NCBI GenBank assembly: GCA_026390135.1
Contig: JAPLGN010000022.1
Coordinates: 1-64,000, forward strand
Reading direction: 5' to 3'
DNA: 64,000 bases
DNA from: Campylobacterales bacterium
GTDB taxonomy: Bacteria > Campylobacterota > Campylobacteria > Campylobacterales > Sulfurimonadaceae
Position numbers and translations under genes: made by a program. Below are positions 1 through 64,000 of the stretch, piece after piece (the first letter of the stretch is position 1; each line of letters starts with the position of its first letter). Below the pieces are notes generated by a model, which saw nothing but the letters and a program-made list of their open reading frames with translations, did no database searches and was not told where the DNA came from.

Positions 1-1
1 C

Positions 2-415
2 CAAAGTGTTGAGAGTTACTCATCTGGTAATTTAGAAGCACAAAGTGCACCTTTTGATATTAATAAAGTTAAAGATATTTTGAAATCCATTGATTTTACT
101 GCCATTGGGTACACAGGCAAACCTATCGCGGACATGAAACCCGAAGAAGCCAAAGCACTCGTAAGTGAAGAGGGATTTTTCGGAGTATCTCAAACATCCA
201 ATCGTCTTGCCGATTTTGTCCTCAGTGGCGGTGGAGACAATGTCGATAAACTCAAAGCAGGTCGTGAGGGAATCGTTCGCGGATTTAATGAAGCAGAAAA
301 GTTATGGGGTGGAAAACTTCCCGATATTTCTTATCAGACACTCGATAAAGCCTTAGCTAAAATCGATGAAAAAATCACTGCATTAGGCGGAAATATTCTA
401 AACGCCACAGCCTAA
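2..415 (+). CDS. Conserved hypothetical protein, 3' part (5' end outside window)
   Basis: The frame is open from the first bases of the window, so this is the C-terminal 137 codons of a longer gene. The visible part is soluble and alpha-helical with no transmembrane segment or cofactor motif. A conserved-looking block, GYTGKPIADMKPEEAKALV, is followed by GREGIVRGFNEAEKLWGGKLP and a lysine-rich C-terminal helix. From memory, proteins with this C-terminal block are common in Campylobacterota and are often labelled 'hydrogenase-4 component G'. Nothing in the sequence supports a hydrogenase role, so I do not adopt the name. No function is proposed. Confidence 0.75.
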   Translation, partial: QSVESYSSGNLEAQSAPFDINKVKDILKSIDFTAIGYTGKPIADMKPEEAKALVSEEGFFGVSQTSNRLADFVLSGGGDNVDKLKAGREGIVRGFNEAEKLWGGKLPDISYQTLDKALAKIDEKITALGGNILNATA

Positions 416-450
416 ATTCTAATACAGGAAACGTCAGTTATATTTCCTTT

Positions 451-486
451 AAAGTATGATAATATAAAATTATATCATCATACTTT
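451..486 (+). repeat. 10-bp perfect inverted repeat between the hypothetical gene and the GGDEF/EAL gene
   Basis: AAAGTATGAT at 451-460 and ATCATACTTT at 477-486 are exact reverse complements, with a further ATAT/ATAT pair inside the 16-nt spacer. The whole can fold as a long AT-rich hairpin. It ends 10 nt before the ATG at 497 and overlaps the AGGA ribosome-binding site region. It could be a transcription terminator for the upstream gene, an operator, or a leader hairpin controlling the c-di-GMP enzyme. The sequence does not decide between these. Confidence 0.5.
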
Positions 487-496
487 AGGAATAATA

Positions 497-3442
497 ATGC
501 CTTCAAAAAAAAATTCATCTCCTTTCGTACGGAATCTCTGGCAAACAATTTCTGTCCTAATACTATTTTTAATTTCATTTAATATCTATGTTTATTCTGA
601 GAAACGAATTGATCATATTAATGAGATACGTCTAACCTCTTTTTTACTCGCGGATGAGCTACGCCATTCCTCCGATGATTTAACACGAATGGTCAGAACC
701 TATGTAGCTACAGGAAATCCCCTCTACAAAGAACATTATCAAGAAATTCTCGATATTCGTAATGGCAAAAAACCTCGTCCCCTCTATTATCAAAATATTT
801 ACTGGGATTTGGTTGGACTGGATGATAAACGTCCACGTCCATCCAACAACCTATCGATATCATTAATAGAGATGATGACACAGGCTGGTTTCACACACGA
901 TGAATTTGCCAAACTTACAGAAGCAAAAAATAATTCCGATACACTCACCCAAACTGAATTTGCCGCAATGGAGCTGATCCAATCCAAAGGCTCCCAATCA
1001 CAGATGGCTCTTCAAAAACAAAAAGCACTCGAACTCTTGCATGATGAAACCTATCATCATGCAAAAGCTTCTATTATGCATCCTATTGATGAATTTTATA
1101 TCATGATGAATAAACGGACGAATGATGCAGTTTATCAAGCTGAAATGATTGCTTTTTATTTTCGAATACTCTTTATTTTGATTGGAATCTATTTTTTCTT
1201 CATGCTTTGGCGACTTTATAAAACAATCCATAGGATGTTAGGAGATTCCATTGATAATGTTCATCATCACATTTCCTTGATCGGTAAAGGTGATTTTAGC
1301 AATCCTATCATCCTAAACGAAGGGATGGAAGAGAGCATCATGAGTTGGCTCAGAGAAACACAGACCCAACTCAAAGAGACTACTATTGCTAATACACGTC
1401 TAAGACAGCTCTATGCTGCTCTTAGTCAATGCAATCAAGCCATCGTCCGCTCAAAAAATCAAGAAGAACTTTTTCCCATCATTTGTCGTGATGCCGTCAA
1501 TTTTGGTGGCATGGAAATGGCATCCATTTCCATGCTAAATGAACAAAATCAGCAAATGGAATTAGTTGCATTTTATGGTGAAAGTACCGATTACAGTACC
1601 GAATTTCCACTTTATCGTGACAGCAAGATGGTGGGAGTATTTACCCTCTATGCGCAAGAAAAAGAAGCCTTTGATGAAGCAGCGCAAAGATTGCTCGAAG
1701 AGATGGCAATGGACATCAGCTTTGCACTAGAGAGTTTCAAGCATGATACTATCCGAAAAGAGATGGAAGATGCATTGTACCAAAGCCAAAAACATCTATC
1801 AACTATTATTGAAACGGAACCCGAATGTGTCAAATTGGTAGATGCAAGAGGAAAATTGATCGAAATTAATCCTGCAGGGCTTGCAATGTTAGAAGCTGAT
1901 ACACTGGAAGAAGCACAAAAATATACTTTGACTCACTATCTACTTCCTCAATGGCGAGTTCCTTTTATCGAGTTGCACAAACGTGTAATGAACGGTGAAA
2001 ATGCTATATTGGAATTTCAAATTCAAGGGATAAAAGGGACACGGCGTTGGCTTGAAATACATGCAACACCTTTGCGTGATGTCAACGGAAATATTATTAT
2101 GTTACTAGGTATTACAAGAGATACTACGGAACGTAAACATAATGAAGAAAAGATTCGCTATCTGGCAAATTTTGATTCTCTTACCGGCTTGCCAAATCGT
2201 ACACAACTCAACCTGCAGATAAAACACTTATTAAGTTTGGCAAAACGTAATGATAAAGAGATTACGGTCATGTTCCTTGATCTTGATCGATTCAAAGAGA
2301 TCAATGATACTTTAGGTCACAGCGTAGGTGATACCCTGCTGATTCAGTCTTCTGAACGTATGCGATCATTATTACGTGAAGAAGACACTGTAGCACGATT
2401 GGGAGGCGATGAGTTCATCATCCTTCTCCCAAACATACAAATGAATGGTGCTAGTAAAGTGGCTCAAAAACTTTTAGACATCTTTAACACTCCTTTCCAA
2501 ATCGATCACCATGAACTTAGTATCAGCGCTTCTATTGGAATTGCTTTATATCCTAATGACGGAACGGACTTCGAAACTCTCTACAAAAATGCCGATACCG
2601 CAATGTATCGCGCCAAACAAGAAGGGCGTAACGGCTACAGTTTCTTTACCAATGAGATGCAAGAACATTCAGTTCGAAATCTTGAGTTGAGCAATGCCTT
2701 GCGTTATGCACTGGAAAAAAATCAATTCCAGCTCCACTATCAACCTCAAATTTCTACTAAAGATGGTGAAATCATTGGAGCAGAAGCTCTTTTACGCTGG
2801 TATCATCCAGACCATGGAACCATATCACCTGCGGAATTTATCCCTATTTTAGAAGAGAATGGTCTCATCTTGCCCATTGGGGAATGGGTGCTGCGTACTG
2901 CCATATCTCAAGCAAAAATTTGGATGGACCAAGGGAATAAACCAATTATTATTGCTGTCAATCTATCCGCGGTACAATTTCGACACCTATCGCTGCTAAA
3001 CACAGTTTCTACAATACTCGAAGAAATCGGATTACCTCCTCACTACTTGGAACTCGAACTCACCGAAAGCATAGCAATGCATGACCCGCAAAAAGCCATC
3101 AATGTAATGAATGATTTATATGACCTTGGGGTACATATGTCCATAGATGACTTTGGGACAGGATATTCAAGCTTAAGTTACCTCAAGAAATTTAAAATCT
3201 ATAAACTCAAGATTGATCAATCTTTTATTCGGGACATAAACATCGATAAAGAGGATAAAGCAATCGTCAGCGCGATTATTAGTATGGCAAAACGTTTAGG
3301 ATTACAAACTATTGCTGAGGGAGTTGAAACAATTGGGCAACTCGAATACCTTCAATCAGAAGGATGCGATGAAATACAAGGATATTTTTACTCTAAACCT
3401 CTTCCCGCCGAAGCGTTTGAAGCTTTTAGAGCGAGTCGTTAA
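497..3442 (+). CDS. Membrane GAF-PAS-GGDEF-EAL cyclic-di-GMP enzyme
   Basis: Transmembrane helices at about residues 12-34 and 214-236 bracket a periplasmic helical domain. That domain contains an SSDDLTRMVRTYV block and a GKKPRP block known from many bacterial sensors. A HAMP-like linker, a GAF-like region (about 300-415) and a PAS domain (about 430-545) follow. The GGDEF domain has an intact GGDEF motif at 636-640, so diguanylate cyclase activity is plausible. The EAL domain has E763-A764-L765 and the later DDFGTGYSSL motif, so phosphodiesterase activity is also plausible. Which activity dominates cannot be read from sequence. The start is ATG after TTTAGGAAT. The gene is monocistronic and converges on mscL. 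Confidence 0.93.
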   Translation: MPSKKNSSPFVRNLWQTISVLILFLISFNIYVYSEKRIDHINEIRLTSFLLADELRHSSDDLTRMVRTYVATGNPLYKEHYQEILDIRNGKKPRPLYYQNIYWDLVGLDDKRPRPSNNLSISLIEMMTQAGFTHDEFAKLTEAKNNSDTLTQTEFAAMELIQSKGSQSQMALQKQKALELLHDETYHHAKASIMHPIDEFYIMMNKRTNDAVYQAEMIAFYFRILFILIGIYFFFMLWRLYKTIHRMLGDSIDNVHHHISLIGKGDFSNPIILNEGMEESIMSWLRETQTQLKETTIANTRLRQLYAALSQCNQAIVRSKNQEELFPIICRDAVNFGGMEMASISMLNEQNQQMELVAFYGESTDYSTEFPLYRDSKMVGVFTLYAQEKEAFDEAAQRLLEEMAMDISFALESFKHDTIRKEMEDALYQSQKHLSTIIETEPECVKLVDARGKLIEINPAGLAMLEADTLEEAQKYTLTHYLLPQWRVPFIELHKRVMNGENAILEFQIQGIKGTRRWLEIHATPLRDVNGNIIMLLGITRDTTERKHNEEKIRYLANFDSLTGLPNRTQLNLQIKHLLSLAKRNDKEITVMFLDLDRFKEINDTLGHSVGDTLLIQSSERMRSLLREEDTVARLGGDEFIILLPNIQMNGASKVAQKLLDIFNTPFQIDHHELSISASIGIALYPNDGTDFETLYKNADTAMYRAKQEGRNGYSFFTNEMQEHSVRNLELSNALRYALEKNQFQLHYQPQISTKDGEIIGAEALLRWYHPDHGTISPAEFIPILEENGLILPIGEWVLRTAISQAKIWMDQGNKPIIIAVNLSAVQFRHLSLLNTVSTILEEIGLPPHYLELELTESIAMHDPQKAINVMNDLYDLGVHMSIDDFGTGYSSLSYLKKFKIYKLKIDQSFIRDINIDKEDKAIVSAIISMAKRLGLQTIAEGVETIGQLEYLQSEGCDEIQGYFYSKPLPAEAFEAFRASR

Positions 3443-3448
3443 TAAAAC

Positions 3449-3886
3449 TTATTGCGCACTTCGGCAATGGGGACAAACATGTGCTGCCAATGGAATTTCC
3501 ATCGCACATTCAGGACATACTTTAGTCGTAGGTGCAGCTACTTGGGCTTCAGGCTCTGCGGCTTTGAGTTTATTATAGGCTTTTACCATCATAAACATCA
3601 CAAATCCTAAAATCGTAAACGAAATAACATCATTAATAAACAATCCAAGCTTGATTGCCGGAGCCCCTGCTGCATCCAAAGCGGCTAAAGAAATATACTC
3701 TTTACCGTCCAAAGCAATAAATAAGGACGAAAAATCGGCTCCACCCATGAGTAAACCAATGGGTGGCATAATGATATTGGCGACCAATGATTTAACAACC
3801 GTTGCAAATGCAGCACCAAAAATAAATCCTACGGCCATATCAATGACATTGCCACCGATTAAAAATTTTTTGAATTCAGCGAACAT
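3449..3886 (-). CDS. mscL: Large-conductance mechanosensitive channel MscL with C-terminal zinc ribbon
   Basis: MscL forms a homopentameric inner-membrane channel that opens under high membrane tension during hypo-osmotic shock. The N-terminal amphipathic helix FKKFLIGGNVIDMAVG and the pore helix with GAAF are canonical, and a second membrane helix follows at about 75-100. The usual C-terminal bundle is followed by four cysteines, C124-x2-C127 and C138-x2-C141, which look like a treble-clef zinc ribbon. The start is the ATG at 3886, preceded by AAGGGAT. An upstream in-frame ATG at 3937 would add 17 residues without family support. The gene lies 25 nt downstream of the HD-GYP gene on the same strand. 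Confidence 0.93.
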   Translation of the reverse strand: MFAEFKKFLIGGNVIDMAVGFIFGAAFATVVKSLVANIIMPPIGLLMGGADFSSLFIALDGKEYISLAALDAAGAPAIKLGLFINDVISFTILGFVMFMMVKAYNKLKAAEPEAQVAAPTTKVCPECAMEIPLAAHVCPHCRSAQ

Positions 3887-3911
3887 GCAAATCCCTTTTT
3901 TTTGAACTATT

Positions 3912-5420
3912 TTATATTTTATCACGCAAATGTCCACGAATTGTTAAAAATTCATCTAAATGGTCAAAGAAAATATCAATAAGAGACGGGTCAAAATGTT
4001 TCCCTCTCTCTTCTCGAAAAAGGTTGAAAATTCGCTCATCTTCCCACGCACTTTTATAAACACGATCACTTCCCAATGCATCAAAAACATCCGCTAATGC
4101 CGTAATCCGACCATAAATGTGAATAGCTTCTCCACTTAAGCCTCTGGGATAACCGCTGCCATCCCATTTTTCATGATGTTCATACGCAACTGTTGCTGCC
4201 ATCAAAAGCAACTCACGCTGAGAATGTTTGAGCATCTCGTATCCAAGAGCTGCATGCGTATCCATAATACGACGTTCTTCTTCATCAAAACGCCCTGGTT
4301 TATTTAAAACTGCATCAGGAATAGCTACTTTCCCTATATCATGCATCGGTGAAGCTTGTCTGAGCATTTCAGCTTCATTTTCATTCAGACCTGAATAAAG
4401 TGCAAGAAGTTTAGAATATTCAGCGACTCTTCTTACATGATTACCGGTCTCTTTGGAACGACTCTCTCCGATAGAACCCATCGTAAAGACAACTTCGCGC
4501 TGAGTATCTTCGATCTCTTTATTAAGCGCTGTAATCTCTTCAAGAGCCGTATCCATTCCGCCAATCATCGTATTAAAAGCATCGGAGAGTTGTCCGATCT
4601 CATCATCACGGTCAATTTTTACTTGCTGGGTATAGTCTTGTGTCTTAGTGACTTTTTTTGCAACATCCGCGAGCGTAATAACGGGACGAATAAGTGTAGT
4701 TGCCACATAATAAGCAGCACTTGCAATAAATACTGCCCCAGCGATCAAAAGTAATATAAACCATTGTTCATATTTGTATAACAATCGATAGGCAAGCTCT
4801 TTCTTTTCTTCAAGAACAATTGTAATCTCAGGTTTCATCAATAATGTATATGAAACTTCAAGAGATTCTTCAAAGATACTCGGACGAAGATCAATTTTTC
4901 CGTCACTGTTTCGAACATAATAGTGTCGCTGTGGAGCATTAGAAAAAAATTGTTTAAAATTTTTCAAAGAATAGGTAACTGCTATTGTAGCAATAGGCTG
5001 TTTGGTAAAAGTCGAAATAATAGGTACACTAAAAAATGATTTCTGCTTCATCGTACTTCCGATTGATCCAAAATCACTCGATGCTACAATCATATTTTTT
5101 TGGTCAATAACGTACAAATCGCCATCTAAATTAGTATCATTTTTTTTTGCCAAAAGAGTATCGCTGATTCGGTGATCCAAATCTTGCGTATAAATATCAT
5201 TCATTACATCTGACTTAGCAATAAAAGAGATATCTTTTTTCAGTGTTTCAAGATTCTGATCGATATGCTCACCGGTTATGCGTAATTGCGTGTTCATATC
5301 CTGCGTCACTGCACTGTATTGTTCTTGACGAAATGAACTTCCCATCAATAACATGGTTAAAGCATACGGTATTAAACTAATTCCTAAAAACAATAAAATC
5401 GTTTTAAGTTTAAAACTCAT
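3912..5420 (-). CDS. Membrane HD-GYP cyclic-di-GMP phosphodiesterase with periplasmic sensor and HAMP
   Basis: There are two transmembrane helices (about 5-25 and 217-240) around a Cache-like periplasmic domain, then HAMP (240-295), a coiled linker and an HD-GYP domain (315-490). The catalytic signature is present: H360-D361 in HDIGK, followed by HAALGYEML, a HHEKWDGSGYP block and RITALADVFDAL. HD-GYP enzymes hydrolyse c-di-GMP to pGpG or GMP. Its start overlaps the end of the PstS-like gene by 11 nt, so the two are co-translated. The periplasmic part closely resembles that of the histidine kinase at 27235. The signal sensed is unknown. Confidence 0.93.
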   Translation of the reverse strand: MSFKLKTILLFLGISLIPYALTMLLMGSSFRQEQYSAVTQDMNTQLRITGEHIDQNLETLKKDISFIAKSDVMNDIYTQDLDHRISDTLLAKKNDTNLDGDLYVIDQKNMIVASSDFGSIGSTMKQKSFFSVPIISTFTKQPIATIAVTYSLKNFKQFFSNAPQRHYYVRNSDGKIDLRPSIFEESLEVSYTLLMKPEITIVLEEKKELAYRLLYKYEQWFILLLIAGAVFIASAAYYVATTLIRPVITLADVAKKVTKTQDYTQQVKIDRDDEIGQLSDAFNTMIGGMDTALEEITALNKEIEDTQREVVFTMGSIGESRSKETGNHVRRVAEYSKLLALYSGLNENEAEMLRQASPMHDIGKVAIPDAVLNKPGRFDEEERRIMDTHAALGYEMLKHSQRELLLMAATVAYEHHEKWDGSGYPRGLSGEAIHIYGRITALADVFDALGSDRVYKSAWEDERIFNLFREERGKHFDPSLIDIFFDHLDEFLTIRGHLRDKI

Positions 5421-5811
5421 AAATCACCTTTACACTGCTATCAACCATCTTTGAAGGGATATATCCCATGGAACCTTCAACGTTTTGTACAAATACTTTG
5501 ATTGACTCAAACGAAGACTGAGTTATAGGCGGAGTATTTCCCTGAAAGTGCTGTTTTACCCAATACATATTAAGACGATTTCGATCCATTCCTAATACAA
5601 CGGCTTCAAATTCGCTTCTTACCTCATCCTGCCCCACTAAATTAATAGGTATAATTTGTTGATTTCCGATTGTATGCCGTTTTTGTAAATAAATATCACG
5701 AATTTCTTGAGCACTTACTGTCGACAAAGAGAGTTTTTTAGAAACAATTACACTGTAATTTGCCCCAGAAACTATGATTGATAACCCAAAAATAAGAGCT
5801 AGCACTTTCAT
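5410..5811 (-). CDS. Small PstS-like periplasmic binding protein
   Basis: A 133-residue exported protein with a hydrophobic signal peptide (about 1-17). The region AQEIRDIYLQKRHTIGNQQ, then R-x2-F-x3-VLGM, YW, and GSMGYIP near the C-terminus match the pattern of short phosphate-binding-protein-like (PBP superfamily) domains. It is only about half the length of a full PstS and has no partner permease nearby. It overlaps the porin gene upstream by 1 nt and the HD-GYP gene downstream by 11 nt. This suggests it presents a ligand to the sensor rather than to a transporter (inference). Confidence 0.75.
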   Translation of the reverse strand: MKVLALIFGLSIIVSGANYSVIVSKKLSLSTVSAQEIRDIYLQKRHTIGNQQIIPINLVGQDEVRSEFEAVVLGMDRNRLNMYWVKQHFQGNTPPITQSSFESIKVFVQNVEGSMGYIPSKMVDSSVKVIYEF

Positions 5812-6797
5812 CAGAACAGTACCGACAATGAAAATAAAAGTGTATTTTCATCCTTTAATGAATGCCACTGATATTCACCCTTTAACGATATAGGGTTCAA
5901 TGGACGATAACTGTATCCTACCACTGCAATATTATCAACGTAGTTTGTATGCTGATCGTTATAGTATTCGTATCGACCGACTAACGCATGCTCTTGTGAA
6001 TAGCGATACATCCCCTGCACATATCCAGAGAAAGTTGTTGCTTGATCATTATTAGCAAATTCATTTTTGGCAAACATCATTTCAGCCAGCACTTGCCATC
6101 GTATATCATCATACTTTGCATTGGCTTGAACAAAGCGTGTACGCTGGTTTGTAAGCGTCAGATACTCGCCAAAACTCCCTCCACTGCTTAAGTCACTGCT
6201 TACCTCTTTTTCAGCTGAAAATCCATAAAAATGGGTGTTGGGAATATTTGTATATTCTTCGTCCAAATCATGATTATTTTGAGCAAAAAGATGATATTTG
6301 GTATTATTACAACCAGGAAAATACCCATTCATATCAATACCCGTCAAAAACTTTGGAAAAAGCAGCATGCTATAGAGAGGATTGGAAGAAGTGTCTCGCA
6401 GAACATTGATAGGTTCTGTGTTCCAATAGCCAATCGGAGTAATCATCTTACCAAAACGAAAATTATACGTATCTGCAAGCCAAAGATCCGCATAAAATCG
6501 CTCTGAATGAAACTTTTGATTTCCGCTCTCTTCTCCTGTTGAAAGATTTTTACGATAAAAACCAACTGCTTCAAACTCTGCTAAATACGAGATCATCGGG
6601 TTAATGTCCCCGTACGCCATGACTGCTACATCATCAAATGTAAGTGTTTCTTCGCTCTTTTTTGATTGAAATTCGCTGGAAAAATAACCGCCGACATTAA
6701 GCATTGGATTAATATACAACCCCTGCCCCAACGTATAAGGCTGTGCGTGCAATGCAAAGGCAAGAGTAATTAATCCACCTACTCGTCTAATCATCAT
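5811..6797 (-). CDS. Outer-membrane beta-barrel (porin-like) protein
   Basis: 328 residues with a signal peptide (cleavage probably after ALHA), alternating hydrophobic strands, many aromatic residues and a C-terminal strand ending in phenylalanine (FSLSVLF), which is the signal for outer-membrane insertion. No named porin family is recognised. It is the first gene of a three-gene leftward operon with the PstS-like and HD-GYP genes. The ATG at 6797 is followed directly by a second ATG. The ribosome-binding site GAGGA lies upstream. Confidence 0.8.
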   Translation of the reverse strand: MMIRRVGGLITLAFALHAQPYTLGQGLYINPMLNVGGYFSSEFQSKKSEETLTFDDVAVMAYGDINPMISYLAEFEAVGFYRKNLSTGEESGNQKFHSERFYADLWLADTYNFRFGKMITPIGYWNTEPINVLRDTSSNPLYSMLLFPKFLTGIDMNGYFPGCNNTKYHLFAQNNHDLDEEYTNIPNTHFYGFSAEKEVSSDLSSGGSFGEYLTLTNQRTRFVQANAKYDDIRWQVLAEMMFAKNEFANNDQATTFSGYVQGMYRYSQEHALVGRYEYYNDQHTNYVDNIAVVGYSYRPLNPISLKGEYQWHSLKDENTLLFSLSVLF

Positions 6798-6969
6798 TCC
6801 ATTTTCCTCACAAAACTATTTATCTATAAGGCGCTATAGTAACATATTTTTAAATTAAAACTCTTTTGTTCTAACCTAAACAGCGTAAATAAAACTAACT
6901 GATTAAAAAATAAACAATGAACTGAATATAAAGCATTGCATCATGGTGTACACTTTTGAGATAAAAAAA

Positions 6970-6981
6970 TCCTAATTAGGA
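6970..6981 (+). promoter_or_regulatory. Perfect palindrome TCCTAATTAGGA over the ribosome-binding site of the nitrate transporter
   Basis: A 12-nt perfect palindrome ends 6 nt before the ATG, and its right half forms the start of the AGGAGG ribosome-binding site. A near-identical TCCTAATAAGGA lies at 37509-37520, 7 nt before the ATG of the SUMT gene of the nitrate cluster. It could be an operator, or a leader element hiding the ribosome-binding site. It could also be chance around a strong Shine-Dalgarno sequence. Confidence 0.4.
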
Positions 6982-6987
6982 GGATGT

Positions 6988-8265
6988 ATGAAATTCGGTG
7001 AATTAAAAAAAGAGGGACACTGGCCGTCACTGCTAGCAGCCTTCTTGTACTTTGACTTTAGTTTTATGATGTGGACTATGCTTGGTCCATTGGCAACAGA
7101 GATTAATGAAACACTCACAAAAGCTGGAAATGCTCTCAACGATTCGCAGCTTGCATCCCTGCTGGCACTGCCGATATTATCAGGTGCGCTATTGCGTATT
7201 CTCCTTGGCTTCTTTGTCGATAAGTTCGGCCCGAAAAAGACTGCCCTTGCTTCTCAATTGATTGTTATTGCAACGCTGTTCTATGCTTTCGTACAATCAG
7301 ATGCAATTACCTATAATCAATTGCTGTTAGTTGCTCTCGGTCTTGGTTTCGGCGGTGCGTCGTTTGCTGTTGCGCTTCCGCAAGCGGGTCAATGGTACCC
7401 GCCGCGTCTTCAAGGAGTCGTTTTGGGGATCGCTGGTGCTGGGAATATCGGGGTGGTAATCGACTTTTTATTTGCTCCTAAAATCGCCCAGGTATGGGGA
7501 TGGCCGTCAGTATTTCTCGTAGGTGCTGTATTATCGACTATTATTTTTGTTGCCTATATATTCTTGGCAAAAGATGCTCCGGCAAGTGTGTACAAACCCA
7601 ATCCTAAAAAATTCGCTGATTACATGAAATTGTTACGTGATAAAGACACATGGTGGTTTAATCTCTTTTATGCGGTCTCTTTCGGTGGATTTATCGGATT
7701 TGCCAACTACATGAAAGTCTATTTGATGAACACCTACCAAGCCGATATGAGTGCATTTGGAATTGATGTGATGAATGAGGAAAACGTCAAAGTCATCGCT
7801 GGATATTTCGGAGCGCTTTGTATCTTTGCAGGGGCAATGCTTCGTCCAGTAGGCGGTGCAGTTGCCGATAAAATGGGGGGAATCAAATCACTTTATATCT
7901 TTTTTGGTATGATTGTCGTTCTCTCATTTATCAGTGCCTTTATCAAGCTTCCGTTTTGGGCGGCGATTGTGGTGATGTTTCTTATCATGGCAAACCTCGG
8001 AATGGCGAACGGTTCGGTATTTCAGCTCGTTCCACAACGTTTTGGTAAAGACATCGGCGTTATGACGGGTCTTATCGGTGCAGCAGGCGGTTTGGGCGGT
8101 ACGGCACTTATCAAAACATTCGGATGGTCGCAAGGGATGTTCGAGGGGTATACAGCCGGATTTTTAATCTTCGGTGTGATGGTTCTTATCGCAATGAGCG
8201 GTATCAGTCTGGTTAAAACGCGTTGGAGAACAACGTGGGGTGCAGTTTCAGGAGCGAAAATATAA
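6988..8265 (+). CDS. NNP-family nitrate/nitrite MFS transporter (NarK/NrtP-like)
   Basis: 425 residues with about 12 membrane helices. The glycine-rich nitrate signature is present in the fifth-helix region (GLGFGGASFAVALPQAGQWYP, then GIAGAGNIGVV) and repeated in the second half (LIGAAGGLGG). Members move nitrate into the cell or exchange it for nitrite. It is the first gene of an operon with the phosphatase-kinase, whose ATG follows the TAA stop without spacing. The window also encodes a separate ABC nitrate importer, so two uptake systems exist. The assimilatory rather than respiratory role is inferred from the nitrate-assimilation genes further along. Confidence 0.92.
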   Translation: MKFGELKKEGHWPSLLAAFLYFDFSFMMWTMLGPLATEINETLTKAGNALNDSQLASLLALPILSGALLRILLGFFVDKFGPKKTALASQLIVIATLFYAFVQSDAITYNQLLLVALGLGFGGASFAVALPQAGQWYPPRLQGVVLGIAGAGNIGVVIDFLFAPKIAQVWGWPSVFLVGAVLSTIIFVAYIFLAKDAPASVYKPNPKKFADYMKLLRDKDTWWFNLFYAVSFGGFIGFANYMKVYLMNTYQADMSAFGIDVMNEENVKVIAGYFGALCIFAGAMLRPVGGAVADKMGGIKSLYIFFGMIVVLSFISAFIKLPFWAAIVVMFLIMANLGMANGSVFQLVPQRFGKDIGVMTGLIGAAGGLGGTALIKTFGWSQGMFEGYTAGFLIFGVMVLIAMSGISLVKTRWRTTWGAVSGAKI

Positions 8266-9906
8266 ATGTTACAACTCCAATCTTCGCAAGTCATCCTTCC
8301 AAAACCCGATTGCGTGGGGGATGATGCCTGTGCTTTTAGCATCATCGACAATACCTTATTTATTAGTGTCTTATGTGATGGTGTCGGAAGTGCGAAGCGG
8401 GGTGGAAGTGCGGCGCGACAATGCGTTAAGTTTTTTATCGACCAATTTAAAACCCGTCCAAAAGCATGGGATACTCCCAAAACAATGGAAGTGTTTACCC
8501 ATCATATCAACAATCTTTTATTTAAAGAGTCCATGTCTCAATATGAGAAAATCGAACTTTTAACCACCTTATGTCTTGCAGTTATCGAAGGAGAAACTCT
8601 CTATACCCTTAATCTAGGTGATTCACGTATTTATCTTCTCTCACCAGAAGGAGAATTACGACAACTCAGCACCGACCATACCATGGACGATGAGTATATG
8701 TCCCATGTACTCACTCAAGCGTGCGGACTGTCTGAAAATATCGATGTTCCTATTCTATCCACTTCCATCGCAGTTGGTGATACACTCATTCTTTGCAGTG
8801 ACGGTGTTTACAACCTGATAGATAATACCTCTTTTTCACAGCTCCTCCAAAAAGGACTCGGGGCTAAGAGTATTATTCATCATATTTCAGAAAATGCTAA
8901 ACCTCAAGATCGCGATGACATGAGTTTACAAATTTTTCGCATCGATGCACTCGATCCACTCTTCGCCATCAAACATGCACCACTACCCATCCCTGAAACA
9001 CTTTTTGAAGGGCAAATTATTGACGGTTTTACACTCATGGAACCAATGATGGAGCACCGCCGTATTTGGAAAATTTTTAAAGATAATGATACTCTTGTTA
9101 TGAAATTTCCGATGTCCGCCGATGATCCTCAAGCTCTTGATGAATTTGTCCGCGAAGCATGGTATGCTAAACAAATCACACACAAAGCATTCGGCCAGGC
9201 ATGGGTTCCAAAGGAACGAAGTATGCGTTATTACCTTATGGAACTGATTGAGGGGATAAACCTGCGTGACTATCTCAAAAATCGCACCGTTTCGATTGAT
9301 ACTGCGATTGAATTGGGGAAATTTTTACACAAATCCGAAGCTCATCTTCTCCACTTAGGATTAGTTCACGGAGATATCAAACCTGAAAATATCATCGTTA
9401 CCAAAAAGCTCGGTGAAGCAGGAGTTACTTTTAAAATGGTTGATTTTGGATCCATAGTCGAAATTTTTTCGTCTAATTCCCGCGCAGGAACCCCAAGCTA
9501 TCTCGCCCCTGAGCGTTTTACAGGGGGAATAATCAACGAATCAAGTGAAATATTCTCCATCGGAGTAACCCTATACTGGGCCCTCACCGGTATTATGCCT
9601 TATGGTGAAATCGAGCCGTTTCAAACACCTACGTTTAAAACGCCAAAACGCCCTATCAAGCTCAATAAAAATATTCCGGGATGGCTCGACTCCATCATTA
9701 TGCATGCTATTGCACTTGATTTAAACGAGCGATACACACACTACTCAGAATTTTTTTATGAGCTCAAATCACCTGAAAAAGTAAAGCCCTATTTTTCCAA
9801 AGGAATACCGTTGATAGAACGTTCTCCCGTTACCTTTTATAAAATTGCTTTTTTGATTATGTTCTTCCTTGAAGTTCTCACATTTGTACTTTATATTTCA
9901 AAATAG
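8266..9906 (+). CDS. Bifunctional PP2C phosphatase / Ser-Thr protein kinase, tail-anchored
   Basis: Residues 1-235 form a PP2C phosphatase, with LCDGVGSAKRGG, GDSRIYLL, CSDGVYNL and DDMSL supplying the metal-binding aspartates. Residues about 255-510 form an Hanks-type kinase: lysine in LVMKFP, glutamate in FVREAW, catalytic HGDIKPEN (D370), D393-F394-G395, and LAPE in the activation segment. The glycine-rich loop is weak. A single hydrophobic helix at about 523-545 ends the protein, giving a tail anchor with both domains in the cytoplasm. Similar fusions sit beside nitrate transporters in other proteobacteria. Control of the adjacent transporter by phosphorylation is an inference. Confidence 0.9.
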   Translation: MLQLQSSQVILPKPDCVGDDACAFSIIDNTLFISVLCDGVGSAKRGGSAARQCVKFFIDQFKTRPKAWDTPKTMEVFTHHINNLLFKESMSQYEKIELLTTLCLAVIEGETLYTLNLGDSRIYLLSPEGELRQLSTDHTMDDEYMSHVLTQACGLSENIDVPILSTSIAVGDTLILCSDGVYNLIDNTSFSQLLQKGLGAKSIIHHISENAKPQDRDDMSLQIFRIDALDPLFAIKHAPLPIPETLFEGQIIDGFTLMEPMMEHRRIWKIFKDNDTLVMKFPMSADDPQALDEFVREAWYAKQITHKAFGQAWVPKERSMRYYLMELIEGINLRDYLKNRTVSIDTAIELGKFLHKSEAHLLHLGLVHGDIKPENIIVTKKLGEAGVTFKMVDFGSIVEIFSSNSRAGTPSYLAPERFTGGIINESSEIFSIGVTLYWALTGIMPYGEIEPFQTPTFKTPKRPIKLNKNIPGWLDSIIMHAIALDLNERYTHYSEFFYELKSPEKVKPYFSKGIPLIERSPVTFYKIAFLIMFFLEVLTFVLYISK

Positions 9907-9940
9907 CTCTGTTATTATTAAATTTTAATTCTCTATAAAT

Positions 9941-9946
9941 TATAAT
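9941..9946 (+). promoter_or_regulatory. -10 element TATAAT placed for a leaderless transcript
   Basis: A consensus TATAAT ends 6 nt before the ATG at 9953. Transcription starting at the usual distance would begin at or next to the start codon. No Shine-Dalgarno sequence is visible before this gene, which fits a leaderless message. Confidence 0.5.
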
Positions 9947-9952
9947 AAAATT

Positions 9953-10354
9953 ATGAAAATATTAATGATAGATCATAGTGGACTGCAAGTCCAAACTCGA
10001 AAAATGCTGATTGAAGAAGCCGTAGCATGTACGATTGATATTGCGTTTACTTCCGAAGAAGTGAAAAACATGTTTCAAATAAAAAGCTATGATTTGGTAA
10101 TTCTCGATCCTACGACAGAAGCGTGTCAAAAATGTGCTGAATACATCCTTGAACTTGATCCTAAACAAGCTATACTGGTTGTCAGCGACGCTGATAAATG
10201 TATTGTTCTACGGTGTGAAGATTGTATCCAGTATAATAATAGTCGCAGATTAAGCAATCCTACCTCCATCAAAAATATCATACGAATGATTGGTGGATTT
10301 GAAAACTACACGTGCGATCATTATGATGAACAAAGTAATCTCCTTATACCCTAA
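9953..10354 (+). CDS. Degenerate receiver-like protein with two CxxC motifs
   Basis: 133 residues with a CheY-like pattern: MKILMIDHSG at the first strand, an aspartate in LVILDPTTE at the phosphorylation position, and S in LVVSDAD. The conserved lysine before proline in the last strand is not present (RRLSNP). Seven cysteines include CQKC and CEDC pairs, which may bind metal or form disulphides. There is no output domain. It follows the nitrate transporter / kinase operon by 46 nt with its own promoter. A redox- or metal-responsive adaptor is one possibility; no function is established here. Confidence 0.7.
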   Translation: MKILMIDHSGLQVQTRKMLIEEAVACTIDIAFTSEEVKNMFQIKSYDLVILDPTTEACQKCAEYILELDPKQAILVVSDADKCIVLRCEDCIQYNNSRRLSNPTSIKNIIRMIGGFENYTCDHYDEQSNLLIP

Positions 10355-10376
10355 ACCAAAACAGGGAATTTTAACG

Positions 10377-11162
10377 ATGAAAAAGTACCATTTACTAATT
10401 TTGATTTTATCAATAGCGCTTCCAGCCTTGGCAAAAGACAATCAACTCAGTCTCAGTGTTAACACAATGTCCATGGATTACACAGAGTTTACTCTAGCTG
10501 GATCATTTGCTGATTCTGAAAGAACAGATGCATTAGCAGGATTTGGTCTGAATTATATTACTCGAATAAGTGATGGACTTGATGGAGATGGTGGCTTTAT
10601 TGACATTGATTTTTCTCGATATCAGGGTAATAGCAGATATGATGGATTTTATCTTGGTGCTTTAGGTCAAGTTACCGGACCTGCTAATAATCTAACAACG
10701 AAAAATACAATTACCGATAGTAGTATTGGCTATAGTGAGACTAAAAAGTTCGATCAAGCACTCTGGTCTATACGACTTGGAATGGGATATCGATTATGGG
10801 AGAGAGATTTAGCTGGCGGTCATAATGAACAGTATTCATGGTCGTATGGATCTCTTTCTACTGGAATCAATGGGAATATTTTTCCTGATGACAACATTGG
10901 GATTTCAGCTGAATACCACAGAGCTTTTTCACCGAAGATGGAATCTAATCAGTATGGAACATTTGATTTAGGTAGTACAGATGGGTATAGCATTTCAGTT
11001 CCATGGGTACATACGATTACCCCATCATGGGCTATAAAATTTATCTATACCTATCAAACATGGGATATTGAACATTCAACTGTACATTCAGATGGCTGGT
11101 ATGAGCCTCGTTCTGAATCGAATTTCAATATTTTTAATGCTGCATTAATATATTCTTATTAA
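10377..11162 (+). CDS. Outer-membrane beta-barrel protein, function unknown
   Basis: 261 residues with a signal peptide MKKYHLLILILSIALPALA, followed by amphipathic strands rich in glycine and aromatic residues. The last strand ends in tyrosine (ALIYSY), typical of an integral outer-membrane barrel. I do not recognise the family. The start is the ATG at 10377, where the signal peptide begins, although the frame is open upstream to 10290, inside the previous gene. It lies 22 nt after the receiver-like gene, so co-transcription is likely. Confidence 0.75.
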   Translation: MKKYHLLILILSIALPALAKDNQLSLSVNTMSMDYTEFTLAGSFADSERTDALAGFGLNYITRISDGLDGDGGFIDIDFSRYQGNSRYDGFYLGALGQVTGPANNLTTKNTITDSSIGYSETKKFDQALWSIRLGMGYRLWERDLAGGHNEQYSWSYGSLSTGINGNIFPDDNIGISAEYHRAFSPKMESNQYGTFDLGSTDGYSISVPWVHTITPSWAIKFIYTYQTWDIEHSTVHSDGWYEPRSESNFNIFNAALIYSY

Positions 11163-11195
11163 TCACAGGTATAAAAAACTTAAAATACGACATTT

Positions 11196-13310
11196 TTATA
11201 AATCACGTAAACTAAGCGATACTTTCCCTTTTTGCTGATCTACTTCAAGTACACGGATATGGCTTAACTGCTGATTGACACTCAGTACCTCCAGTGGATG
11301 AGCAATACGTTTTTCCGACATCTGAGAAATATGAATCAAGCCGTCATTTTTGAGACCGATATCGACAAAGGCTCCGAAATCAGCGATGTTTCGAACAACT
11401 CCGGAGACAATAGATCCTTCTTGAAGCTCTTTAATGTCGGTGAGTCCCTCTCGAAACATAATCGGAGGCAATGTCTCACGGGGATCGAATCCCGGTTTTT
11501 TGAGCTCGGCTATGATGTCTTGGAGGGTTAATTCTCCAATACCCATCTCTAGCGCCAGCTTCGGAATTTGTTCTTTTGTAAGAGCATGGACATCATATCG
11601 CGCACTCAATGTTTGCGCCACTGCGTAACTCTCAGGATGAACGCCCGTATTATCGAGAATACTTTTCCCCTCACGAATACGAAAGAATCCAGCGCACTGT
11701 TCATACGCTCTTGCTCCCAATCCTTTGACCTTTAAAAGGTCACTTTTACTTTTATATGTCCCTTGACTCTCACGGTGTTCGACAATCGCACGAGCAAGTT
11801 TTGCCCCAACTCCCGCAACGTATGACAGAAGCGACACGGATGCACTGTTAGGATCCACACCGATACGATTTACCAAATCTTCCGTCACTTCGCCCAGCTT
11901 TTTTTCTAAAAGCTTTTGATCCACATCGTGCTGATATTGCCCAATACCCAACGACTTCGGATCGATTTTTACCAATGCTGCCATCGGATCACGTAATCGC
12001 TGAGCAATCGAGATGGCTCCGCGTATCGTCACGTCGAGACTCGGATATTCCTCTTGCGCAATTTTGGATGCTGAATAGACTGATGCACCGGCCTCAGAAA
12101 CAACCGTATATGAGAGGTTAAGTCCCTCTTCGTGATTGACTCGGGCAAAAAATTCCTGCGTTTCGCGTGAGCCCGTACCGTTTCCGATGGCTACCCCTGT
12201 GATGTTGTACTTTTCCGCCAGCTCTTTGATCACTTTTGCCGAAGCCGCATAATCGTTCACAGGAGGGGTGGGATAGATCACGGCATGCGCTAAATAGGTT
12301 CCGTGTTCATCCACTACGGCTAGTTTACATCCGGTACGATACGCAGGGTCTGCCCCCAAAATTACGCGCTTGGTTACAGGAGGAGTATTGAGAAGCTGTG
12401 TAAGATTTTTACCAAATGTTGTGATGGCTTGAATGTCCGAACGTTCTTTTATCGTACTGTGAATCTCCCGTTCTAATGAAGGGAATAGCAGCCGTTTAAA
12501 TCCATCCAAATAGGCTTCAAGCACTATCTCTTTACTTCCATTAGCATTTCTAGGAAGCCTGAATTGTTTGATGGAATTTTCAACACGTTCCATATCGTTC
12601 GAGATTTTAACGCTTAGCTCTTTTTCGGATACTCCTCGCATTAAAGCTAGATAACGGTGGGAAGGGATAGAAGAAATACGCTCGGTTTTTCCCGCCAATT
12701 TTGCGAACAATCCCTCTTCTTTAAGTGTTTTTGTCCCTTTTATCTCGAAAGAAGAATAGTCAAGAAGTTGTTTTCTCCAGTGCTCCCGTTCACGTGGATC
12801 ATCACTGTAGACTTCCGCTAAAATATCTTTTGCCCCCTGTACAGATTCATCAACTGTTTTTATGGTGCCTTTGACAAACTCCCCCGCTTTCTTTTTGAAT
12901 TCTGCCAACTCCAATCGACCGCTTTGCAGAATATTTGCCAATGGTTGAAGTCCTGCGGCTATCGCTGATGCGGCACGAGTATTTTTCTTTTCTTTGAACG
13001 GACGATAAATGTCTTCGAGGACTTGAAGGGTTTGAGCAGCATCGATAAGAGTCCGAAGCTCAACACTCAACGTCCCACGCTCTTGAATCAGCCTACTTAT
13101 CTCCTCTTTACGCTCCAACAGTTTTTTAGAATAAGCATAAATGGTTTCAAAATCACGCAGCTGCTCATCACTGGCACCCCCCGTCATCTCTTTACGGTAT
13201 CGGGCGATAAAGGGAATAGTTGAACCTTCTTCAAGGAGTTTCAAAATGGCTTCTACATTGTTTTTAGAAATTTTTGTTTTTTTGGCAAGAATATCGATAA
13301 GCATGTTCAT
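11196..13310 (-). CDS. tex: Tex-family transcription accessory / RNA-binding protein
   Basis: 704 residues in the standard Tex order: N-terminal helical domain, YqgF-like RNase H fold (about 315-440, with GADPAYRTGCKLAVVD), helix-hairpin-helix region (about 485-555, GVGAKLARAIVEHR) and a C-terminal S1 RNA-binding domain (about 630-700, GVVRNIADFGAFVDIG). Tex is a conserved nucleic-acid-binding factor affecting transcription. The ATG at 13310 follows AGGAG by 5 nt. It lies 18 nt downstream of the NYN gene on the same strand. Confidence 0.95.
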   Translation of the reverse strand: MNMLIDILAKKTKISKNNVEAILKLLEEGSTIPFIARYRKEMTGGASDEQLRDFETIYAYSKKLLERKEEISRLIQERGTLSVELRTLIDAAQTLQVLEDIYRPFKEKKNTRAASAIAAGLQPLANILQSGRLELAEFKKKAGEFVKGTIKTVDESVQGAKDILAEVYSDDPREREHWRKQLLDYSSFEIKGTKTLKEEGLFAKLAGKTERISSIPSHRYLALMRGVSEKELSVKISNDMERVENSIKQFRLPRNANGSKEIVLEAYLDGFKRLLFPSLEREIHSTIKERSDIQAITTFGKNLTQLLNTPPVTKRVILGADPAYRTGCKLAVVDEHGTYLAHAVIYPTPPVNDYAASAKVIKELAEKYNITGVAIGNGTGSRETQEFFARVNHEEGLNLSYTVVSEAGASVYSASKIAQEEYPSLDVTIRGAISIAQRLRDPMAALVKIDPKSLGIGQYQHDVDQKLLEKKLGEVTEDLVNRIGVDPNSASVSLLSYVAGVGAKLARAIVEHRESQGTYKSKSDLLKVKGLGARAYEQCAGFFRIREGKSILDNTGVHPESYAVAQTLSARYDVHALTKEQIPKLALEMGIGELTLQDIIAELKKPGFDPRETLPPIMFREGLTDIKELQEGSIVSGVVRNIADFGAFVDIGLKNDGLIHISQMSEKRIAHPLEVLSVNQQLSHIRVLEVDQQKGKVSLSLRDL

Positions 13311-13328
13311 ACGGCTCCTGTAAGGAAT

Positions 13329-14054
13329 TTATTTTTCAAGAATATAAAGATTATTACTCGGATGAGTTATTGCCGTAAATCGCTCTTTCAGCTCACGGTC
13401 GAATGTCATCAAATAGACATTGGTATTGTGCAAAGTTAGCGCTTGAAAGTTTGATAACAATACATCATCCGCGACATTTTTTCCATGATCGCACTTGGTA
13501 AAATTAAATGAATTGAGCGTTTTTTTATAATCATATAAATCTGCCTCCCATTCGCTTCTAAATAAATAAAGCGAATCAGGATTAGCCGCTACGTAAATGT
13601 GGTTATCTGGGATAGTATTTTTTTCGATAACGTCATTAAACATTGAACCGATATTGGAAAAATTTTCGATGTCCCAAAACAGATAATGACCATTGTTTTG
13701 GGTCGCTTTAGGTTTATTGATGAGGGTTAGACGCTTGGAAATATTGTAATGATTATGCGCAATGTCGTTGGTAAGCTCAATACTGTTTTTAAGTTTTAAC
13801 GCATCTTGTGTATCAAATCGTAATATTTTACCCAGCTCGATGTAAAGCTCGATGTCTTCCAATTCCTGCCGTGCTCCCCCTTTTTGATAACTTTCAAGAG
13901 CTTTGAGCTTATAACTGGGGAAAATCAAACCGATTTCCATCTTTTTTTGAGTTCCAAAAGCACTTTTTACTTTGGAAAAAACACGTCGTGCGTCTTCTGT
14001 ATTGTCGAGCTCGAGCGAGCCATAAAACTTTTGATTAATAATAATTTTTTGCAT
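13329..14054 (-). CDS. NYN-domain (PIN-like) protein, putative RNase
   Basis: 241 residues. The C-terminal half has the acidic layout of NYN/LabA-type PIN-like nucleases: D128 and E130-N131 in WDIENF, D196-D197 in KNVADDVLLSNF, and D219 in YLMTFDRE. The N-terminal half is not recognised. The aspartates would bind a divalent metal for RNA cleavage, by family. The protein is probably cytoplasmic, with no membrane segment. A TAAAAT -10-like element ends 6 nt before the ATG and no Shine-Dalgarno sequence is visible, so the transcript may be leaderless. Substrate unknown. Confidence 0.7.
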   Translation of the reverse strand: MQKIIINQKFYGSLELDNTEDARRVFSKVKSAFGTQKKMEIGLIFPSYKLKALESYQKGGARQELEDIELYIELGKILRFDTQDALKLKNSIELTNDIAHNHYNISKRLTLINKPKATQNNGHYLFWDIENFSNIGSMFNDVIEKNTIPDNHIYVAANPDSLYLFRSEWEADLYDYKKTLNSFNFTKCDHGKNVADDVLLSNFQALTLHNTNVYLMTFDRELKERFTAITHPSNNLYILEK

Positions 14055-14092
14055 TGGCGTATTTTAACGCTTCGAGCTTATAAGAGACTTCT

Positions 14093-14160
14093 GTAAAATT
14101 GATGATTTTATAATCATCTTATAGCTATTATTTAGACTATAATTTTCCCATCAATTTTAC
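14093..14160. repeat. 12-bp inverted repeat flanking the promoter of the PDC/Rrf2 operon
   Basis: GTAAAATTGATG at 14093-14104 and CATCAATTTTAC at 14149-14160 are exact reverse complements 44 nt apart. A second pair, GATGATT (14101-14107) and AATCATC (14112-14118), is nested in the left arm. A TATAAT -10 element lies between the arms near 14137. This arrangement fits an operator bound at two sites, possibly by the Rrf2 regulator encoded in the same operon (inference). Confidence 0.45.
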
Positions 14161-14173
14161 CCAAGGAGACTCT

Positions 14174-15031
14174 ATGCAAGATCTAGTACGAAGCTATGCA
14201 GCGAATGCTCCGCTTATCCAAAAATTTATTCTCTCTACATTGGGAAATGTCAGTTTAAAAACCCTCAATGTGCAGTTAATCGAGCGACTTTATAAAACCT
14301 TTCCAAGCTTGGAACTGCTTTATATGTCCGATGAGGGATTTGTCCAAAATTCACCGAATATTTATGTTAATCGTGAAGAACATCATCATATTGGAATTGA
14401 TCGATCTTACCTTATCGATGAAGTTCAAATTCAAAAAGGGCACTACATCAGCGATCCCTATATCTCAACCGCAACGGGTTATTTATGTATTACGGTGGTC
14501 TATGCTGTAGGTCAAGGGTATCTCTTTTTGGATTTTCGGCTTCGAAAACTCTTGGAACGATTTGACCTCATCGAAAAAAACGACGTATTCAAATTCCTAA
14601 ACCGCACCTCCTATGCTCTCATCGGCGGAGGACTGCTATTTTTTGGTGTCTTTGTCGTACTGTATGGATTTTATACCTTTATAGGGTATTTAGTTGGTAT
14701 TGAACCCCTCTCGATTGACGCAGTATTTAAGCCCATCATTGCCCTAACTCTCGGTCTTGCTGTATATGATTTGGGAAAAACCATCGTGGAACAAGAGGTA
14801 CTCCCAAGAACTCAGCATGTCAGTGATGTCTTTAACCCAAAAACATTACTTAATTTTTCCGTCTCCATCATCATAGCTTTGCTCATCGAAGCGCTCTTAG
14901 TAGTCTTTAAAATTTCACTCCACAACTACAAAGATTTACCGTATGCTTCTACATTGGTTGCAGCACTCTCCTTTTTGCTGCTCGTATTTGCCGTGTTTGT
15001 CTACATCATTCGTAAAACGGAAAAAGAATAA
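14174..15031 (+). CDS. Membrane protein with PDC-like sensor region, function unknown
   Basis: 285 residues. Residues 1-140 resemble a PDC/Cache sensor fold (LELLYMSDEGFVQNSPN, then HYISDPYISTATGYLCITV), here apparently without a preceding membrane helix. About four hydrophobic helices follow at 150-185, 190-205, 228-250 and 255-278. No catalytic or signalling output domain is present. A strong AAGGAG site precedes the ATG. The stop overlaps the ATG of the Rrf2 gene by 1 nt, so the two are translationally coupled and probably work together. Confidence 0.75.
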   Translation: MQDLVRSYAANAPLIQKFILSTLGNVSLKTLNVQLIERLYKTFPSLELLYMSDEGFVQNSPNIYVNREEHHHIGIDRSYLIDEVQIQKGHYISDPYISTATGYLCITVVYAVGQGYLFLDFRLRKLLERFDLIEKNDVFKFLNRTSYALIGGGLLFFGVFVVLYGFYTFIGYLVGIEPLSIDAVFKPIIALTLGLAVYDLGKTIVEQEVLPRTQHVSDVFNPKTLLNFSVSIIIALLIEALLVVFKISLHNYKDLPYASTLVAALSFLLLVFAVFVYIIRKTEKE

Positions 15032-15456
15032 TGCTCTCCTCTGCCTGCCAAGATACCATTCGAGCGGCTGTTTGGCTCGCCACCAAACCACTAAATGAAT
15101 ATCACCGTATTCAAATCATCAGTGAAGCCCTTAACCTTCCCTATCATTTTTTAGCAAAATCACTCCAGAAACTCGTTCATGCAGACATTTTAACCTCACA
15201 TCGAGGAGCTTCCGGAGGGGTAAAGCTCTCTCGAGACGCTTCAGAAATAACCCTCATCTCGATCATCCATGCTGTGGATGGTACGGTTTTATTTGATACG
15301 TGCTTGTTAGGTATAGGGGAATGTGAAGCCGAAAAGCCGTGCGCCCTTCATGCTCAGTGGGAGATTTGGCGTAATGAAATCGATGCGATGTATTCAGCCA
15401 TGCGACTCGAAGAATTGGTCGCTGATTTTGCAAACAGTAAAATAAAACGTCTTTAA
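15031..15456 (+). CDS. Rrf2-family transcriptional regulator
   Basis: 141 residues. An N-terminal winged helix-turn-helix (residues about 1-65, with LPYHFLAKSLQKL and the wing SHRGASGGVKL) is followed by a dimerisation helix. A cysteine cluster, CLLGIGECEAEKPC, is placed where IscR/NsrR-type members bind an Fe-S cluster. Spacing is C-x6-C-x5-C, close to the family pattern, so cluster binding is plausible. It may sense nitric oxide, iron-sulphur status or redox, which cannot be told apart here. It is coupled to the membrane sensor gene upstream. Confidence 0.88.
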   Translation: MLSSACQDTIRAAVWLATKPLNEYHRIQIISEALNLPYHFLAKSLQKLVHADILTSHRGASGGVKLSRDASEITLISIIHAVDGTVLFDTCLLGIGECEAEKPCALHAQWEIWRNEIDAMYSAMRLEELVADFANSKIKRL

Positions 15457-15474
15457 GACTTTTTTCTAATTATT
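15446..15474 (+). terminator. Weak hairpin plus T-run after the Rrf2 gene
   Basis: A short GTCT/AGAC stem around the stop codon is followed by a run of six T. It lies between convergent genes. The stem is only 4-5 bp, so efficiency is doubtful. Confidence 0.35.
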
Positions 15475-15973
15475 TGGTTGTTTCAACGATCAAGGGCGCT
15501 TGATTTTCAAATTTTAGATAGAGCAGTCGATGCTTGGGAGAATCGTACATACGAAACAGTTCACACTGCTTTGCGATACGATCACTGTGGATCGAGTACA
15601 GTGCTTCAGGTGCAATAGGTACCGTGATGAGCGAAGAGGATTCTAGCCGAACCAACGTATTATCCGATTTAAGTACCAGCCATACAACGTATGGACGATC
15701 AATTCCATACAACGAGCGGTTTGAACCTGCGATCGAGACGCTGTCAAAATCTTTACTCATACTCGTCGAAACAGTAACCGACTGTGCGCGATCTAAATCG
15801 GTTCTAAGAAGCGACAAAATTTGATTTTTTCGCTCAATCACAACTTCTTTTTTTTGAAAAAATGTTTGTTGCTTTCGTAGCTCATCAATCGCCCCGAATA
15901 AAAAAACCGTGATAAGTCCAAACAGAGCAATCGAAACCACTAACTCGATCAGGGTAAAAGCATTGCGTCTCAT
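15470..15973 (-). CDS. gspJ: Type II secretion minor pseudopilin GspJ-like
   Basis: 167 residues with a type IV prepilin N-terminus: short basic leader, then FTLIELVVSIALFGLITVFLF with glutamate at +5 of the mature protein. The leader lacks the usual glycine before F (RRNA-FTLIE), a tolerated alanine variant. It is last in the gspG-H-I-J order, and its length exceeds that of GspI, so GspJ is the best assignment. Its ATG overlaps the stop of gspI by 4 nt. Minor pseudopilins cap the periplasmic pseudopilus. The prepilin peptidase is not in this window. Confidence 0.78.
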   Translation of the reverse strand: MRRNAFTLIELVVSIALFGLITVFLFGAIDELRKQQTFFQKKEVVIERKNQILSLLRTDLDRAQSVTVSTSMSKDFDSVSIAGSNRSLYGIDRPYVVWLVLKSDNTLVRLESSSLITVPIAPEALYSIHSDRIAKQCELFRMYDSPKHRLLYLKFENQAPLIVETTK

Positions 15974-16404
15974 TGAGAACCCGATGTAATATGAAAAAAA
16001 GATTTTTGTTCTTGGGGATTTCGGAGAATCACCTTTTGGATAGCAATCGAAGCAGTTGTAGAATCCATACCATTTATGTTGGTTGTCATGAGAGAGTTGA
16101 GTATCTCTTTAGGTAAAACCCGTATCTCATACGAGGTTGATTTCAGTGACTCTAAAATCACAGGATGATCGATGGTGTAACGTGTACGCAAAACCTCCTC
16201 CACATTCATAACTCTGCCATCGAACTCCTCATTCGCTTCTCCAGCAACTAAACCCATCATAATCGACGAATCAAAACGCCCAATAGCTTTTGCAGAGACG
16301 CTCGAAGAGTTGGAGATCACCTTCATCAATGCCATCGTCGCAATGGAAGCAATGGTTATGGCAACCAGTGTTTCGACAAGTGAAAAACCTTTAGAAAGTG
16401 CCAT
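15970..16404 (-). CDS. gspI: Type II secretion minor pseudopilin GspI-like
   Basis: 144 residues with the prepilin motif KG-FSLVETLVAITIAS, glycine before the cleavage point and E at +5. GAGGAG lies 9 nt before the ATG at 16404 but directly abuts an in-frame ATG at 16413, so the inner ATG is chosen. The gene begins inside the end of gspH. Assigned GspI from position between H and J and from the short length. Diverged C-terminal domain. Confidence 0.78.
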   Translation of the reverse strand: MALSKGFSLVETLVAITIASIATMALMKVISNSSSVSAKAIGRFDSSIMMGLVAGEANEEFDGRVMNVEEVLRTRYTIDHPVILESLKSTSYEIRVLPKEILNSLMTTNINGMDSTTASIAIQKVILRNPQEQKSFFHITSGSQ

Positions 16405-16942
16405 ACACGTCATCTCCTCTCAGAGGATAGTAAGATTCATTAAAGAGAATATTTCGTAGAGCTTCTTCACTTCCCGCGATGTAAGGTTTATCTCCTCCAA
16501 TCGGTGTATAGGCATAAAATTTATTATTGCTCTTTAGAATCACTGGAGTTACCGATCCATCGGGACGAAGCGACATTTCAAAACAGCCTTGTTCTAATCC
16601 TTCTTCCGTACGTGCAACAGTATTCCCTAGTAATTTAAGTTCGCCAAAACGATCAAAACCATAACGCTGTATTGTCTCATTCGAATGCAGATGCAATACC
16701 GTAATGGCTTTCCCTTCATTCGAAAATACACGGCACTGGGTACAGGAGGTATCACAGAACATACGGATTTCACTTGATTGAGAAAGAGATAATAGAGTAG
16801 TTTTTAGCGTTGATATACTCATTGTTGTAGCGGTGACTTTCTCTTTTTTTAACGTAAATATACCGATCGAATAGATAATTCCCACAATCGTCATAACGAC
16901 CAGTAATTCAAAAAGAGTCATCCCTCTACGAAATGTTTTCAC
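16391..16942 (-). CDS. gspH: Type II secretion minor pseudopilin GspH-like
   Basis: 183 residues with prepilin motif RRG-MTLFELLVVMTIVG. The C-terminal domain contains three cysteines in CDTSCTQC, which may bind metal or pair as disulphides in the periplasm. The start is GTG at 16942, placed immediately after the TAA of gspG, so translation is coupled. Position after gspG supports GspH. Confidence 0.8.
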   Translation of the reverse strand: MKTFRRGMTLFELLVVMTIVGIIYSIGIFTLKKEKVTATTMSISTLKTTLLSLSQSSEIRMFCDTSCTQCRVFSNEGKAITVLHLHSNETIQRYGFDRFGELKLLGNTVARTEEGLEQGCFEMSLRPDGSVTPVILKSNNKFYAYTPIGGDKPYIAGSEEALRNILFNESYYPLRGDDVYGTF

Positions 16943-17374
16943 TTAGCGGCACTCGGAGAGTTTTTGATCCTTATCTTCATCTTTCCCGCCCTCTTTGCCA
17001 TTAGCACCTAGAGAGATAAGGTCAACAGAACCATCGAGATTGAGATACAAATACGGTTTATTCCACGGATCTTTAGGAAGATTTTTTCCCTCAATGTAGG
17101 CACTTGGTGCATACGATGTATATTCACTGGGATTAGGATTGACCATGAGAGCTTGAAGCCCCTCTTCGCTCGTAGGATAAGAGCCATTGTCGATTTTGAA
17201 CATTTTAAGGCTCTCATTTAAACTTTTCATCTGAATACAGACCAATTTTTGCTTGGCTTCACCACTTTTCCCTGTAATATTAGGGATAACAAACGCGGCT
17301 AAAAGCCCTAAGATAATGATAACAACCATAATTTCTATTAGAGTAAACGCTTTTCTTTTACTGGAAAATTTCAT
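16943..17374 (-). CDS. gspG: Type II secretion major pseudopilin GspG
   Basis: 143 residues. The prepilin motif KRKA-FTLIEIMVVIIILGLLAAFV has E at +5. The globular domain has the GspG hallmarks: IDNGSYPTSEEGLQALM, DPWNKPYLY and SLGANGKEGGKDEDKD near the C-terminus, where the family binds calcium. GspG polymerises into the pseudopilus that pushes substrates through the secretin. First gene of the leftward arm, preceded by TAGGAG. The residue before F is alanine rather than glycine. Confidence 0.93.
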   Translation of the reverse strand: MKFSSKRKAFTLIEIMVVIIILGLLAAFVIPNITGKSGEAKQKLVCIQMKSLNESLKMFKIDNGSYPTSEEGLQALMVNPNPSEYTSYAPSAYIEGKNLPKDPWNKPYLYLNLDGSVDLISLGANGKEGGKDEDKDQKLSECR

Positions 17375-17566
17375 TCTATAACTCCTATTAACTTGTAATT
17401 ATTATTGTATTCTAACATGAAAAAAAGATTATTTTATGAACAATGTGTAAAAAATCAATGCAAATAGACAACATTAAAAAATAATTATACTATTTTTTAT
17501 TAATTTAAACACAAAAAATATTAAATATGTTATTATCAGTTTTTAAAGTTTTAGAAAATTAAACTT
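17375..17566. promoter_or_regulatory. AT-rich promoter region of the leftward type II secretion arm
   Basis: No gene is visible. On the minus strand, TATAAT-like boxes occur near 17484-17492 and 17410-17416, either of which could serve gspG. The stretch is very rich in A and T compared with the flanking genes. Together with the porin-like fragment and the start of mntA it makes a 337-nt stretch without a full gene. Confidence 0.4.
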
Positions 17567-17665
17567 ATGTCAAAATATGCTTACGTAGGGTTTCAAACCA
17601 ATAATGTAAATCTTGAAAAAGCTTCAGCCCTTGGTCTCTCCATTGGACTTCAATACGTCTTTTAA
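17567..17665 (+). pseudogene. 32-codon porin-like C-terminal fragment
   Basis: An ATG opens a 32-codon frame that ends in GLSIGLQYVF. It reads as the last two beta-strands of a porin: YAYVGFQTNN, then a short turn, then an alternating strand ending in phenylalanine. No upstream continuation exists in any frame, and a TAG lies 15 nt before the ATG. It is best read as the surviving 3' end of a deleted porin gene. A genuine small protein is the alternative, but there is no ribosome-binding site. Confidence 0.5.
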
Positions 17666-17699
17666 ATCATTTCATTATTACAATGTTCAAACTTTCCGC

Positions 17700-17705
17700 T
17701 ATAAT
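17700..17705 (+). promoter_or_regulatory. -10 element TATAAT of the mntA-hepT pair, leaderless position
   Basis: TATAAT ends 6 nt before the ATG at 17712. No Shine-Dalgarno sequence is present. The spacing predicts a transcript starting at or beside the ATG. Confidence 0.5.
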
Positions 17706-17711
17706 TTAAAC

Positions 17712-18029
17712 ATGACTAAAAAAGAAGAAATATTAAGTTACCTCTCTACTATTCGCGCAAAGCTGGCTCAAGACGGGATCGAAAAGCTCGGGCTATTTGG
17801 AAGCTATGCTGATGACAGTGCCGTATGGGGAAGCGATATTGATATTGTTATGAATACTACGCCTCGTTTTTTAGAGGTGCACCCGGGATGGGAAGCACTT
17901 CAAACCATTGAAGATTTTCGTTCATCTCTTTCACGCCATTTTGGTGGTGTTCGTGTAGATATATGTGATTTATCCGGTCTTAGTGAAACGAAAAAAGAGA
18001 AACTTCTAAAAAGTGCCATTTATGTTTAA
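17712..18029 (+). CDS. mntA: MNT-domain nucleotidyltransferase, MntA-like antitoxin
   Basis: 105 residues with the minimal nucleotidyltransferase signature GSx10DxD: G30-S31, then D42 and D44, with a later acidic residue in VRVDICDL. MntA antitoxins neutralise HepT by transferring AMP to the toxin. The start is the ATG at 17712. The frame is open to 17613 but the upstream part overlaps the porin-like scrap and lacks family similarity. It overlaps the HEPN gene by 8 nt, the usual antitoxin-first arrangement. Confidence 0.88.
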   Translation: MTKKEEILSYLSTIRAKLAQDGIEKLGLFGSYADDSAVWGSDIDIVMNTTPRFLEVHPGWEALQTIEDFRSSLSRHFGGVRVDICDLSGLSETKKEKLLKSAIYV

Positions 18030-18375
18030 TGCCAAAGATATTTCCCGTGTTGAAACCATCATCGAAAAAATAAATTTGATTTTAGAAATAGTTGAAGAGA
18101 GCAGTGGTATCGTTGCGGCATTATCGGATCCAAAACTCAAGCGTCCTGCAATCTTAATGCACCTTGTAGCCATGGCAGAGCAATTTGAAAAACTTAAAAA
18201 CGATTCAGCATTTGAACTATTATCCCATTTTGATCGTGAAGATCTTAAGGGTTCGTATGATATTCGAAATTTCGTAGCTCACGATTATGAAGGCATCAAT
18301 CTTCCTATCATAGAAATGGTAATACGTGAAAAACTTCCTCATATTAAAAAATGTGCAGAAATAATTGTTAATTAG
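18022..18375 (+). CDS. hepT: HEPN-domain RNase toxin, HepT-like
   Basis: 117 residues, all alpha-helical. The HEPN active-site motif Rx4HxY is intact: R82, H87 and Y89 in IRNFVAHDY. By family this is an RNase silenced by modification of the tyrosine by the MNT partner. The ATG at 18022 lies within the end of mntA; a GTG at 18013 is the alternative. The pair interrupts the interval between the two arms of the type II secretion locus. Confidence 0.88.
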   Translation: MFNAKDISRVETIIEKINLILEIVEESSGIVAALSDPKLKRPAILMHLVAMAEQFEKLKNDSAFELLSHFDREDLKGSYDIRNFVAHDYEGINLPIIEMVIREKLPHIKKCAEIIVN

Positions 18376-18447
18376 CAAAACAATTATTTTAATCATATTG
18401 TGCCATTGACATTTAAATTTTGTACAATCCGTTTTTATTCATTAAAA

Positions 18448-18461
18448 GTTCATATATGAAC
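18448..18461 (+). promoter_or_regulatory. 14-nt palindrome GTTCATATATGAAC before the gspK promoter
   Basis: A perfect 14-nt palindrome lies 2 nt upstream of a TATACT -10-like box at 18464-18469, 46 nt before the ATG of gspK. Its position covers the spacer/-35 zone, where a repressor or activator would bind. No regulator is identified. Confidence 0.4.
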
Positions 18462-18507
18462 GCTATACTTCTTCTTTAAATATTAAACAAAAGATAACTT
18501 AACTGAT

Positions 18508-19416
18508 ATGAAAAAACGCGGAATTGTTTTAATGATGACCTTGGTATTGATAACACTAATGATGGGCATCGTTACTTTAGTGCTTACGCAAAGTGACCGA
18601 TTGTCACGGTTGGGAAATAATGCATTTTTTCAAAGTGCGTCGTTACGTGCTGTCAATGATTTAGAACAACAGCTTCCTTCGTTGCTTAGTCCCATTACCG
18701 GAGCTGAGGAGTTGGATTTAGCCATGCGTCTGCCGTTGCAACTGGAAAATAAAAAAGGGGACTTTAGTCTCAAAGCACAACTTTCATCGCCCTATAGCCA
18801 TCTCAATATTAATACCCTGATGAGCTCTGATGGGAAAATCAATGATGCGAATCTGGCATTGTTCATGCGAGTGTTTGCCCTGCATCCTATTGCTGATCCT
18901 GACATTTTGATTAAGCTCATTTTTGATACAATTGATACGGATACAGCATCGCGCGGAACAGATACAGAAATTAGAGAATTGCAACCCGACTTTAAAAATG
19001 GTTTGATTGTGAACGAATCTCATTTTAATCTCATCTTATCTCGTTATATTAAGTTAACAAAAGATACGGCAGTTCTATCAATACCGTGGAATCTTTATAT
19101 CGGATACGAAGGGGACAAGATGGATTTTAATGCAATTAATGCCGAAACACTCTCCCTCATTTTGCCCAATACTTCTTCTGAAAAAATCCGTTCTCTTACT
19201 CTTTTTCGGACCAAAGCATACGTTACAAAAGAAGAAGCGATAGCTGCAGAACCTGCCCTTGGGGCTGTTTTTGACAATTACTTTTTCATTTACAAAGCAG
19301 GTATTTCTTACAATCTCGTGTGTGATGTGCGCCTAAGTGAAAACAGCCATGAAGAGCACATGAAATTTCAATATAATCTTTTAGATAAGAAAGTACAACG
19401 TGTTGAATTTCTTTGA
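18508..19416 (+). CDS. gspK: Type II secretion minor pseudopilin GspK-like
   Basis: 302 residues. The basic start KKRG-IVLMMTLVLITLMMGIV resembles the GspK prepilin leader, which lacks the +5 glutamate seen in other pseudopilins. The large periplasmic domain has SPYSHLNINTLMSSDG, FDTIDTDTASRGTDTEI and a helix-hairpin-helix-like region DFNAINAETLSLILP, as in GspK. It caps the pseudopilus with GspI and GspJ. First gene of the rightward arm; no clear Shine-Dalgarno sequence precedes the ATG. Confidence 0.85.
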   Translation: MKKRGIVLMMTLVLITLMMGIVTLVLTQSDRLSRLGNNAFFQSASLRAVNDLEQQLPSLLSPITGAEELDLAMRLPLQLENKKGDFSLKAQLSSPYSHLNINTLMSSDGKINDANLALFMRVFALHPIADPDILIKLIFDTIDTDTASRGTDTEIRELQPDFKNGLIVNESHFNLILSRYIKLTKDTAVLSIPWNLYIGYEGDKMDFNAINAETLSLILPNTSSEKIRSLTLFRTKAYVTKEEAIAAEPALGAVFDNYFFIYKAGISYNLVCDVRLSENSHEEHMKFQYNLLDKKVQRVEFL

Positions 19417-19417
19417 T

Positions 19418-20548
19418 ATGACAGAGTTCATCGAATTACTTTGCAATAAATACGTATTTCTACGCCGTTTTTTATGTGATTCTGCCCCTTTAGTCTATGC
19501 CGATACCCTAAGCCTTGCACCGATTTCTAAAGAAACTGTTTTAGTCCTCTCGCCCAACGACTATTGGGTGTTAGCCGTAAACTTGAATGTGAAGACAGCA
19601 AAAGAAGCGGTAACCTATGCAGCTGCATTGTTTGACTTAAGCGATCAATATCGCTATGAAGCTCAAAAAGTAGAGGAAAATAAGTATATTTTAATCGCCT
19701 ACAATCCCAATGAAATATCCACAAAACTACTTTCCCTTCCCCAATTTTCTCTGATCAATAAAGTTACATTTTCCCAATGGGTATTTGCGCAAGAGTCCCG
19801 CCCAATTCATCTCCGAAACGGAAAATATTTAACAACGATTGAGGGAATCATCATCGAGATGGATGCCTCGTATATCAATACGTCTACTTCCGTAGAGCTA
19901 GATGAAGTATTAGCACTTCCAAGACCTTTTTTAAAAACGGTTGCCATAGAAGAATTTCTCCCCACAGCCCTCACCCAAAAAACGCTCAAAACCACTTTGT
20001 ATATTTTACTAATACTCTTGGGAAATCTTGGTACACAAGCACTGTTTAGCTATCAAGAATCTACCAAACTTAGTGAAAAAATGACAGAGATACGGAAAGT
20101 TTCAAAGCTGCCTGAAACATCGATTGAACGGGAAGCTATTCTCGGTACATTAAAGAGTAAAGAGACCAAGCAGCTTCATTTTCGTAAGGTATGCAAAGAA
20201 ATTGCCGATCTCCCCATAGAGTCAAAAATCATTCCCCCTCCTGCAGCGCTTGTCGCACCAAATACTCCCAGTTCGTCAGCTGAAGGAATTGTCCTAATCC
20301 CAGGCTCAAAGCCGGGTGAAGCGAATCGTCTTTTAGTCGGAAACAACCCTGCAGCAGCAGCGGCAGAAGTGATTTCCTTTCATGGAGAGGGAATACAAGA
20401 GCTTGCTTACGACGGAAATGCCATCAATCTTACCATCGATACCCGCGATTTAGGCACTGCTGAAAAACTCAAAAATGAAATCATCAAACACTTTAATCAT
20501 GCACAGGTCAATAGCCATAACACGCAACTAGAGGTTCGATTAAAATGA
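19418..20548 (+). CDS. gspL: Type II secretion inner-membrane protein GspL-like
   Basis: 376 residues. A cytoplasmic domain of about 190 residues is followed by one membrane helix (about 194-212, TLYILLILLGNLGTQAL) and a periplasmic part ending in a small alpha/beta domain. This is the GspL plan, in which the cytoplasmic domain recruits the GspE ATPase. The sequence is diverged, so the call rests on topology and on its place between gspK and gspM. The ATG at 19418 lies 1 nt after the gspK stop; a GTG at 19400 is an alternative. Confidence 0.72.
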   Translation: MTEFIELLCNKYVFLRRFLCDSAPLVYADTLSLAPISKETVLVLSPNDYWVLAVNLNVKTAKEAVTYAAALFDLSDQYRYEAQKVEENKYILIAYNPNEISTKLLSLPQFSLINKVTFSQWVFAQESRPIHLRNGKYLTTIEGIIIEMDASYINTSTSVELDEVLALPRPFLKTVAIEEFLPTALTQKTLKTTLYILLILLGNLGTQALFSYQESTKLSEKMTEIRKVSKLPETSIEREAILGTLKSKETKQLHFRKVCKEIADLPIESKIIPPPAALVAPNTPSSSAEGIVLIPGSKPGEANRLLVGNNPAAAAAEVISFHGEGIQELAYDGNAINLTIDTRDLGTAEKLKNEIIKHFNHAQVNSHNTQLEVRLK

Positions 20549-20937
20549 AACCAAAAGTACTTACCCTCTCCTTGTTTATAACCTTGGCACTTGTTGCCGT
20601 TACTGCCTTAGGAGCATTATGGGAACATTCAACCGTAGAAGAATTACGACAAGAACACACAGCCCTCGCGCAGCAAGCCAAAGCAATCGACCTCTTAAAA
20701 ACACAATGGTCCGTTCAAGAATCCAAAAACGATTTTGAGTATTTACAAAATCATCCCAACCTCGTCAAACAAGAAAAACGGGGAGGAAATGTCTATTTTG
20801 AATACGATAATCTTTCATCACTGGAATTTAATCGTCTTTCAAATAAAATTTTCAACTCTATGATGGTAATTAAAAAACTAACTCTCCGACGTAATAGTGC
20901 CTCAAAAGGGGTAATTCTCGTGGAGATTGAATCATGA
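20545..20937 (+). CDS. gspM: Type II secretion protein GspM-like
   Basis: 130 residues: one N-terminal membrane helix (about 5-24), a coiled-coil segment, then a small periplasmic alpha/beta domain. This is the GspM topology, and the gene follows gspL with a 4-nt ATGA overlap. Sequence similarity to characterised GspM is not obvious by eye. GspM pairs with GspL to form the inner-membrane platform. Confidence 0.62.
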   Translation: MKPKVLTLSLFITLALVAVTALGALWEHSTVEELRQEHTALAQQAKAIDLLKTQWSVQESKNDFEYLQNHPNLVKQEKRGGNVYFEYDNLSSLEFNRLSNKIFNSMMVIKKLTLRRNSASKGVILVEIES

Positions 20938-21446
20938 AACGCTTTTTATATGCTCTCTATATTCTTCTCATCGTCATCATGATGATCCCGAAAGAAAAAC
21001 TTTATTTCACGTTTGAATCAATACTTTCTCAGCATCATTTGTTCATCAGTAACGAAGAATTCACCAACCGCCTTCTCTTTTTGGATGCCGACAATGGAAA
21101 CGTTTTACTGGATAACCAACAATTTGCTTCGATTGAGTCTATTCGAATCGCACCGTTGCTTTTTATCAATCAACTGAGCCTCTCAAATATCTCTTTTTCA
21201 CCCCTGTATCGAAAGTTTTTTCCGGGTAAAATTGACTCGATTATTTTCAGCTATTCTTTACTTCACCCTTTGCGTGTAAGCATCTATGGAGAGGGTGATT
21301 TTGGTCATTGTGACGGTGCTTTTGATCTTCTTGATCAAAAGATTCACGTTGTTTTTGAACCAACATCACAGCTTCGACGCTATCCGCTTCTTGTGAATAA
21401 ATTACATCAAGCGAAGGAGGGATTGGTCTATGAAAGCAGTTTTTAA
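20934..21446 (+). CDS. Type II secretion protein GspN-like, short
   Basis: 170 residues with one N-terminal membrane helix (about 2-18) and a periplasmic domain of beta-strands. Residues such as FASIESIRIAPLL and SLSNISFSPLYRKF resemble the repeating strand pattern of GspN. It is shorter than typical GspN (about 250). It overlaps gspM by 4 nt and gspC by 17 nt. Assignment is mainly from position and topology. Confidence 0.5.
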   Translation: MKRFLYALYILLIVIMMIPKEKLYFTFESILSQHHLFISNEEFTNRLLFLDADNGNVLLDNQQFASIESIRIAPLLFINQLSLSNISFSPLYRKFFPGKIDSIIFSYSLLHPLRVSIYGEGDFGHCDGAFDLLDQKIHVVFEPTSQLRRYPLLVNKLHQAKEGLVYESSF

Positions 21447-22257
21447 TGAATCCGCACTTCAACGTTTCAATCTTTTGGCTGCTCCGCTGGTAGTAATTTG
21501 GAGTTTGTCCACACTTGGAGGAACGTTTTTATCGAATTCTCCGACAGAGAGATTTACATCTCAGCTTGATCCTTTTTTCGAAATTTTTAATCTTGGTCAA
21601 AAATTTGGTATTGCAGAGCATTTCGACGGCGCGATACACAGCAAAAGCGTTACTGCAACTAAACTTGTCCCTGATTTTCACCGTATCAAAGCGATTTATC
21701 GTTCTGCTTCGGACTCTTTTGTCAGTATCAGTGATACGAATACGACGCTCATTGTCCCTTTGGGCGGAATCTATAAAAGCGTCTTTCGTCTCACAGTACT
21801 GAGTAATACCACAGCAACCTTTCGTGGGTATGGTAAAAGCTATCTCCTTAGGCTGGGACATGATGATCCACTTAGTCGTCAAGAAGTCGTAACCGAGTCG
21901 GTAAGCGATTCCGCACAATCAGGAACACAAGAAAATGAATGGCGTACTATTCCCTACCAAACCATTAAAAGTCAAATGAATGATTTTCAGAATATTGGAA
22001 AGAATATTGATATTTCTGAAGTTGTAAATGGAGCAAAAATTGCTGGATTTCGCGTCAATAAGATTGCACCTGAGTCCATATTTGCGCAGCTTGGCATTAT
22101 AAATGGAGATATTATCCTAGCAGTCAATAATAAAAAACTAGAATCGTATGCGGATGCACTAGCTGCATACAGTGAAGTTCCGAATCTTCGAAGTATTCGC
22201 ATCATCGTTAATCGTAATAACCTCCAAAAGGAACTCGTCTATGAAATCACCCGCTAA
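21430..22257 (+). CDS. gspC: Type II secretion protein GspC-like with PDZ domain
   Basis: 275 residues. One membrane helix (about 12-33), a homology-region-like strand domain (about 70-145) and a C-terminal PDZ domain (about 195-275: GFRVNKIAPESIFAQLGIINGDIILAVN). GspC links the inner-membrane platform to the secretin and helps choose substrates. A GGAGG sequence precedes the ATG. The 3' end overlaps gspD by 17 nt. Confidence 0.82.
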   Translation: MKAVFNESALQRFNLLAAPLVVIWSLSTLGGTFLSNSPTERFTSQLDPFFEIFNLGQKFGIAEHFDGAIHSKSVTATKLVPDFHRIKAIYRSASDSFVSISDTNTTLIVPLGGIYKSVFRLTVLSNTTATFRGYGKSYLLRLGHDDPLSRQEVVTESVSDSAQSGTQENEWRTIPYQTIKSQMNDFQNIGKNIDISEVVNGAKIAGFRVNKIAPESIFAQLGIINGDIILAVNNKKLESYADALAAYSEVPNLRSIRIIVNRNNLQKELVYEITR

Positions 22258-23842
22258 AATTTTTCTCTTATCACTTACACTCGCAACACTTTTAGGTGCA
22301 GCTGCTAATGAAAAAGTCTCTCTTGCGATCGATGGGATGGGGATGACCGATTTGATTAAGCTGGTTGCAGCCACAACCCATAAAAACATCTTTATTGGTG
22401 AAGAAATTCCGGGAACAGTCAGTTATGCAGGAAATAAACCCATTCATAAAAAAGATCTTTTTGGAATATTGCAAAGTACACTTGATGCGAGAGGATATAC
22501 CCTGGTTGATACAGGCGGAGGATATTTGAGTGTTGTGAAAACAGTCGATGCAACGCAAATGAATCTCCCATTTATGGAAAAAAGTGACATTCCGCAAATG
22601 CAAACGCATATTTTTACGTTTCATTTTTCTTCAGCCGAAAATATGGGAGCAAAGATTAAACATTTTACGAGTAAAAATGCAAAAATCACCGCATCCAAAG
22701 ACTCCAATTCCGTCATTCTCACCGACTTTCCCGAAAACATTGCCACCATCCAAAAAGCGATGAAGTTATTGGACATGAAAGATGAAACCCTTGCGAATAC
22801 TACCCATGTCATCCCTCTTAAAAATGCAGATGCCAAATCTCTCGTTGCAACACTCAATACGATTCTTGGTAAAATGAACCTGATTCCCGGACAGCAACCT
22901 CCAAGTATTGCAAGTGATGACTCTACAAACTCCTTAATCGTTATTGCAAGTGATGAGTTGTACAACAGTCTCGAAGCAACGATCTTAAGCCTCGATCACG
23001 ATCGTCAGCAAGTCTATGTGAGAGCAAAAATTATCGAAATTAGTGACAATAAATCACAAGAAGTAGGAATTAAATACGGTCTTTCAGGTGGAGCAGTCGG
23101 ATCGAACGGGATGTTCACCTTTGATTCACGTCTTGGAGACAATTCAACGCCAGCAATAAATCTAGGTGATTCATTGTCTCTTAGCATGTTTAGTATACCA
23201 ACGATTAAAGCTGGAATTGCATTAGGGGCAAATATTGCGTTATTAAACTCTAATGGAGCGGCGGATATCTTATCTGAACCCTCGATTTTGTGTATTGACA
23301 ATCAAGAGTCCTCTATCTATGTGGGTAAAACAGAGTCAATTAGCTCAGGAGTAACTCAAGGTGTTGGAACAGGGATAACACAAAACTACATTCGTCAAGA
23401 TATTGGTCTCACTCTAAAAATCAAGCCACGTCTCTCCAACGATAATAAAGTCCTTTTAGGTGTGACAGCCAAACTGGAAGACATCGAACCAAACTCAATC
23501 GTGGATCGCCCTAGTACAACGAAACGGGAAGTCCTCACTTCTGCCATCGTCAATAATGGAGAAAGTGTCATTATCGGAGGACTTATTCGAGAAAAAATCG
23601 ATGAAACAAACACTAAAGTCCCCTTTTTAGGAGATATACCTATTTTAGGCAATCTCTTTAAGAACAAAGCAAGCAGTCGCGACAAAATCAATCTGGTTAT
23701 TATCCTCACTCCCTATATCATCGAAAAAAGTGGTGATTTAAATACGCTGCGAGCCCAGTTAACAGAGCTTGATGCGATTCAAGATCGCTACATTACGAAT
23801 ATCACGAAAAATATTGAAGCCAAAAAAGATGCCAAACCATGA
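22241..23842 (+). CDS. gspD: Type II secretion secretin GspD
   Basis: 533 residues with a signal peptide MKSPAKIFLLSLTLATLLGAAA. An N0-like domain and two N-type repeats (about 25-250) are followed by the secretin core, with VYVRAKIIEISDNKSQEVG, the VPFLGDIPILGNLF signature and a C-terminal strand region. GspD forms the outer-membrane channel. It is short for a GspD (usually 600-700), lacking one N repeat and any S-domain, so targeting may be pilotin-independent. The ATG at 22241 starts the signal peptide and follows AAAAGGA. Confidence 0.93.
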   Translation: MKSPAKIFLLSLTLATLLGAAANEKVSLAIDGMGMTDLIKLVAATTHKNIFIGEEIPGTVSYAGNKPIHKKDLFGILQSTLDARGYTLVDTGGGYLSVVKTVDATQMNLPFMEKSDIPQMQTHIFTFHFSSAENMGAKIKHFTSKNAKITASKDSNSVILTDFPENIATIQKAMKLLDMKDETLANTTHVIPLKNADAKSLVATLNTILGKMNLIPGQQPPSIASDDSTNSLIVIASDELYNSLEATILSLDHDRQQVYVRAKIIEISDNKSQEVGIKYGLSGGAVGSNGMFTFDSRLGDNSTPAINLGDSLSLSMFSIPTIKAGIALGANIALLNSNGAADILSEPSILCIDNQESSIYVGKTESISSGVTQGVGTGITQNYIRQDIGLTLKIKPRLSNDNKVLLGVTAKLEDIEPNSIVDRPSTTKREVLTSAIVNNGESVIIGGLIREKIDETNTKVPFLGDIPILGNLFKNKASSRDKINLVIILTPYIIEKSGDLNTLRAQLTELDAIQDRYITNITKNIEAKKDAKP

Positions 23843-25353
23843 TAACGTTCCCTTTTTTGGATGAGACACAGATCTTGTTCTCTTATCCTGAAAATATTGA
23901 TGTTGCCTTGTGCATTCGTCACTCACTTTTGTTTTGTGCGTATGAGGGAGAACTCTATGCCATTATTCCTGAAGCACAGCGTCTAGCAGCACTTCAGCTC
24001 TACAATAAACTCTCTCTAACCTATCCAATCGCGCGTCTTTCCCAAGAAGGATATGAAAATCTTTATTTGAAATTTTTAGAACTCAAAACCGATCTTGATA
24101 TTTCGAAAACGGCTCCCGCAAACAACGAATTTATTGATGAAGAATTGTCCTTAGTTGATTTTATAAAAAATTCGGCAGATTTACTGACCAGCGAAGAGTC
24201 GGCCCCGATTATTAAATTTGTAAACACTATTTTTTACCAAGCAATCAAGCGTAAAGCCAGTGATATCCACATCGAAACGCACGAAAAAAAAGGAGAAGTA
24301 CGATTTCGAATCGATGGCGCACTCATCAAACATATTGATCTGGATAAAAATATCATTGATCTCATCATCAGTCGTATCAAAGTCATCTCTGGTTTGGATA
24401 TTTCTGAAAAACGCCTTCCTCAAGACGGACGGACACAGGTCAAAATAGCCGGTAAAAATCTTGATGTGCGCGTATCGGTACTGCCTACCTACCATGGGGA
24501 ACGGGTCGTTTTGCGTCTTTTGATGCAGGCGGCTTCAATTCCCTCATTGCGCGAGTTGGGGTTTGATGAGAAAACCACCTCTGAATTTGAAGAACTTCTC
24601 AAATATTCACACGGCATCATCTTGGTCACAGGACCTACGGGAAGCGGTAAATCCACCACCTTGCACTCGTTTTTGCAACAGCTTGCTTCTCCGGAAAAGA
24701 ACATCATCTCGATCGAAGACCCAGTAGAATACGATGCTCCTCATGTAAGTCAAATAGCGGTGAATACCAAAGCGGGGCTAACCTTTGCGGGGGGACTGCG
24801 CTCCATTTTACGCCAAGACCCTGATATTATTATGATCGGTGAGATTCGTGATACTGAGACGGCACATATTGCGATTCAAGCGGCAATGACAGGTCATCTC
24901 GTCCTCTCAACTCTGCATACCAACAATGCCACTGCGGCACTAACACGATTGGCCGACATGGGTATAGATAAGTTTTTGATTACCTCAACCTTGATTGGGG
25001 TATTGGCTCAGCGACTAGTACGACGTTTGTGTCCTGCGTGCAAAGAATTGATAGCTTTATCCGATGCTGATGCTGATGATTTAAAAATTGCGCACGGACA
25101 CACTATAGCGCATCCAAAAGGGTGCGTTCACTGCCATTATACAGGCTACCAAGGGCGCATCGCTATCGGTGAATTTTTCATGATCGATGACTCTTTGCGT
25201 CCATTGCTAAAAATCAGCGACAATGATTTTGAAATTCGTGAAATAATGAAATCCAGAGGAATGCAATTTCTCTCCAATCAACTCATCGCATTATTGCTCA
25301 ATCATACGACCGGTCTTGATGAGATCATTCGTGTGGGAGTCAAAGAGGCATAA
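23839..25353 (+). CDS. gspE: Type II secretion ATPase GspE
   Basis: 504 residues. Walker A GPTGSGKSTT at about 262-271, an aspartate box SIEDPVEYD, Walker B DPDIIMIGEIRD and a histidine box AAMTGHLVLSTLHTN are all present. A tetracysteine zinc motif follows: CPAC, then CVHC about 30 residues later. GspE hexamers in the cytoplasm drive pseudopilus assembly. The N-terminal domain is compact. Its ATG overlaps the gspD stop by 4 nt. Confidence 0.96.
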   Translation: MITFPFLDETQILFSYPENIDVALCIRHSLLFCAYEGELYAIIPEAQRLAALQLYNKLSLTYPIARLSQEGYENLYLKFLELKTDLDISKTAPANNEFIDEELSLVDFIKNSADLLTSEESAPIIKFVNTIFYQAIKRKASDIHIETHEKKGEVRFRIDGALIKHIDLDKNIIDLIISRIKVISGLDISEKRLPQDGRTQVKIAGKNLDVRVSVLPTYHGERVVLRLLMQAASIPSLRELGFDEKTTSEFEELLKYSHGIILVTGPTGSGKSTTLHSFLQQLASPEKNIISIEDPVEYDAPHVSQIAVNTKAGLTFAGGLRSILRQDPDIIMIGEIRDTETAHIAIQAAMTGHLVLSTLHTNNATAALTRLADMGIDKFLITSTLIGVLAQRLVRRLCPACKELIALSDADADDLKIAHGHTIAHPKGCVHCHYTGYQGRIAIGEFFMIDDSLRPLLKISDNDFEIREIMKSRGMQFLSNQLIALLLNHTTGLDEIIRVGVKEA

Positions 25354-26570
25354 TGGAATTTCATTACAAAGGGATGGACACTACAGGAAATCCGTTAAAA
25401 TCAACGATTGAAGCGTCTACAATTGACGAAGCAAAAATGAAACTCAAAGCGCAAGGAATTCTCTATTCGGACATCTCAACGCGCGAACAATCTTTTTTTG
25501 GTGTTTTGGCACTCTTTAAACAAAAGAATCTCCCTACCTCGCTATTAGCCACATTAAGTCGTGATCTCGCAGTCTATCTCAATGCAGGGATACCGTTGAT
25601 CCGAGCACTAACATTGCTCAAACACCAAAATCATAAGACCGCCCGATTGGAACGTTTTTTTGAAACCCTCATAACTCTTATCAATGAAGGCAAAAGTTTC
25701 GCCCAATCCCTCGAATCTCAAGAACACTATATTCTCCCCGTTTTTTATACCGGAACACTCAAAATATCCGAAGATCGCGGTATTCTTGCAGAGGTTTTAA
25801 ATGAGCTTTCCTCGTATTTGATTCTTCAGGAAAAAATTAAAAAACAACTGGGACAAGCATTTGTCTACCCTTCTTTTATCATAGTGGTATCGATTTTAAT
25901 GATTTCTTTTATGCTAACGGTCGTTGTTCCAAAAATTACGGCTATTTTCGAATCCACCGGCCAAGCTTTACCGCTTTTAACACAGATTGTCGTAGCGATG
26001 GCTCATTTCTTTGCGCAGTATTGGTTTGTCATAGCGATTGTCGTATTGAGTCTAGTCGGTTTATTTTCCTATAAAATGGCAACCAATTCTGAATTCAAGA
26101 AAAGTGTTCACGCACTTATTTTAAAACTTCCTATTGTCGGAAAAATGGTCGAAACCAGTGATTTGGCACGTTTTTGCACCATCTCTTCGCTATTGATTCG
26201 TTCAGGAATTCCCGTCGTTAACACCATCAAACTCTCCTGTATCACCCTCTCATCGGAAGTCATAAAAGAACTTTTTGAGAAAGCTTCGGTAAAAGTAGTC
26301 GAAGGATCTTCTCTCTCAAAAGCATTAAAACAAGAGACAGGATATAAAATTGATGATTCGTTTATCGAAGCGGTCGCAATCGGAGAAGAGACGAGTGAAC
26401 TCTCCTCGATGCTTGAGCACCTTTCAGCATTTTATATTGATACGAACAAAGATAAAATCACCCTCTTCCTCTCGATTTTAGAACCATCGCTTATGCTGAT
26501 TATCGGAGGTATTATCGGAGTGATGGTGACCGCGATGCTGCTGCCGATTTTCTCGTTAAATTTACAATGA
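25353..26570 (+). CDS. gspF: Type II secretion inner-membrane platform protein GspF
   Basis: 405 residues with the duplicated GspF fold: two cytoplasmic helical domains (about 60-185 and 265-385) and three membrane helices near 168-192, 215-240 and 375-400. Typical blocks LARDLAVYLNAGIPLIRAL and EPSLMLIIGGIIGVMVTAMLLPI are intact. It couples GspE to the pseudopilus base. The ATG overlaps the gspE stop by 1 nt. Last gene of the rightward arm. Confidence 0.95.
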   Translation: MEFHYKGMDTTGNPLKSTIEASTIDEAKMKLKAQGILYSDISTREQSFFGVLALFKQKNLPTSLLATLSRDLAVYLNAGIPLIRALTLLKHQNHKTARLERFFETLITLINEGKSFAQSLESQEHYILPVFYTGTLKISEDRGILAEVLNELSSYLILQEKIKKQLGQAFVYPSFIIVVSILMISFMLTVVVPKITAIFESTGQALPLLTQIVVAMAHFFAQYWFVIAIVVLSLVGLFSYKMATNSEFKKSVHALILKLPIVGKMVETSDLARFCTISSLLIRSGIPVVNTIKLSCITLSSEVIKELFEKASVKVVEGSSLSKALKQETGYKIDDSFIEAVAIGEETSELSSMLEHLSAFYIDTNKDKITLFLSILEPSLMLIIGGIIGVMVTAMLLPIFSLNLQ

Positions 26571-26679
26571 TGTTTTTCACTCGCTCAAAAGTCTTGCTGG
26601 CGAGGGTATAAGCATCTGTCTGCATTTCCTATGAGGACATTGGAAACAAGGAAAAAATGGGATATTTAGAAGTAGATTA

Positions 26680-27114
26680 TTAGCTATTTGAAGATGTTTT
26701 CAACGCCACCGTTAACCGATGAAGCCATTGTTCTTTGTAAACTTGTGTTTTAGAATGGTAATTACCGATTGCTTGAAGATTAAATCCCCGTTCTTTGATA
26801 TGCTGAGAGAGAAGCCAGCTTCCCGCGAAGATATTGACTTGGGGATTGAGAATATTGCGCTCATTGATTCCCCATGCAGATAATCTTTTAAAATGAATTG
26901 AATTAATCTGCATCAATCCGTAATCTTTTGTCCCGTTATCATTGATCCGAATGGCGTTTGGATTACCCGCACTTTCAATGGTGGCGATGTTTTTTAAAAG
27001 TAACGGTGGAATATTGTAATAACTCCCCGCTTTTTGAAAATAAGCTTCATACTGTGAGACATTTGCGATAAGTGTGCAGGAAAATAAAAGTAACAATACT
27101 GCATTTTTCAACAT
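26680..27114 (-). CDS. Lytic transglycosylase (SLT domain), exported
   Basis: 144 residues with a signal peptide MLKNAVLLLLFSCTLIA and a goose-lysozyme-like SLT domain: catalytic glutamate in IATIESAGNP, then YGLMQIN and the WLLSQHI helix. It cleaves peptidoglycan in the periplasm. Small IagB/VirB1-type enzymes of this kind often open the wall for secretion machines. Its position next to the type II secretion locus, tail to tail, suggests that role here. The ATG at 27114 follows GAGGTG; an in-frame GTG at 27120 is less likely. Confidence 0.9.
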   Translation of the reverse strand: MLKNAVLLLLFSCTLIANVSQYEAYFQKAGSYYNIPPLLLKNIATIESAGNPNAIRINDNGTKDYGLMQINSIHFKRLSAWGINERNILNPQVNIFAGSWLLSQHIKERGFNLQAIGNYHSKTQVYKEQWLHRLTVALKTSSNS

Positions 27115-27234
27115 ACTCACCTCATAAATATTTATTTTTATCTTTTATAATTGTAGCATACAGGTAAGAACTTTATTCTAAAAGACTATAATTACTCCCT
27201 GCATGAAATAATTTATAAATTAGGTCAACAACGG

Positions 27235-28938
27235 ATGAAACATCGATGGAATTCTTTACCTATAGTGTACAAGCTTTTTGTTACCCTTTTTGGGGGAATT
27301 GCCGTCATTATTATCACGCTACTTTCCTATTTATGGGGATATGAATCCGAGTTAATGCTCACAAAAGAGCAAGACTTACTCCATCATCAATCGACTCATA
27401 TCGCGGATGAGCTCACTACCCATCTCGTCAATTTGCAAAAAGAGATTTTATTTTTGTCACGGCTTGAAGTAATGAATGATATGGTCACACAAGATATGGA
27501 TCGACGTATCACGAGCATTTTGGAACAAAAAGCGGGTGACTTGGGAGAATCCATTACCTTGTACACGATTGCATCGGATTTTAGCGTTATTGCGTCATCG
27601 CAAGCATCTCTAATTAATACAACTTTCCCCGAAAAAGATATGATCATAACTGCCATTAAGAAAGGAGAAAACAATCTATTTTTTGGAGAAAATCTCTATT
27701 TTTTAACTCCCATTTATGGATCATTTTATACAAAAGACTTTTTAGGCTATTTGGTAATGTCCTATCCCTTCAAAAACTTTGCGATTCAACTCAAAGCCGA
27801 TCAAAGTTTTTATCGTTGGTTAACACCTCCCTCCTCTACCCCACCCATTCACTACCAAGGAAACAATCCAATCTTTGATACCGAAGCCTATTTGCATGAC
27901 AACATAACCCTTACTGAAATATTAAAGGGGTGGACATTGCACTATGCTATGCCAAAAAATGAGGCTCTTGCTCTTTTGTATCACTTCCAAACCTTGCTGT
28001 TGAGTCTATTTGCAGTTGGACTCACGCTCATTGCATTTTTGGTTTGGATTATTGTTCTTCGCATTATTAAACCACTACGTGAACTTTCCGATACCGCGAT
28101 GAAAATTTCATCAACAGGCGACTACTCTCAAACTGTTGTTGCAACAGGATTCGATGAAATAGGAATTATGGCTCATTCATTTAATGCCCTTATGTTCACC
28201 ACAATGGTCAATATTAAACGCTTGGAATTACTGGGAAAAACTCAGGCTGCATTACAAGCAAAATCCTCTTTTTTATCGGCTATGTCTCATGAATTACGGA
28301 CACCGCTTGGTTCTATTTTAAGCCTGACGCAGTATCTTATAACACAGCCAAATACTCCTAATCCTGTATGTGAAACTCTCGAAAAAATCGAAAATTCAGC
28401 CCATCACCTTTTGGGAGTTATTAATAATATTTTGGATTTAGCCAAAGTAGAATCAGGGAAAATGGTACCTCATCTTGCTCTCTGTGACCCAGTTACCCTC
28501 ATTAAGAATGCACTGGATCTTGTCTCTCCATTGGCTGAAGATAAAGAATTGCTCATTCGAACAGAATTTGAACCATTTGAGGGAGATTTTATAAGTGATC
28601 CACGCCTTTTTGGGCAAGTTATTATTAATTTGCTTTCCAATGCCATCAAATTTACTGAGCATGGATTTATTGACGTACAGCTTCATTATTATGAAGATCT
28701 TTTTATTGTGCAGATAAAAGACACTGGACGGGGAATAAAGGAAGAAGCCTTGGCAGACTTATTTGATGATTTTTATCAAGTTCGCACAAAAGATCAAAAT
28801 ACTCTGGAGGGAAGTGGATTGGGTCTCGCTATTAGTAAGCGTATCGCACTACTACTCCAAGGAGATTTATATCTTCGCAGTGAGGGTGAGGGAAAAGGTA
28901 CTATTGCATTATTTCATTTTAGATCCTGTAAGAATTAG
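27235..28938 (+). CDS. Sensor histidine kinase with periplasmic Cache-like domain
   Basis: 567 residues. Membrane helices at about 12-34 and 255-278 flank a periplasmic domain, then HAMP (about 278-330). HisKA follows with the phospho-accepting histidine at 352 in SHELRTPLG. HATPase_c has N box NLLSNAIKF, G1 DTGRGI and G2 GSGLGLAI. It autophosphorylates and passes the phosphate to a response regulator, very probably the one encoded next to it. The two genes are convergent and their stop codons overlap by 4 nt. The sensor domain resembles that of the HD-GYP protein at 3912. Confidence 0.95.
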   Translation: MKHRWNSLPIVYKLFVTLFGGIAVIIITLLSYLWGYESELMLTKEQDLLHHQSTHIADELTTHLVNLQKEILFLSRLEVMNDMVTQDMDRRITSILEQKAGDLGESITLYTIASDFSVIASSQASLINTTFPEKDMIITAIKKGENNLFFGENLYFLTPIYGSFYTKDFLGYLVMSYPFKNFAIQLKADQSFYRWLTPPSSTPPIHYQGNNPIFDTEAYLHDNITLTEILKGWTLHYAMPKNEALALLYHFQTLLLSLFAVGLTLIAFLVWIIVLRIIKPLRELSDTAMKISSTGDYSQTVVATGFDEIGIMAHSFNALMFTTMVNIKRLELLGKTQAALQAKSSFLSAMSHELRTPLGSILSLTQYLITQPNTPNPVCETLEKIENSAHHLLGVINNILDLAKVESGKMVPHLALCDPVTLIKNALDLVSPLAEDKELLIRTEFEPFEGDFISDPRLFGQVIINLLSNAIKFTEHGFIDVQLHYYEDLFIVQIKDTGRGIKEEALADLFDDFYQVRTKDQNTLEGSGLGLAISKRIALLLQGDLYLRSEGEGKGTIALFHFRSCKN

Positions 28939-29597
28939 CGAGCAATCATATAGCCCACGCCTCTCACAGTTTGAATTAACTCATCAGCATTAAGTTTTTT
29001 ACGCAGATTTTTAATGTGAGCATCGACGATATTACTGGCACTAAGATGGTCAAAGTCGCGACTTAGATGTTCTGATATTTGATAGCGGGTTAAAACCGTA
29101 TTTGCATTAAGGATGAGTAATTCTAACAATTCAAACTCTTTAGCCGAAAGCTTTGCAGGCCTATCACCTATTAAGACACTTCGTGATGAAAAATCTATTG
29201 TGAGGCTGTCTAATTGCATGAGTGTTTGTTTTTGGCTACTCTCACGACGCAATAGCGCCCGAATACGAGCTAATAATTCGATATTTGAAAAAGGTTTTTC
29301 GAGATAATCATCAGCACCACCGTCAAGTGCTTCTACTTTATCTTCCACCTCTTTTTTAGAGGAAAAAAGTAAAATAGGTGTGCGTATCTTTTCCTGCCGC
29401 AGCCGTGTCAATAGCTCAATACCCGTTCCATCAGGCAACATCCAGTCCAATAATATCAAATCATATTTTTTTTGATCAATACAATTGGCACCTTCCAATA
29501 TCGTTGCAGCAACATCGACATTATAATGTGCATCTCTCAAGAGGCCTTGTAACACATAAAGCAATTCTTTATTATCATCAATAATTAATAAGTACAT
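28935..29597 (-). CDS. OmpR-family response regulator
   Basis: 220 residues: receiver domain (1-115; phospho-accepting aspartate in LILLDWMLPDG, lysine in LEKPF) and a C-terminal winged helix (125-220, with SAKEFELLELL and VDAHIKNLRKKL). It binds DNA as a dimer after phosphorylation. Its start is 74 nt from the divergent multihaem cytochrome gene, so control of that gene is a reasonable guess. Partner kinase is the convergent gene. Confidence 0.95.
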   Translation of the reverse strand: MYLLIIDDNKELLYVLQGLLRDAHYNVDVAATILEGANCIDQKKYDLILLDWMLPDGTGIELLTRLRQEKIRTPILLFSSKKEVEDKVEALDGGADDYLEKPFSNIELLARIRALLRRESSQKQTLMQLDSLTIDFSSRSVLIGDRPAKLSAKEFELLELLILNANTVLTRYQISEHLSRDFDHLSASNIVDAHIKNLRKKLNADELIQTVRGVGYMIAR

Positions 29598-29671
29598 AAA
29601 ATCCCTTCGTTCATCAAAAATTCACAATGGTAGTTTACCATAACGGATAAAGTTTAAATAAAGGAGTCACT

Positions 29672-31915
29672 ATGCGACAAGCAATAGGACTGGTTTCATC
29701 GATATTATCCGCATTTATTCTCATAGGATGTGGCGGCGGAAGCGGAAGTAGTGATGGGACAGCAGCAGCTACAACTGCATCCACAGCAACTTTTATGGAC
29801 AGTGCCGTCTCCGGATTAGAATTTGAAAGTGCCACCCAAGGCGGGACAACAGATTCTAATGGGAATTTTACTTACAAAGAAGGGGAATCCGTTACCTTTC
29901 ATATCGGACAGCTTTATATTGGTTCAGCAAAGCCAAAAAATGGGAAAGTCACCCCATTAGATATTGTTAACACTACGGATATGAATGATGCACGAGTCGT
30001 TCGTATTCTTCAAGCACTCCAAACCTTGGACAGCGATGGAAATGCCTCCAATGGCATCGATATTAATTCAACGGTAAGTGATGCTATTAAAACACAAACA
30101 ACACGCGTCGATTTGAACAGTTCTAGTACTAATGATACAAGTGTCTTGGCAATGATTAATAAATCTGCTTATAGTGTTGATGCAACATCAGCCGTATCGC
30201 ATTTTCAATTACATCAAAATGATCCTTCAAATGCTGCACAAGGATATACACCACCTTCAAGTACAACTGGTGGTGGAACAACTACCGGGGGTGGTACTAG
30301 CACAGGAACAGGAACCGCAAGTAATATTGGCAATACCGGTACCTATACCCTCGTAGCATGGAATGATTTAGGTATGCACTGTATGGATGGAAAAGACTAC
30401 TCTGTCTTTAGTATTCTTCCTCCCTACAACAACCTTCATGCCCATCTCATCAAAAAAGATGTCACAACCGGTAAAAATATCACTAGCGGCGTGACTCTTT
30501 CATATGAATCTGTAGCCGATGCTACAGGATCGATTAATACATCAAGCAGTACAAAAACAAACTTCTGGACATGGGTTCTATCCCTCTTTGGTGGTTCTCC
30601 AGCGGCTAACCATGGACTTAATCTCTCAGGAGGAGCCTCTAATCCAACACCGAGCATGACACCTGCAGGAATGACCTACAATGGCACAAATGGATGGTGG
30701 GAAGCGGAAGGAATTCCAATCACTCCTTATGATGATAGTGGTGCTAAAAACTACTATCCGATGGTCAAAGTAGTCGCAAAAGACGCAGCCGGTACAGTAT
30801 TGGCAACGACCAAAGTCGTTCTTCCTCTCTCGGATGAGATGAGCTGTATTACCTGTCATAAATCCAACACTGTTGCAGCAGCAAAACCAGCGGCTGGATG
30901 GGTCAATAATGGTGCAGCAGAAGTGGATTGGAAACAAAATATTCTTAAACTCCATGACGATAAACATCCTGATGCAATCGCTACCGCAAAAATGGGTTCA
31001 AAATATACAAAGGGAACTTTGTTTGCAACTGCAGCTGCTGGGCAACCGATTTTGTGTGCGGCTTGTCACAAATCTAATGCATTGGGAACACCATTAGTAG
31101 CGGGTATCAAACCTCTCACAGAAGCGCTTCATGCTAAGCATTCAACCGTGATTGATCCAACTACAGGTCTGTCCATGAACAGCAGTACAAATCGCGACTC
31201 GTGTTACAAATGCCATCCAGGTTCTGTAACTAAATGTCTACGCGGAGTCATGGGTGATGCTAAAACATCAACCGGTGCCAACGCTATCGATTGCCAAAGC
31301 TGTCATGGTAAAATGAGCGATGTTGGCCGTACAGGACGTGAGGGATGGTTGGATCAACCAAACTGCCAACAGTGCCACGACCGTAACGGTTCTACGACGG
31401 CAAACTTTACACGCTTCACCAGTGTGTTTTCCGCTCCAGGAACCTTGCGCACCATTGTGGATACAAAATTTGCTACCACAGCTAATACACCAGCTACGGG
31501 TAAATCACTCTACCGATTTAGTAAAGGACATGCTAGTCTTCAGTGTGAATCCTGTCACGGTGCAACACATGCAGAATATCCAAGCAGCCACGCGAACGAC
31601 AACGTTCAAAGTGTCGCTTTACAAGGACATACCGGAACCGTAGCCGAATGTAGCACATGTCATACAACTGTTCCGACAAACTTTAGCGGTGGACCGCATG
31701 GAATGCATGCTGTCGGACAAACCGCTGTTAGTGCACACCAAGGCGTAGCGGAAAAAGGTACGACAAGCTGTACTGCATGTCATGGTGCAGATTTACGTGG
31801 AAGTGTTCTCTCTAAAACATGGACAACACGAACCTTGAGTGTCGAGGGAAAAAGTAAAACGTATACAAAAGGCCAAATGGTAAGTTGTTACGATTGCCAC
31901 AATAAGAAGTGGTAA
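29672..31915 (+). CDS. Nine-haem c-type cytochrome lipoprotein
   Basis: 747 residues. A signal peptide ends in a lipobox ILIGC, so the protein is lipid-anchored. An N-terminal immunoglobulin-like region and a Thr/Gly-rich linker (about 195-220) lead to a C-terminal multihaem part. Nine CxxCH haem-binding motifs occur from residue 392 to about 740: CITCH, CAACH, CYKCH, CQSCH, CQQCH, CESCH, CSTCH, CTACH, CYDCH. It carries electrons in the periplasm or at the outer membrane. No catalytic motif is recognised, so the partner and substrate are unknown. AAAGGAG precedes the ATG. Confidence 0.9.
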   Translation: MRQAIGLVSSILSAFILIGCGGGSGSSDGTAAATTASTATFMDSAVSGLEFESATQGGTTDSNGNFTYKEGESVTFHIGQLYIGSAKPKNGKVTPLDIVNTTDMNDARVVRILQALQTLDSDGNASNGIDINSTVSDAIKTQTTRVDLNSSSTNDTSVLAMINKSAYSVDATSAVSHFQLHQNDPSNAAQGYTPPSSTTGGGTTTGGGTSTGTGTASNIGNTGTYTLVAWNDLGMHCMDGKDYSVFSILPPYNNLHAHLIKKDVTTGKNITSGVTLSYESVADATGSINTSSSTKTNFWTWVLSLFGGSPAANHGLNLSGGASNPTPSMTPAGMTYNGTNGWWEAEGIPITPYDDSGAKNYYPMVKVVAKDAAGTVLATTKVVLPLSDEMSCITCHKSNTVAAAKPAAGWVNNGAAEVDWKQNILKLHDDKHPDAIATAKMGSKYTKGTLFATAAAGQPILCAACHKSNALGTPLVAGIKPLTEALHAKHSTVIDPTTGLSMNSSTNRDSCYKCHPGSVTKCLRGVMGDAKTSTGANAIDCQSCHGKMSDVGRTGREGWLDQPNCQQCHDRNGSTTANFTRFTSVFSAPGTLRTIVDTKFATTANTPATGKSLYRFSKGHASLQCESCHGATHAEYPSSHANDNVQSVALQGHTGTVAECSTCHTTVPTNFSGGPHGMHAVGQTAVSAHQGVAEKGTTSCTACHGADLRGSVLSKTWTTRTLSVEGKSKTYTKGQMVSCYDCHNKKW

Positions 31916-31943
31916 TCAAAGTTTAACGTCTTCATTCACCTAA

Positions 31944-31983
31944 GGGCACTTTTCCCGCGAAAGCGGGAGTGCCCTCTTTCTTA
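31944..31983 (+). terminator. Hairpin terminator after the multihaem cytochrome gene
   Basis: GGGCACT pairs with AGTGCCC and CCCGC with GCGGG around a GAAA loop, with a 3-nt TTT bulge on the left arm. The sequence after it is T-rich (TCTTTCTT). The inner stem matches the palindromic repeat family seen at 33437, which may have been recruited as a terminator. Confidence 0.75.
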
Positions 31984-32069
31984 AACACTCTTTTCCTTCA
32001 TTAATTTTATTTCTATATCTCTTAACTTTATTATCAACCAATCAATTGTCTATTTTTTAATCAATTTAT

Positions 32070-32100
32070 TGCATATACTTTCTATTATTTGGTTTATAAT
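32070..32100 (+). promoter_or_regulatory. Sigma-70-type promoter of the nrt operon
   Basis: TTGCAT at 32070-32075 and TATAAT at 32095-32100 are separated by 19 nt. A transcript would start near 32107 and carry a leader of about 30 nt with GGAG before the ATG at 32138. No operator is recognised. Confidence 0.5.
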
Positions 32101-32137
32101 TATTTCAGATTTTTTAATCTTAAATAGGAGTTTCATT

Positions 32138-33430
32138 ATGAAAAGTTTGAACATACTCGGAAAAAGCGTTTTGCTGCTCTCTTTAGCAGCTTCTGTTGCT
32201 ATGGCAGCTGTAGAGAAGAAAGATCTCAAAATCGGATTTATCCCTCTTACGGATTGTGCGACACTTGTGATCGCTAAAGAGAAAGGATTTTTCGCGAAAC
32301 ATGGTCTCAATGTTGAACTCAGTAAAGAGGCTTCATGGGCAAACGTTCGTGACAAAATGACCGTAGGTGAGCTCGATGCATCACACATGCTTGCAGCCAT
32401 GCCAATCGCATCCACTCTCGGAGTCGGAAGTAGCCAAAAAGACATGGTTGCACTTATGGCATTGGGACAAAACGGAGATGCGATTACGGTATCCAATAAA
32501 ATGTACGATGCGATGATGGCAGCCGATCCCGTCGCCACTAAAAAAGGGTCTGCCGTTGCACTGAAAAAAGTCATTACGGCTAAAACCATGGGCGTTCCTG
32601 AGTTTGGGATGACGTTCCCAACGGGTACACACAACTACCATTTACGTTTTTGGATGGCAGCGGGCGGAGTTGATCCTGATACTGAGGTAGCTCTCAAAGT
32701 TGTTCCACCTCCTCAGATGGTTGCGAACATGACCGCAGGAAATATCGACGGATTTTGTGTCGGTGAACCGTGGGGACAACGTGCCGTTATGGGCAATATC
32801 GGAAAAGTGGTTATCACAGGGAATCAAATTTGGGAAAATGGACCTGAAAAAGTGTTAGGGGTTCAAAAAGAGTTCGCAGACAAATATCCTGAGACCACCA
32901 AACAAATGATTGAAGCGGTAATCGAAGCGGGGGTATGGCTTGATGCCTCATGGGATAACCGAAAAGAAGCCTCCGCAATTCTCTCCAGTAAATCGTATGT
33001 CAATGCCCCTAAAGACGTTATCGACAACTCCATGACGGGGACGTATATGTTTACCAACGGGGTCAATACACCCATGCCACAGTTCAATGCCTTTGGTAAA
33101 AAACAAGCACTTTACCCTTACTACACTCACGGTTTGTGGCAAGTATCTCAAATGGTGCGCTGGGGACAACTCGATCATCCTATCGATATGAAAAAGACGG
33201 TTGAAAGTGTTTACCGCCCCGATTTGTTTGCTAAAGCCGCCAAAGAGGTCAACTATGCAATTCCTGCAACGGGATGGAAAGTTGAAGGAAAAGCTGCCGA
33301 TAACAAATTTATGGACGGCTCGGTATTTGATCCGAACAAAGTAGTCGATTATATCTATAACGCCCCTATCAAACATCCAAAAATCACCAAAGAAGCACTG
33401 GCTAAAGTGAATACTTGGAAAGTGAAATAA
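32138..33430 (+). CDS. nrtA: Nitrate ABC transporter substrate-binding protein, NrtA-like
   Basis: 430 residues with a signal peptide (cleavage near SVAMA). The fold is that of the NrtA/CmpA family: LKIGFIPLTDCATLVIAKEKGFF, SWANVRDKMTVGELDASHML, and NIDGFCVGEPWGQRAV. It binds nitrate (or nitrite) in the periplasm and hands it to the permease. The ATG at 32138 follows TAGGAG; the frame is open to a TTG at 32069 but that would precede the signal peptide. A paired palindromic repeat separates it from nrtB. NrtA and the bicarbonate-binding CmpA are hard to tell apart; the nitrate cluster decides. Confidence 0.92.
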   Translation: MKSLNILGKSVLLLSLAASVAMAAVEKKDLKIGFIPLTDCATLVIAKEKGFFAKHGLNVELSKEASWANVRDKMTVGELDASHMLAAMPIASTLGVGSSQKDMVALMALGQNGDAITVSNKMYDAMMAADPVATKKGSAVALKKVITAKTMGVPEFGMTFPTGTHNYHLRFWMAAGGVDPDTEVALKVVPPPQMVANMTAGNIDGFCVGEPWGQRAVMGNIGKVVITGNQIWENGPEKVLGVQKEFADKYPETTKQMIEAVIEAGVWLDASWDNRKEASAILSSKSYVNAPKDVIDNSMTGTYMFTNGVNTPMPQFNAFGKKQALYPYYTHGLWQVSQMVRWGQLDHPIDMKKTVESVYRPDLFAKAAKEVNYAIPATGWKVEGKAADNKFMDGSVFDPNKVVDYIYNAPIKHPKITKEALAKVNTWKVK

Positions 33431-33436
33431 TATTCT

Positions 33437-33492
33437 CGTCATACCCGCGAAAGCGGGTATCCAGCTAGATTCCCGCCTTCGCGGGAATGACG
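33437..33492. repeat. Paired inverted palindromic repeats (REPIN-like) between nrtA and nrtB
   Basis: Two GC-rich hairpins, ATACCCGC-gaaa-GCGGGTAT and ATTCCCGC-cttc-GCGGGAAT, lie in inverted orientation with CGTCAT/ATGACG outer ends and a 9-nt spacer. The A/T difference in the first stem is matched on both arms. Related units occur at 49863, 52250 and 57602. As RNA it would protect the upstream nrtA message from 3' exonucleases. Confidence 0.9.
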
Positions 33493-33515
33493 AAACTAAA
33501 ATAAAGGAGATTCTC

Positions 33516-34298
33516 ATGCCTTACAAAACTATCAATGCCATCGCATTACCGACACTGCTCTTTGGTGTCCTTATTGCGGTATGGTCAACCGTTGCGATTA
33601 AAATTCCAGGATTTCCGACTCCTATGGAAACATGGAATGAGTTGCTCATCGTCCTCTCTAATCCACTCTATGACAATGGAGCCGGAGATCAGGGAATTGC
33701 GTTACAGTTGATGAGTTCACTCAAACGGGTATTTGGCGGATTTGCACTGGCGATTGCGGTGGGTGTGCCTGTAGGACTGCTCATCGGAATGTCCAAAGCA
33801 GCGCAAACGGCTTTTAATCCGTACATTCAAATCCTGAAACCGGTATCACCGCTTGCGTGGCTGCCGTTGGCATTGTTTGTATTCAAAGACGTGGATATGA
33901 CGGCGATTTTTGTCATCTTTATCACCTCTATTTGGCCGATTATTATCAATACCGCATTGGGTGTACGCAGCGTGAGTGAGGATTATCTCAACGTTGCCAA
34001 AGTGCTACAGCTCACACCCTTTGAAAAAGTCTTTCAAATCATTCTCCCCGTAGCCGTACCGTTTATCTTTACGGGTATGCGCTTATCACTGGGGATTGCA
34101 TGGCTGGTTATCGTAGCGGCAGAGATGCTCACGGGCGGGTTAGGGATTGGATTTTGGATTTGGGATGAGTATAACAATCTCAACTATTCCCATATTATCA
34201 TCGGGATCATTCTCATCGGTGTAGTCGGATATATCCTCGACACCATCATGGGGTTTATCGCTGATCATTTTGATTACCGCAAGCGAGGTCGCGTATGA
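33516..34298 (+). CDS. nrtB: Nitrate ABC transporter permease, NrtB-like
   Basis: 260 residues with about six membrane helices and the binding-protein-dependent permease loop (EAA-like region EDYLNVAKVLQLTPFEKVFQIILPVAVPF). The C-terminal GFWIWDEYNNLNYSHIIIGI block is typical of NrtB/SsuC-type permeases. It forms the inner-membrane channel driven by the ATPase encoded next. AAAGGAG precedes the ATG; the 3' end overlaps the ATPase gene by 4 nt. Confidence 0.92.
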   Translation: MPYKTINAIALPTLLFGVLIAVWSTVAIKIPGFPTPMETWNELLIVLSNPLYDNGAGDQGIALQLMSSLKRVFGGFALAIAVGVPVGLLIGMSKAAQTAFNPYIQILKPVSPLAWLPLALFVFKDVDMTAIFVIFITSIWPIIINTALGVRSVSEDYLNVAKVLQLTPFEKVFQIILPVAVPFIFTGMRLSLGIAWLVIVAAEMLTGGLGIGFWIWDEYNNLNYSHIIIGIILIGVVGYILDTIMGFIADHFDYRKRGRV

Positions 34299-35092
34299 GT
34301 ACAAAACCCTTTTTAAACATCGACCATGTCGATAAAATCTTTCCACTAGGAAAAGGCAAAGAGTACGTCGCATTGCGTGATGTGAAGCTCGAAATCCGTG
34401 AAAATGAGATTGTCTCTATCATCGGTCACTCCGGATGCGGTAAATCGACGATTCTCAACTTAATTGCGGGTCTTGATACCATCACAAAGGGTGTCATCTT
34501 GCTCGAAGACCGTGAAATTAATGCTCCAGGACCTGAGCGTGCCGTCGTATTTCAAAACCATTCGCTGTTGCCGTGGCTAAGTGTCTACCAAAACATCGAG
34601 ATGGCAGTCAAAAAAGTACGAAGCGATTTGAACCCAAAAGAGGTACGAGACCATGTGATACGTTATATCGATCTCGTCAATCTCGATCACGCCAAAGACA
34701 AATATCCTGCTGAAATCAGCGGAGGGATGAAGCAGCGTGTCGGAATCGCACGAGCACTCTCCATCGAGCCTAAAGTGCTGTTGATGGATGAGCCGTTTGG
34801 GGCACTCGACTCACTGACCCGAGCTAATTTACAAGATCATTTGATGCGTATTCAGATGCAAACAGGAAACACCGTCATCATCATCACCCACGATGTCGAT
34901 GAAGCAGTCTTACTCAGCGACCGCGTCATCATGATGACCAATGGACCTGAGGCGACGATTGGCGAGATACTGGAAGTGAATCTTCCGCATCCGAGAGAGC
35001 GTCTTACTTTACAACACAACGAAGAGTACCTGCAATGCCGTGGGGCAATTGTTGAGTTTCTCTACTCTAAATTTGCCAAACATGACGAATAA
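34295..35092 (+). CDS. nrtD: Nitrate ABC transporter ATP-binding protein, NrtD-like
   Basis: 265 residues. Walker A GHSGCGKST, Q-loop VFQNHSLLPWLSVYQNI, signature SGGMKQRVGIARAL, Walker B VLLMDEPFGALDS and switch histidine ITHDVDEA are intact. It is a single ABC domain without the extra regulatory domain of cyanobacterial NrtC, so NrtD-type is the closer match. The 4-nt overlap with nrtB shows coupled synthesis. Confidence 0.92.
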   Translation: MSTKPFLNIDHVDKIFPLGKGKEYVALRDVKLEIRENEIVSIIGHSGCGKSTILNLIAGLDTITKGVILLEDREINAPGPERAVVFQNHSLLPWLSVYQNIEMAVKKVRSDLNPKEVRDHVIRYIDLVNLDHAKDKYPAEISGGMKQRVGIARALSIEPKVLLMDEPFGALDSLTRANLQDHLMRIQMQTGNTVIIITHDVDEAVLLSDRVIMMTNGPEATIGEILEVNLPHPRERLTLQHNEEYLQCRGAIVEFLYSKFAKHDE

Positions 35093-35120
35093 AAAACATA
35101 AAAAATAAAAGGATATAAAA

Positions 35121-36374
35121 ATGAAAAAAATCACATTATCAGCAGTTGCCATTCTTTCAATGGCGGGTACATTTTCAAGCATACTAAGTGCAGATGAGGG
35201 CTTTACCCTCTTTAGTAATACTAAATTTAATGGTGAAGTACGTGCTCGTTATGAAAATGTTGATGTAGAAGACTCTGGAAAAAAAGAAGCAAATGCCTAT
35301 ACGGTACGTGCAACATTAGGGTTAGAAACGAATCTTCTCGGAGTTAATGGACTAAGTATGAAAGTTGACGGTACAACAGTTCAAACTATCGGTGCAACAA
35401 AATACGACAATGACCCTCGTACTACTGTAGGAGATAGCCGTTATGAAGCGGTTGCCGATCCCGAACAAACTCGATTTACACAAGCGTATCTCCAATACAA
35501 ATTAGGGAATACGGCACTTAAAGCAGGACGACAAATCATCAATCTTGATAATGAGCGTTTTATCGGTTCAGTTGATTGGAGACAGATGATGCAAAGCTTT
35601 GATGCAGTCACACTCACCAATACTTCTGTTACAGGATTAAATTTGACAGGTGCGTATGTGTACAGCTATGCCACAGCGTTTAATGAACCAACATGGGATA
35701 GCAAATCGGTCATCCTTAATGGCTCATATAAAATCAGCGATATGGTTAAAGTTACCGCGTATGATTATATGATTTCATCTGAAAAAACAGCGTATGGCAG
35801 TGATACTGTTGGTTTAGCTTTAACGGGTGAGGTTCCTCTTAGCATTGCTAAAATCAATTACCGAGCAGAATATGCCAAACAAGGCGATGCAACCTTTAAA
35901 ACAGTTGGATCAGCCAATGTGCAAAACGATGCCCAATACTATAACCTTGATGCGCTTTCCAACATTAGTGGCATTCTTGCAGGTGTTGGGTATGAAGTCC
36001 TCAGCGGAACGACTGGAAGCGATGGAAAAACAGCGTTTAGTACACCTCTTGCAACCCTGCACAAATTCAACGGATGGGCAGATAAGTTTTTAGCCACTCC
36101 AACGGGTGGTTTATGTGATGCGAGCGCTACACTTGGATACACAACCCCTACTCTTGGAAAAGCAATGGTTGTCTATCATAATTACACAACCGATGTGGCT
36201 ATGAGTGGCAAAAGTGATCTAGGACGTGAATGGGATATGCTCTATACCAATACTATCCCTGGTGTAAAAGGACTCAATGGATTGATTAAAGCTGCCTATT
36301 ATCAAGGTGGAGATGTAGCTGGCAATATCAAAGACGTTAGCAAAGTATGGTTGCAAGCAACCTATAAATTTTAA
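35121..36374 (+). CDS. Outer-membrane porin
   Basis: 417 residues with a signal peptide (cleavage near SILSA). The barrel starts with FNGEVRARYENVDVED, has LKAGRQIINLDNERFIGSVDWRQ in mid-protein as in OprD/alginate-export-like porins, and ends WLQATYKF with terminal phenylalanine. It lies 28 nt after nrtD, so it probably belongs to the nrt operon and lets nitrate cross the outer membrane (inference). AAAGGA precedes the ATG. Confidence 0.85.
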   Translation: MKKITLSAVAILSMAGTFSSILSADEGFTLFSNTKFNGEVRARYENVDVEDSGKKEANAYTVRATLGLETNLLGVNGLSMKVDGTTVQTIGATKYDNDPRTTVGDSRYEAVADPEQTRFTQAYLQYKLGNTALKAGRQIINLDNERFIGSVDWRQMMQSFDAVTLTNTSVTGLNLTGAYVYSYATAFNEPTWDSKSVILNGSYKISDMVKVTAYDYMISSEKTAYGSDTVGLALTGEVPLSIAKINYRAEYAKQGDATFKTVGSANVQNDAQYYNLDALSNISGILAGVGYEVLSGTTGSDGKTAFSTPLATLHKFNGWADKFLATPTGGLCDASATLGYTTPTLGKAMVVYHNYTTDVAMSGKSDLGREWDMLYTNTIPGVKGLNGLIKAAYYQGGDVAGNIKDVSKVWLQATYKF

Positions 36375-36814
36375 TGCACTTTCTTTAACGCCACTGCATT
36401 CATACAATAACGTAATCCGCTTGGACTTGGTCCATCGGGAAATACATGCCCTAAATGGGCGTCACATGTATTACATACTGTCTCTACTCTTGTCATCCCA
36501 TGCGATGTATCCGTATTGTACGCAACAGCATTATCTTTGATCGGCTGTGTAAACGATGGCCACCCTGTCCCCGAATCAAATTTTTCAGACGCATCAAAAA
36601 GCAGTGTTCCACAGCAGACACACGCATAAATACCCGGTTCAAAAAGGGTACACATTTGAGAACTAAAAGGACGCTCCGTGCCTGCTTGACGAGCAACACG
36701 AAATTGCTCATCACTCAATACTTCACGCCATTCTTGAGCCGTTTTTTCGACTCGTTTGTCAGGTGCTAAATTTCCCTCTTTACCTAATCTCAATACTTCT
36801 TTCCAGTTCAACAT
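36371..36814 (-). CDS. msrB: Peptide-methionine (R)-S-oxide reductase MsrB
   Basis: 147 residues. Zinc-binding pairs C65-x2-C68 and C114-x2-C117 and the catalytic cysteine C137 in RYCMNA are present, as are the family blocks FDSGTGWPSF and HLGHVFPDGP. It repairs oxidised methionine with thioredoxin. The start is the ATG at 36814, after AGGAG; an open frame to 36844 lacks support. No signal peptide, so cytoplasmic. The stop codon overlaps that of the porin gene by 4 nt in convergent orientation. An odd neighbour for nitrate genes, with no clear functional link. Confidence 0.95.
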   Translation of the reverse strand: MLNWKEVLRLGKEGNLAPDKRVEKTAQEWREVLSDEQFRVARQAGTERPFSSQMCTLFEPGIYACVCCGTLLFDASEKFDSGTGWPSFTQPIKDNAVAYNTDTSHGMTRVETVCNTCDAHLGHVFPDGPSPSGLRYCMNAVALKKVH

Positions 36815-36862
36815 AAAGACTCCTTTTGGCAATACAGTATCCAAGAGTTCTTTCTCTTTTCA

Positions 36863-37426
36863 TTAACACAAAGAGTTAAAAAAATTCCGACACATCCCGA
36901 TAATCTTCTCTTGGCGTTCTTTTCCAACGAGCTCATTTTGACGGATACTATGAACCTCATCAATCAATACAGATATTTTTTGTGGAATGAGCGATGTCAG
37001 ATAATGACGCAATGCAGAACTCACCGCCGGTGCCTTGCCAGCTGTATTAATTCCCACACATAAATCACCTTCAACAATAAGTGCGGGGAAAATAAAACTG
37101 CACAATGCTGGAGAATCGACACAGTTGACGGGAATCTTCAATGTCATACAAGCAGCATAAATTTTTTCCTGCTCACGTAGATCATCCAATGCACCAATGA
37201 CCAAAAAACGGTTTTCACAATCTTCCAACCCATACTCTCGTTCAATAAGTATGATTGAATGCACTTGTGCTAATGTGTATATCTCTTCATGGATAGCAGG
37301 TGCGATGACCGTTAGGTTTGGTGTGAACTTCACCAACTGCTCAATTTTACGAAGCGCTACTTCTCCAGCACCGATTATGAGACAATTTTGATCTTTCAAA
37401 TCGACGAACATGGGGAAAAGTGCCAT
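36863..37426 (-). CDS. Precorrin-2 dehydrogenase / sirohydrochlorin ferrochelatase (CysG N-terminal type)
   Basis: 187 residues, corresponding to the N-terminal part of CysG (MET8-like). The NAD-binding motif CLIIGAGEVALRKIEQL and the conserved INTAGKAPAVSSALRHYL block are present. It oxidises precorrin-2 to sirohydrochlorin and inserts iron to give sirohaem, the cofactor of the nitrite reductase encoded nearby. The methyltransferase half is a separate divergent gene at 37528. AAGGA precedes the ATG. Confidence 0.92.
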   Translation of the reverse strand: MALFPMFVDLKDQNCLIIGAGEVALRKIEQLVKFTPNLTVIAPAIHEEIYTLAQVHSIILIEREYGLEDCENRFLVIGALDDLREQEKIYAACMTLKIPVNCVDSPALCSFIFPALIVEGDLCVGINTAGKAPAVSSALRHYLTSLIPQKISVLIDEVHSIRQNELVGKERQEKIIGMCRNFFNSLC

Positions 37427-37508
37427 AAAATTCCTTTGTGATTAAAAGATAATCAATCTATTGTATTTCTAACCCTCATTTTACACTATTATTTTGAAGA
37501 TTAAAAAG

Positions 37509-37520
37509 TCCTAATAAGGA
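37509..37520 (+). promoter_or_regulatory. Near-palindrome TCCTAATAAGGA before the SUMT gene
   Basis: It differs at one position from the perfect palindrome TCCTAATTAGGA at 6970 and lies at almost the same distance from its ATG (7 versus 6 nt). In both cases the right half carries the ribosome-binding AGGA. A TATTAT -10-like box at 37487-37492 would start transcription just upstream of it. Confidence 0.4.
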
Positions 37521-37527
37521 AAAAACG

Positions 37528-38304
37528 ATGACTGGAAACCTTTATTTGATTGGATGCGGACCTGGGGATGCCGATTTGCTAACCCTCAAAGCCCTAAAAA
37601 CCATTCAAAAACTCGATGTTGCTCTGATCGATCATCTCCTTACCCAGGAGATTATTGATCTGATTCCATTGCAGACCAAAGTCGTTTTCGTTGGAAAAGA
37701 AAAAGGTCGTCACAGTTCAACCCAAGAAGAAATCAATGCACTAATCTGCGAATACGCCCTCAAAGGATACTGTGTAGGACGTCTGAAATGTGGAGATCCC
37801 TATATTTTTGGACGAGGTACTGAAGAGGCTATTTATGCGATGGAGCGAAATATTCACACTGAAGTGATTCCTGGAATATCTTCAGCACTCTGCGGTCCGC
37901 TCTCTGCTGGTATTGCCCCGACTGCACGCGGATATGCCACGGGAATGTCGGTTGTATCAGCTCACCTAGCAGGTGATCGAGTGAATTTGGAATGGATACC
38001 CTTGCTAAATATGAAGAACCATACAACAATCGTTTTAATGGGACTGAGCCGTGCAGAGCAAATCACAGCCGAGGCGCTGGATAAAGGGATTAGCCCTGCG
38101 CTCAATGTCGCTATCGTTTCCAATGCCACAACAGCCCATCAAAGCACGATTATCACGACACTTATAGATTTGCCAAAAGCCGCTAAAAAAGCACCCAAAC
38201 CTGCCATCATCATTTTTGGTGATGTCGTCGCACTCGAATCCAAACTTCCAAAATACATCCATGAGATCAAGGAGACCACACATGATATCGCTAATGCAGG
38301 CTAA
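37528..38304 (+). CDS. cobA: Uroporphyrinogen-III C-methyltransferase (SUMT)
   Basis: 258 residues. The tetrapyrrole methylase pattern is complete: LYLIGCGPGDADLLTLKAL at the N-terminus, VGRLKCGDPYIFGRG, the VIPGISSAL block and a late IIIFGDVV. It adds two methyl groups from S-adenosylmethionine to uroporphyrinogen III, giving precorrin-2 for sirohaem. It overlaps nirA by 23 nt, so sirohaem supply is made together with the enzyme that uses it. Confidence 0.94.
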   Translation: MTGNLYLIGCGPGDADLLTLKALKTIQKLDVALIDHLLTQEIIDLIPLQTKVVFVGKEKGRHSSTQEEINALICEYALKGYCVGRLKCGDPYIFGRGTEEAIYAMERNIHTEVIPGISSALCGPLSAGIAPTARGYATGMSVVSAHLAGDRVNLEWIPLLNMKNHTTIVLMGLSRAEQITAEALDKGISPALNVAIVSNATTAHQSTIITTLIDLPKAAKKAPKPAIIIFGDVVALESKLPKYIHEIKETTHDIANAG

Positions 38305-40180
38305 TGAAGCACGCAGTGCCAAACGGCACAAAACCGAAACCATAAAAGACGCTTTTTGTGCCTCAGAGGCATGGGAACGATTGATCGGATATTCCAAAAC
38401 AGGGTATGCTTCCATCACCGACGAAGACAAAGATTTCGTCCTCAAAAGTTTCGGTATTTTTGATCGCCCTGCTACCCCTGAAAAATTTATGATTCGTGTT
38501 CGTATCGCTGGTGGTGCTTTGAGTGTGAAACAAGCACACGTATTAGCCGATGTTGCAACTCGTTTTGGTCAAGACTACATTGACATCACAACACGTATGC
38601 AGATCGAATTACGCTATATCACCATCGAAAACATACCGGAAGCACTAAGTCTTTTGGAAAGTGTCGGTCTTACAAGCTATCAAACAGGAGTCGATAATTT
38701 TCGTAATATTCTTATCGATCCTCTCGATGGATTGGCGATGGATAATATTATTCCCTGCACTCACATCATGGAGAAAATTCAAGCGATATTTTTAAAAGAT
38801 GAAGAGTGGATCACGACACTTCCTCGCAAATTCAACATTGGGCTTAACGGCTCTCTGGCAAATCGCTGCAATATTTTTGGTCAGGATTTTGCTCTTGCGC
38901 TCGCGCAAAAAGATGGCGTATATGGCTTCAATCTCTATCTTGGCGGTCGTGTCGGAACTTTGGCAAAAAGTGCCGATATGTTTGTCTTGCCTCATGAAGC
39001 GGTAAAAATTTTTGAAGCGGTCGTGCAACTCTTTAAAAAGTACGGCTTTCGTGACAATCGCAATAAAAATCGGTTAGTCTTCCTTATCGAAGCAGTGGGA
39101 ATGATGGAGTTTCGATCTGCCATAGAAGAGCAGCTGTCTCATTCAATGCCTCTCTCAGGTGAGACTCTCAGTTGCCTCGAAGGAGGCGACCATTATGGAA
39201 AAGTCACACTCAAAGATGGATCATTTGCTCTCTACGCCGCCGTCCCCTCAGGAGTCTTTAGCGGGAGTTCTTTAAGCGATGCTGCCGATATTGCTACGTC
39301 TCAAAATGGGGCAATCCGTCTCACGATCGAGCAAAACCTCATCATTACAGGAATCACAGATGAAGCTGCGGCGTTAAATTCACTGTTATTTCTAAAATAT
39401 CCTAACCGTCCCTCACCTTATATGGCAAACCTCATTGCGTGTGCAGGGACCGAACATTGTCCATTCGGTGTCATCCCGAACAAACCTGATGCCATAGAAA
39501 TGGGAGAATATTTAGCTCGTGAAGTACCAATAGAAGATGCCAAAATGCGTCTGTATTGGTCAGCGTGTGTCAAAGGATGCGGTATTCACGGTGCTGGTGA
39601 TTTAGGATTTTTAGGGTGTAAAACTCCTTATAACGGCAAAACCGTTTTAGGTGTCGATATATTTATCGGAGGAACTCTCAGCAGTGAAAGCGGTGAAGGA
39701 CATCTCCTCCTAAAAGGAATCGTATTAGAGCATGCACGTGAATATGTTGCGGAACTCATGCGTCAATATCGTGATTTACGCATTGGCAAAGAAAGTTTAG
39801 AAAAATTCATTGCCCGTTTGCAAGTGCGTTATACTAATGCTTCTATCGGATTTTTGATGCGCTGGAATCGCCAAATGCGGCTGGAAAATAAACTCGAAGC
39901 ACTTCTTTCATTTAATCTAAAACGTCATGGCGGTTCGCATCGTGAACCGGATGAAATTTTTGAATTTGGTTGTGCAATCGTTCGTGGTATTACTCTCTCC
40001 AATCCTTACGATACCGATGAACCCCTTGCCGAGGAAAAGAAAAGCTACCGTCTTAAATCGTCTGAGCTCTCCCTCTACAAATCCATTATTGAAAAAATGG
40101 TAGAACCTAATCCTCTGACACGTTCAAAAGTATTTACTGAGATTACCGTAGAATTAAAAAAAATAGAGAATGGCGAATAA
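38282..40180 (+). CDS. nirA: Sirohaem nitrite reductase, ferredoxin type (NirA-like)
   Basis: 632 residues with the duplicated sulphite/nitrite reductase fold. The 4Fe-4S/sirohaem cysteines are intact: Cx5C in CAGTEHC (about 386-392) and Cx3C in CVKGC about 40 residues later. It reduces nitrite to ammonium with six electrons, probably from ferredoxin, since no flavin or NADH domain is present. The start at 38282 lies inside cobA; MQAN at 38294 is an alternative. Sulphite reductases share the fold, and the nitrate cluster favours nitrite as substrate. About 80 C-terminal residues extend beyond the last core domain. Confidence 0.92.
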   Translation: MISLMQANEARSAKRHKTETIKDAFCASEAWERLIGYSKTGYASITDEDKDFVLKSFGIFDRPATPEKFMIRVRIAGGALSVKQAHVLADVATRFGQDYIDITTRMQIELRYITIENIPEALSLLESVGLTSYQTGVDNFRNILIDPLDGLAMDNIIPCTHIMEKIQAIFLKDEEWITTLPRKFNIGLNGSLANRCNIFGQDFALALAQKDGVYGFNLYLGGRVGTLAKSADMFVLPHEAVKIFEAVVQLFKKYGFRDNRNKNRLVFLIEAVGMMEFRSAIEEQLSHSMPLSGETLSCLEGGDHYGKVTLKDGSFALYAAVPSGVFSGSSLSDAADIATSQNGAIRLTIEQNLIITGITDEAAALNSLLFLKYPNRPSPYMANLIACAGTEHCPFGVIPNKPDAIEMGEYLAREVPIEDAKMRLYWSACVKGCGIHGAGDLGFLGCKTPYNGKTVLGVDIFIGGTLSSESGEGHLLLKGIVLEHAREYVAELMRQYRDLRIGKESLEKFIARLQVRYTNASIGFLMRWNRQMRLENKLEALLSFNLKRHGGSHREPDEIFEFGCAIVRGITLSNPYDTDEPLAEEKKSYRLKSSELSLYKSIIEKMVEPNPLTRSKVFTEITVELKKIENGE

Positions 40181-42209
40181 CATGAATCCGTCACAACCAA
40201 TCTCTACTGGATGTCCATTTTGCGGTACGGGGTGTGCGTTAAACGTAGAGTCCAGCGATAAAGGTTATAAAGTTAAAGGAGACAAAACCAATCACTCTAC
40301 CTTAGGAGATTTATGTTTTAAACCCATTCAAATGGCAAAAGCGCTTGATACCGCCCGCTTGTATACACCGTTATACCGTGAAGATAAAAATGCACCTTTT
40401 GAAGAGATTTCTTGGGAAAAAGCCATCGATCTTGTTGCTCAAAATATCACTTCTCGCTCCAAAGAAGAACTCTATTTTTACCTCTCAGGACAGCTTCTTA
40501 CCGAAGAGAGCTATCTTTTTACAAAACTGATAAAAGGACATCTAGGAACCAACAACGTTGATGCGAATTCACGGCTATGTATGGCAAGCGCCGTGACAGC
40601 CCACAAAATGGTTTTTGGAAGTGACGGCCCTATAAGTAATTACCAAGACATTGATAATGCCGATGTGATACTCATCAGCGGTTCAAACCCTGCATGGGCA
40701 CATCCTGTTGTATTTAGACGCATCTTAGCACGCAAAAAATCTCATCCCGATACCCTCATCATCATCATTGATCCTATCTGTACCGAAACGGCGCAAAAAA
40801 GTGACCTTTGGATTGGACTGCGAAGTGGAAGTGATACCCTATTTTACAATACGCTATTAGGTGAACTCTACCGACGAAATCAATGCGACATCGACTTCAT
40901 CCAACGCTCCTCGCAAGGATTTGAAAACACCCTGATCGAAGCCATTAAAACACCCTATCGCACTGCCATTGAATCGTGCGGTATACCCTTGGAAGCCTCC
41001 GAAAAACTCCTTGAAGCGCTGGGATCGAATAAAAAAATACTCGGTCTGTGGTGTCAAGGACTCAATCAAGCACATGATGGCGTGATGCGCAACATTGGTT
41101 TTATCAATCTCTTTTTAGCAACAGGCAGACTAAATGCCACCAAAGGCTCACCTTTATCTCTGACAGGTCAGCCCAATGCTATGGGAGGACGAGAAACGGG
41201 CTATCTTGCCAATGCCCTACCCGGATACCGTGATGTTCGTAATCGAGATGACCGAATCACCTGCGAGACTCACTGGAATCTTCCAAAAAACACCATTTCT
41301 TCAGAAGTTGGAATCACCGTTACCGAAGCCATGGATTCCATCCTCTACAATAAAATCAAATTTTTATGGGTCGCCTGCACCAACCCGCTCCTAAGCCTGC
41401 CCGATGTTGCAAAAACCAAACGCGCACTTGAATCTCCCGATCTTTTTTTAGTCGTTCAAGATTGTGTACTAAGCGAAACAGCTGCTTTAGCAAATTTGGT
41501 ATTGCCAACTTATGGATGGGGTGAAAAAGAGGGGAGCATGACCAACTCAGAGCGTTTTATCAAACGCGTACGACCGTTTAAATCTCCGCCATCGGGAGCA
41601 AAAAGCGATCTTGATATTATTTGTGATATTGCCAGAAAACTTGGATTGAGCGGATTTGAGTACCATAATACCCAAGAGGTCTACGATGAGTACAAAGTCC
41701 TAACCACAAAACGATTATGCGACCAAAGTACACAAGAGTATGACACCCTCTCCTATCAATGGGGAGGAGAACGCCTTTATGCCGATGAGATATTTCCAAC
41801 AACATCGGGCAAAGTACAGTTTCACCCCATCATCTCCTCTACTTTAACCCTTGCTGATGAACACTATGTCCTCATTACGGGGAGAACCAAAAAACAATGG
41901 CACACAATGACCCGAACAGGATTGGTCGATGAACTCTTAAAAGACGAAGAAAATCCCTATCTGCTTATGAATGCTTCCGAAGCATTGGCGATGAATCTTA
42001 ATGAAGGTGATAGTGTCATAATTTCCAATGAGCTTGGACGGCTTGAGCTTCCCATCCGTTTTGGTGAACTCGCCCAACGCCATCTATTTGCCCCTTTTGG
42101 CTATCCGAAAGCTCCCATCAATATGTTGGTTCCCACTATTAATGACCCCTTTTCATTTCAAAGTGCTTTAAAATCTGCCCAAGTTACCCTAAGTACAAAA
42201 AGGATATGA
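40170..42209 (+). CDS. nasA: Assimilatory nitrate reductase, molybdopterin catalytic subunit (NasA/NarB-like)
   Basis: 679 residues. The N-terminal 4Fe-4S motif is C15-x2-C18-x3-C22-x26-C49. A bis-MGD molybdenum domain follows (DANSRLCMASAV, NPAWAHPV, ATGRLNATKGSPLSLTGQPNAMGGRE), and the C-terminal cofactor-binding domain begins near 570 (ITGRTKKQWHTMTRTG). It reduces nitrate to nitrite in the cytoplasm; there is no Tat signal, as expected for the assimilatory type. It overlaps nirA by 11 nt; MNPS at 40182 is an alternative start. No NADH-binding or extra 2Fe-2S domain is present, so ferredoxin is the likely donor. Confidence 0.93.
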   Translation: MANNMNPSQPISTGCPFCGTGCALNVESSDKGYKVKGDKTNHSTLGDLCFKPIQMAKALDTARLYTPLYREDKNAPFEEISWEKAIDLVAQNITSRSKEELYFYLSGQLLTEESYLFTKLIKGHLGTNNVDANSRLCMASAVTAHKMVFGSDGPISNYQDIDNADVILISGSNPAWAHPVVFRRILARKKSHPDTLIIIIDPICTETAQKSDLWIGLRSGSDTLFYNTLLGELYRRNQCDIDFIQRSSQGFENTLIEAIKTPYRTAIESCGIPLEASEKLLEALGSNKKILGLWCQGLNQAHDGVMRNIGFINLFLATGRLNATKGSPLSLTGQPNAMGGRETGYLANALPGYRDVRNRDDRITCETHWNLPKNTISSEVGITVTEAMDSILYNKIKFLWVACTNPLLSLPDVAKTKRALESPDLFLVVQDCVLSETAALANLVLPTYGWGEKEGSMTNSERFIKRVRPFKSPPSGAKSDLDIICDIARKLGLSGFEYHNTQEVYDEYKVLTTKRLCDQSTQEYDTLSYQWGGERLYADEIFPTTSGKVQFHPIISSTLTLADEHYVLITGRTKKQWHTMTRTGLVDELLKDEENPYLLMNASEALAMNLNEGDSVIISNELGRLELPIRFGELAQRHLFAPFGYPKAPINMLVPTINDPFSFQSALKSAQVTLSTKRI

Positions 42210-42218
42210 CTATTTCGC

Positions 42219-42224
42219 TATAAT
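42219..42224 (+). promoter_or_regulatory. -10 element TATAAT at leaderless distance from the next ATG
   Basis: TATAAT ends 7 nt before the ATG at 42232 and no ribosome-binding site is visible. Transcription of the small membrane protein and ABC-F genes probably starts here, at or next to the start codon. Confidence 0.5.
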
Positions 42225-42231
42225 TCGCTGT

Positions 42232-42555
42232 ATGAATAACGAACCTTTTACCTTCCACATTGACCCCACACCAACGCTTCCAACCCGCCGTTGCCGTTTT
42301 ATGGCACGTGTTCTTGGATGGGCTTTGAGTTATGGAAATTACGCTTTAGCTTTGTTTATATGGTGGAAAAGTGATTGGTTTATTGCAATTGGAACGCTTT
42401 TATTGGGCTTTATACTCTTTGGAATCCTCCGCTCTAAACTGCGCAATGACTCGATCCCTCCCGCCCAACGTGAATACGAGTACACTGATTACGCCATCGC
42501 GACATGGTATCTCTCACGTAATACCTGTTTTACCATCTCCACACCTACGGAATAA
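42232..42555 (+). CDS. Small membrane protein, function unknown
   Basis: 107 residues with two hydrophobic helices (about 30-45 and 48-62) and charged ends. No known motif is recognised. It lies 3 nt before the ABC-F gene and is likely co-transcribed. The ATG at 42232 fits a leaderless transcript; if that is wrong, the ATG at 42301 is the next candidate, with no good ribosome-binding site either. Confidence 0.6.
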   Translation: MNNEPFTFHIDPTPTLPTRRCRFMARVLGWALSYGNYALALFIWWKSDWFIAIGTLLLGFILFGILRSKLRNDSIPPAQREYEYTDYAIATWYLSRNTCFTISTPTE

Positions 42556-42558
42556 TTT

Positions 42559-44511
42559 ATGGCATTAGTCGATCTACTCGGTGTTAGCAAACACTACGAA
42601 GCGCAGAAAATTTTAGAAAACATCAACTTTCACATCGATGAGGGTGAGCGTGTTGTTATTGTCGGTAAAAACGGCAGTGGCAAATCAACTCTGATGAAAA
42701 TCGTCCATGGTTCACTTGATGCCGATGAGGGCGAGCGCATGACACGCCAAGGAATTGAGATCAAAATGCTCTCTCAAGTTCCGAAATTTGACCCTTCTCA
42801 TACGGTTCGAGAAGCAGTCGAAGCGGGGTTAGGAGAGCTGCGGACCTCCAAAGTTCGTTTTGATGAGATTTCTCTCCTTCTCGCAACCGAATTTGAAAAT
42901 ACCGCCCTACTGGACGAACAAGCACGTTTAAGCAACTTTCTCGATCACCATAACGCTTGGAATTTGGACGATAAAATCGAGCGCATTATGCATCACTTTA
43001 TGCTTACGGAGTATGAAAATAAAAACGTTGATCTCCTAAGCGGCGGGGAACAACGTCGTGTTGCTCTCGCATCACTGCTGCTTCTCAAGCCCGATATTCT
43101 CCTGCTGGATGAACCCACCAATCATCTTGATGTTTACATGGTCGAATTTCTCGAAGAACTGATTTTAAAAGAAAAGTTCACCCTGCTCTTTATCTCCCAT
43201 GACCGTTATTTTATCGATCAAATCGCGACCAAAACCATCGAAGTTGAAGATTGTACTCTGCGTGAATTCACCGGCGGTTACAGCAATTATCTGACCCAAA
43301 AGCAAGAACTGTTACGAACCATGGCACAACAACATGATAACCTCCTCAAACTGCTTAAAACCGAAAATGAGTGGCTTTCACGTGGAGTCAAAGCACGTCT
43401 AAAACGTAACGAAGGACGCAAAGAACGCGTATTGGCTCTACGCGAAGATGCAAAAAACAACCCGAGCAAAATCCATAAAATGCGTCTCGAACTGGAACGT
43501 GAAGCCAAACATTTCAATCGAGGTGAAGGAGTTAATCGCCAAAAGATGCTCTTTGAGTTGGAGCATTTAGGTCTGACACTGGGGGATAAACTTCTCATCA
43601 AAGATTTTTCAACGCGGATTTTGCAAAAAGATGTCATCGCTGTCGTAGGACCCAACGGAAGTGGAAAATCAACTCTCCTCAAAGCCCTGCTGGGACGACT
43701 TAAACCTACAAGTGGAATTATCAAGCAAGGGGAACTAAGCATTGGTTATTTTGATCAACACCGCGAAATGCTCGATGATTCACTTAACCTCGTTGAGACG
43801 TTTTGTCCTCATGGTGGAGATCGAGTGGATGCACAAGGGACAGATTATCACGTCTATGGCTATCTCAAAAACTTTCTTTTTCCTCGAGAATTTTTGGATA
43901 AAAAAATCGGGACTCTCAGTGGTGGAGAAAAAAACCGTGTCGCACTCGCCTTACTCTTCACCAAGAAAGTAGACATTCTTATCCTCGATGAACCGACCAA
44001 TGATCTCGATATCCCGACCATCAATATCTTAGAAGAGAAACTCCAAAACTTTCCCGGCGCTGTCATATTGGTAAGCCATGACCGCTATTTTGTCGATAAA
44101 ATTGCTAAAAAACTCTTTATTTTCAAAGGAGATGGAACGATCGAAGAGAGTCTTAAACCTTACAGTGAATATCTCGACGATGAAAAAGAGCTTCAAGAGA
44201 TGGATGCAATGGCACTGGAATTCGCGAAACCAGTATCTCAAACTACGATTCAAGATAAGCCAAAAGCACTAAAACTCACCTACAATGAAACTCGAGCGTT
44301 GGAAACTTTACCCAAAGAAATTGAGTTAATTGAAGCTAAAATGGACGAACTTAACGCATGTTTAGCCAATCCAAAGTGTTATGAAGAAAAGGGAATTCGT
44401 ACTTTGGCGGATGAACTCGAAAAAACCAAAGCGCTTTATGAAGAAAAGGTAGAAGAGTTACTGACAATCGAAGAAAAAGCAGAAGAGATAGAGGCACTTA
44501 AAAATAATTAA
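42559..44511 (+). CDS. ABC-F family ATPase (Uup-like)
   Basis: 650 residues with two ABC domains and no membrane segment. First half: Walker A GKNGSGKST, signature LSGGEQRRVAL, Walker B LLLDEPTNHLD. Second half: GPNGSGKSTL, LSGGEKNRVAL, LILDEPTNDLD. A charged linker at about 245-325 separates them, and a C-terminal coiled coil (about 580-650) resembles that of Uup. ABC-F proteins act on ribosomes or, for Uup, on branched DNA and ribosome assembly. The exact subfamily is uncertain. Confidence 0.92.
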   Translation: MALVDLLGVSKHYEAQKILENINFHIDEGERVVIVGKNGSGKSTLMKIVHGSLDADEGERMTRQGIEIKMLSQVPKFDPSHTVREAVEAGLGELRTSKVRFDEISLLLATEFENTALLDEQARLSNFLDHHNAWNLDDKIERIMHHFMLTEYENKNVDLLSGGEQRRVALASLLLLKPDILLLDEPTNHLDVYMVEFLEELILKEKFTLLFISHDRYFIDQIATKTIEVEDCTLREFTGGYSNYLTQKQELLRTMAQQHDNLLKLLKTENEWLSRGVKARLKRNEGRKERVLALREDAKNNPSKIHKMRLELEREAKHFNRGEGVNRQKMLFELEHLGLTLGDKLLIKDFSTRILQKDVIAVVGPNGSGKSTLLKALLGRLKPTSGIIKQGELSIGYFDQHREMLDDSLNLVETFCPHGGDRVDAQGTDYHVYGYLKNFLFPREFLDKKIGTLSGGEKNRVALALLFTKKVDILILDEPTNDLDIPTINILEEKLQNFPGAVILVSHDRYFVDKIAKKLFIFKGDGTIEESLKPYSEYLDDEKELQEMDAMALEFAKPVSQTTIQDKPKALKLTYNETRALETLPKEIELIEAKMDELNACLANPKCYEEKGIRTLADELEKTKALYEEKVEELLTIEEKAEEIEALKNN

Positions 44512-44527
44512 CAATACCTCTTTAGCT

Positions 44528-44550
44528 AAAAGCAGGACGATTAACGTCCT
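44528..44550 (-). terminator. Hairpin overlapping the end of the DUF1104-like gene
   Basis: Read on the minus strand, AGGACG and CGTCCT pair around a loop that contains the TAA stop codon, followed by GCTTTT. It may terminate the leftward transcript and lies between convergent genes. Confidence 0.45.
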
Positions 44551-44885
44551 CCTTTACCTCCACCGATATTATCCATTCCTCCACCTTGATCCATACCTTT
44601 AGGAATACGATTTTCAGGCGGGCGCTTATTGAACTTTTCTTTTTGTTCTTTCGTCATTGTTTGTTGACGGGTCATAAGCTCATTTTGAAGCTGTTCACGT
44701 TCTTGCTGAGACGTCATGGTTCCACGCTTCTCCAGCAGTTCATCTGTTTTCATATTTTTAAAACGATTTTGACTCTCGTTTTGAACTTTATTCTGAACCT
44801 GTTCTTCACTTTTTACAGGTGTTTCAGCAAATGCCAACGTTACTAAAATAGCCGAAGCCGACACTAAACTTATTAATGCTTTCAT
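44541..44885 (-). CDS. Exported small protein, DUF1104-like
   Basis: 114 residues with a signal peptide ending near TLAFA, a Gln/Asn-rich segment, a helical hairpin (TDELLEKRGTMTSQQEREQLQNEL) and a Gly/Met-rich tail. The helical part resembles periplasmic DUF1104 proteins common in Campylobacterota. Function unknown; the tail might bind metal, but this is a guess. GGAGG precedes the ATG. Confidence 0.65.
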   Translation of the reverse strand: MKALISLVSASAILVTLAFAETPVKSEEQVQNKVQNESQNRFKNMKTDELLEKRGTMTSQQEREQLQNELMTRQQTMTKEQKEKFNKRPPENRIPKGMDQGGGMDNIGGGKGGR

Positions 44886-44952
44886 ACGAAACCTCCGAAT
44901 TGATATAGAAATATTCTACTCCAATCAAATAAGTAAAAAATGAGTTCAAAAA

Positions 44953-45243
44953 CTATTTTATATAATCAACTACTTTAGAAAGCACTGTCACCTCTTTGAT
45001 AACACTCACCACCTCTTGATGAGCACTATGGGGAGCATATACATCCAATCCCGCTTGATCGTCAAACGTCGAAACAAGCACCAAATCAAATGAACGCTCG
45101 CTTTTACTGATGTCAATTCCTACTTCCATACTGCGCAATGTATCGATTTTTGATGGCAATGCTTCGAGCATTGCTTTAACACGGACTAAATTTTCTTGTT
45201 TGTTCTCTTCTTTGAACTGAAACATGACGATATGTACTAACAT
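44953..45243 (-). CDS. Dabb-family (stress-responsive A/B barrel) protein
   Basis: 96 residues matching the small dimeric alpha/beta-barrel family: MLVHIVMFQFKEE at the start, LDTLRSMEVG-like segment in mid-protein and FDLVLVSTFDD with a later YAPHSAHQEVV histidine block. Function is not defined for most members. It is the last gene of the leftward gatB-channel-trkA-gpsA operon, 3 nt after gpsA. GAGG precedes the ATG. Confidence 0.85.
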   Translation of the reverse strand: MLVHIVMFQFKEENKQENLVRVKAMLEALPSKIDTLRSMEVGIDISKSERSFDLVLVSTFDDQAGLDVYAPHSAHQEVVSVIKEVTVLSKVVDYIK

Positions 45244-45246
45244 TGT

Positions 45247-46134
45247 TTACCTCTCTATCAAATCTTTTAAACTCTGTTTCGGAGATTTCCCCTCTAGTAT
45301 CGCATACACTTCAGCGGCAATAGGAAGATAGATACCGCGTGATGACGCAATCTCATGAAGCGCATACGCTGTTCCAATCCCCTCGCTCACTTCACCGATT
45401 TCACCACAAACAGTCTCTTTACTCTTTCCTTGAGCCAATCCAAGCCCCACACGGTAGTTCCGTGACATCGACGAACTGGCTGTCAAAAACAAATCACCTG
45501 CCCCGCTAAGACCCAAAAACGTATCTTCCTGCGCACCGTATACTTTACCGAAACGCTGCATCTCAACAAGCCCTCTGGAGATCAATGAAGCCGCAGCATT
45601 GTGACCCAAACCTAACCCCTCACAAATACCTGCAGCAATCGCAATAACGTTTTTATACGCTCCCGCAATCTCTGCACCCATCACATCATCACTGACATAC
45701 GTACGAATAAACTTTGGGAACAATGCCGCAAATTCATTAGCGGTATCGCTGGAAGAAGAGTTAATTACCAATGCTGTCGGCAATGAGCGAATTACCTCAG
45801 AAGCAAATGAGGGACCCGTTAAAAAGCTTAGATTTTCTTCCGGAATATACTGCGCATAAATCTCATTTAAAAATCTCCCTGATGAAGCTTCAATCCCTTT
45901 TGCCGCAACCAATACTTTTTGTCCACGATAAATGAAGTTTTCCTCAAGCCACTGAGCAACTTGCTGTGCAGGAACCGTGATGATAAGATAATCACATGCT
46001 AAGACTTCAGATAAAGATTTGAAATTTTCCCAATCACGTGGGGTACGAGAAGTGATTATAACATCGTTTTTTTCACTGAGTGCAAAGGCAAGAGCTTCAC
46101 CCCATTTTCCTGCACCGATTACCCCTACTTTCAT
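45247..46134 (-). CDS. gpsA: NAD(P)-dependent glycerol-3-phosphate dehydrogenase
   Basis: 295 residues. The N-terminal NAD-binding motif GVIGAGKWGEALA, the VAAKGIE block, FLTGPSFASEV and the catalytic lysine region AGAYKNVIAIAAGICEGL are present. It makes glycerol 3-phosphate from dihydroxyacetone phosphate for phospholipid synthesis. Slightly shorter than the usual 330. It overlaps the TrkA-N gene by 4 nt. Confidence 0.95.
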   Translation of the reverse strand: MKVGVIGAGKWGEALAFALSEKNDVIITSRTPRDWENFKSLSEVLACDYLIITVPAQQVAQWLEENFIYRGQKVLVAAKGIEASSGRFLNEIYAQYIPEENLSFLTGPSFASEVIRSLPTALVINSSSSDTANEFAALFPKFIRTYVSDDVMGAEIAGAYKNVIAIAAGICEGLGLGHNAAASLISRGLVEMQRFGKVYGAQEDTFLGLSGAGDLFLTASSSMSRNYRVGLGLAQGKSKETVCGEIGEVSEGIGTAYALHEIASSRGIYLPIAAEVYAILEGKSPKQSLKDLIER

Positions 46135-46835
46135 ACGCTCACCCCATCATTCCATTGCTTTATCGCATTTAACTTCTCTGTATATCCCATAAAAACCAAA
46201 ATATCACCCGCATCAATATGATGGTTATGCCCCTTGGATGCAAAACTAAACGTCGTCGCCAACTCCTGATCAACAATCGCCAATAAAATAAGATCAAAGT
46301 CTCGTTTAAAATGAAGCTCATGCAAATACTGACCGTTAAGCGGAGAAGCGTCTTTCACCTCAATTTCTATAATACTTAAAAGACTGTCCTCATACAAAAC
46401 ATCATGCAATACTTGCGTCATAATCGGTTTGGTAAGAATATCATTGATAACATTAGCAGCAATCTGCAAGATAGGCATTACCTTATCCGCTCCGGCACTT
46501 TTCATCTTCATCATACTCTCATTGTCTTGCGCCAAAGCAATAATAAAAAGTTTATCAAACGTTGCACGAAGAGATATTGTCAAGAAAACATTTTCAGCAT
46601 CATCGGCAAGAGCACAAAAAACGATTAAACCTTCCACATCAAATTGTGCTTCAATCGATTGCCAATTATCACTTAAATCAAACCGATCTGCTACAATACC
46701 ATCATTTTGTGCCTCTAAAAACTCTTCCTCATCAATCACAAATACGCCAACATTTTCGTAAACACCCCTTATCTGCTTGACAATCTGCTTAGAATATTCA
46801 TTGTATCCGAAGATAGCGGCACAGTGTGGCTTCAT
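46131..46835 (-). CDS. TrkA-N/TrkA-C domain protein, partner of the potassium channel
   Basis: 234 residues: Rossmann-like RCK domain (about 5-130; AAIFGYNEYSKQIVKQI with an unusual GYNEYS in place of GxGxxG) and a TrkA-C-like domain (about 145-225). Such domains sense ligands and gate K+ channels. It overlaps the channel gene by 4 nt, so a direct regulatory partner is likely. The altered glycine motif suggests that it may not bind NAD(H) in the normal way. Confidence 0.85.
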   Translation of the reverse strand: MKPHCAAIFGYNEYSKQIVKQIRGVYENVGVFVIDEEEFLEAQNDGIVADRFDLSDNWQSIEAQFDVEGLIVFCALADDAENVFLTISLRATFDKLFIIALAQDNESMMKMKSAGADKVMPILQIAANVINDILTKPIMTQVLHDVLYEDSLLSIIEIEVKDASPLNGQYLHELHFKRDFDLILLAIVDQELATTFSFASKGHNHHIDAGDILVFMGYTEKLNAIKQWNDGVSV

Positions 46836-48391
46836 AGTTTTCCTCTACGGTGAAGTTTTGTTCTAAATTCATCAATCAAACCTCTGTTAGCAATCACAAT
46901 CGCTATATCTCCGGGTTCAATGTTCATATCAGGATGGGGATTAAAATGAAATACTTTTTCACGTGTGCTGTAAATACCCAAAACACTAAATCGCTGATAG
47001 AAAAGTGAATCTGCCAAAAGAGCATAAAAGCGATCTTTCATATCGGCATCCAGTATAATTTCATCAACAATGGTCGAAGTTTGCTCAGAACGAAGCGTAT
47101 GAATCACTTCAAAGGCAACCGGTTGACGAGCAATTATCTTGCTCATCATCCCAACCAGCTCATGCGTATTGACAATATGATTCATCCCTGCGAGGAAAAG
47201 TTTTTTACGATTTGCAGGATGATGTAAAACCGAATAAAGAGTGATATTTTTAGTCAATTCTCGTATGGTCAATGCCGTATAAATATTAGCAACATCACTC
47301 TCATGTAACAATATTACCGCTTCCACTTGATGCTCAAAATCAAGCTTTAAATGACTGTACGTATGCAGTGAACCCGAATCATAACTTAATGCCAATAAGC
47401 CATTATTTCTCGCTTGTTGCACTTTGTTGGGATCTTTTTCAAGAATAACAATCGGAATATGACGCTTATGAAGCTTTCGTATCACCTCATGTGCCAACGG
47501 AGAGAAACCACATACAAGGTACATACGTGTCAGCGCATGAACGCTATCAATCATCTTCTCTTCTTTGATTTCATCAAGTTTTTCAGTAAAGGCTGAAACA
47601 ACAATTGAGGTTGCAAAAGAGATAACCGCAATACCGGAGACGATAATCATCATTGCCACAATACGTCCGCCATGGGTTACCGGAACAAGATCACCATACC
47701 CCACGGTAAAGATGGTCACTACAGACCAATAGACAGCATCAAAGAGAGTATTAATTTTAGACTCAGGATTGTTGGCTTCCATCACGTATATCAGCACCGA
47801 GGAGACCATAATCATAATCATCGTAAAAACAATTAGTGTAAGGATTTCAAACTTTTTGGAAGAAAGGATAGAAATTAAACGCCGTAAACTTTTGGCATAG
47901 CGAAAAAGTTTTAAAACGCGAAAAAGGATAAAAATACGCAATAGTCTAAATTCATGGAAAAACGGCATGATTGCCAGTAAATCAATCATCGCTGTAGGGG
48001 AAAAAACATACTCCATTTTTTGGGTAAATATTGTTTTCAGTGCGCTCGAAAATGAGAAAGGGCGATGAAGGAAAAGATCACTTTCGTATTGTTCAATAAT
48101 CGCTTTGGAGTTACTGCTGTACAACCAAAAACGAAGCAGGTATTCAATAAAAAAAATCAATGAAATAACATAGTTATTAAAAATTAGCCATCCATGAGGA
48201 AGTTCATGCTTCACAGAGCGAATCAAAATATAGACACTCAAAAAGATAAGGCCCATCATAAAGATGTCAAAGTATTTTTTATGCTGATAATGTTGATTCT
48301 CTAAGAGATTATAAAAAAAGATTTTACTCCGTTGATACGGATGGTAGGTGTGGAGGAAAAAAGCGGTATTAACAACCAACCTACTGAGCAT
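46832..48391 (-). CDS. Voltage-gated-type potassium channel with RCK domain
   Basis: 519 residues. About six membrane helices (residues about 45-235) include an arginine-rich S4-like segment (LLRIFILFRVLKLFRYAKSL) and the selectivity filter TVGYGD. Residues about 285-510 form TrkA-N and TrkA-C regulatory domains, although the Rossmann glycines are altered (VCGFSPLAHEV). It conducts K+ across the inner membrane. It begins 8 nt after gatB on the same strand. Confidence 0.93.
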   Translation of the reverse strand: MLSRLVVNTAFFLHTYHPYQRSKIFFYNLLENQHYQHKKYFDIFMMGLIFLSVYILIRSVKHELPHGWLIFNNYVISLIFFIEYLLRFWLYSSNSKAIIEQYESDLFLHRPFSFSSALKTIFTQKMEYVFSPTAMIDLLAIMPFFHEFRLLRIFILFRVLKLFRYAKSLRRLISILSSKKFEILTLIVFTMIMIMVSSVLIYVMEANNPESKINTLFDAVYWSVVTIFTVGYGDLVPVTHGGRIVAMMIIVSGIAVISFATSIVVSAFTEKLDEIKEEKMIDSVHALTRMYLVCGFSPLAHEVIRKLHKRHIPIVILEKDPNKVQQARNNGLLALSYDSGSLHTYSHLKLDFEHQVEAVILLHESDVANIYTALTIRELTKNITLYSVLHHPANRKKLFLAGMNHIVNTHELVGMMSKIIARQPVAFEVIHTLRSEQTSTIVDEIILDADMKDRFYALLADSLFYQRFSVLGIYSTREKVFHFNPHPDMNIEPGDIAIVIANRGLIDEFRTKLHRRGKL

Positions 48392-48399
48392 TACGAACC

Positions 48400-49830
48400 T
48401 TACTGCGCTAATTTTGCGACTAAAAGATCATTAAGAGTTTGAGGATTTGCAGAACCTTTAGAAGCTTTCATTGCTTGACCAACAAAAAATCCAAAGAGCT
48501 TGTCTTTACCCGATTTATATTCTGCCAATTTTTCAGGATTTGCATTAAGTACTTCATCGATAAGCGCTTCTAATGCACCTGTGTCACTCACTTGTTTTAG
48601 CCCCAATTTTTCAATCACGCCATCAATATCATCTGTCTCATTTTCAAGCAAATAATCTAAAATCTCTTTGCCCGCTTTCCCGCTAATGACATTTTCTTCG
48701 ATACGCTTAACCAGTCCGCCAAGCGTTTGTGCAGTGATCGCCGACTCATGAGCTCCCATACCGCCCTTAAGCCGTCCTTGAAGCTCTACAGTAAGCCATG
48801 TTACTGCATTTTTAGCGGTAATGCCGCACGTCAGCATCGATTCGAAAAAGTGAGCCGTATCGAGGTCAGCCGTAATAACTGCCGCATCATACTCGCGAAG
48901 CCCATACTCACTAACCAGCCGCTCTTTTTTTGCATCGGGAAGCTCGGGAATATTAATAACGTCCGCGTACATCGCATCATCCACAACCACTTTAAGTAAA
49001 TCAGGTTCAGGAAAGTATCGATAATCCGCTGCTTCTTCTTTTCCACGCATTGAACGTGTTTCTTGTTTAGCTTGATCAAAAAGGCGGGTTTCTTGCCTAA
49101 TTTCTGACTCGTACACACCATCTTCCCACGCCTCACGCTGACGCGCTACTTCAAGTTCAATCGCTTTTTGGATAAAACGGAAACTGTTGATGTTCTTGAT
49201 CTCAACACGAGTATAAAGATTCTCCTCCCCTTTTGGGCGAATAGAGACATTAACATCCACACGGAACGATCCCTCTTGCATGTTGGCGTCCGATATATCC
49301 AGATAACGGACAATAGAGTGAAGCTTTTTAAGATACAAAATCGCCTCATCACCTGAACGCATATCAGGCTCAGATACAATTTCTAAAAGCGGTGTTCCAG
49401 CACGGTTCAAGTCCACTTTAGAAATTGCCCCTTCATGGATATTTTTTCCCGCATCCGCTTCGATATGAGCGCGGTTAATGCGAATCGTTTTATGGCTGCC
49501 ATCTTCAAAATCAATAACCAAATTACCATGCTCAACGATTGGAGTATAAAGCTGTGTAATTTGGTAGGCACTTGGACTGTCAGGGTAAAAATAACTTTTT
49601 CGGTCGAAAAATGATGTTCGATTGATAGTTGCACCAACCGCTGTTCCAAACATACCCGCTTTACGAACCGCTTCTTTGTTAAGCACCGGCAATGCTCCCG
49701 GAAGCGCTAAACATGTCGGGCATGTGTTGGTGTTTTGTTCGTGATTAAAACTCGTTGGACATGAGCAAAAAAGTTTAGACTGAGTGTTAAGCTGGACGTG
49801 AACTTCCAAACCGATAATGGTTTCAAACAT
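48400..49830 (-). CDS. gatB: Asp-tRNA(Asn)/Glu-tRNA(Gln) amidotransferase subunit B
   Basis: 476 residues, full length. [54 protein letters not shown] and [16 protein letters not shown] are hallmark blocks; cysteines near the N-terminus would bind zinc. The C-terminal YqeY-like domain (about 330-476) binds tRNA. It completes Gln-tRNA and Asn-tRNA formation with GatA and GatC, which are elsewhere. AAGGA precedes the ATG. Confidence 0.97.
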
Positions 49831-49862
49831 AATGATTAGTTCCTTGATTTATAATTTCATTT

Positions 49863-49938
49863 CGTCATTCCCGCGTAGGCGGGAATCCAGCTCAACTTCA
49901 AGATGGATCCCCGGATCAAGTCCGAGGATGACGGGGAT
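49863..49938. repeat. Two adjacent palindromic repeats downstream of the ThiE-like gene
   Basis: The first unit (49863-49890) has the stem ATTCCCGC/GCGGGAAT with a loop of GTAG. The second (49905-49938) is the GGATCCCCGGATCAAG...GATGACGGGGAT type. The same two types stand side by side in reverse order at 57602-57664. Both families are widespread in bacterial genomes. The second supplies the stop codon of the ThiE-like gene. Confidence 0.88.
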
Positions 49939-50491
49939 AATCGATAAAGTACCGTATCGAGGCGAAACCATAGACACCGCACTCTTCAACCGCATGTATT
50001 TGCTCTTGAGTCGTAATCCCGCCCAACGCAAAAATAGGTACTCTTATTTTATCCACTATTTCTTTTAAATCCTCTAAACCCTTGGGTTCACCCTTGTTGG
50101 GTGAAGCAAAAATAGGGCTGTAAGTGATCGCATCAGCACCCAATTCCTGTGCAATTCGTGATTCTTCATGGGTATGGGTACTGATGATGACATACAAACC
50201 CAAAGCTTTTGCCACACTGATTGCATCAAACTGCATCGATGTGAGATGCACCCCATCGGCTTTTAATTCGTGAGCAAGCGTATAGTCTCCATGCAATAAA
50301 ACTTTTGGGATATTATAATCACGGCATACAGTGACAAATGTCTGTGCAAGATTCGAATAATCTGATGTTTGTTTATCTCTCAATAAGACAAAGTCGGGAA
50401 GAGTATGAGATAAAACAACATCAAGCGCACCCTCTAGCGAGTCAGCATTACTGCCATAAAAAGTGGGATCAGTTATGAGGTAGGATTTCAT
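49916..50491 (-). CDS. ThiE-like thiamine phosphate synthase family protein
   Basis: 191 residues of TIM-barrel TMP synthase/TenI type: YLITDPTFYG, DFVLLRDKQTSDY, LLHGDYTLAHELKADGVHLTS, STHTHEESRIAQELGADAITYSPIF and FALGGITTQEQIHAVEECGVYGFASI. ThiE joins HMP-PP and thiazole phosphate to thiamine phosphate; TenI-like members differ, and the two are not easily separated here. The last six residues and the TGA stop come from a palindromic repeat. The ATG at 50491 is chosen where similarity begins; the frame is open well upstream. Confidence 0.8.
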   Translation of the reverse strand: MKSYLITDPTFYGSNADSLEGALDVVLSHTLPDFVLLRDKQTSDYSNLAQTFVTVCRDYNIPKVLLHGDYTLAHELKADGVHLTSMQFDAISVAKALGLYVIISTHTHEESRIAQELGADAITYSPIFASPNKGEPKGLEDLKEIVDKIRVPIFALGGITTQEQIHAVEECGVYGFASIRYFIDYPRHPRT

Positions 50492-50519
50492 TTTCAGTGC
50501 ATTTCCTTTTAGTTTTTGA

Positions 50520-50525
50520 TATAAT
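50520..50525 (+). promoter_or_regulatory. -10 element TATAAT upstream of a possible small RNA
   Basis: A T-rich tract followed by GATATAAT lies on the plus strand between the ThiE-like gene and the fold at 50538-50602. No plus-strand gene follows, so the promoter would serve a non-coding RNA or antisense transcript. Confidence 0.4.
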
Positions 50526-50530
50526 TCTTC

Positions 50531-50610
50531 TATCAGGTCAACATGACGCCAGAAAGGCATCGCTGGACTCAGGATGGAGGATACGCCGCCCTCCCATGTT
50601 GATTTTATAA
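50531..50610 (+). ncRNA. Possible structured small RNA with a three-way junction
   Basis: An 8-bp closing stem pairs TCAACATG (50538-50545) with CATGTTGA (50595-50602). Inside are CCAG/CTGG (50549-50552 with 50563-50566) and GGAGG/CCTCC (50576-50580 with 50590-50594), giving a three-way junction. A TATAAT lies 12-18 nt upstream and TTTTATAAT follows the closing stem. The fold also exists on the minus strand, where it would be the leader of the ThiE-like gene, but it lacks the TPP riboswitch signature. The minus-strand frame of the ThiE-like gene is open through it, so a longer protein is the rival explanation. Family not recognised. Confidence 0.35.
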
Positions 50611-50626
50611 TAAAAACGCACTCTGT

Positions 50627-51742
50627 TTATTCCACTTTTTCAATCCAGCGGATATTAAAATTCCCTTGTTTTACATACATCGTTGCTGCATCTCCAATTT
50701 GTTTTTTATTGTAGACATCATTATCAATACGAACTTCATAAGTGTCAATTTCGTTATAATGATTTACTAAATCAAAGTGTTTCTTTAAAGGTGCACGGGT
50801 TGAATACCGTTTTCCATTAATCGTATCTTGTACAACCTGTAGAGAACTGTCGTCACCCCAAATATTTAGATATTTTATAATCATCATAAAAATGGTAAAA
50901 CTGGCAAAAAAAACAAATAAACTATACTTTTTAGCCAGATCAAATTTAAAAGTACTATTCGGTATTCCCCTGAAAATATAGATACCTACAGCAAGTGCAA
51001 AAAGACCGCTACATACAATAGTCAAAAACTGCAAAGGAATTAAATCCACTGTTGAGGGATAAACAATATATTGTTCGAATATAAACAAAAAAAAGCTCAA
51101 TGTAGCACTAAATACTGTAAAAAATTTAATTTTTTTAATCACAGAGTTAGTTGTTAACTCTTTGGAATTAAAAACTTCTTGATTTATCCCTCGATAGATT
51201 TCTAAAAAATAATTTACATATTGTTCTAAAAACTTGGTTAGATCAATATCTTTTTTACGATATTTTTTTTCCAATTTAAATTCGATTTTAAAAGCTTCAT
51301 TATTCTCTATTTTTATACTTTTGCAATCGTATAAATACGGTAATAAAAAAATATGTAAAATATCCGAGTGGATATTTGCTTTATCGATCTCGGCATATAA
51401 TTTTTCATTGTCGGATGCAATATAAATAAGCTTATTAAACTCAGTATCATTCGATTGATACGTTCTCAGCAATTTTAGCTTAATCATTAAACGGTCTAAT
51501 AATGTTTTATTGCGAAAATAAAACCGTTCATCAGAAAGCTTATCTACAAAAAAAATAATTGATTCTACTTTTCCAGAAATAATTCCATCAACGTTAATTA
51601 CACAACGAATCGATTCATTATTCAATTGAATTATTTCATCATATTTCATGTCATTAAAAATTTTTAACTCTATATTGGATATATAACGGGCGATTAAATA
51701 AGATATTGCTATAAAAACTGAAATAATGACAAAATAAATCAA
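50627..51742 (-). CDS. Hypothetical membrane protein
   Basis: 371 residues. One N-terminal membrane helix (about 1-16), a large lysine-rich domain (20-210) and three helices at about 212-230, 238-258 and 270-292, followed by a C-terminal strand domain with RWIEKVE at the end. No motif is recognised. The start is TTG at 51742 with GGGAG 7 nt upstream. Lysine- and AT-rich composition differs from the flanking housekeeping genes, which hints at acquisition. Confidence 0.7.
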   Translation of the reverse strand: MIYFVIISVFIAISYLIARYISNIELKIFNDMKYDEIIQLNNESIRCVINVDGIISGKVESIIFFVDKLSDERFYFRNKTLLDRLMIKLKLLRTYQSNDTEFNKLIYIASDNEKLYAEIDKANIHSDILHIFLLPYLYDCKSIKIENNEAFKIEFKLEKKYRKKDIDLTKFLEQYVNYFLEIYRGINQEVFNSKELTTNSVIKKIKFFTVFSATLSFFLFIFEQYIVYPSTVDLIPLQFLTIVCSGLFALAVGIYIFRGIPNSTFKFDLAKKYSLFVFFASFTIFMMIIKYLNIWGDDSSLQVVQDTINGKRYSTRAPLKKHFDLVNHYNEIDTYEVRIDNDVYNKKQIGDAATMYVKQGNFNIRWIEKVE

Positions 51743-52047
51743 TTATAACTCCCACTCATTTTCACTAAAATACGAGGCGTTAAATGTTAATAATTACACA
51801 ACGAATGTATTCTGCCAGATATTTTATACCTGTTGTGTCCCACGAAAAGATTGTAGTTTAGTTCGGCTTAAATATCCATTCCAGTGTACATTTCACCTCG
51901 GAAAAGTGAAACGAGGCAGCTAGATTAATTTATAAAATAGTTGGATCGTTAGGGAGCAGGTTAAAAAACATATAATCTTCAAAAGCATTTTTGCCCGAAT
52001 TAGCGTGTTAAATAATTTTAGGGAAGAGGAATTATCGAGAAGCCAAC
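51743..52047. other. Intergenic region without a recognisable gene
   Basis: No frame with coding character is seen on either strand. At 51891-51916, TTTCAC/GTGAAA and CTCG/CGAG can pair, but they share the same space, so only one stem forms at a time. The stretch may be remains of decayed sequence next to the small-gene patch that follows. Confidence 0.4.
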
Positions 52048-52191
52048 TTAATTTGCAAGCTGTGCTTTGAGAGATTTGATTTTATCAATTTGTTTGACAG
52101 TAGCGACACGAAGCACTTTTTTTTGCTCATCGGTCAAATTTTTGATAGGCTTGGTGGTCTGTAGTTGATTATCACGAATAATATATAACAT
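52048..52191 (-). CDS. Small basic protein, 47 residues, function unknown
   Basis: An ATG-initiated frame of 47 codons begins MLYIIRDNQLQTTKPIKNL, then a lysine-rich helix (DEQKKVLRVATVKQIDKIKSL) and ends AQLAN. AAGGGG lies 9 nt upstream of the ATG, and a GGTATAAT promoter lies about 32 nt upstream. The same 17-nt promoter segment precedes the 54-residue gene at 52740. No known family is recognised. The promoter, ribosome-binding site and residue composition support a real gene. Confidence 0.6.
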   Translation of the reverse strand: MLYIIRDNQLQTTKPIKNLTDEQKKVLRVATVKQIDKIKSLKAQLAN

Positions 52192-52214
52192 TCTAAACCC
52201 CTTGCTTCTTGTTA

Positions 52215-52231
52215 ATTACTGAAATTATACC
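52215..52231 (-). promoter_or_regulatory. Promoter of the 47-residue gene (copy 1 of a shared 17-nt element)
   Basis: On the minus strand this reads GGTATAATTTCAGTAAT, an extended -10 element. An identical 17-nt copy lies at 52927-52943. Each -10 box is 31-32 nt from its ATG. Confidence 0.6.
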
Positions 52232-52249
52232 TAATAGCTTGGAGAGTAC

Positions 52250-52277
52250 TGGATACCGTGTCACGCACGGTATGACG
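52250..52277. repeat. Variant palindromic repeat with altered stem
   Basis: TGGATACCGTG-tcacg-CACGGTATGACG matches the outline TGGAT...ATGACG of the repeats at 33437 and 57602, but the stem is ATACCGTG/CACGGTAT rather than ATTCCCGC/GCGGGAAT. All stem changes are paired on both arms. It lies between the end of the GNAT frame and the promoter of the 47-residue gene, where it may also end transcription. Confidence 0.7.
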
Positions 52278-52288
52278 AAAATAAAAAA

Positions 52289-52741
52289 TTAAATTTTGAG
52301 AAAAAGATAACGCTGTTTGTCTCTATCGTTGTGCGGTTTGAATCCGAACTCCTTAGTATAAAATTCTTCGAGCTTATCATTGTCTGGAACAAGTGCAAGC
52401 CATCGCACTCCGACCTCTGAACTAATTTTTTTTGCCAATACGATTGCCAAATCGATGAGATAAGTAGAAATTTTGGTGTTGGCGAGTTCCTCAAATGCAC
52501 TGCCTCGATGTTCACTCGAAACAAACAGATAATCAATCTGAATCGTAGAGATGGAATCAACCCGTGAAGCGGATAAACCGATAAGCCCAGCCAAAGAATT
52601 ATCTAATTCAAGTGCATAGACGACGATAGAGCCTTTCTCGGCTGAAGAGGAGAGTTGCTTGATAAACTGGCGTTCTTGTTCGGTAGAGGTCTTTGTGAGG
52701 TAAGCAGTTGGTAGTTTGGTGGCTACGAACTTTCGAGGCTT
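52289..52741 (-). CDS. GNAT-family acetyltransferase, no start codon; readable through a +1 frameshift
   Basis: 150 codons encode a GNAT fold: KFVATKLPTAYL, SIVVYALELDNSLAGLIGLSAS, DYLFVSSEHRGSAFEEL near the acetyl-CoA loop, and WLALVPDNDKLEEFYTKEFGF. No ATG, GTG or CTG occurs in frame before a TTG at 52594, which is deep inside the fold. The frame joins the upstream 54-residue gene by a +1 shift at GAT-TTT-TAA, where tRNA-Phe can slip on a run of five T exactly at the stop codon. GNAT enzymes acetylate small molecules, proteins or aminoacyl-tRNA. This is a programmed frameshift, a point mutation or a sequencing error. Confidence 0.65.
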   Translation of the reverse strand, partial: KPRKFVATKLPTAYLTKTSTEQERQFIKQLSSSAEKGSIVVYALELDNSLAGLIGLSASRVDSISTIQIDYLFVSSEHRGSAFEELANTKISTYLIDLAIVLAKKISSEVGVRWLALVPDNDKLEEFYTKEFGFKPHNDRDKQRYLFLKI

Positions 52742-52904
52742 AAAAATCCCACACCACCTTGGCTGTTTTGATGATATTCATCGCTTTTTGAACAGCTTTA
52801 TCACCCTGAGGATTGTTTTCTACTGCCATAATGACAGCTTTAGGTAGTTTGCCACGAAAGTATGTTTTAACAACTTTACCGCTTTTGGTCATCTTAAATG
52901 CCAT
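52740..52904 (-). CDS. Small basic protein, 54 residues, possibly N-terminal part of the GNAT protein
   Basis: ATG-initiated, with GGGGAGA just upstream. It begins MAFKMTKSGKVVKTYFRGKL and ends IIKTAKVVWDF, with a TAA at a T-run. It is probably small and basic, with no membrane segment and no recognised family. It may be an independent protein encoded before the GNAT gene, as antitoxins are in two-gene GNAT modules, or the N-terminal part of a frameshifted fusion. It does not look like the ribbon-helix-helix antitoxins of known GNAT toxins. Confidence 0.6.
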   Translation of the reverse strand: MAFKMTKSGKVVKTYFRGKLPKAVIMAVENNPQGDKAVQKAMNIIKTAKVVWDF

Positions 52905-52926
52905 GGTCTCCCCTTTTTACTTTGTG

Positions 52927-52943
52927 ATTACTGAAATTATACC
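52927..52943 (-). promoter_or_regulatory. Promoter of the 54-residue/GNAT unit (copy 2 of the shared 17-nt element)
   Basis: Minus-strand GGTATAATTTCAGTAAT, identical to 52215-52231. A short inverted repeat, TTGATAC/GTATCAA, lies further upstream at 52979-52993. Confidence 0.6.
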
Positions 52944-53063
52944 CTAAATCCTCTCTAGTGCAATCTGATAGCTTCAAGAGCACTTGATACTGTATCAAGC
53001 TAAAAGTTTAACTGCCAAAACAAATACAATAATAGTTTTTGCAATTTATTCTGACGAAGAGAT

Positions 53064-53333
53064 TTAGGAAGATGTTTTTACGGTATCTCGTATCTCTTCA
53101 AGAAGCGCAGTTTGTTTAAGTGTTTCATCATATCGATCACGAGAAAGCAAAAGATTTTCTAAAACTACAATCACCAACAGTGCTACAAAGACAAAGAGGA
53201 AAGTAAAAAGTAAAGCGGTCACAAGACCGAGGAAAACGAAGGATTGAAACGTTACCCATGCACCAATAATCGCGAATGCCCAAGAAGCACCGCTAAGAAA
53301 ACTCAAAAGAGCATCGTGAGTATTGCGTTTCAT
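53064..53333 (-). CDS. Small membrane protein downstream of atpB
   Basis: 89 residues with two membrane helices (about 14-30 and 32-60) and a charged helical C-terminus. It begins 6 nt after atpB on the same strand and is likely co-translated. No family is recognised. The position recalls small accessory proteins of ATP synthase operons, but there is no sequence support for AtpI. Confidence 0.65.
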   Translation of the reverse strand: MKRNTHDALLSFLSGASWAFAIIGAWVTFQSFVFLGLVTALLFTFLFVFVALLVIVVLENLLLSRDRYDETLKQTALLEEIRDTVKTSS

Positions 53334-53339
53334 GAATTC

Positions 53340-54017
53340 TTAGTGGTCGTCGCTAAGAAGTACAGCACCGCCGAGGTAAACGTAAGTGAGCATCATGAAA
53401 ATAAACGCTTGCAAAAATGCCATAAAGGTCAAAAGTGCAAAAGGAATCATCGGTAAAGCCCACGGAGCGAGCATCAAAATGACCATCAAAAACATATCGT
53501 CCCCTTTAACGTTACCGAATAATCGGAAGCTAAGAGAGATAATACGAGAGATATGAGAAACGATTTCAATTGGGAACATCAACCATGCCAACCACCATAC
53601 AGGACCCATAAAGTGCTTGAAGTAAGTGATAAGACCGTTACGACGAATACCTTCGAAGTTATAGTACGTGAAAACAACCAATGCTAATGCAAGAGTGAAA
53701 TCCAAAAATGCACTCGGTGCTTCAAATCCTGGAATAACACCGATAACGTTTGCAATACCGACGAAAAGACCGATTGTTGCAACGAGAGGAAGATAACGAC
53801 GTGCTTCGGTTTTACCCATAACATCAGCGCCCATTGCCAATACACCACCCAAATACGCTTCCATAACGTTTTGACATCCTGTTGGGACAAGACGCATATT
53901 GGTCGTTGCCATTTTTGCAATAAATAGAACAATTGCAGCTGCAAGAAGCATGTGTGTAAGATAAACGAAAGAATGTTCGTGGCTTAAAAGCCCGAAGAAA
54001 GTAAACAACTCGCCCAT
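53340..54017 (-). CDS. atpB: F0F1 ATP synthase subunit a
   Basis: 225 residues with five to six membrane helices. The essential arginine is in SLSFRLFGN, and the C-terminal half has [10 protein letters not shown] and [19 protein letters not shown]. Subunit a forms the proton half-channels facing the c-ring. Other ATP synthase genes are not nearby, as in many Campylobacterota, where atpB is separate. AAAGGA precedes the ATG. Confidence 0.96.
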
Positions 54018-54237
54018 GTGGTGTGTTCCTTTTATGTAAATAATTAGCGGGATTTTACCGTTTTTGAGATTAAATTCCTATAAACTCAAACGATACAATG
54101 AACGATTTGCGCTCATAATATCATCATTTATGGAAAGATATAAGAATTTAGGTGTCTAAAATTGCTCATTTTTACGCAAAAGTTTTACAAAACCTATTAA
54201 GAACAACTAAAAAAGAATGGGATCACTTTAATAAGTA

Positions 54238-54269
54238 GTAAAAACGCGCCACCACAGCAAATGCTGGGG
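54238..54269 (-). terminator. Terminator-like hairpin after the cytochrome c gene
   Basis: On the minus strand CCCCAGCA pairs with TGCTGTGG around a TT-rich loop (one mismatch), and GCGCGTTTTTAC follows. It lies 13 nt after the stop of the cytochrome gene. The rest of the 264-nt gap holds the atpB upstream region, with nothing else recognised. Confidence 0.55.
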
Positions 54270-54281
54270 ACTAAAAAGAAA

Positions 54282-54704
54282 TTATTTAGTACTAGAACCA
54301 AAAGTTGTGTAGATATAGTCAGCCATTTTTTCGTCGCTAATTTTACCTTCACGTTCTTCAACATGTTTAAGATTTTTTTGCATTATAGAATGAGCAGACT
54401 TACTGTCAAAATCTTTATTTCTCAAGTCTTTCAATTTTAGCAGTAAATCTTCTTGGCTCATAGTTGTCAATGGTGGACCGTAAATGTTTTCTTTTTCCTG
54501 TGAAGAAATACCCTGTTCTGCAGCCTCTTTCGCCGTTGTTCCCGATTGCTCTTTGAGTTTTGGAACACCGTTCGCTTTTAAGCCATGACAGTTAGCACAA
54601 CGATTTTTATAAATCATACTGGGTGTCTCTAATATTTTTGCGTCACAGTAACTCGACATTAATAAAGATACAAAACCAACTATTAGTAATCCACGTGCTT
54701 TCAT
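54282..54704 (-). CDS. Monohaem cytochrome c, periplasmic
   Basis: 140 residues with a signal peptide (about 1-22) and one CxxCH haem motif in RCANCHGL; a methionine in LTTMSQED or SIMQKN may be the sixth ligand. The size and layout are those of a class I cytochrome c. It carries electrons in the periplasm, partner unknown. The ATG at 54704 follows GGAGG; an open frame to 54743 is upstream of the ribosome-binding site. Confidence 0.88.
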   Translation of the reverse strand: MKARGLLIVGFVSLLMSSYCDAKILETPSMIYKNRCANCHGLKANGVPKLKEQSGTTAKEAAEQGISSQEKENIYGPPLTTMSQEDLLLKLKDLRNKDFDSKSAHSIMQKNLKHVEEREGKISDEKMADYIYTTFGSSTK

Positions 54705-54790
54705 TATAAACCTCCAAATTGACATTAAAAGATTATAGTCCAATTTTATGAGAAAAAACTGAATTAATTAATTCAAGGGGTTCTTTATTC

Positions 54791-55618
54791 TTATAAACTC
54801 AAATGACAAAGTTCTTTTTTTGCCTTTTGAATATCGTTTTCAATTGCTTTTTTGAGAAGTTCCAATGAATCAAATTTTTGGTTTTTTCGTAAAAATTTTA
54901 CAAAACTGATCGATGCTGTCGTATATACTCCGATCGTTTCTCCTAAAACATGGATTTCGATAGCATAACGCCCGTCCGTGGTTACTCTGTGTCCGATAAA
55001 AACAACACACGGATGAAAATGTTCTTCCTCATCAAGTCTGACCAATGCCGCATAAACTCCTTCATACGGGAGTAAAAATCCGGGGCATTCGAGATTAATC
55101 GTCGGGACAAGGTCCGTTTTACCAATCCCCTGCCCTTTGATAGCCGAGCCTTTTATCTGATAGTTATGTCCTAAAAAACGGTTCGCTCCGCTAATATCAC
55201 CGATTTGTATTTTGGCACGGATTTTGTGCGAATGAACCGAATCGTCCTCAATGCAAACCTGCTGAACCACTTTTACTTCACCACCAAACAGTTCACCCAA
55301 ATTAGCATGAGAATAACGGCGATTTTTCCCAAAATGAAAATCGTATCCCACTACAATTTTTTTCAAATGGGGAAAGCGCTCTTGAAGCATGGCGACAAAT
55401 TCTTCCCCTTCTAAATGGCGAATATCCTCCAGTGAATAATAGACAATCGGATAATGCGAGTAGTGCTCTCGCTCGCTTGCTGGAGTTAAATTCGCATATC
55501 CTGTTTCGATAACAACAATTGCACCATGAGCGCCTAATTCGCCAAAAAGCGACTGATGCCCGACATGCATCCCATCAAAGCCGCCGATGGCAATAGAGTC
55601 AACCTTTGATAAACCCAT
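54791..55618 (-). CDS. ribF: Bifunctional riboflavin kinase / FAD synthetase
   Basis: 275 residues. The N-terminal nucleotidyltransferase has GGFDGMHVGHQSLF and VVGYDFHFGKNRRYSHANL. The C-terminal flavokinase has KGQGIGKTDLVPTINLE, typical of the family GxGxG...PTAN motif. It makes FMN and FAD. Somewhat shorter than the usual 305. It overlaps tlyA by 20 nt on the same strand. Confidence 0.94.
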   Translation of the reverse strand: MGLSKVDSIAIGGFDGMHVGHQSLFGELGAHGAIVVIETGYANLTPASEREHYSHYPIVYYSLEDIRHLEGEEFVAMLQERFPHLKKIVVGYDFHFGKNRRYSHANLGELFGGEVKVVQQVCIEDDSVHSHKIRAKIQIGDISGANRFLGHNYQIKGSAIKGQGIGKTDLVPTINLECPGFLLPYEGVYAALVRLDEEEHFHPCVVFIGHRVTTDGRYAIEIHVLGETIGVYTTASISFVKFLRKNQKFDSLELLKKAIENDIQKAKKELCHLSL

Positions 55619-56315
55619 AGCACGTCTCCTGATTTCCTTCTTTACCCGCTATGTGTGCTACTTCTTTAGCCACTAATTTCCATCCTATCAAAGCACAGGC
55701 ATCCTCAAAACGGATCATTGCTTTACCGATTGCACTGTTATCTTTCACCACACCATTTTTATCACGCTTAACTTCGCGTCCTACTTGAAACTGAGGTTTA
55801 AAAAGAACGACAATATAGTTGGATGATAAAGCATTGATGGACTCTAAAATCAGTTCTAACGGTATAAATGCGACATCGCACGTTACTATTTCATAGGTTT
55901 TTTCTCTCGAAAATTGACGAATATCCGTATTTTCATAAACCGTTACGCGTGAATCACTTCGTAAGCTCGGATGTAACTGATCGCTTCCCACATCCACACA
56001 CGTAACACTTTGGACACCCTCTTCCAAAAGTATTTGAGTAAATCCGCCCGTACTGGAACCTATATCCAGAGCATTAAGCCCTTTTAAATTCCACTCGGTA
56101 AAGGGGAGAAAGCCTTTGAGTTTAATCGCTGCACGACTCACGTATTGAGCGACATCTGAAAGCTCTATTTTCATAGTATCATCGGCTTCATACGATACTT
56201 TATCAATAATTTTTCCATCCACACTCACGGCGTGCTCTTTTATCAACTGTTGCGCTTTGTTGCGGCTTTCCACAAAGCCTAATTCTACCAAATAACTATC
56301 AAGTCGCATATTCAT
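55599..56315 (-). CDS. tlyA: TlyA-family rRNA 2'-O-methyltransferase
   Basis: 238 residues: N-terminal S4 RNA-binding domain (about 3-60; MRLDSYLVELGFVESRNKAQQLI) and a FtsJ-like methyltransferase (about 75-238; LDIGSSTGGFTQILLEEGV, VDVGSDQLHPSLRSD and KPQFQVGR). By family it methylates 23S and sometimes 16S rRNA ribose; the old name haemolysin is historical. An alternative start is the third codon (56309). Confidence 0.93.
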   Translation of the reverse strand: MNMRLDSYLVELGFVESRNKAQQLIKEHAVSVDGKIIDKVSYEADDTMKIELSDVAQYVSRAAIKLKGFLPFTEWNLKGLNALDIGSSTGGFTQILLEEGVQSVTCVDVGSDQLHPSLRSDSRVTVYENTDIRQFSREKTYEIVTCDVAFIPLELILESINALSSNYIVVLFKPQFQVGREVKRDKNGVVKDNSAIGKAMIRFEDACALIGWKLVAKEVAHIAGKEGNQETCYGFIKG

Positions 56316-56399
56316 CCATTCTATTCTAATGCGTTATGGTGACATAACTTTGTTTAGGATACCATTGCGCCAAAGTTTTAGGAGTACAAGGAGCATATT

Positions 56400-59606
<3,207 letters not shown>

Positions 59607-59702
59607 TTAAACTCTCATAATTGTAATCATTTGTATTTGATTTATGATTTTACGCAAAAATAGATACATTCCTTCTAAGAAGAGCAGAAATGAGGTCTTT
59701 AA

Positions 59703-60233
59703 CTACACTAATTCATCATTAATGAAAGTTTCAAGGGCTTCAAGCCATTCCAATGCAACTGATACTGGAAATATTTTGTGCGAAAGTTCTATATTGTCCA
59801 TAGATATATCCATATATATTTTTCCCCATTTAAGAGGCAGTAACGTCTTATCGAATTTACAAAATTCAATGAAAAAATTATGGTTAACAGCATTTCGCAA
59901 TATTCGAATAACATGAAACCAAGGTTGATTTTGTAAGTTTTGATAATTGTTAGTCTTTTTACAATAATCACGTGTTAGTTCATAGCATTCCGAAACAGCA
60001 GATCGTACAGCCATCAAATGAAGCTGTTCGGTGGTGTGAATCAGTTTATCTGTATTTTCTAAAAGTTCAAGTGATTTTGTAAACCCGGGATTTCTAGTAG
60101 TTTCCTCACCAATTACATCATGAAAAATTTTTAACAAATCATTTTTACGAGCTAATACACGTAGAATATTGACTAATCGGATATTTTCAGCATGTGCTTC
60201 TATAACCCCTGATAATTCGCTTTTTTTAATCAT
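59703..60233 (-). CDS. HEPN-like helical protein, function unknown
   Basis: 176 residues, all alpha-helical. An Rx4H motif (RNAVNH in ILRNAVNHNFF) follows the HEPN RNase pattern RNx3H. Beyond this the family is not recognised and no nucleotidyltransferase partner lies nearby. It could be a stand-alone HEPN protein of a stress or defence system, or the motif could be chance in a helical protein. AAAGG precedes the ATG. Confidence 0.6.
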   Translation of the reverse strand: MIKKSELSGVIEAHAENIRLVNILRVLARKNDLLKIFHDVIGEETTRNPGFTKSLELLENTDKLIHTTEQLHLMAVRSAVSECYELTRDYCKKTNNYQNLQNQPWFHVIRILRNAVNHNFFIEFCKFDKTLLPLKWGKIYMDISMDNIELSHKIFPVSVALEWLEALETFINDELV

Positions 60234-60278
60234 CTAAAATACCTTTTTTAGTAAAAAAAGCAAAGAAACAATTTTTGT

Positions 60279-60728
60279 TTATCTTCCAATTAATTGACAA
60301 TTTTGTTTAGTATATTGTCCCTCCGCCAATATCTTTTGTACATCTTTATCATTGATTTTATCACCTGATTTTATTATATTTTTTAGTGCAGAATCAACAG
60401 CTTTTTCAAGTATCCGTCCCAATGCAAAATCAGCAGTTGGCCCTTGAATATGCATCAACAGTCCCATTGGTACTTTATTATATAAATCTTCACTTTTAAT
60501 TTTGTTTTCTTTCAAAGCATTCATAAATACAATACCTTGAGTATAACCATAATTGAATAATCGTTCTTGTTCTTTTGAATTACCATACTCAGCTAAAACG
60601 GAACATTCAAATGCACTCCATGTTTTACTTCCCATTAAAGCATATTCAGATGAGCTTGCAGCAAAAACATCTGTTCCACTTATTAAAGCCACAATACTAC
60701 ATACAACTAAATTTTTAATTCCTCGCAT
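60279..60728 (-). CDS. Exported hypothetical protein
   Basis: 149 residues with a signal peptide ending near DVFA, followed by a helical domain with two cysteines (C42 and C144) that could pair in the periplasm. No known family is recognised. GGAG lies before the ATG. A pair of palindromic repeats stands just upstream. Confidence 0.7.
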   Translation of the reverse strand: MRGIKNLVVCSIVALISGTDVFAASSSEYALMGSKTWSAFECSVLAEYGNSKEQERLFNYGYTQGIVFMNALKENKIKSEDLYNKVPMGLLMHIQGPTADFALGRILEKAVDSALKNIIKSGDKINDKDVQKILAEGQYTKQNCQLIGR

Positions 60729-60748
60729 CTTTTCTCCTCAAATTATTT

Positions 60749-60819
60749 CTCGCTCCCAAACTCCAGCTTGGGAGTGGATATGTTAGTCTACATTCCCAAC
60801 GAGGACGTTGGGAACGAGG
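60749..60819. repeat. Inverted pair of TCCCAA-type palindromic repeats
   Basis: CTCGCTCCCAA-actccag-CTTGGGAGTG at 60749-60776 and its inverted relative CATTCCCAACGAGGACGTTGGGAACGAGG at 60791-60819 form two hairpins facing opposite ways, 14 nt apart. This is a different family from those at 33437 and 49863. Confidence 0.8.
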
Positions 60820-60860
60820 GAAGATTGTACTATGAAACAAAAGAAATTACAAGAAGATAC

Positions 60861-60887
60861 CCTTCGACTAGCTCAGGGCGAACGGGG
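60861..60887. repeat. CCCTTCG-type palindromic repeat
   Basis: CCCTTCGACTAGCTCAGGGCGAACGGG contains CCCT/AGGG and CGTT-like arms and matches a palindromic repeat common in bacterial genomes. It lies 5 nt after the end of the Sel1 gene. Confidence 0.75.
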
Positions 60888-60892
60888 TAAAA

Positions 60893-61840
60893 TTATTTCA
60901 TTGTCTCATCAATCAATTCCCACAGTTTCTCAGGATCTTGTGCAAGTGCTTTTGCTTGATCGAGTTTGGATTCGGTAAGAGATTTTGCGATGGTGTCTTG
61001 TATATCCAATGCCGTTTCATTTCCGCTCATCACTGCCATTTCAAGCAATCCATAAGCGATAATCTCATTTTTTAAACCATTTTGCCCAAGCCCGTACATA
61101 AGCCCCAGATTGGTAAGGGCTGAAGCTTCGCCTTGTTGGGCTGCTTTACGATACCAAGCAATTGCCTCGTTGATCTCATTTTTAGCTTCACACGTCATCC
61201 CGATGTACGTCTGTGCAGGGGCAAATCCATTGTCTGCCGATTTTTGGTACAAAGTCATCGCCATCTTTTCATTTTTAGGAATTCCAAGCCCCTCAAAAAA
61301 CATTGCACCAAGACTTGCTTGTGCGGGAGCGTGATTTTTTTGGGCTGCTTCATTGAAGCATCTGAATGCCTCATGATGATTTTTTAAAACCCCGTGCCCT
61401 AGGTTGTACATCATTCCTAGATTAAACTGTGCATCCGCTTCTCCCTGTTGAGCCGCCTTGCGATACCAAAACAGTGATTGCGCACAATCTTGTTCGATCC
61501 CTTTACCTTTTTCATACATCCACCCTAAGCTGTTTTGGGCATATACGTTTCCATTCTCTGCCGCTTTTTTATACCAATGAAATGCCTGAACATCATCGCG
61601 TACAACACCATGCCCGTATTCATATATTTCACCTAAAATACTCTGAGACTCAGGATTCTCTTGGTTTGCCGATTTCGTATACCAATAGAGTGCTTTTTCA
61701 TCATTTTTCTCTACATACGATCCAAAATGATACATTTTAGCCAGTTTATTTTGGGCATTTGCATCACCGTTTTCTGCCAATTTTGTAATTTTCTTAAAAT
61801 TAAACGCATGAAGCAAAGGTCGAAGAAGCGCTTTAAACAC
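60893..61840 (-). CDS. Sel1-repeat (TPR-like) protein
   Basis: 315 residues composed of about seven Sel1 repeats of 36 residues, for example AQNKLAKMYHFGSYVEKNDEKALYW and AQFNLGMMYNLGHGVLKN. Such repeats form solenoids that bind proteins. There is no signal peptide, although the first residues are hydrophobic and basic. Start is GTG at 61840 with AAGG upstream. Function unknown. It lies 35 nt before the end of mutS2 on the same strand. Confidence 0.9.
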   Translation of the reverse strand: MFKALLRPLLHAFNFKKITKLAENGDANAQNKLAKMYHFGSYVEKNDEKALYWYTKSANQENPESQSILGEIYEYGHGVVRDDVQAFHWYKKAAENGNVYAQNSLGWMYEKGKGIEQDCAQSLFWYRKAAQQGEADAQFNLGMMYNLGHGVLKNHHEAFRCFNEAAQKNHAPAQASLGAMFFEGLGIPKNEKMAMTLYQKSADNGFAPAQTYIGMTCEAKNEINEAIAWYRKAAQQGEASALTNLGLMYGLGQNGLKNEIIAYGLLEMAVMSGNETALDIQDTIAKSLTESKLDQAKALAQDPEKLWELIDETMK

Positions 61841-61875
61841 AAAAAACCTTTTTTTCTAAAATTTCTATTATTCTA

Positions 61876-64000
61876 CTACAAACGTACAATCTTCGCACCA
61901 AACCCACCTAAATGCTGTGGAGCATCCGTAAAACTTTTGACACTTGGATGGATTTTTAAAAACTCTTTGATGGCGTAGGAGAGTTTGCCCGTCCCGATAC
62001 CGTGATAAATAATGACCTCATCAAAACCTTGTAAAAGTGCATCAGACAAAAATTTATCGGCTTTTTCACATGCTTCTTCGCCTCGTAATCCATGGAGATC
62101 GAGTTTAAGACCGCTTTTTTGGTCAATCTGCGCGGTATGGGAAGGTTTGATTTTTTTAGGGAGATTACCGCTTGGCTTTAGATCTATGAGTTTGACACGT
62201 AAGCGCATCCCCTCCACTTCGATCATCGCATCTTTAGCACCGATACTCACTATCGTCCCACGCTGCGCACGGTATTTTACCGCTTGACCTACTTCGTATT
62301 TAATCGACTCAGGTTGTGCAATCTTAGGAGCGGCATTTTTAGGAATCAATGCGGTAGCTTTGTTTAACTGGCGATGAATGGCAGCCATATCCAGACCTCG
62401 TGCGGCTTCTTTGGCTTCATTGATTGCCAAATCGTATTGGGCTCGTAAACGATTTTTTTCGCTGTCAAGTTCTTGGCGTAAAGTTTCACGTCCCTCTTTG
62501 AGTAACCGTTCTTGCTCTTTTAAACTATCCAGTCTCTCATCAACTTCTTTATTTTTACGCTTTAGATTGCGTTCCATCTCACTTCCGCGCTCAATTAAGA
62601 TATTGAGTTTTTCATGATTTTCACCGTAGACTTCTTTTGCTTTTGTGATGATGTTTGCATTGATTCCATACCGTAACGCCGTTTCAAACGCATAACTTTT
62701 ACCGATTGTACCGTTTAAAAATTCATACGTCGGAACACGTCGCTCTTCATCATAGATGGCTGCTAGAAGCTCAACATCGTCTCTGTCTGCCATCAATGCG
62801 GCGAGGCGTTTATGGTGCGTTGTAACGATGATTTTTTGTCCCCGCTTGATGAGTTCATCCAATACAACGGCAAAAAGTGCAGCTGCTTCATCGCTGTCGG
62901 TTCCCAACTCTATCTCATCCACTCCGACCAAAGCATTTTTATGCTCAAAAAGATGGCTAAACTGCACCATCCGTCCCGCAAACGTCGAAATATCATTGCT
63001 CACACTTTGCGGGTCATCAATCACTGCTTCAAGGCGTTTAAAACTCCCTATACGCGATTTATGAGGATTAAGCTTCATCGGAATAAGATATTTTGCCATC
63101 ACACATGCACTGAGTATTGATTTGAGGAGCATCGTTTTCCCACCGGCATTGACTCCGGTAATCATGAGCAAATTCCCTCGAAACTCGACACTGATGGGCT
63201 TGGGTTTATGAAGGGCTGGATGGGCAAACTCATCCAAAACGATAGCATTATTATTTTGAGGCTTAACAATCGCGTAATTGTGCGCTCGGGCGAAAAGGAC
63301 ACGCGCTTGATAATGGTCAAACCGCTCAAATTCACGGTCGATAAATCCGATAAACGGCGTTAAGGGTGAAAGCTTTGTACTAAACTTTTTAGCATACGCA
63401 TACAATGCCGCATCACGCTCTTGATTAATGTATCGAAGCTGTTCTTTGGAGCGCAAGATGCTATCAGGGGCAACGTAGAAAAATCCCGCACCCGTACGTC
63501 CTATCACCGCACCTTTTAAGACATGATTAAATCCTCCGCGAACCAATAGACACTCTTCATCATTGATGTAATGGATTTGGGTATCAACGAGATAAGGGGA
63601 GAGTTTTTGGGTAAAGAAAAGACGTTTGATGGATTCTTGAATATCAGATTTAATGGCTTTTATCCGCTGCCCTAGTCGAAAAAGTTCTTCATCTTTAGAC
63701 TCAATAAAAAGTCCCGTTGTGTCAAAATAGTCATCAATTTCAGTAAACGCTTGCGGGATCTCAATCGTCCCCATCCACTCACCGATAAGTCCTGTGTAGT
63801 TGTTATTGTGCATTGTCCTAAAATAACGGACAACTTTAATAAGCTCAAAAATATCCTCAAACCGCAAAACACCCTGTTTTTTGAGATGGTTAATGTTCCC
63901 CTCAAACGGTACACTTTTAGGAGGAGCTTTAAACTCCAATACATCAAGTGCTTCAATAAAGCGAAAGTGACGCTCTTGATCCCCCTGAAGGGCGATATTT
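61876..64000 (-). CDS. mutS2: MutS2 endonuclease, 5' end outside the window
   Basis: At least 707 codons, open past the window end. The MutS2 ATPase has Walker A GVNAGGKT, LVGVDEIELGTDSDEAAAL as Walker B and a TTHHKRLAA histidine block. A charged coiled coil follows (about 430-540 of the visible part), then the C-terminal Smr domain with KLDLHGLRGEEA and YHGIGTGKL. MutS2 acts on branched DNA or collided ribosomes, not in mismatch repair. A TTG at 63939 is in frame but lies within conserved sequence, so it is not the start. Confidence 0.95.
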   Translation of the reverse strand, partial: NIALQGDQERHFRFIEALDVLEFKAPPKSVPFEGNINHLKKQGVLRFEDIFELIKVVRYFRTMHNNNYTGLIGEWMGTIEIPQAFTEIDDYFDTTGLFIESKDEELFRLGQRIKAIKSDIQESIKRLFFTQKLSPYLVDTQIHYINDEECLLVRGGFNHVLKGAVIGRTGAGFFYVAPDSILRSKEQLRYINQERDAALYAYAKKFSTKLSPLTPFIGFIDREFERFDHYQARVLFARAHNYAIVKPQNNNAIVLDEFAHPALHKPKPISVEFRGNLLMITGVNAGGKTMLLKSILSACVMAKYLIPMKLNPHKSRIGSFKRLEAVIDDPQSVSNDISTFAGRMVQFSHLFEHKNALVGVDEIELGTDSDEAAALFAVVLDELIKRGQKIIVTTHHKRLAALMADRDDVELLAAIYDEERRVPTYEFLNGTIGKSYAFETALRYGINANIITKAKEVYGENHEKLNILIERGSEMERNLKRKNKEVDERLDSLKEQERLLKEGRETLRQELDSEKNRLRAQYDLAINEAKEAARGLDMAAIHRQLNKATALIPKNAAPKIAQPESIKYEVGQAVKYRAQRGTIVSIGAKDAMIEVEGMRLRVKLIDLKPSGNLPKKIKPSHTAQIDQKSGLKLDLHGLRGEEACEKADKFLSDALLQGFDEVIIYHGIGTGKLSYAIKEFLKIHPSVKSFTDAPQHLGGFGAKIVRL

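Follow-up and report, generated by a model that had tools for sequence, protein, structure and literature searches.

A GNAT acetyltransferase gene without a canonical start codon, overlapping a small lysine-rich gene in Sulfuricurvum-like Campylobacterota: probable AUU initiation in a candidate toxin-antitoxin pair

The window, by which we mean the whole 64,000-nt stretch analysed (positions 1 to 64,000 of contig JAPLGN010000022.1, Campylobacterales bacterium, assembly GCA_026390135.1), carries on its minus strand an overlapping pair of genes (Table 1). The first is a small gene with an ATG start behind the ribosome-binding site GGGGAG, and its 3' end reads GTG GTG TGG GAT TTT TAA. The second encodes a GNAT acetyltransferase, whose frame is open from 52777 to 52289 and lies in the +1 relation to the 54 codons of the small gene; its earliest ATG, GTG, TTG or CTG is a TTG at 52594, in the middle of the fold. 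A run of five T crosses the junction. The initial annotation had described just these features (a 54-residue gene with a good ribosome-binding site, a GNAT frame in +1 relation to it without any usual start down to a mid-fold TTG, and the junction GAT TTT TAA G), and the sequence confirms all of them. A real two-part locus with a missing start codon therefore stands; what finds no support, as argued below, is the interpretation that had been placed on it, namely a prfB-like +1 shift at TTT-TAA.

Table 1. Features of the overlapping gene pair and of the neighbouring second module, in window coordinates.
Feature	Position	Strand	Basis or remark
Small gene, upstream member of the pair; Lys-rich 54-aa protein, candidate antitoxin	52740..52904	-	ORF with ATG and ribosome-binding site
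GNAT acetyltransferase ORF, candidate toxin, 152 aa if read from ATT	52289..52747	-	Pfam PF00583, fold
Proposed AUU start of the GNAT, at -8 nt from the small-gene stop end	52745..52747	-	
GGG codon where the closest relatives have the GNAT ATG	52748..52750	-	Comparison with relatives
Internal Shine-Dalgarno sequence AAGGTGG	52754..52760	-	6 nt before ATT, 8 nt before the TTT slip codon
GAT TTT TAA, would-be shifty stop	52740..52748	-	Sequence
Operon promoter: -10-like TATAAT box, with a copy ahead of the second module	52936..52941	-	Sequence
Small gene of the second module: intact, 47 aa, same protein family	52048..52191	-	Family alignment; homologous intact pair in G025 (L010)
Second-module GNAT remnant: start TTG changed to TCG, ~375 nt internal deletion	51922..52047	-	Alignment with L010

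The GNAT protein scores above the curated cut-off of its Pfam family. When read from the ATT, its AlphaFold2 model (pLDDT 92.7, first strand at residues 5-7) is a complete GNAT, so that no N-terminal fusion is needed. In a structure search with this model, the first 26 PDB matches are without exception GNAT toxins, alone or in complexes (TacT, AtaT, AtaT2, KacT, GmvT), with TM values of about 0.7-0.76 to the top matches TacT, AtaT, KacT and GmvT. Across 31 GNAT sequences the sole invariant residues are R81 and Y130; Y130 aligns to the Tyr of the FY motif (FY..xGF) in GmvT and AtaT2, which we take to be the catalytic Tyr of GNAT toxins. The (R/Q)xxGxG/A acetyl-CoA loop is not present in the window GNAT, which has RGSAFEELANTKIS at this place: the arginine is the invariant R81, the glycines are absent, and a longer stretch replaces the usual glycine-rich loop. 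The lack of this loop is a trait of the GNAT family: in the R81-S94 region (about 52507..52466 of the window), its members retain R81 and, where the helix begins, a Lys-x-Ser. The small protein has no confident Pfam or NCBIfam match, and none of 41 members of its family matches DUF1778 (RHH) at E values up to 0.1; its predicted structure is of low confidence (pLDDT 69.7), and a fold search with this weak model was uninformative.

Relatives were sought in 41 genomes of the genus, and the same pair is found in two other species: a Sulfuricurvum MAG (G002) and a Lac Pavin MAG (G007), with 97% and 93% GNAT identity to the window, respectively. The 25-nt junction AAGGTGGTGTGGGATTTTTAAGCCT is identical in the window and in these two other Sulfuricurvum-like species, which come from separate assemblies, and the frames are intact in all three. 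GNAT dN/dS is 0.02-0.05 in all three pairwise comparisons, with dS from 0.4 to saturated, and 0.06-0.12 in the stretch ahead of the mid-fold TTG; between the window genome and G007, 76 of the 94 GNAT differences fall at third codon positions. The small gene has a dN/dS of 0.09-0.17 among the same species. Because dN/dS is low in the pre-TTG stretch as well, the GNAT appears to be translated and selected from about the junction onward, and judged by these substitution patterns the frame is under strong purifying selection, its N-terminal part included. Between the window genome and G002, core-gene dS (0.22-0.27) is near the GNAT dS (0.37), so the ATG-less state has outlived the divergence of the species. 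It is thus very improbable that the GNAT is a recent pseudogene or that its missing start is a sequencing or assembly error, as the annotation's own fallback of a one-base mutation or homopolymer error would have it: the absence of a start codon and the broken GNATs carried by several relatives would fit such an explanation, but three independent assemblies have the junction in common and the low dN/dS goes with high dS. By this comparison, the start-less GNAT is neither an assembly error nor a decaying gene.

What kind of locus this is becomes clearer from the wider family. The collection comprises about 40 loci of Campylobacterota (Sulfuricurvum, Sulfurovum, Arcobacter, Nitratifractor and others), and nearly always a Lys-rich small protein of ~50 aa is encoded upstream of the GNAT; the small proteins form one alignable family of 41 aligned members with the motif M-A-[YFL]-x-I-K-[DN]-G-K-V. 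In the 28 intact relatives, some of which are close relatives of each other, each GNAT has its own start (12 ATG, 13 TTG and 3 GTG), located between -23 and +9 nt from the end of the small-gene stop, and its frame relative to the small gene is +1 in 17, +2 in 7 and 0 in 4. Such co-located stops and starts are a published mark of translational coupling (PMC3711429). In the nearest relatives the small gene ends in Tyr-(Asp/Glu/Ala)-(Phe/Leu)-stop and the GNAT ATG lies within T-ATG-(A/C), at -11 from the stop end (G059, TATGATTTTTAA; G032, TATGAGCTATAA; G054, TATGACTTTTAG; G236 and G391, TATGCTTTTTGA). In L053, the GNAT ATG is at -8, the same place as the ATT of the window.

These relatives bear directly on the proposal of a programmed +1 frameshift, in which tRNA-Phe would slip on TTTT as the UAA waits, giving a small-protein/GNAT fusion in addition to the free small protein. 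Transcriptional slippage was set aside, a run of five T being probably too short for it. Several points favour a +1 shift. As in prfB, a slippery pyrimidine run precedes the stop, an SD-like element is present ahead of it and the frame relation is +1; the P-site codon can re-pair fully in +1 (TTT T before UAA); the three species share one junction sequence; and among the prfB genes of low-GC organisms some have TTTT in place of CTTT (PMC12421855). However, in prfB the Shine-Dalgarno sequence precedes the slippery sequence by 3 nt and the UGA stop has a C behind it (PMC12421855; PMC5009743), whereas here the gap between the Shine-Dalgarno sequence and the P-site codon is 8 nt and the stop with its next base reads UAA G. 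Moreover, no fused small-protein/GNAT frame was seen among the 28 intact relatives: in each the two genes are separate and the GNAT has a start of its own, and with all three frame relations represented no shift is conserved, which on these alignments excludes conserved programmed frameshifting in the family. Frameshifting at the window junction itself, and with it the fusion protein, is accordingly unlikely. The annotation had proposed that conservation of TTT-TAA would point to programmed shifting. The motif is indeed conserved in the three species, but G059 has TTT TAA as well, along with a normal GNAT ATG, so conservation of the motif alone is no sign of shifting; read against the relatives, it derives from two overlapping protein ends and gives no evidence of a shift. 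If the AUU reading given below is true, it shows that a slippery stop beside an out-of-frame gene can be a by-product of overlapping-gene evolution.

How the GNAT could then be initiated is suggested by the few nucleotides in which the window lineage departs from its relatives. The Tyr codon TAT of the small gene is here TGG, which makes the GNAT ATG a GGG, and the next codon is ATT, the first AUN codon after the position of the lost ATG, conserved in the three species. ATT is known as a rare start codon, and AUU is normally a poor start. The claim of a missing start thus holds as far as canonical starts go, but it had left this ATT, at the N-terminus of the conserved GNAT, unconsidered. The ATT is partly forced by the Asp-Phe-stop end of the small protein (GAT TTT), so its conservation alone proves little. 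In the three ATG-less species, the duplex of the internal Shine-Dalgarno sequence AAGGTGG(TG) with the anti-SD (16S 3' end GGATCACCTCCTT, verified in two genus members) has an energy of -8.3 to -8.9 kcal/mol (window, -8.3), while the best energy among about 30 relatives is -4.0 kcal/mol: a strong Shine-Dalgarno sequence before the GNAT is found in the three ATG-less species only. For comparison, the 39 gene starts of the window have a median energy of -5.6 and a 10th percentile of -8.5. The Lys and Val codons that compose the Shine-Dalgarno sequence are rare ones (AAG 15%, GTG 16%), and energies this strong arise in 1.5% of synonymous resampling trials and in 2.1% of coding windows, meaning that its presence at that position by chance is not extremely improbable (1.5-2%). 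Its distance to the ATT falls in the 5-9 nt range of initiation (PMC2268962), and Shine-Dalgarno sequences raise the efficiency of re-initiation (PMC2268962). We infer that it is placed for initiation at the AUU and not for a +1 shift.

We propose the following scenario. The ancestral GNAT start would have been an ATG lying within the 3' end of the small gene (T-ATG-A in Tyr-Asp/Glu-Phe/Leu-stop); in this Sulfuricurvum lineage, the change of TAT to TGG in the small gene would have cost the GNAT this ATG, and initiation would have shifted to the adjacent AUU (52747..52745). There, the strong Shine-Dalgarno sequence (AAG GTG GTG), which would have arisen inside the small gene 6 nt upstream, would position either a ribosome that terminates on the small gene or a newly recruited 30S subunit. 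Discrimination by IF3 against AUU would then allow little GNAT per small protein, and the amount of GNAT would follow IF3 activity. An overlapping two-gene operon, in which AUU initiation of the GNAT is coupled to termination of the small gene, is in our judgement the best explanation of the locus, and a probable one. Alternatively, the GNAT might start at another near-cognate codon (the ATA that heads the open frame, or the GGG) or by a start-codon-independent restart after termination. The ATA is conserved in the three species and ribosomes are able to re-initiate a few nucleotides from a stop, but conservation is lacking in the peptide that a start at the ATA would add ahead of the ATT (SSKQPRWC / LLKTLRWC) and no Shine-Dalgarno sequence is seen at the ATA, while the one that exists fits the ATT; we regard these other modes of initiation as unlikely.

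A weak start on an AUU is not unprecedented. E. coli infC, the gene for IF3, has a strong Shine-Dalgarno sequence. It resembles the GNAT proposed here in its AUU start and in the sensitivity to IF3 that would be expected (PMC5472188), and differs from it in that the GNAT is no translation factor, so that the AUU would limit a partner protein and not its own regulator. As a precedent within the genus, infC gave no support for AUU use: in the three loci checked (L068, L069, L070), directly after the TGA of the upstream frame, it appears to have a TTG start followed by ATT. A functional parallel is sigR-rsrA of Streptomyces, where IF3 represses the GTC start of sigR and the antagonist RsrA is consequently in excess (PMC5472188): there, as is proposed here, the two antagonists are encoded in an operon with translational coupling, and a non-canonical start keeps the level of one of them low. 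The gene order is reversed, the codon is GTC and not AUU, and the proteins are others; what is experimental in Streptomyces is deduced here. In type II toxin-antitoxin systems the antitoxin is made in excess of the toxin, with a contribution from translation (PMC5535158), and a weak AUU on a toxin gene would fit this logic. The relatives seem to reach weak GNAT starts by other means, with TTG or GTG, or with an ATG that lacks a Shine-Dalgarno sequence.

Whether the pair is a toxin-antitoxin system is a question of function, compatible with any model of the start site. The GNAT resembles the toxins of type II GNAT systems (TacAT, AtaRT, KacAT, GmvAT) by its fold, by the invariant FY-motif Tyr and by the small gene upstream in a tight operon; it differs from them in that the partner has ~50 aa and is not DUF1778/RHH by sequence, and in that an insert replaces the acetyl-CoA loop, the toxin role being a prediction here. 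Toxin-antitoxin-like loci with unknown antitoxins, in which the ORF ahead of the acetyltransferase is short, divergent and devoid of any known DNA-binding domain, have been discussed previously (PMC9177977). The pair is like them by description, with the difference that the partner family is defined here by 41 aligned members and the junction is analysed. Small genes remain open beside GNATs broken by frameshifts at seven loci (L042, L052, L047, L031, L035, L043, L008) and beside an internally deleted GNAT at another (L036), and the second module of the window is a further such case, with the reservation that a small ORF is a shorter mutational target; G007 carries the module elsewhere in its genome. 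Survival of the small genes and the change of site fit a toxin-antitoxin module, and the structural model suggests that the pair is an uncharacterised toxin-antitoxin family with the GNAT as candidate toxin, a role that structure and genome context together make likely. It could instead be that there is no toxin-antitoxin system and that the GNAT is an ordinary modification enzyme, acetylating the Lys-rich small protein or another target. The small protein is indeed rich in Lys and has no recognisable antitoxin domain, and different roles were left open for GNATs outside the true toxin-antitoxin clade that follow divergent short ORFs (PMC9177977); set against this, the best structural matches are all tRNA-acetylating toxins, and the gene order, the outliving of broken or deleted GNATs by the small gene and the changed location in G007 all speak for the module. 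We consider an ordinary enzyme doubtful, if a serious alternative. The most specific form of the toxin-antitoxin hypothesis, a Campylobacterota family that combines a TacT-like, tRNA-acetylating GNAT with a non-RHH antitoxin of ~50 aa, and in which the toxin of one lineage depends on an AUU and is set by IF3 and by termination of the antitoxin gene, is more tentative, with chances somewhat short of even. If it is true, (i) a family with an undescribed antitoxin joins the GNAT toxins, fitting the divergent short-ORF loci discussed before (PMC9177977); (ii) the locus is a natural example of a gene that lost its start codon and was rescued by a rare AUU, together with a ribosome-binding site newly formed in the partner gene; and (iii) gene finders limited to ATG, GTG and TTG miss where such genes begin.

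Outside Campylobacterota, a similar short Lys-rich ORF with a GNAT is found on plasmid pSD of Geobacter anodireducens (L065), the sole relative found in plasmid records; the annotation of the plasmid lists a shortened hypothetical protein for the GNAT and nothing for the small gene. No relatives of the pair were found in viral contigs and phage records, PADLOC and PHROGs searches returned generic acetyltransferase or weak matches only, and literature searches found no description of this small-protein/GNAT pair.

The window itself holds a second module, directly downstream on the minus strand (52191..51922). Its small gene is intact, and by comparison with the homologous pair L010 its GNAT has lost the TTG start and ~375 nt of internal sequence. 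A 34-nt direct repeat (52198-52231 and 52910-52943, 82% identity) carries the TATAAT box and the leader of both modules, and the two small genes would thus probably have the same promoter type or regulation.

Several further observations concern individual loci. The GNATs of L042 (G132) and L052 (G427), from different taxonomic families, have a common frameshift at a poly-A run after codon 5; conserved -1 shifting was considered for them and rejected, since both carry a further lesion and look decayed. L029 (200-240) has another start-less GNAT: where its relatives have TTG it has TAG, in an otherwise intact frame without another visible start. Direct repeats of 57 nt with 84% identity (L023:2218-2274 and 2966-3022) stand on either side of the module in G007; they correspond to the 3' end of the upstream gene, apparently formylglycine-generating-enzyme-like, as if left by a gene-end insertion or by a paralogue. 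Lastly, between the window genome and G007, the 5' half of the small gene (52882..52834, minus strand) is almost without synonymous changes; dS is 0.52 in the small gene and 2.6 in the GNAT. This suggests that the small gene is under some additional constraint, for example from an RNA element or an operator, or that its history is another one.
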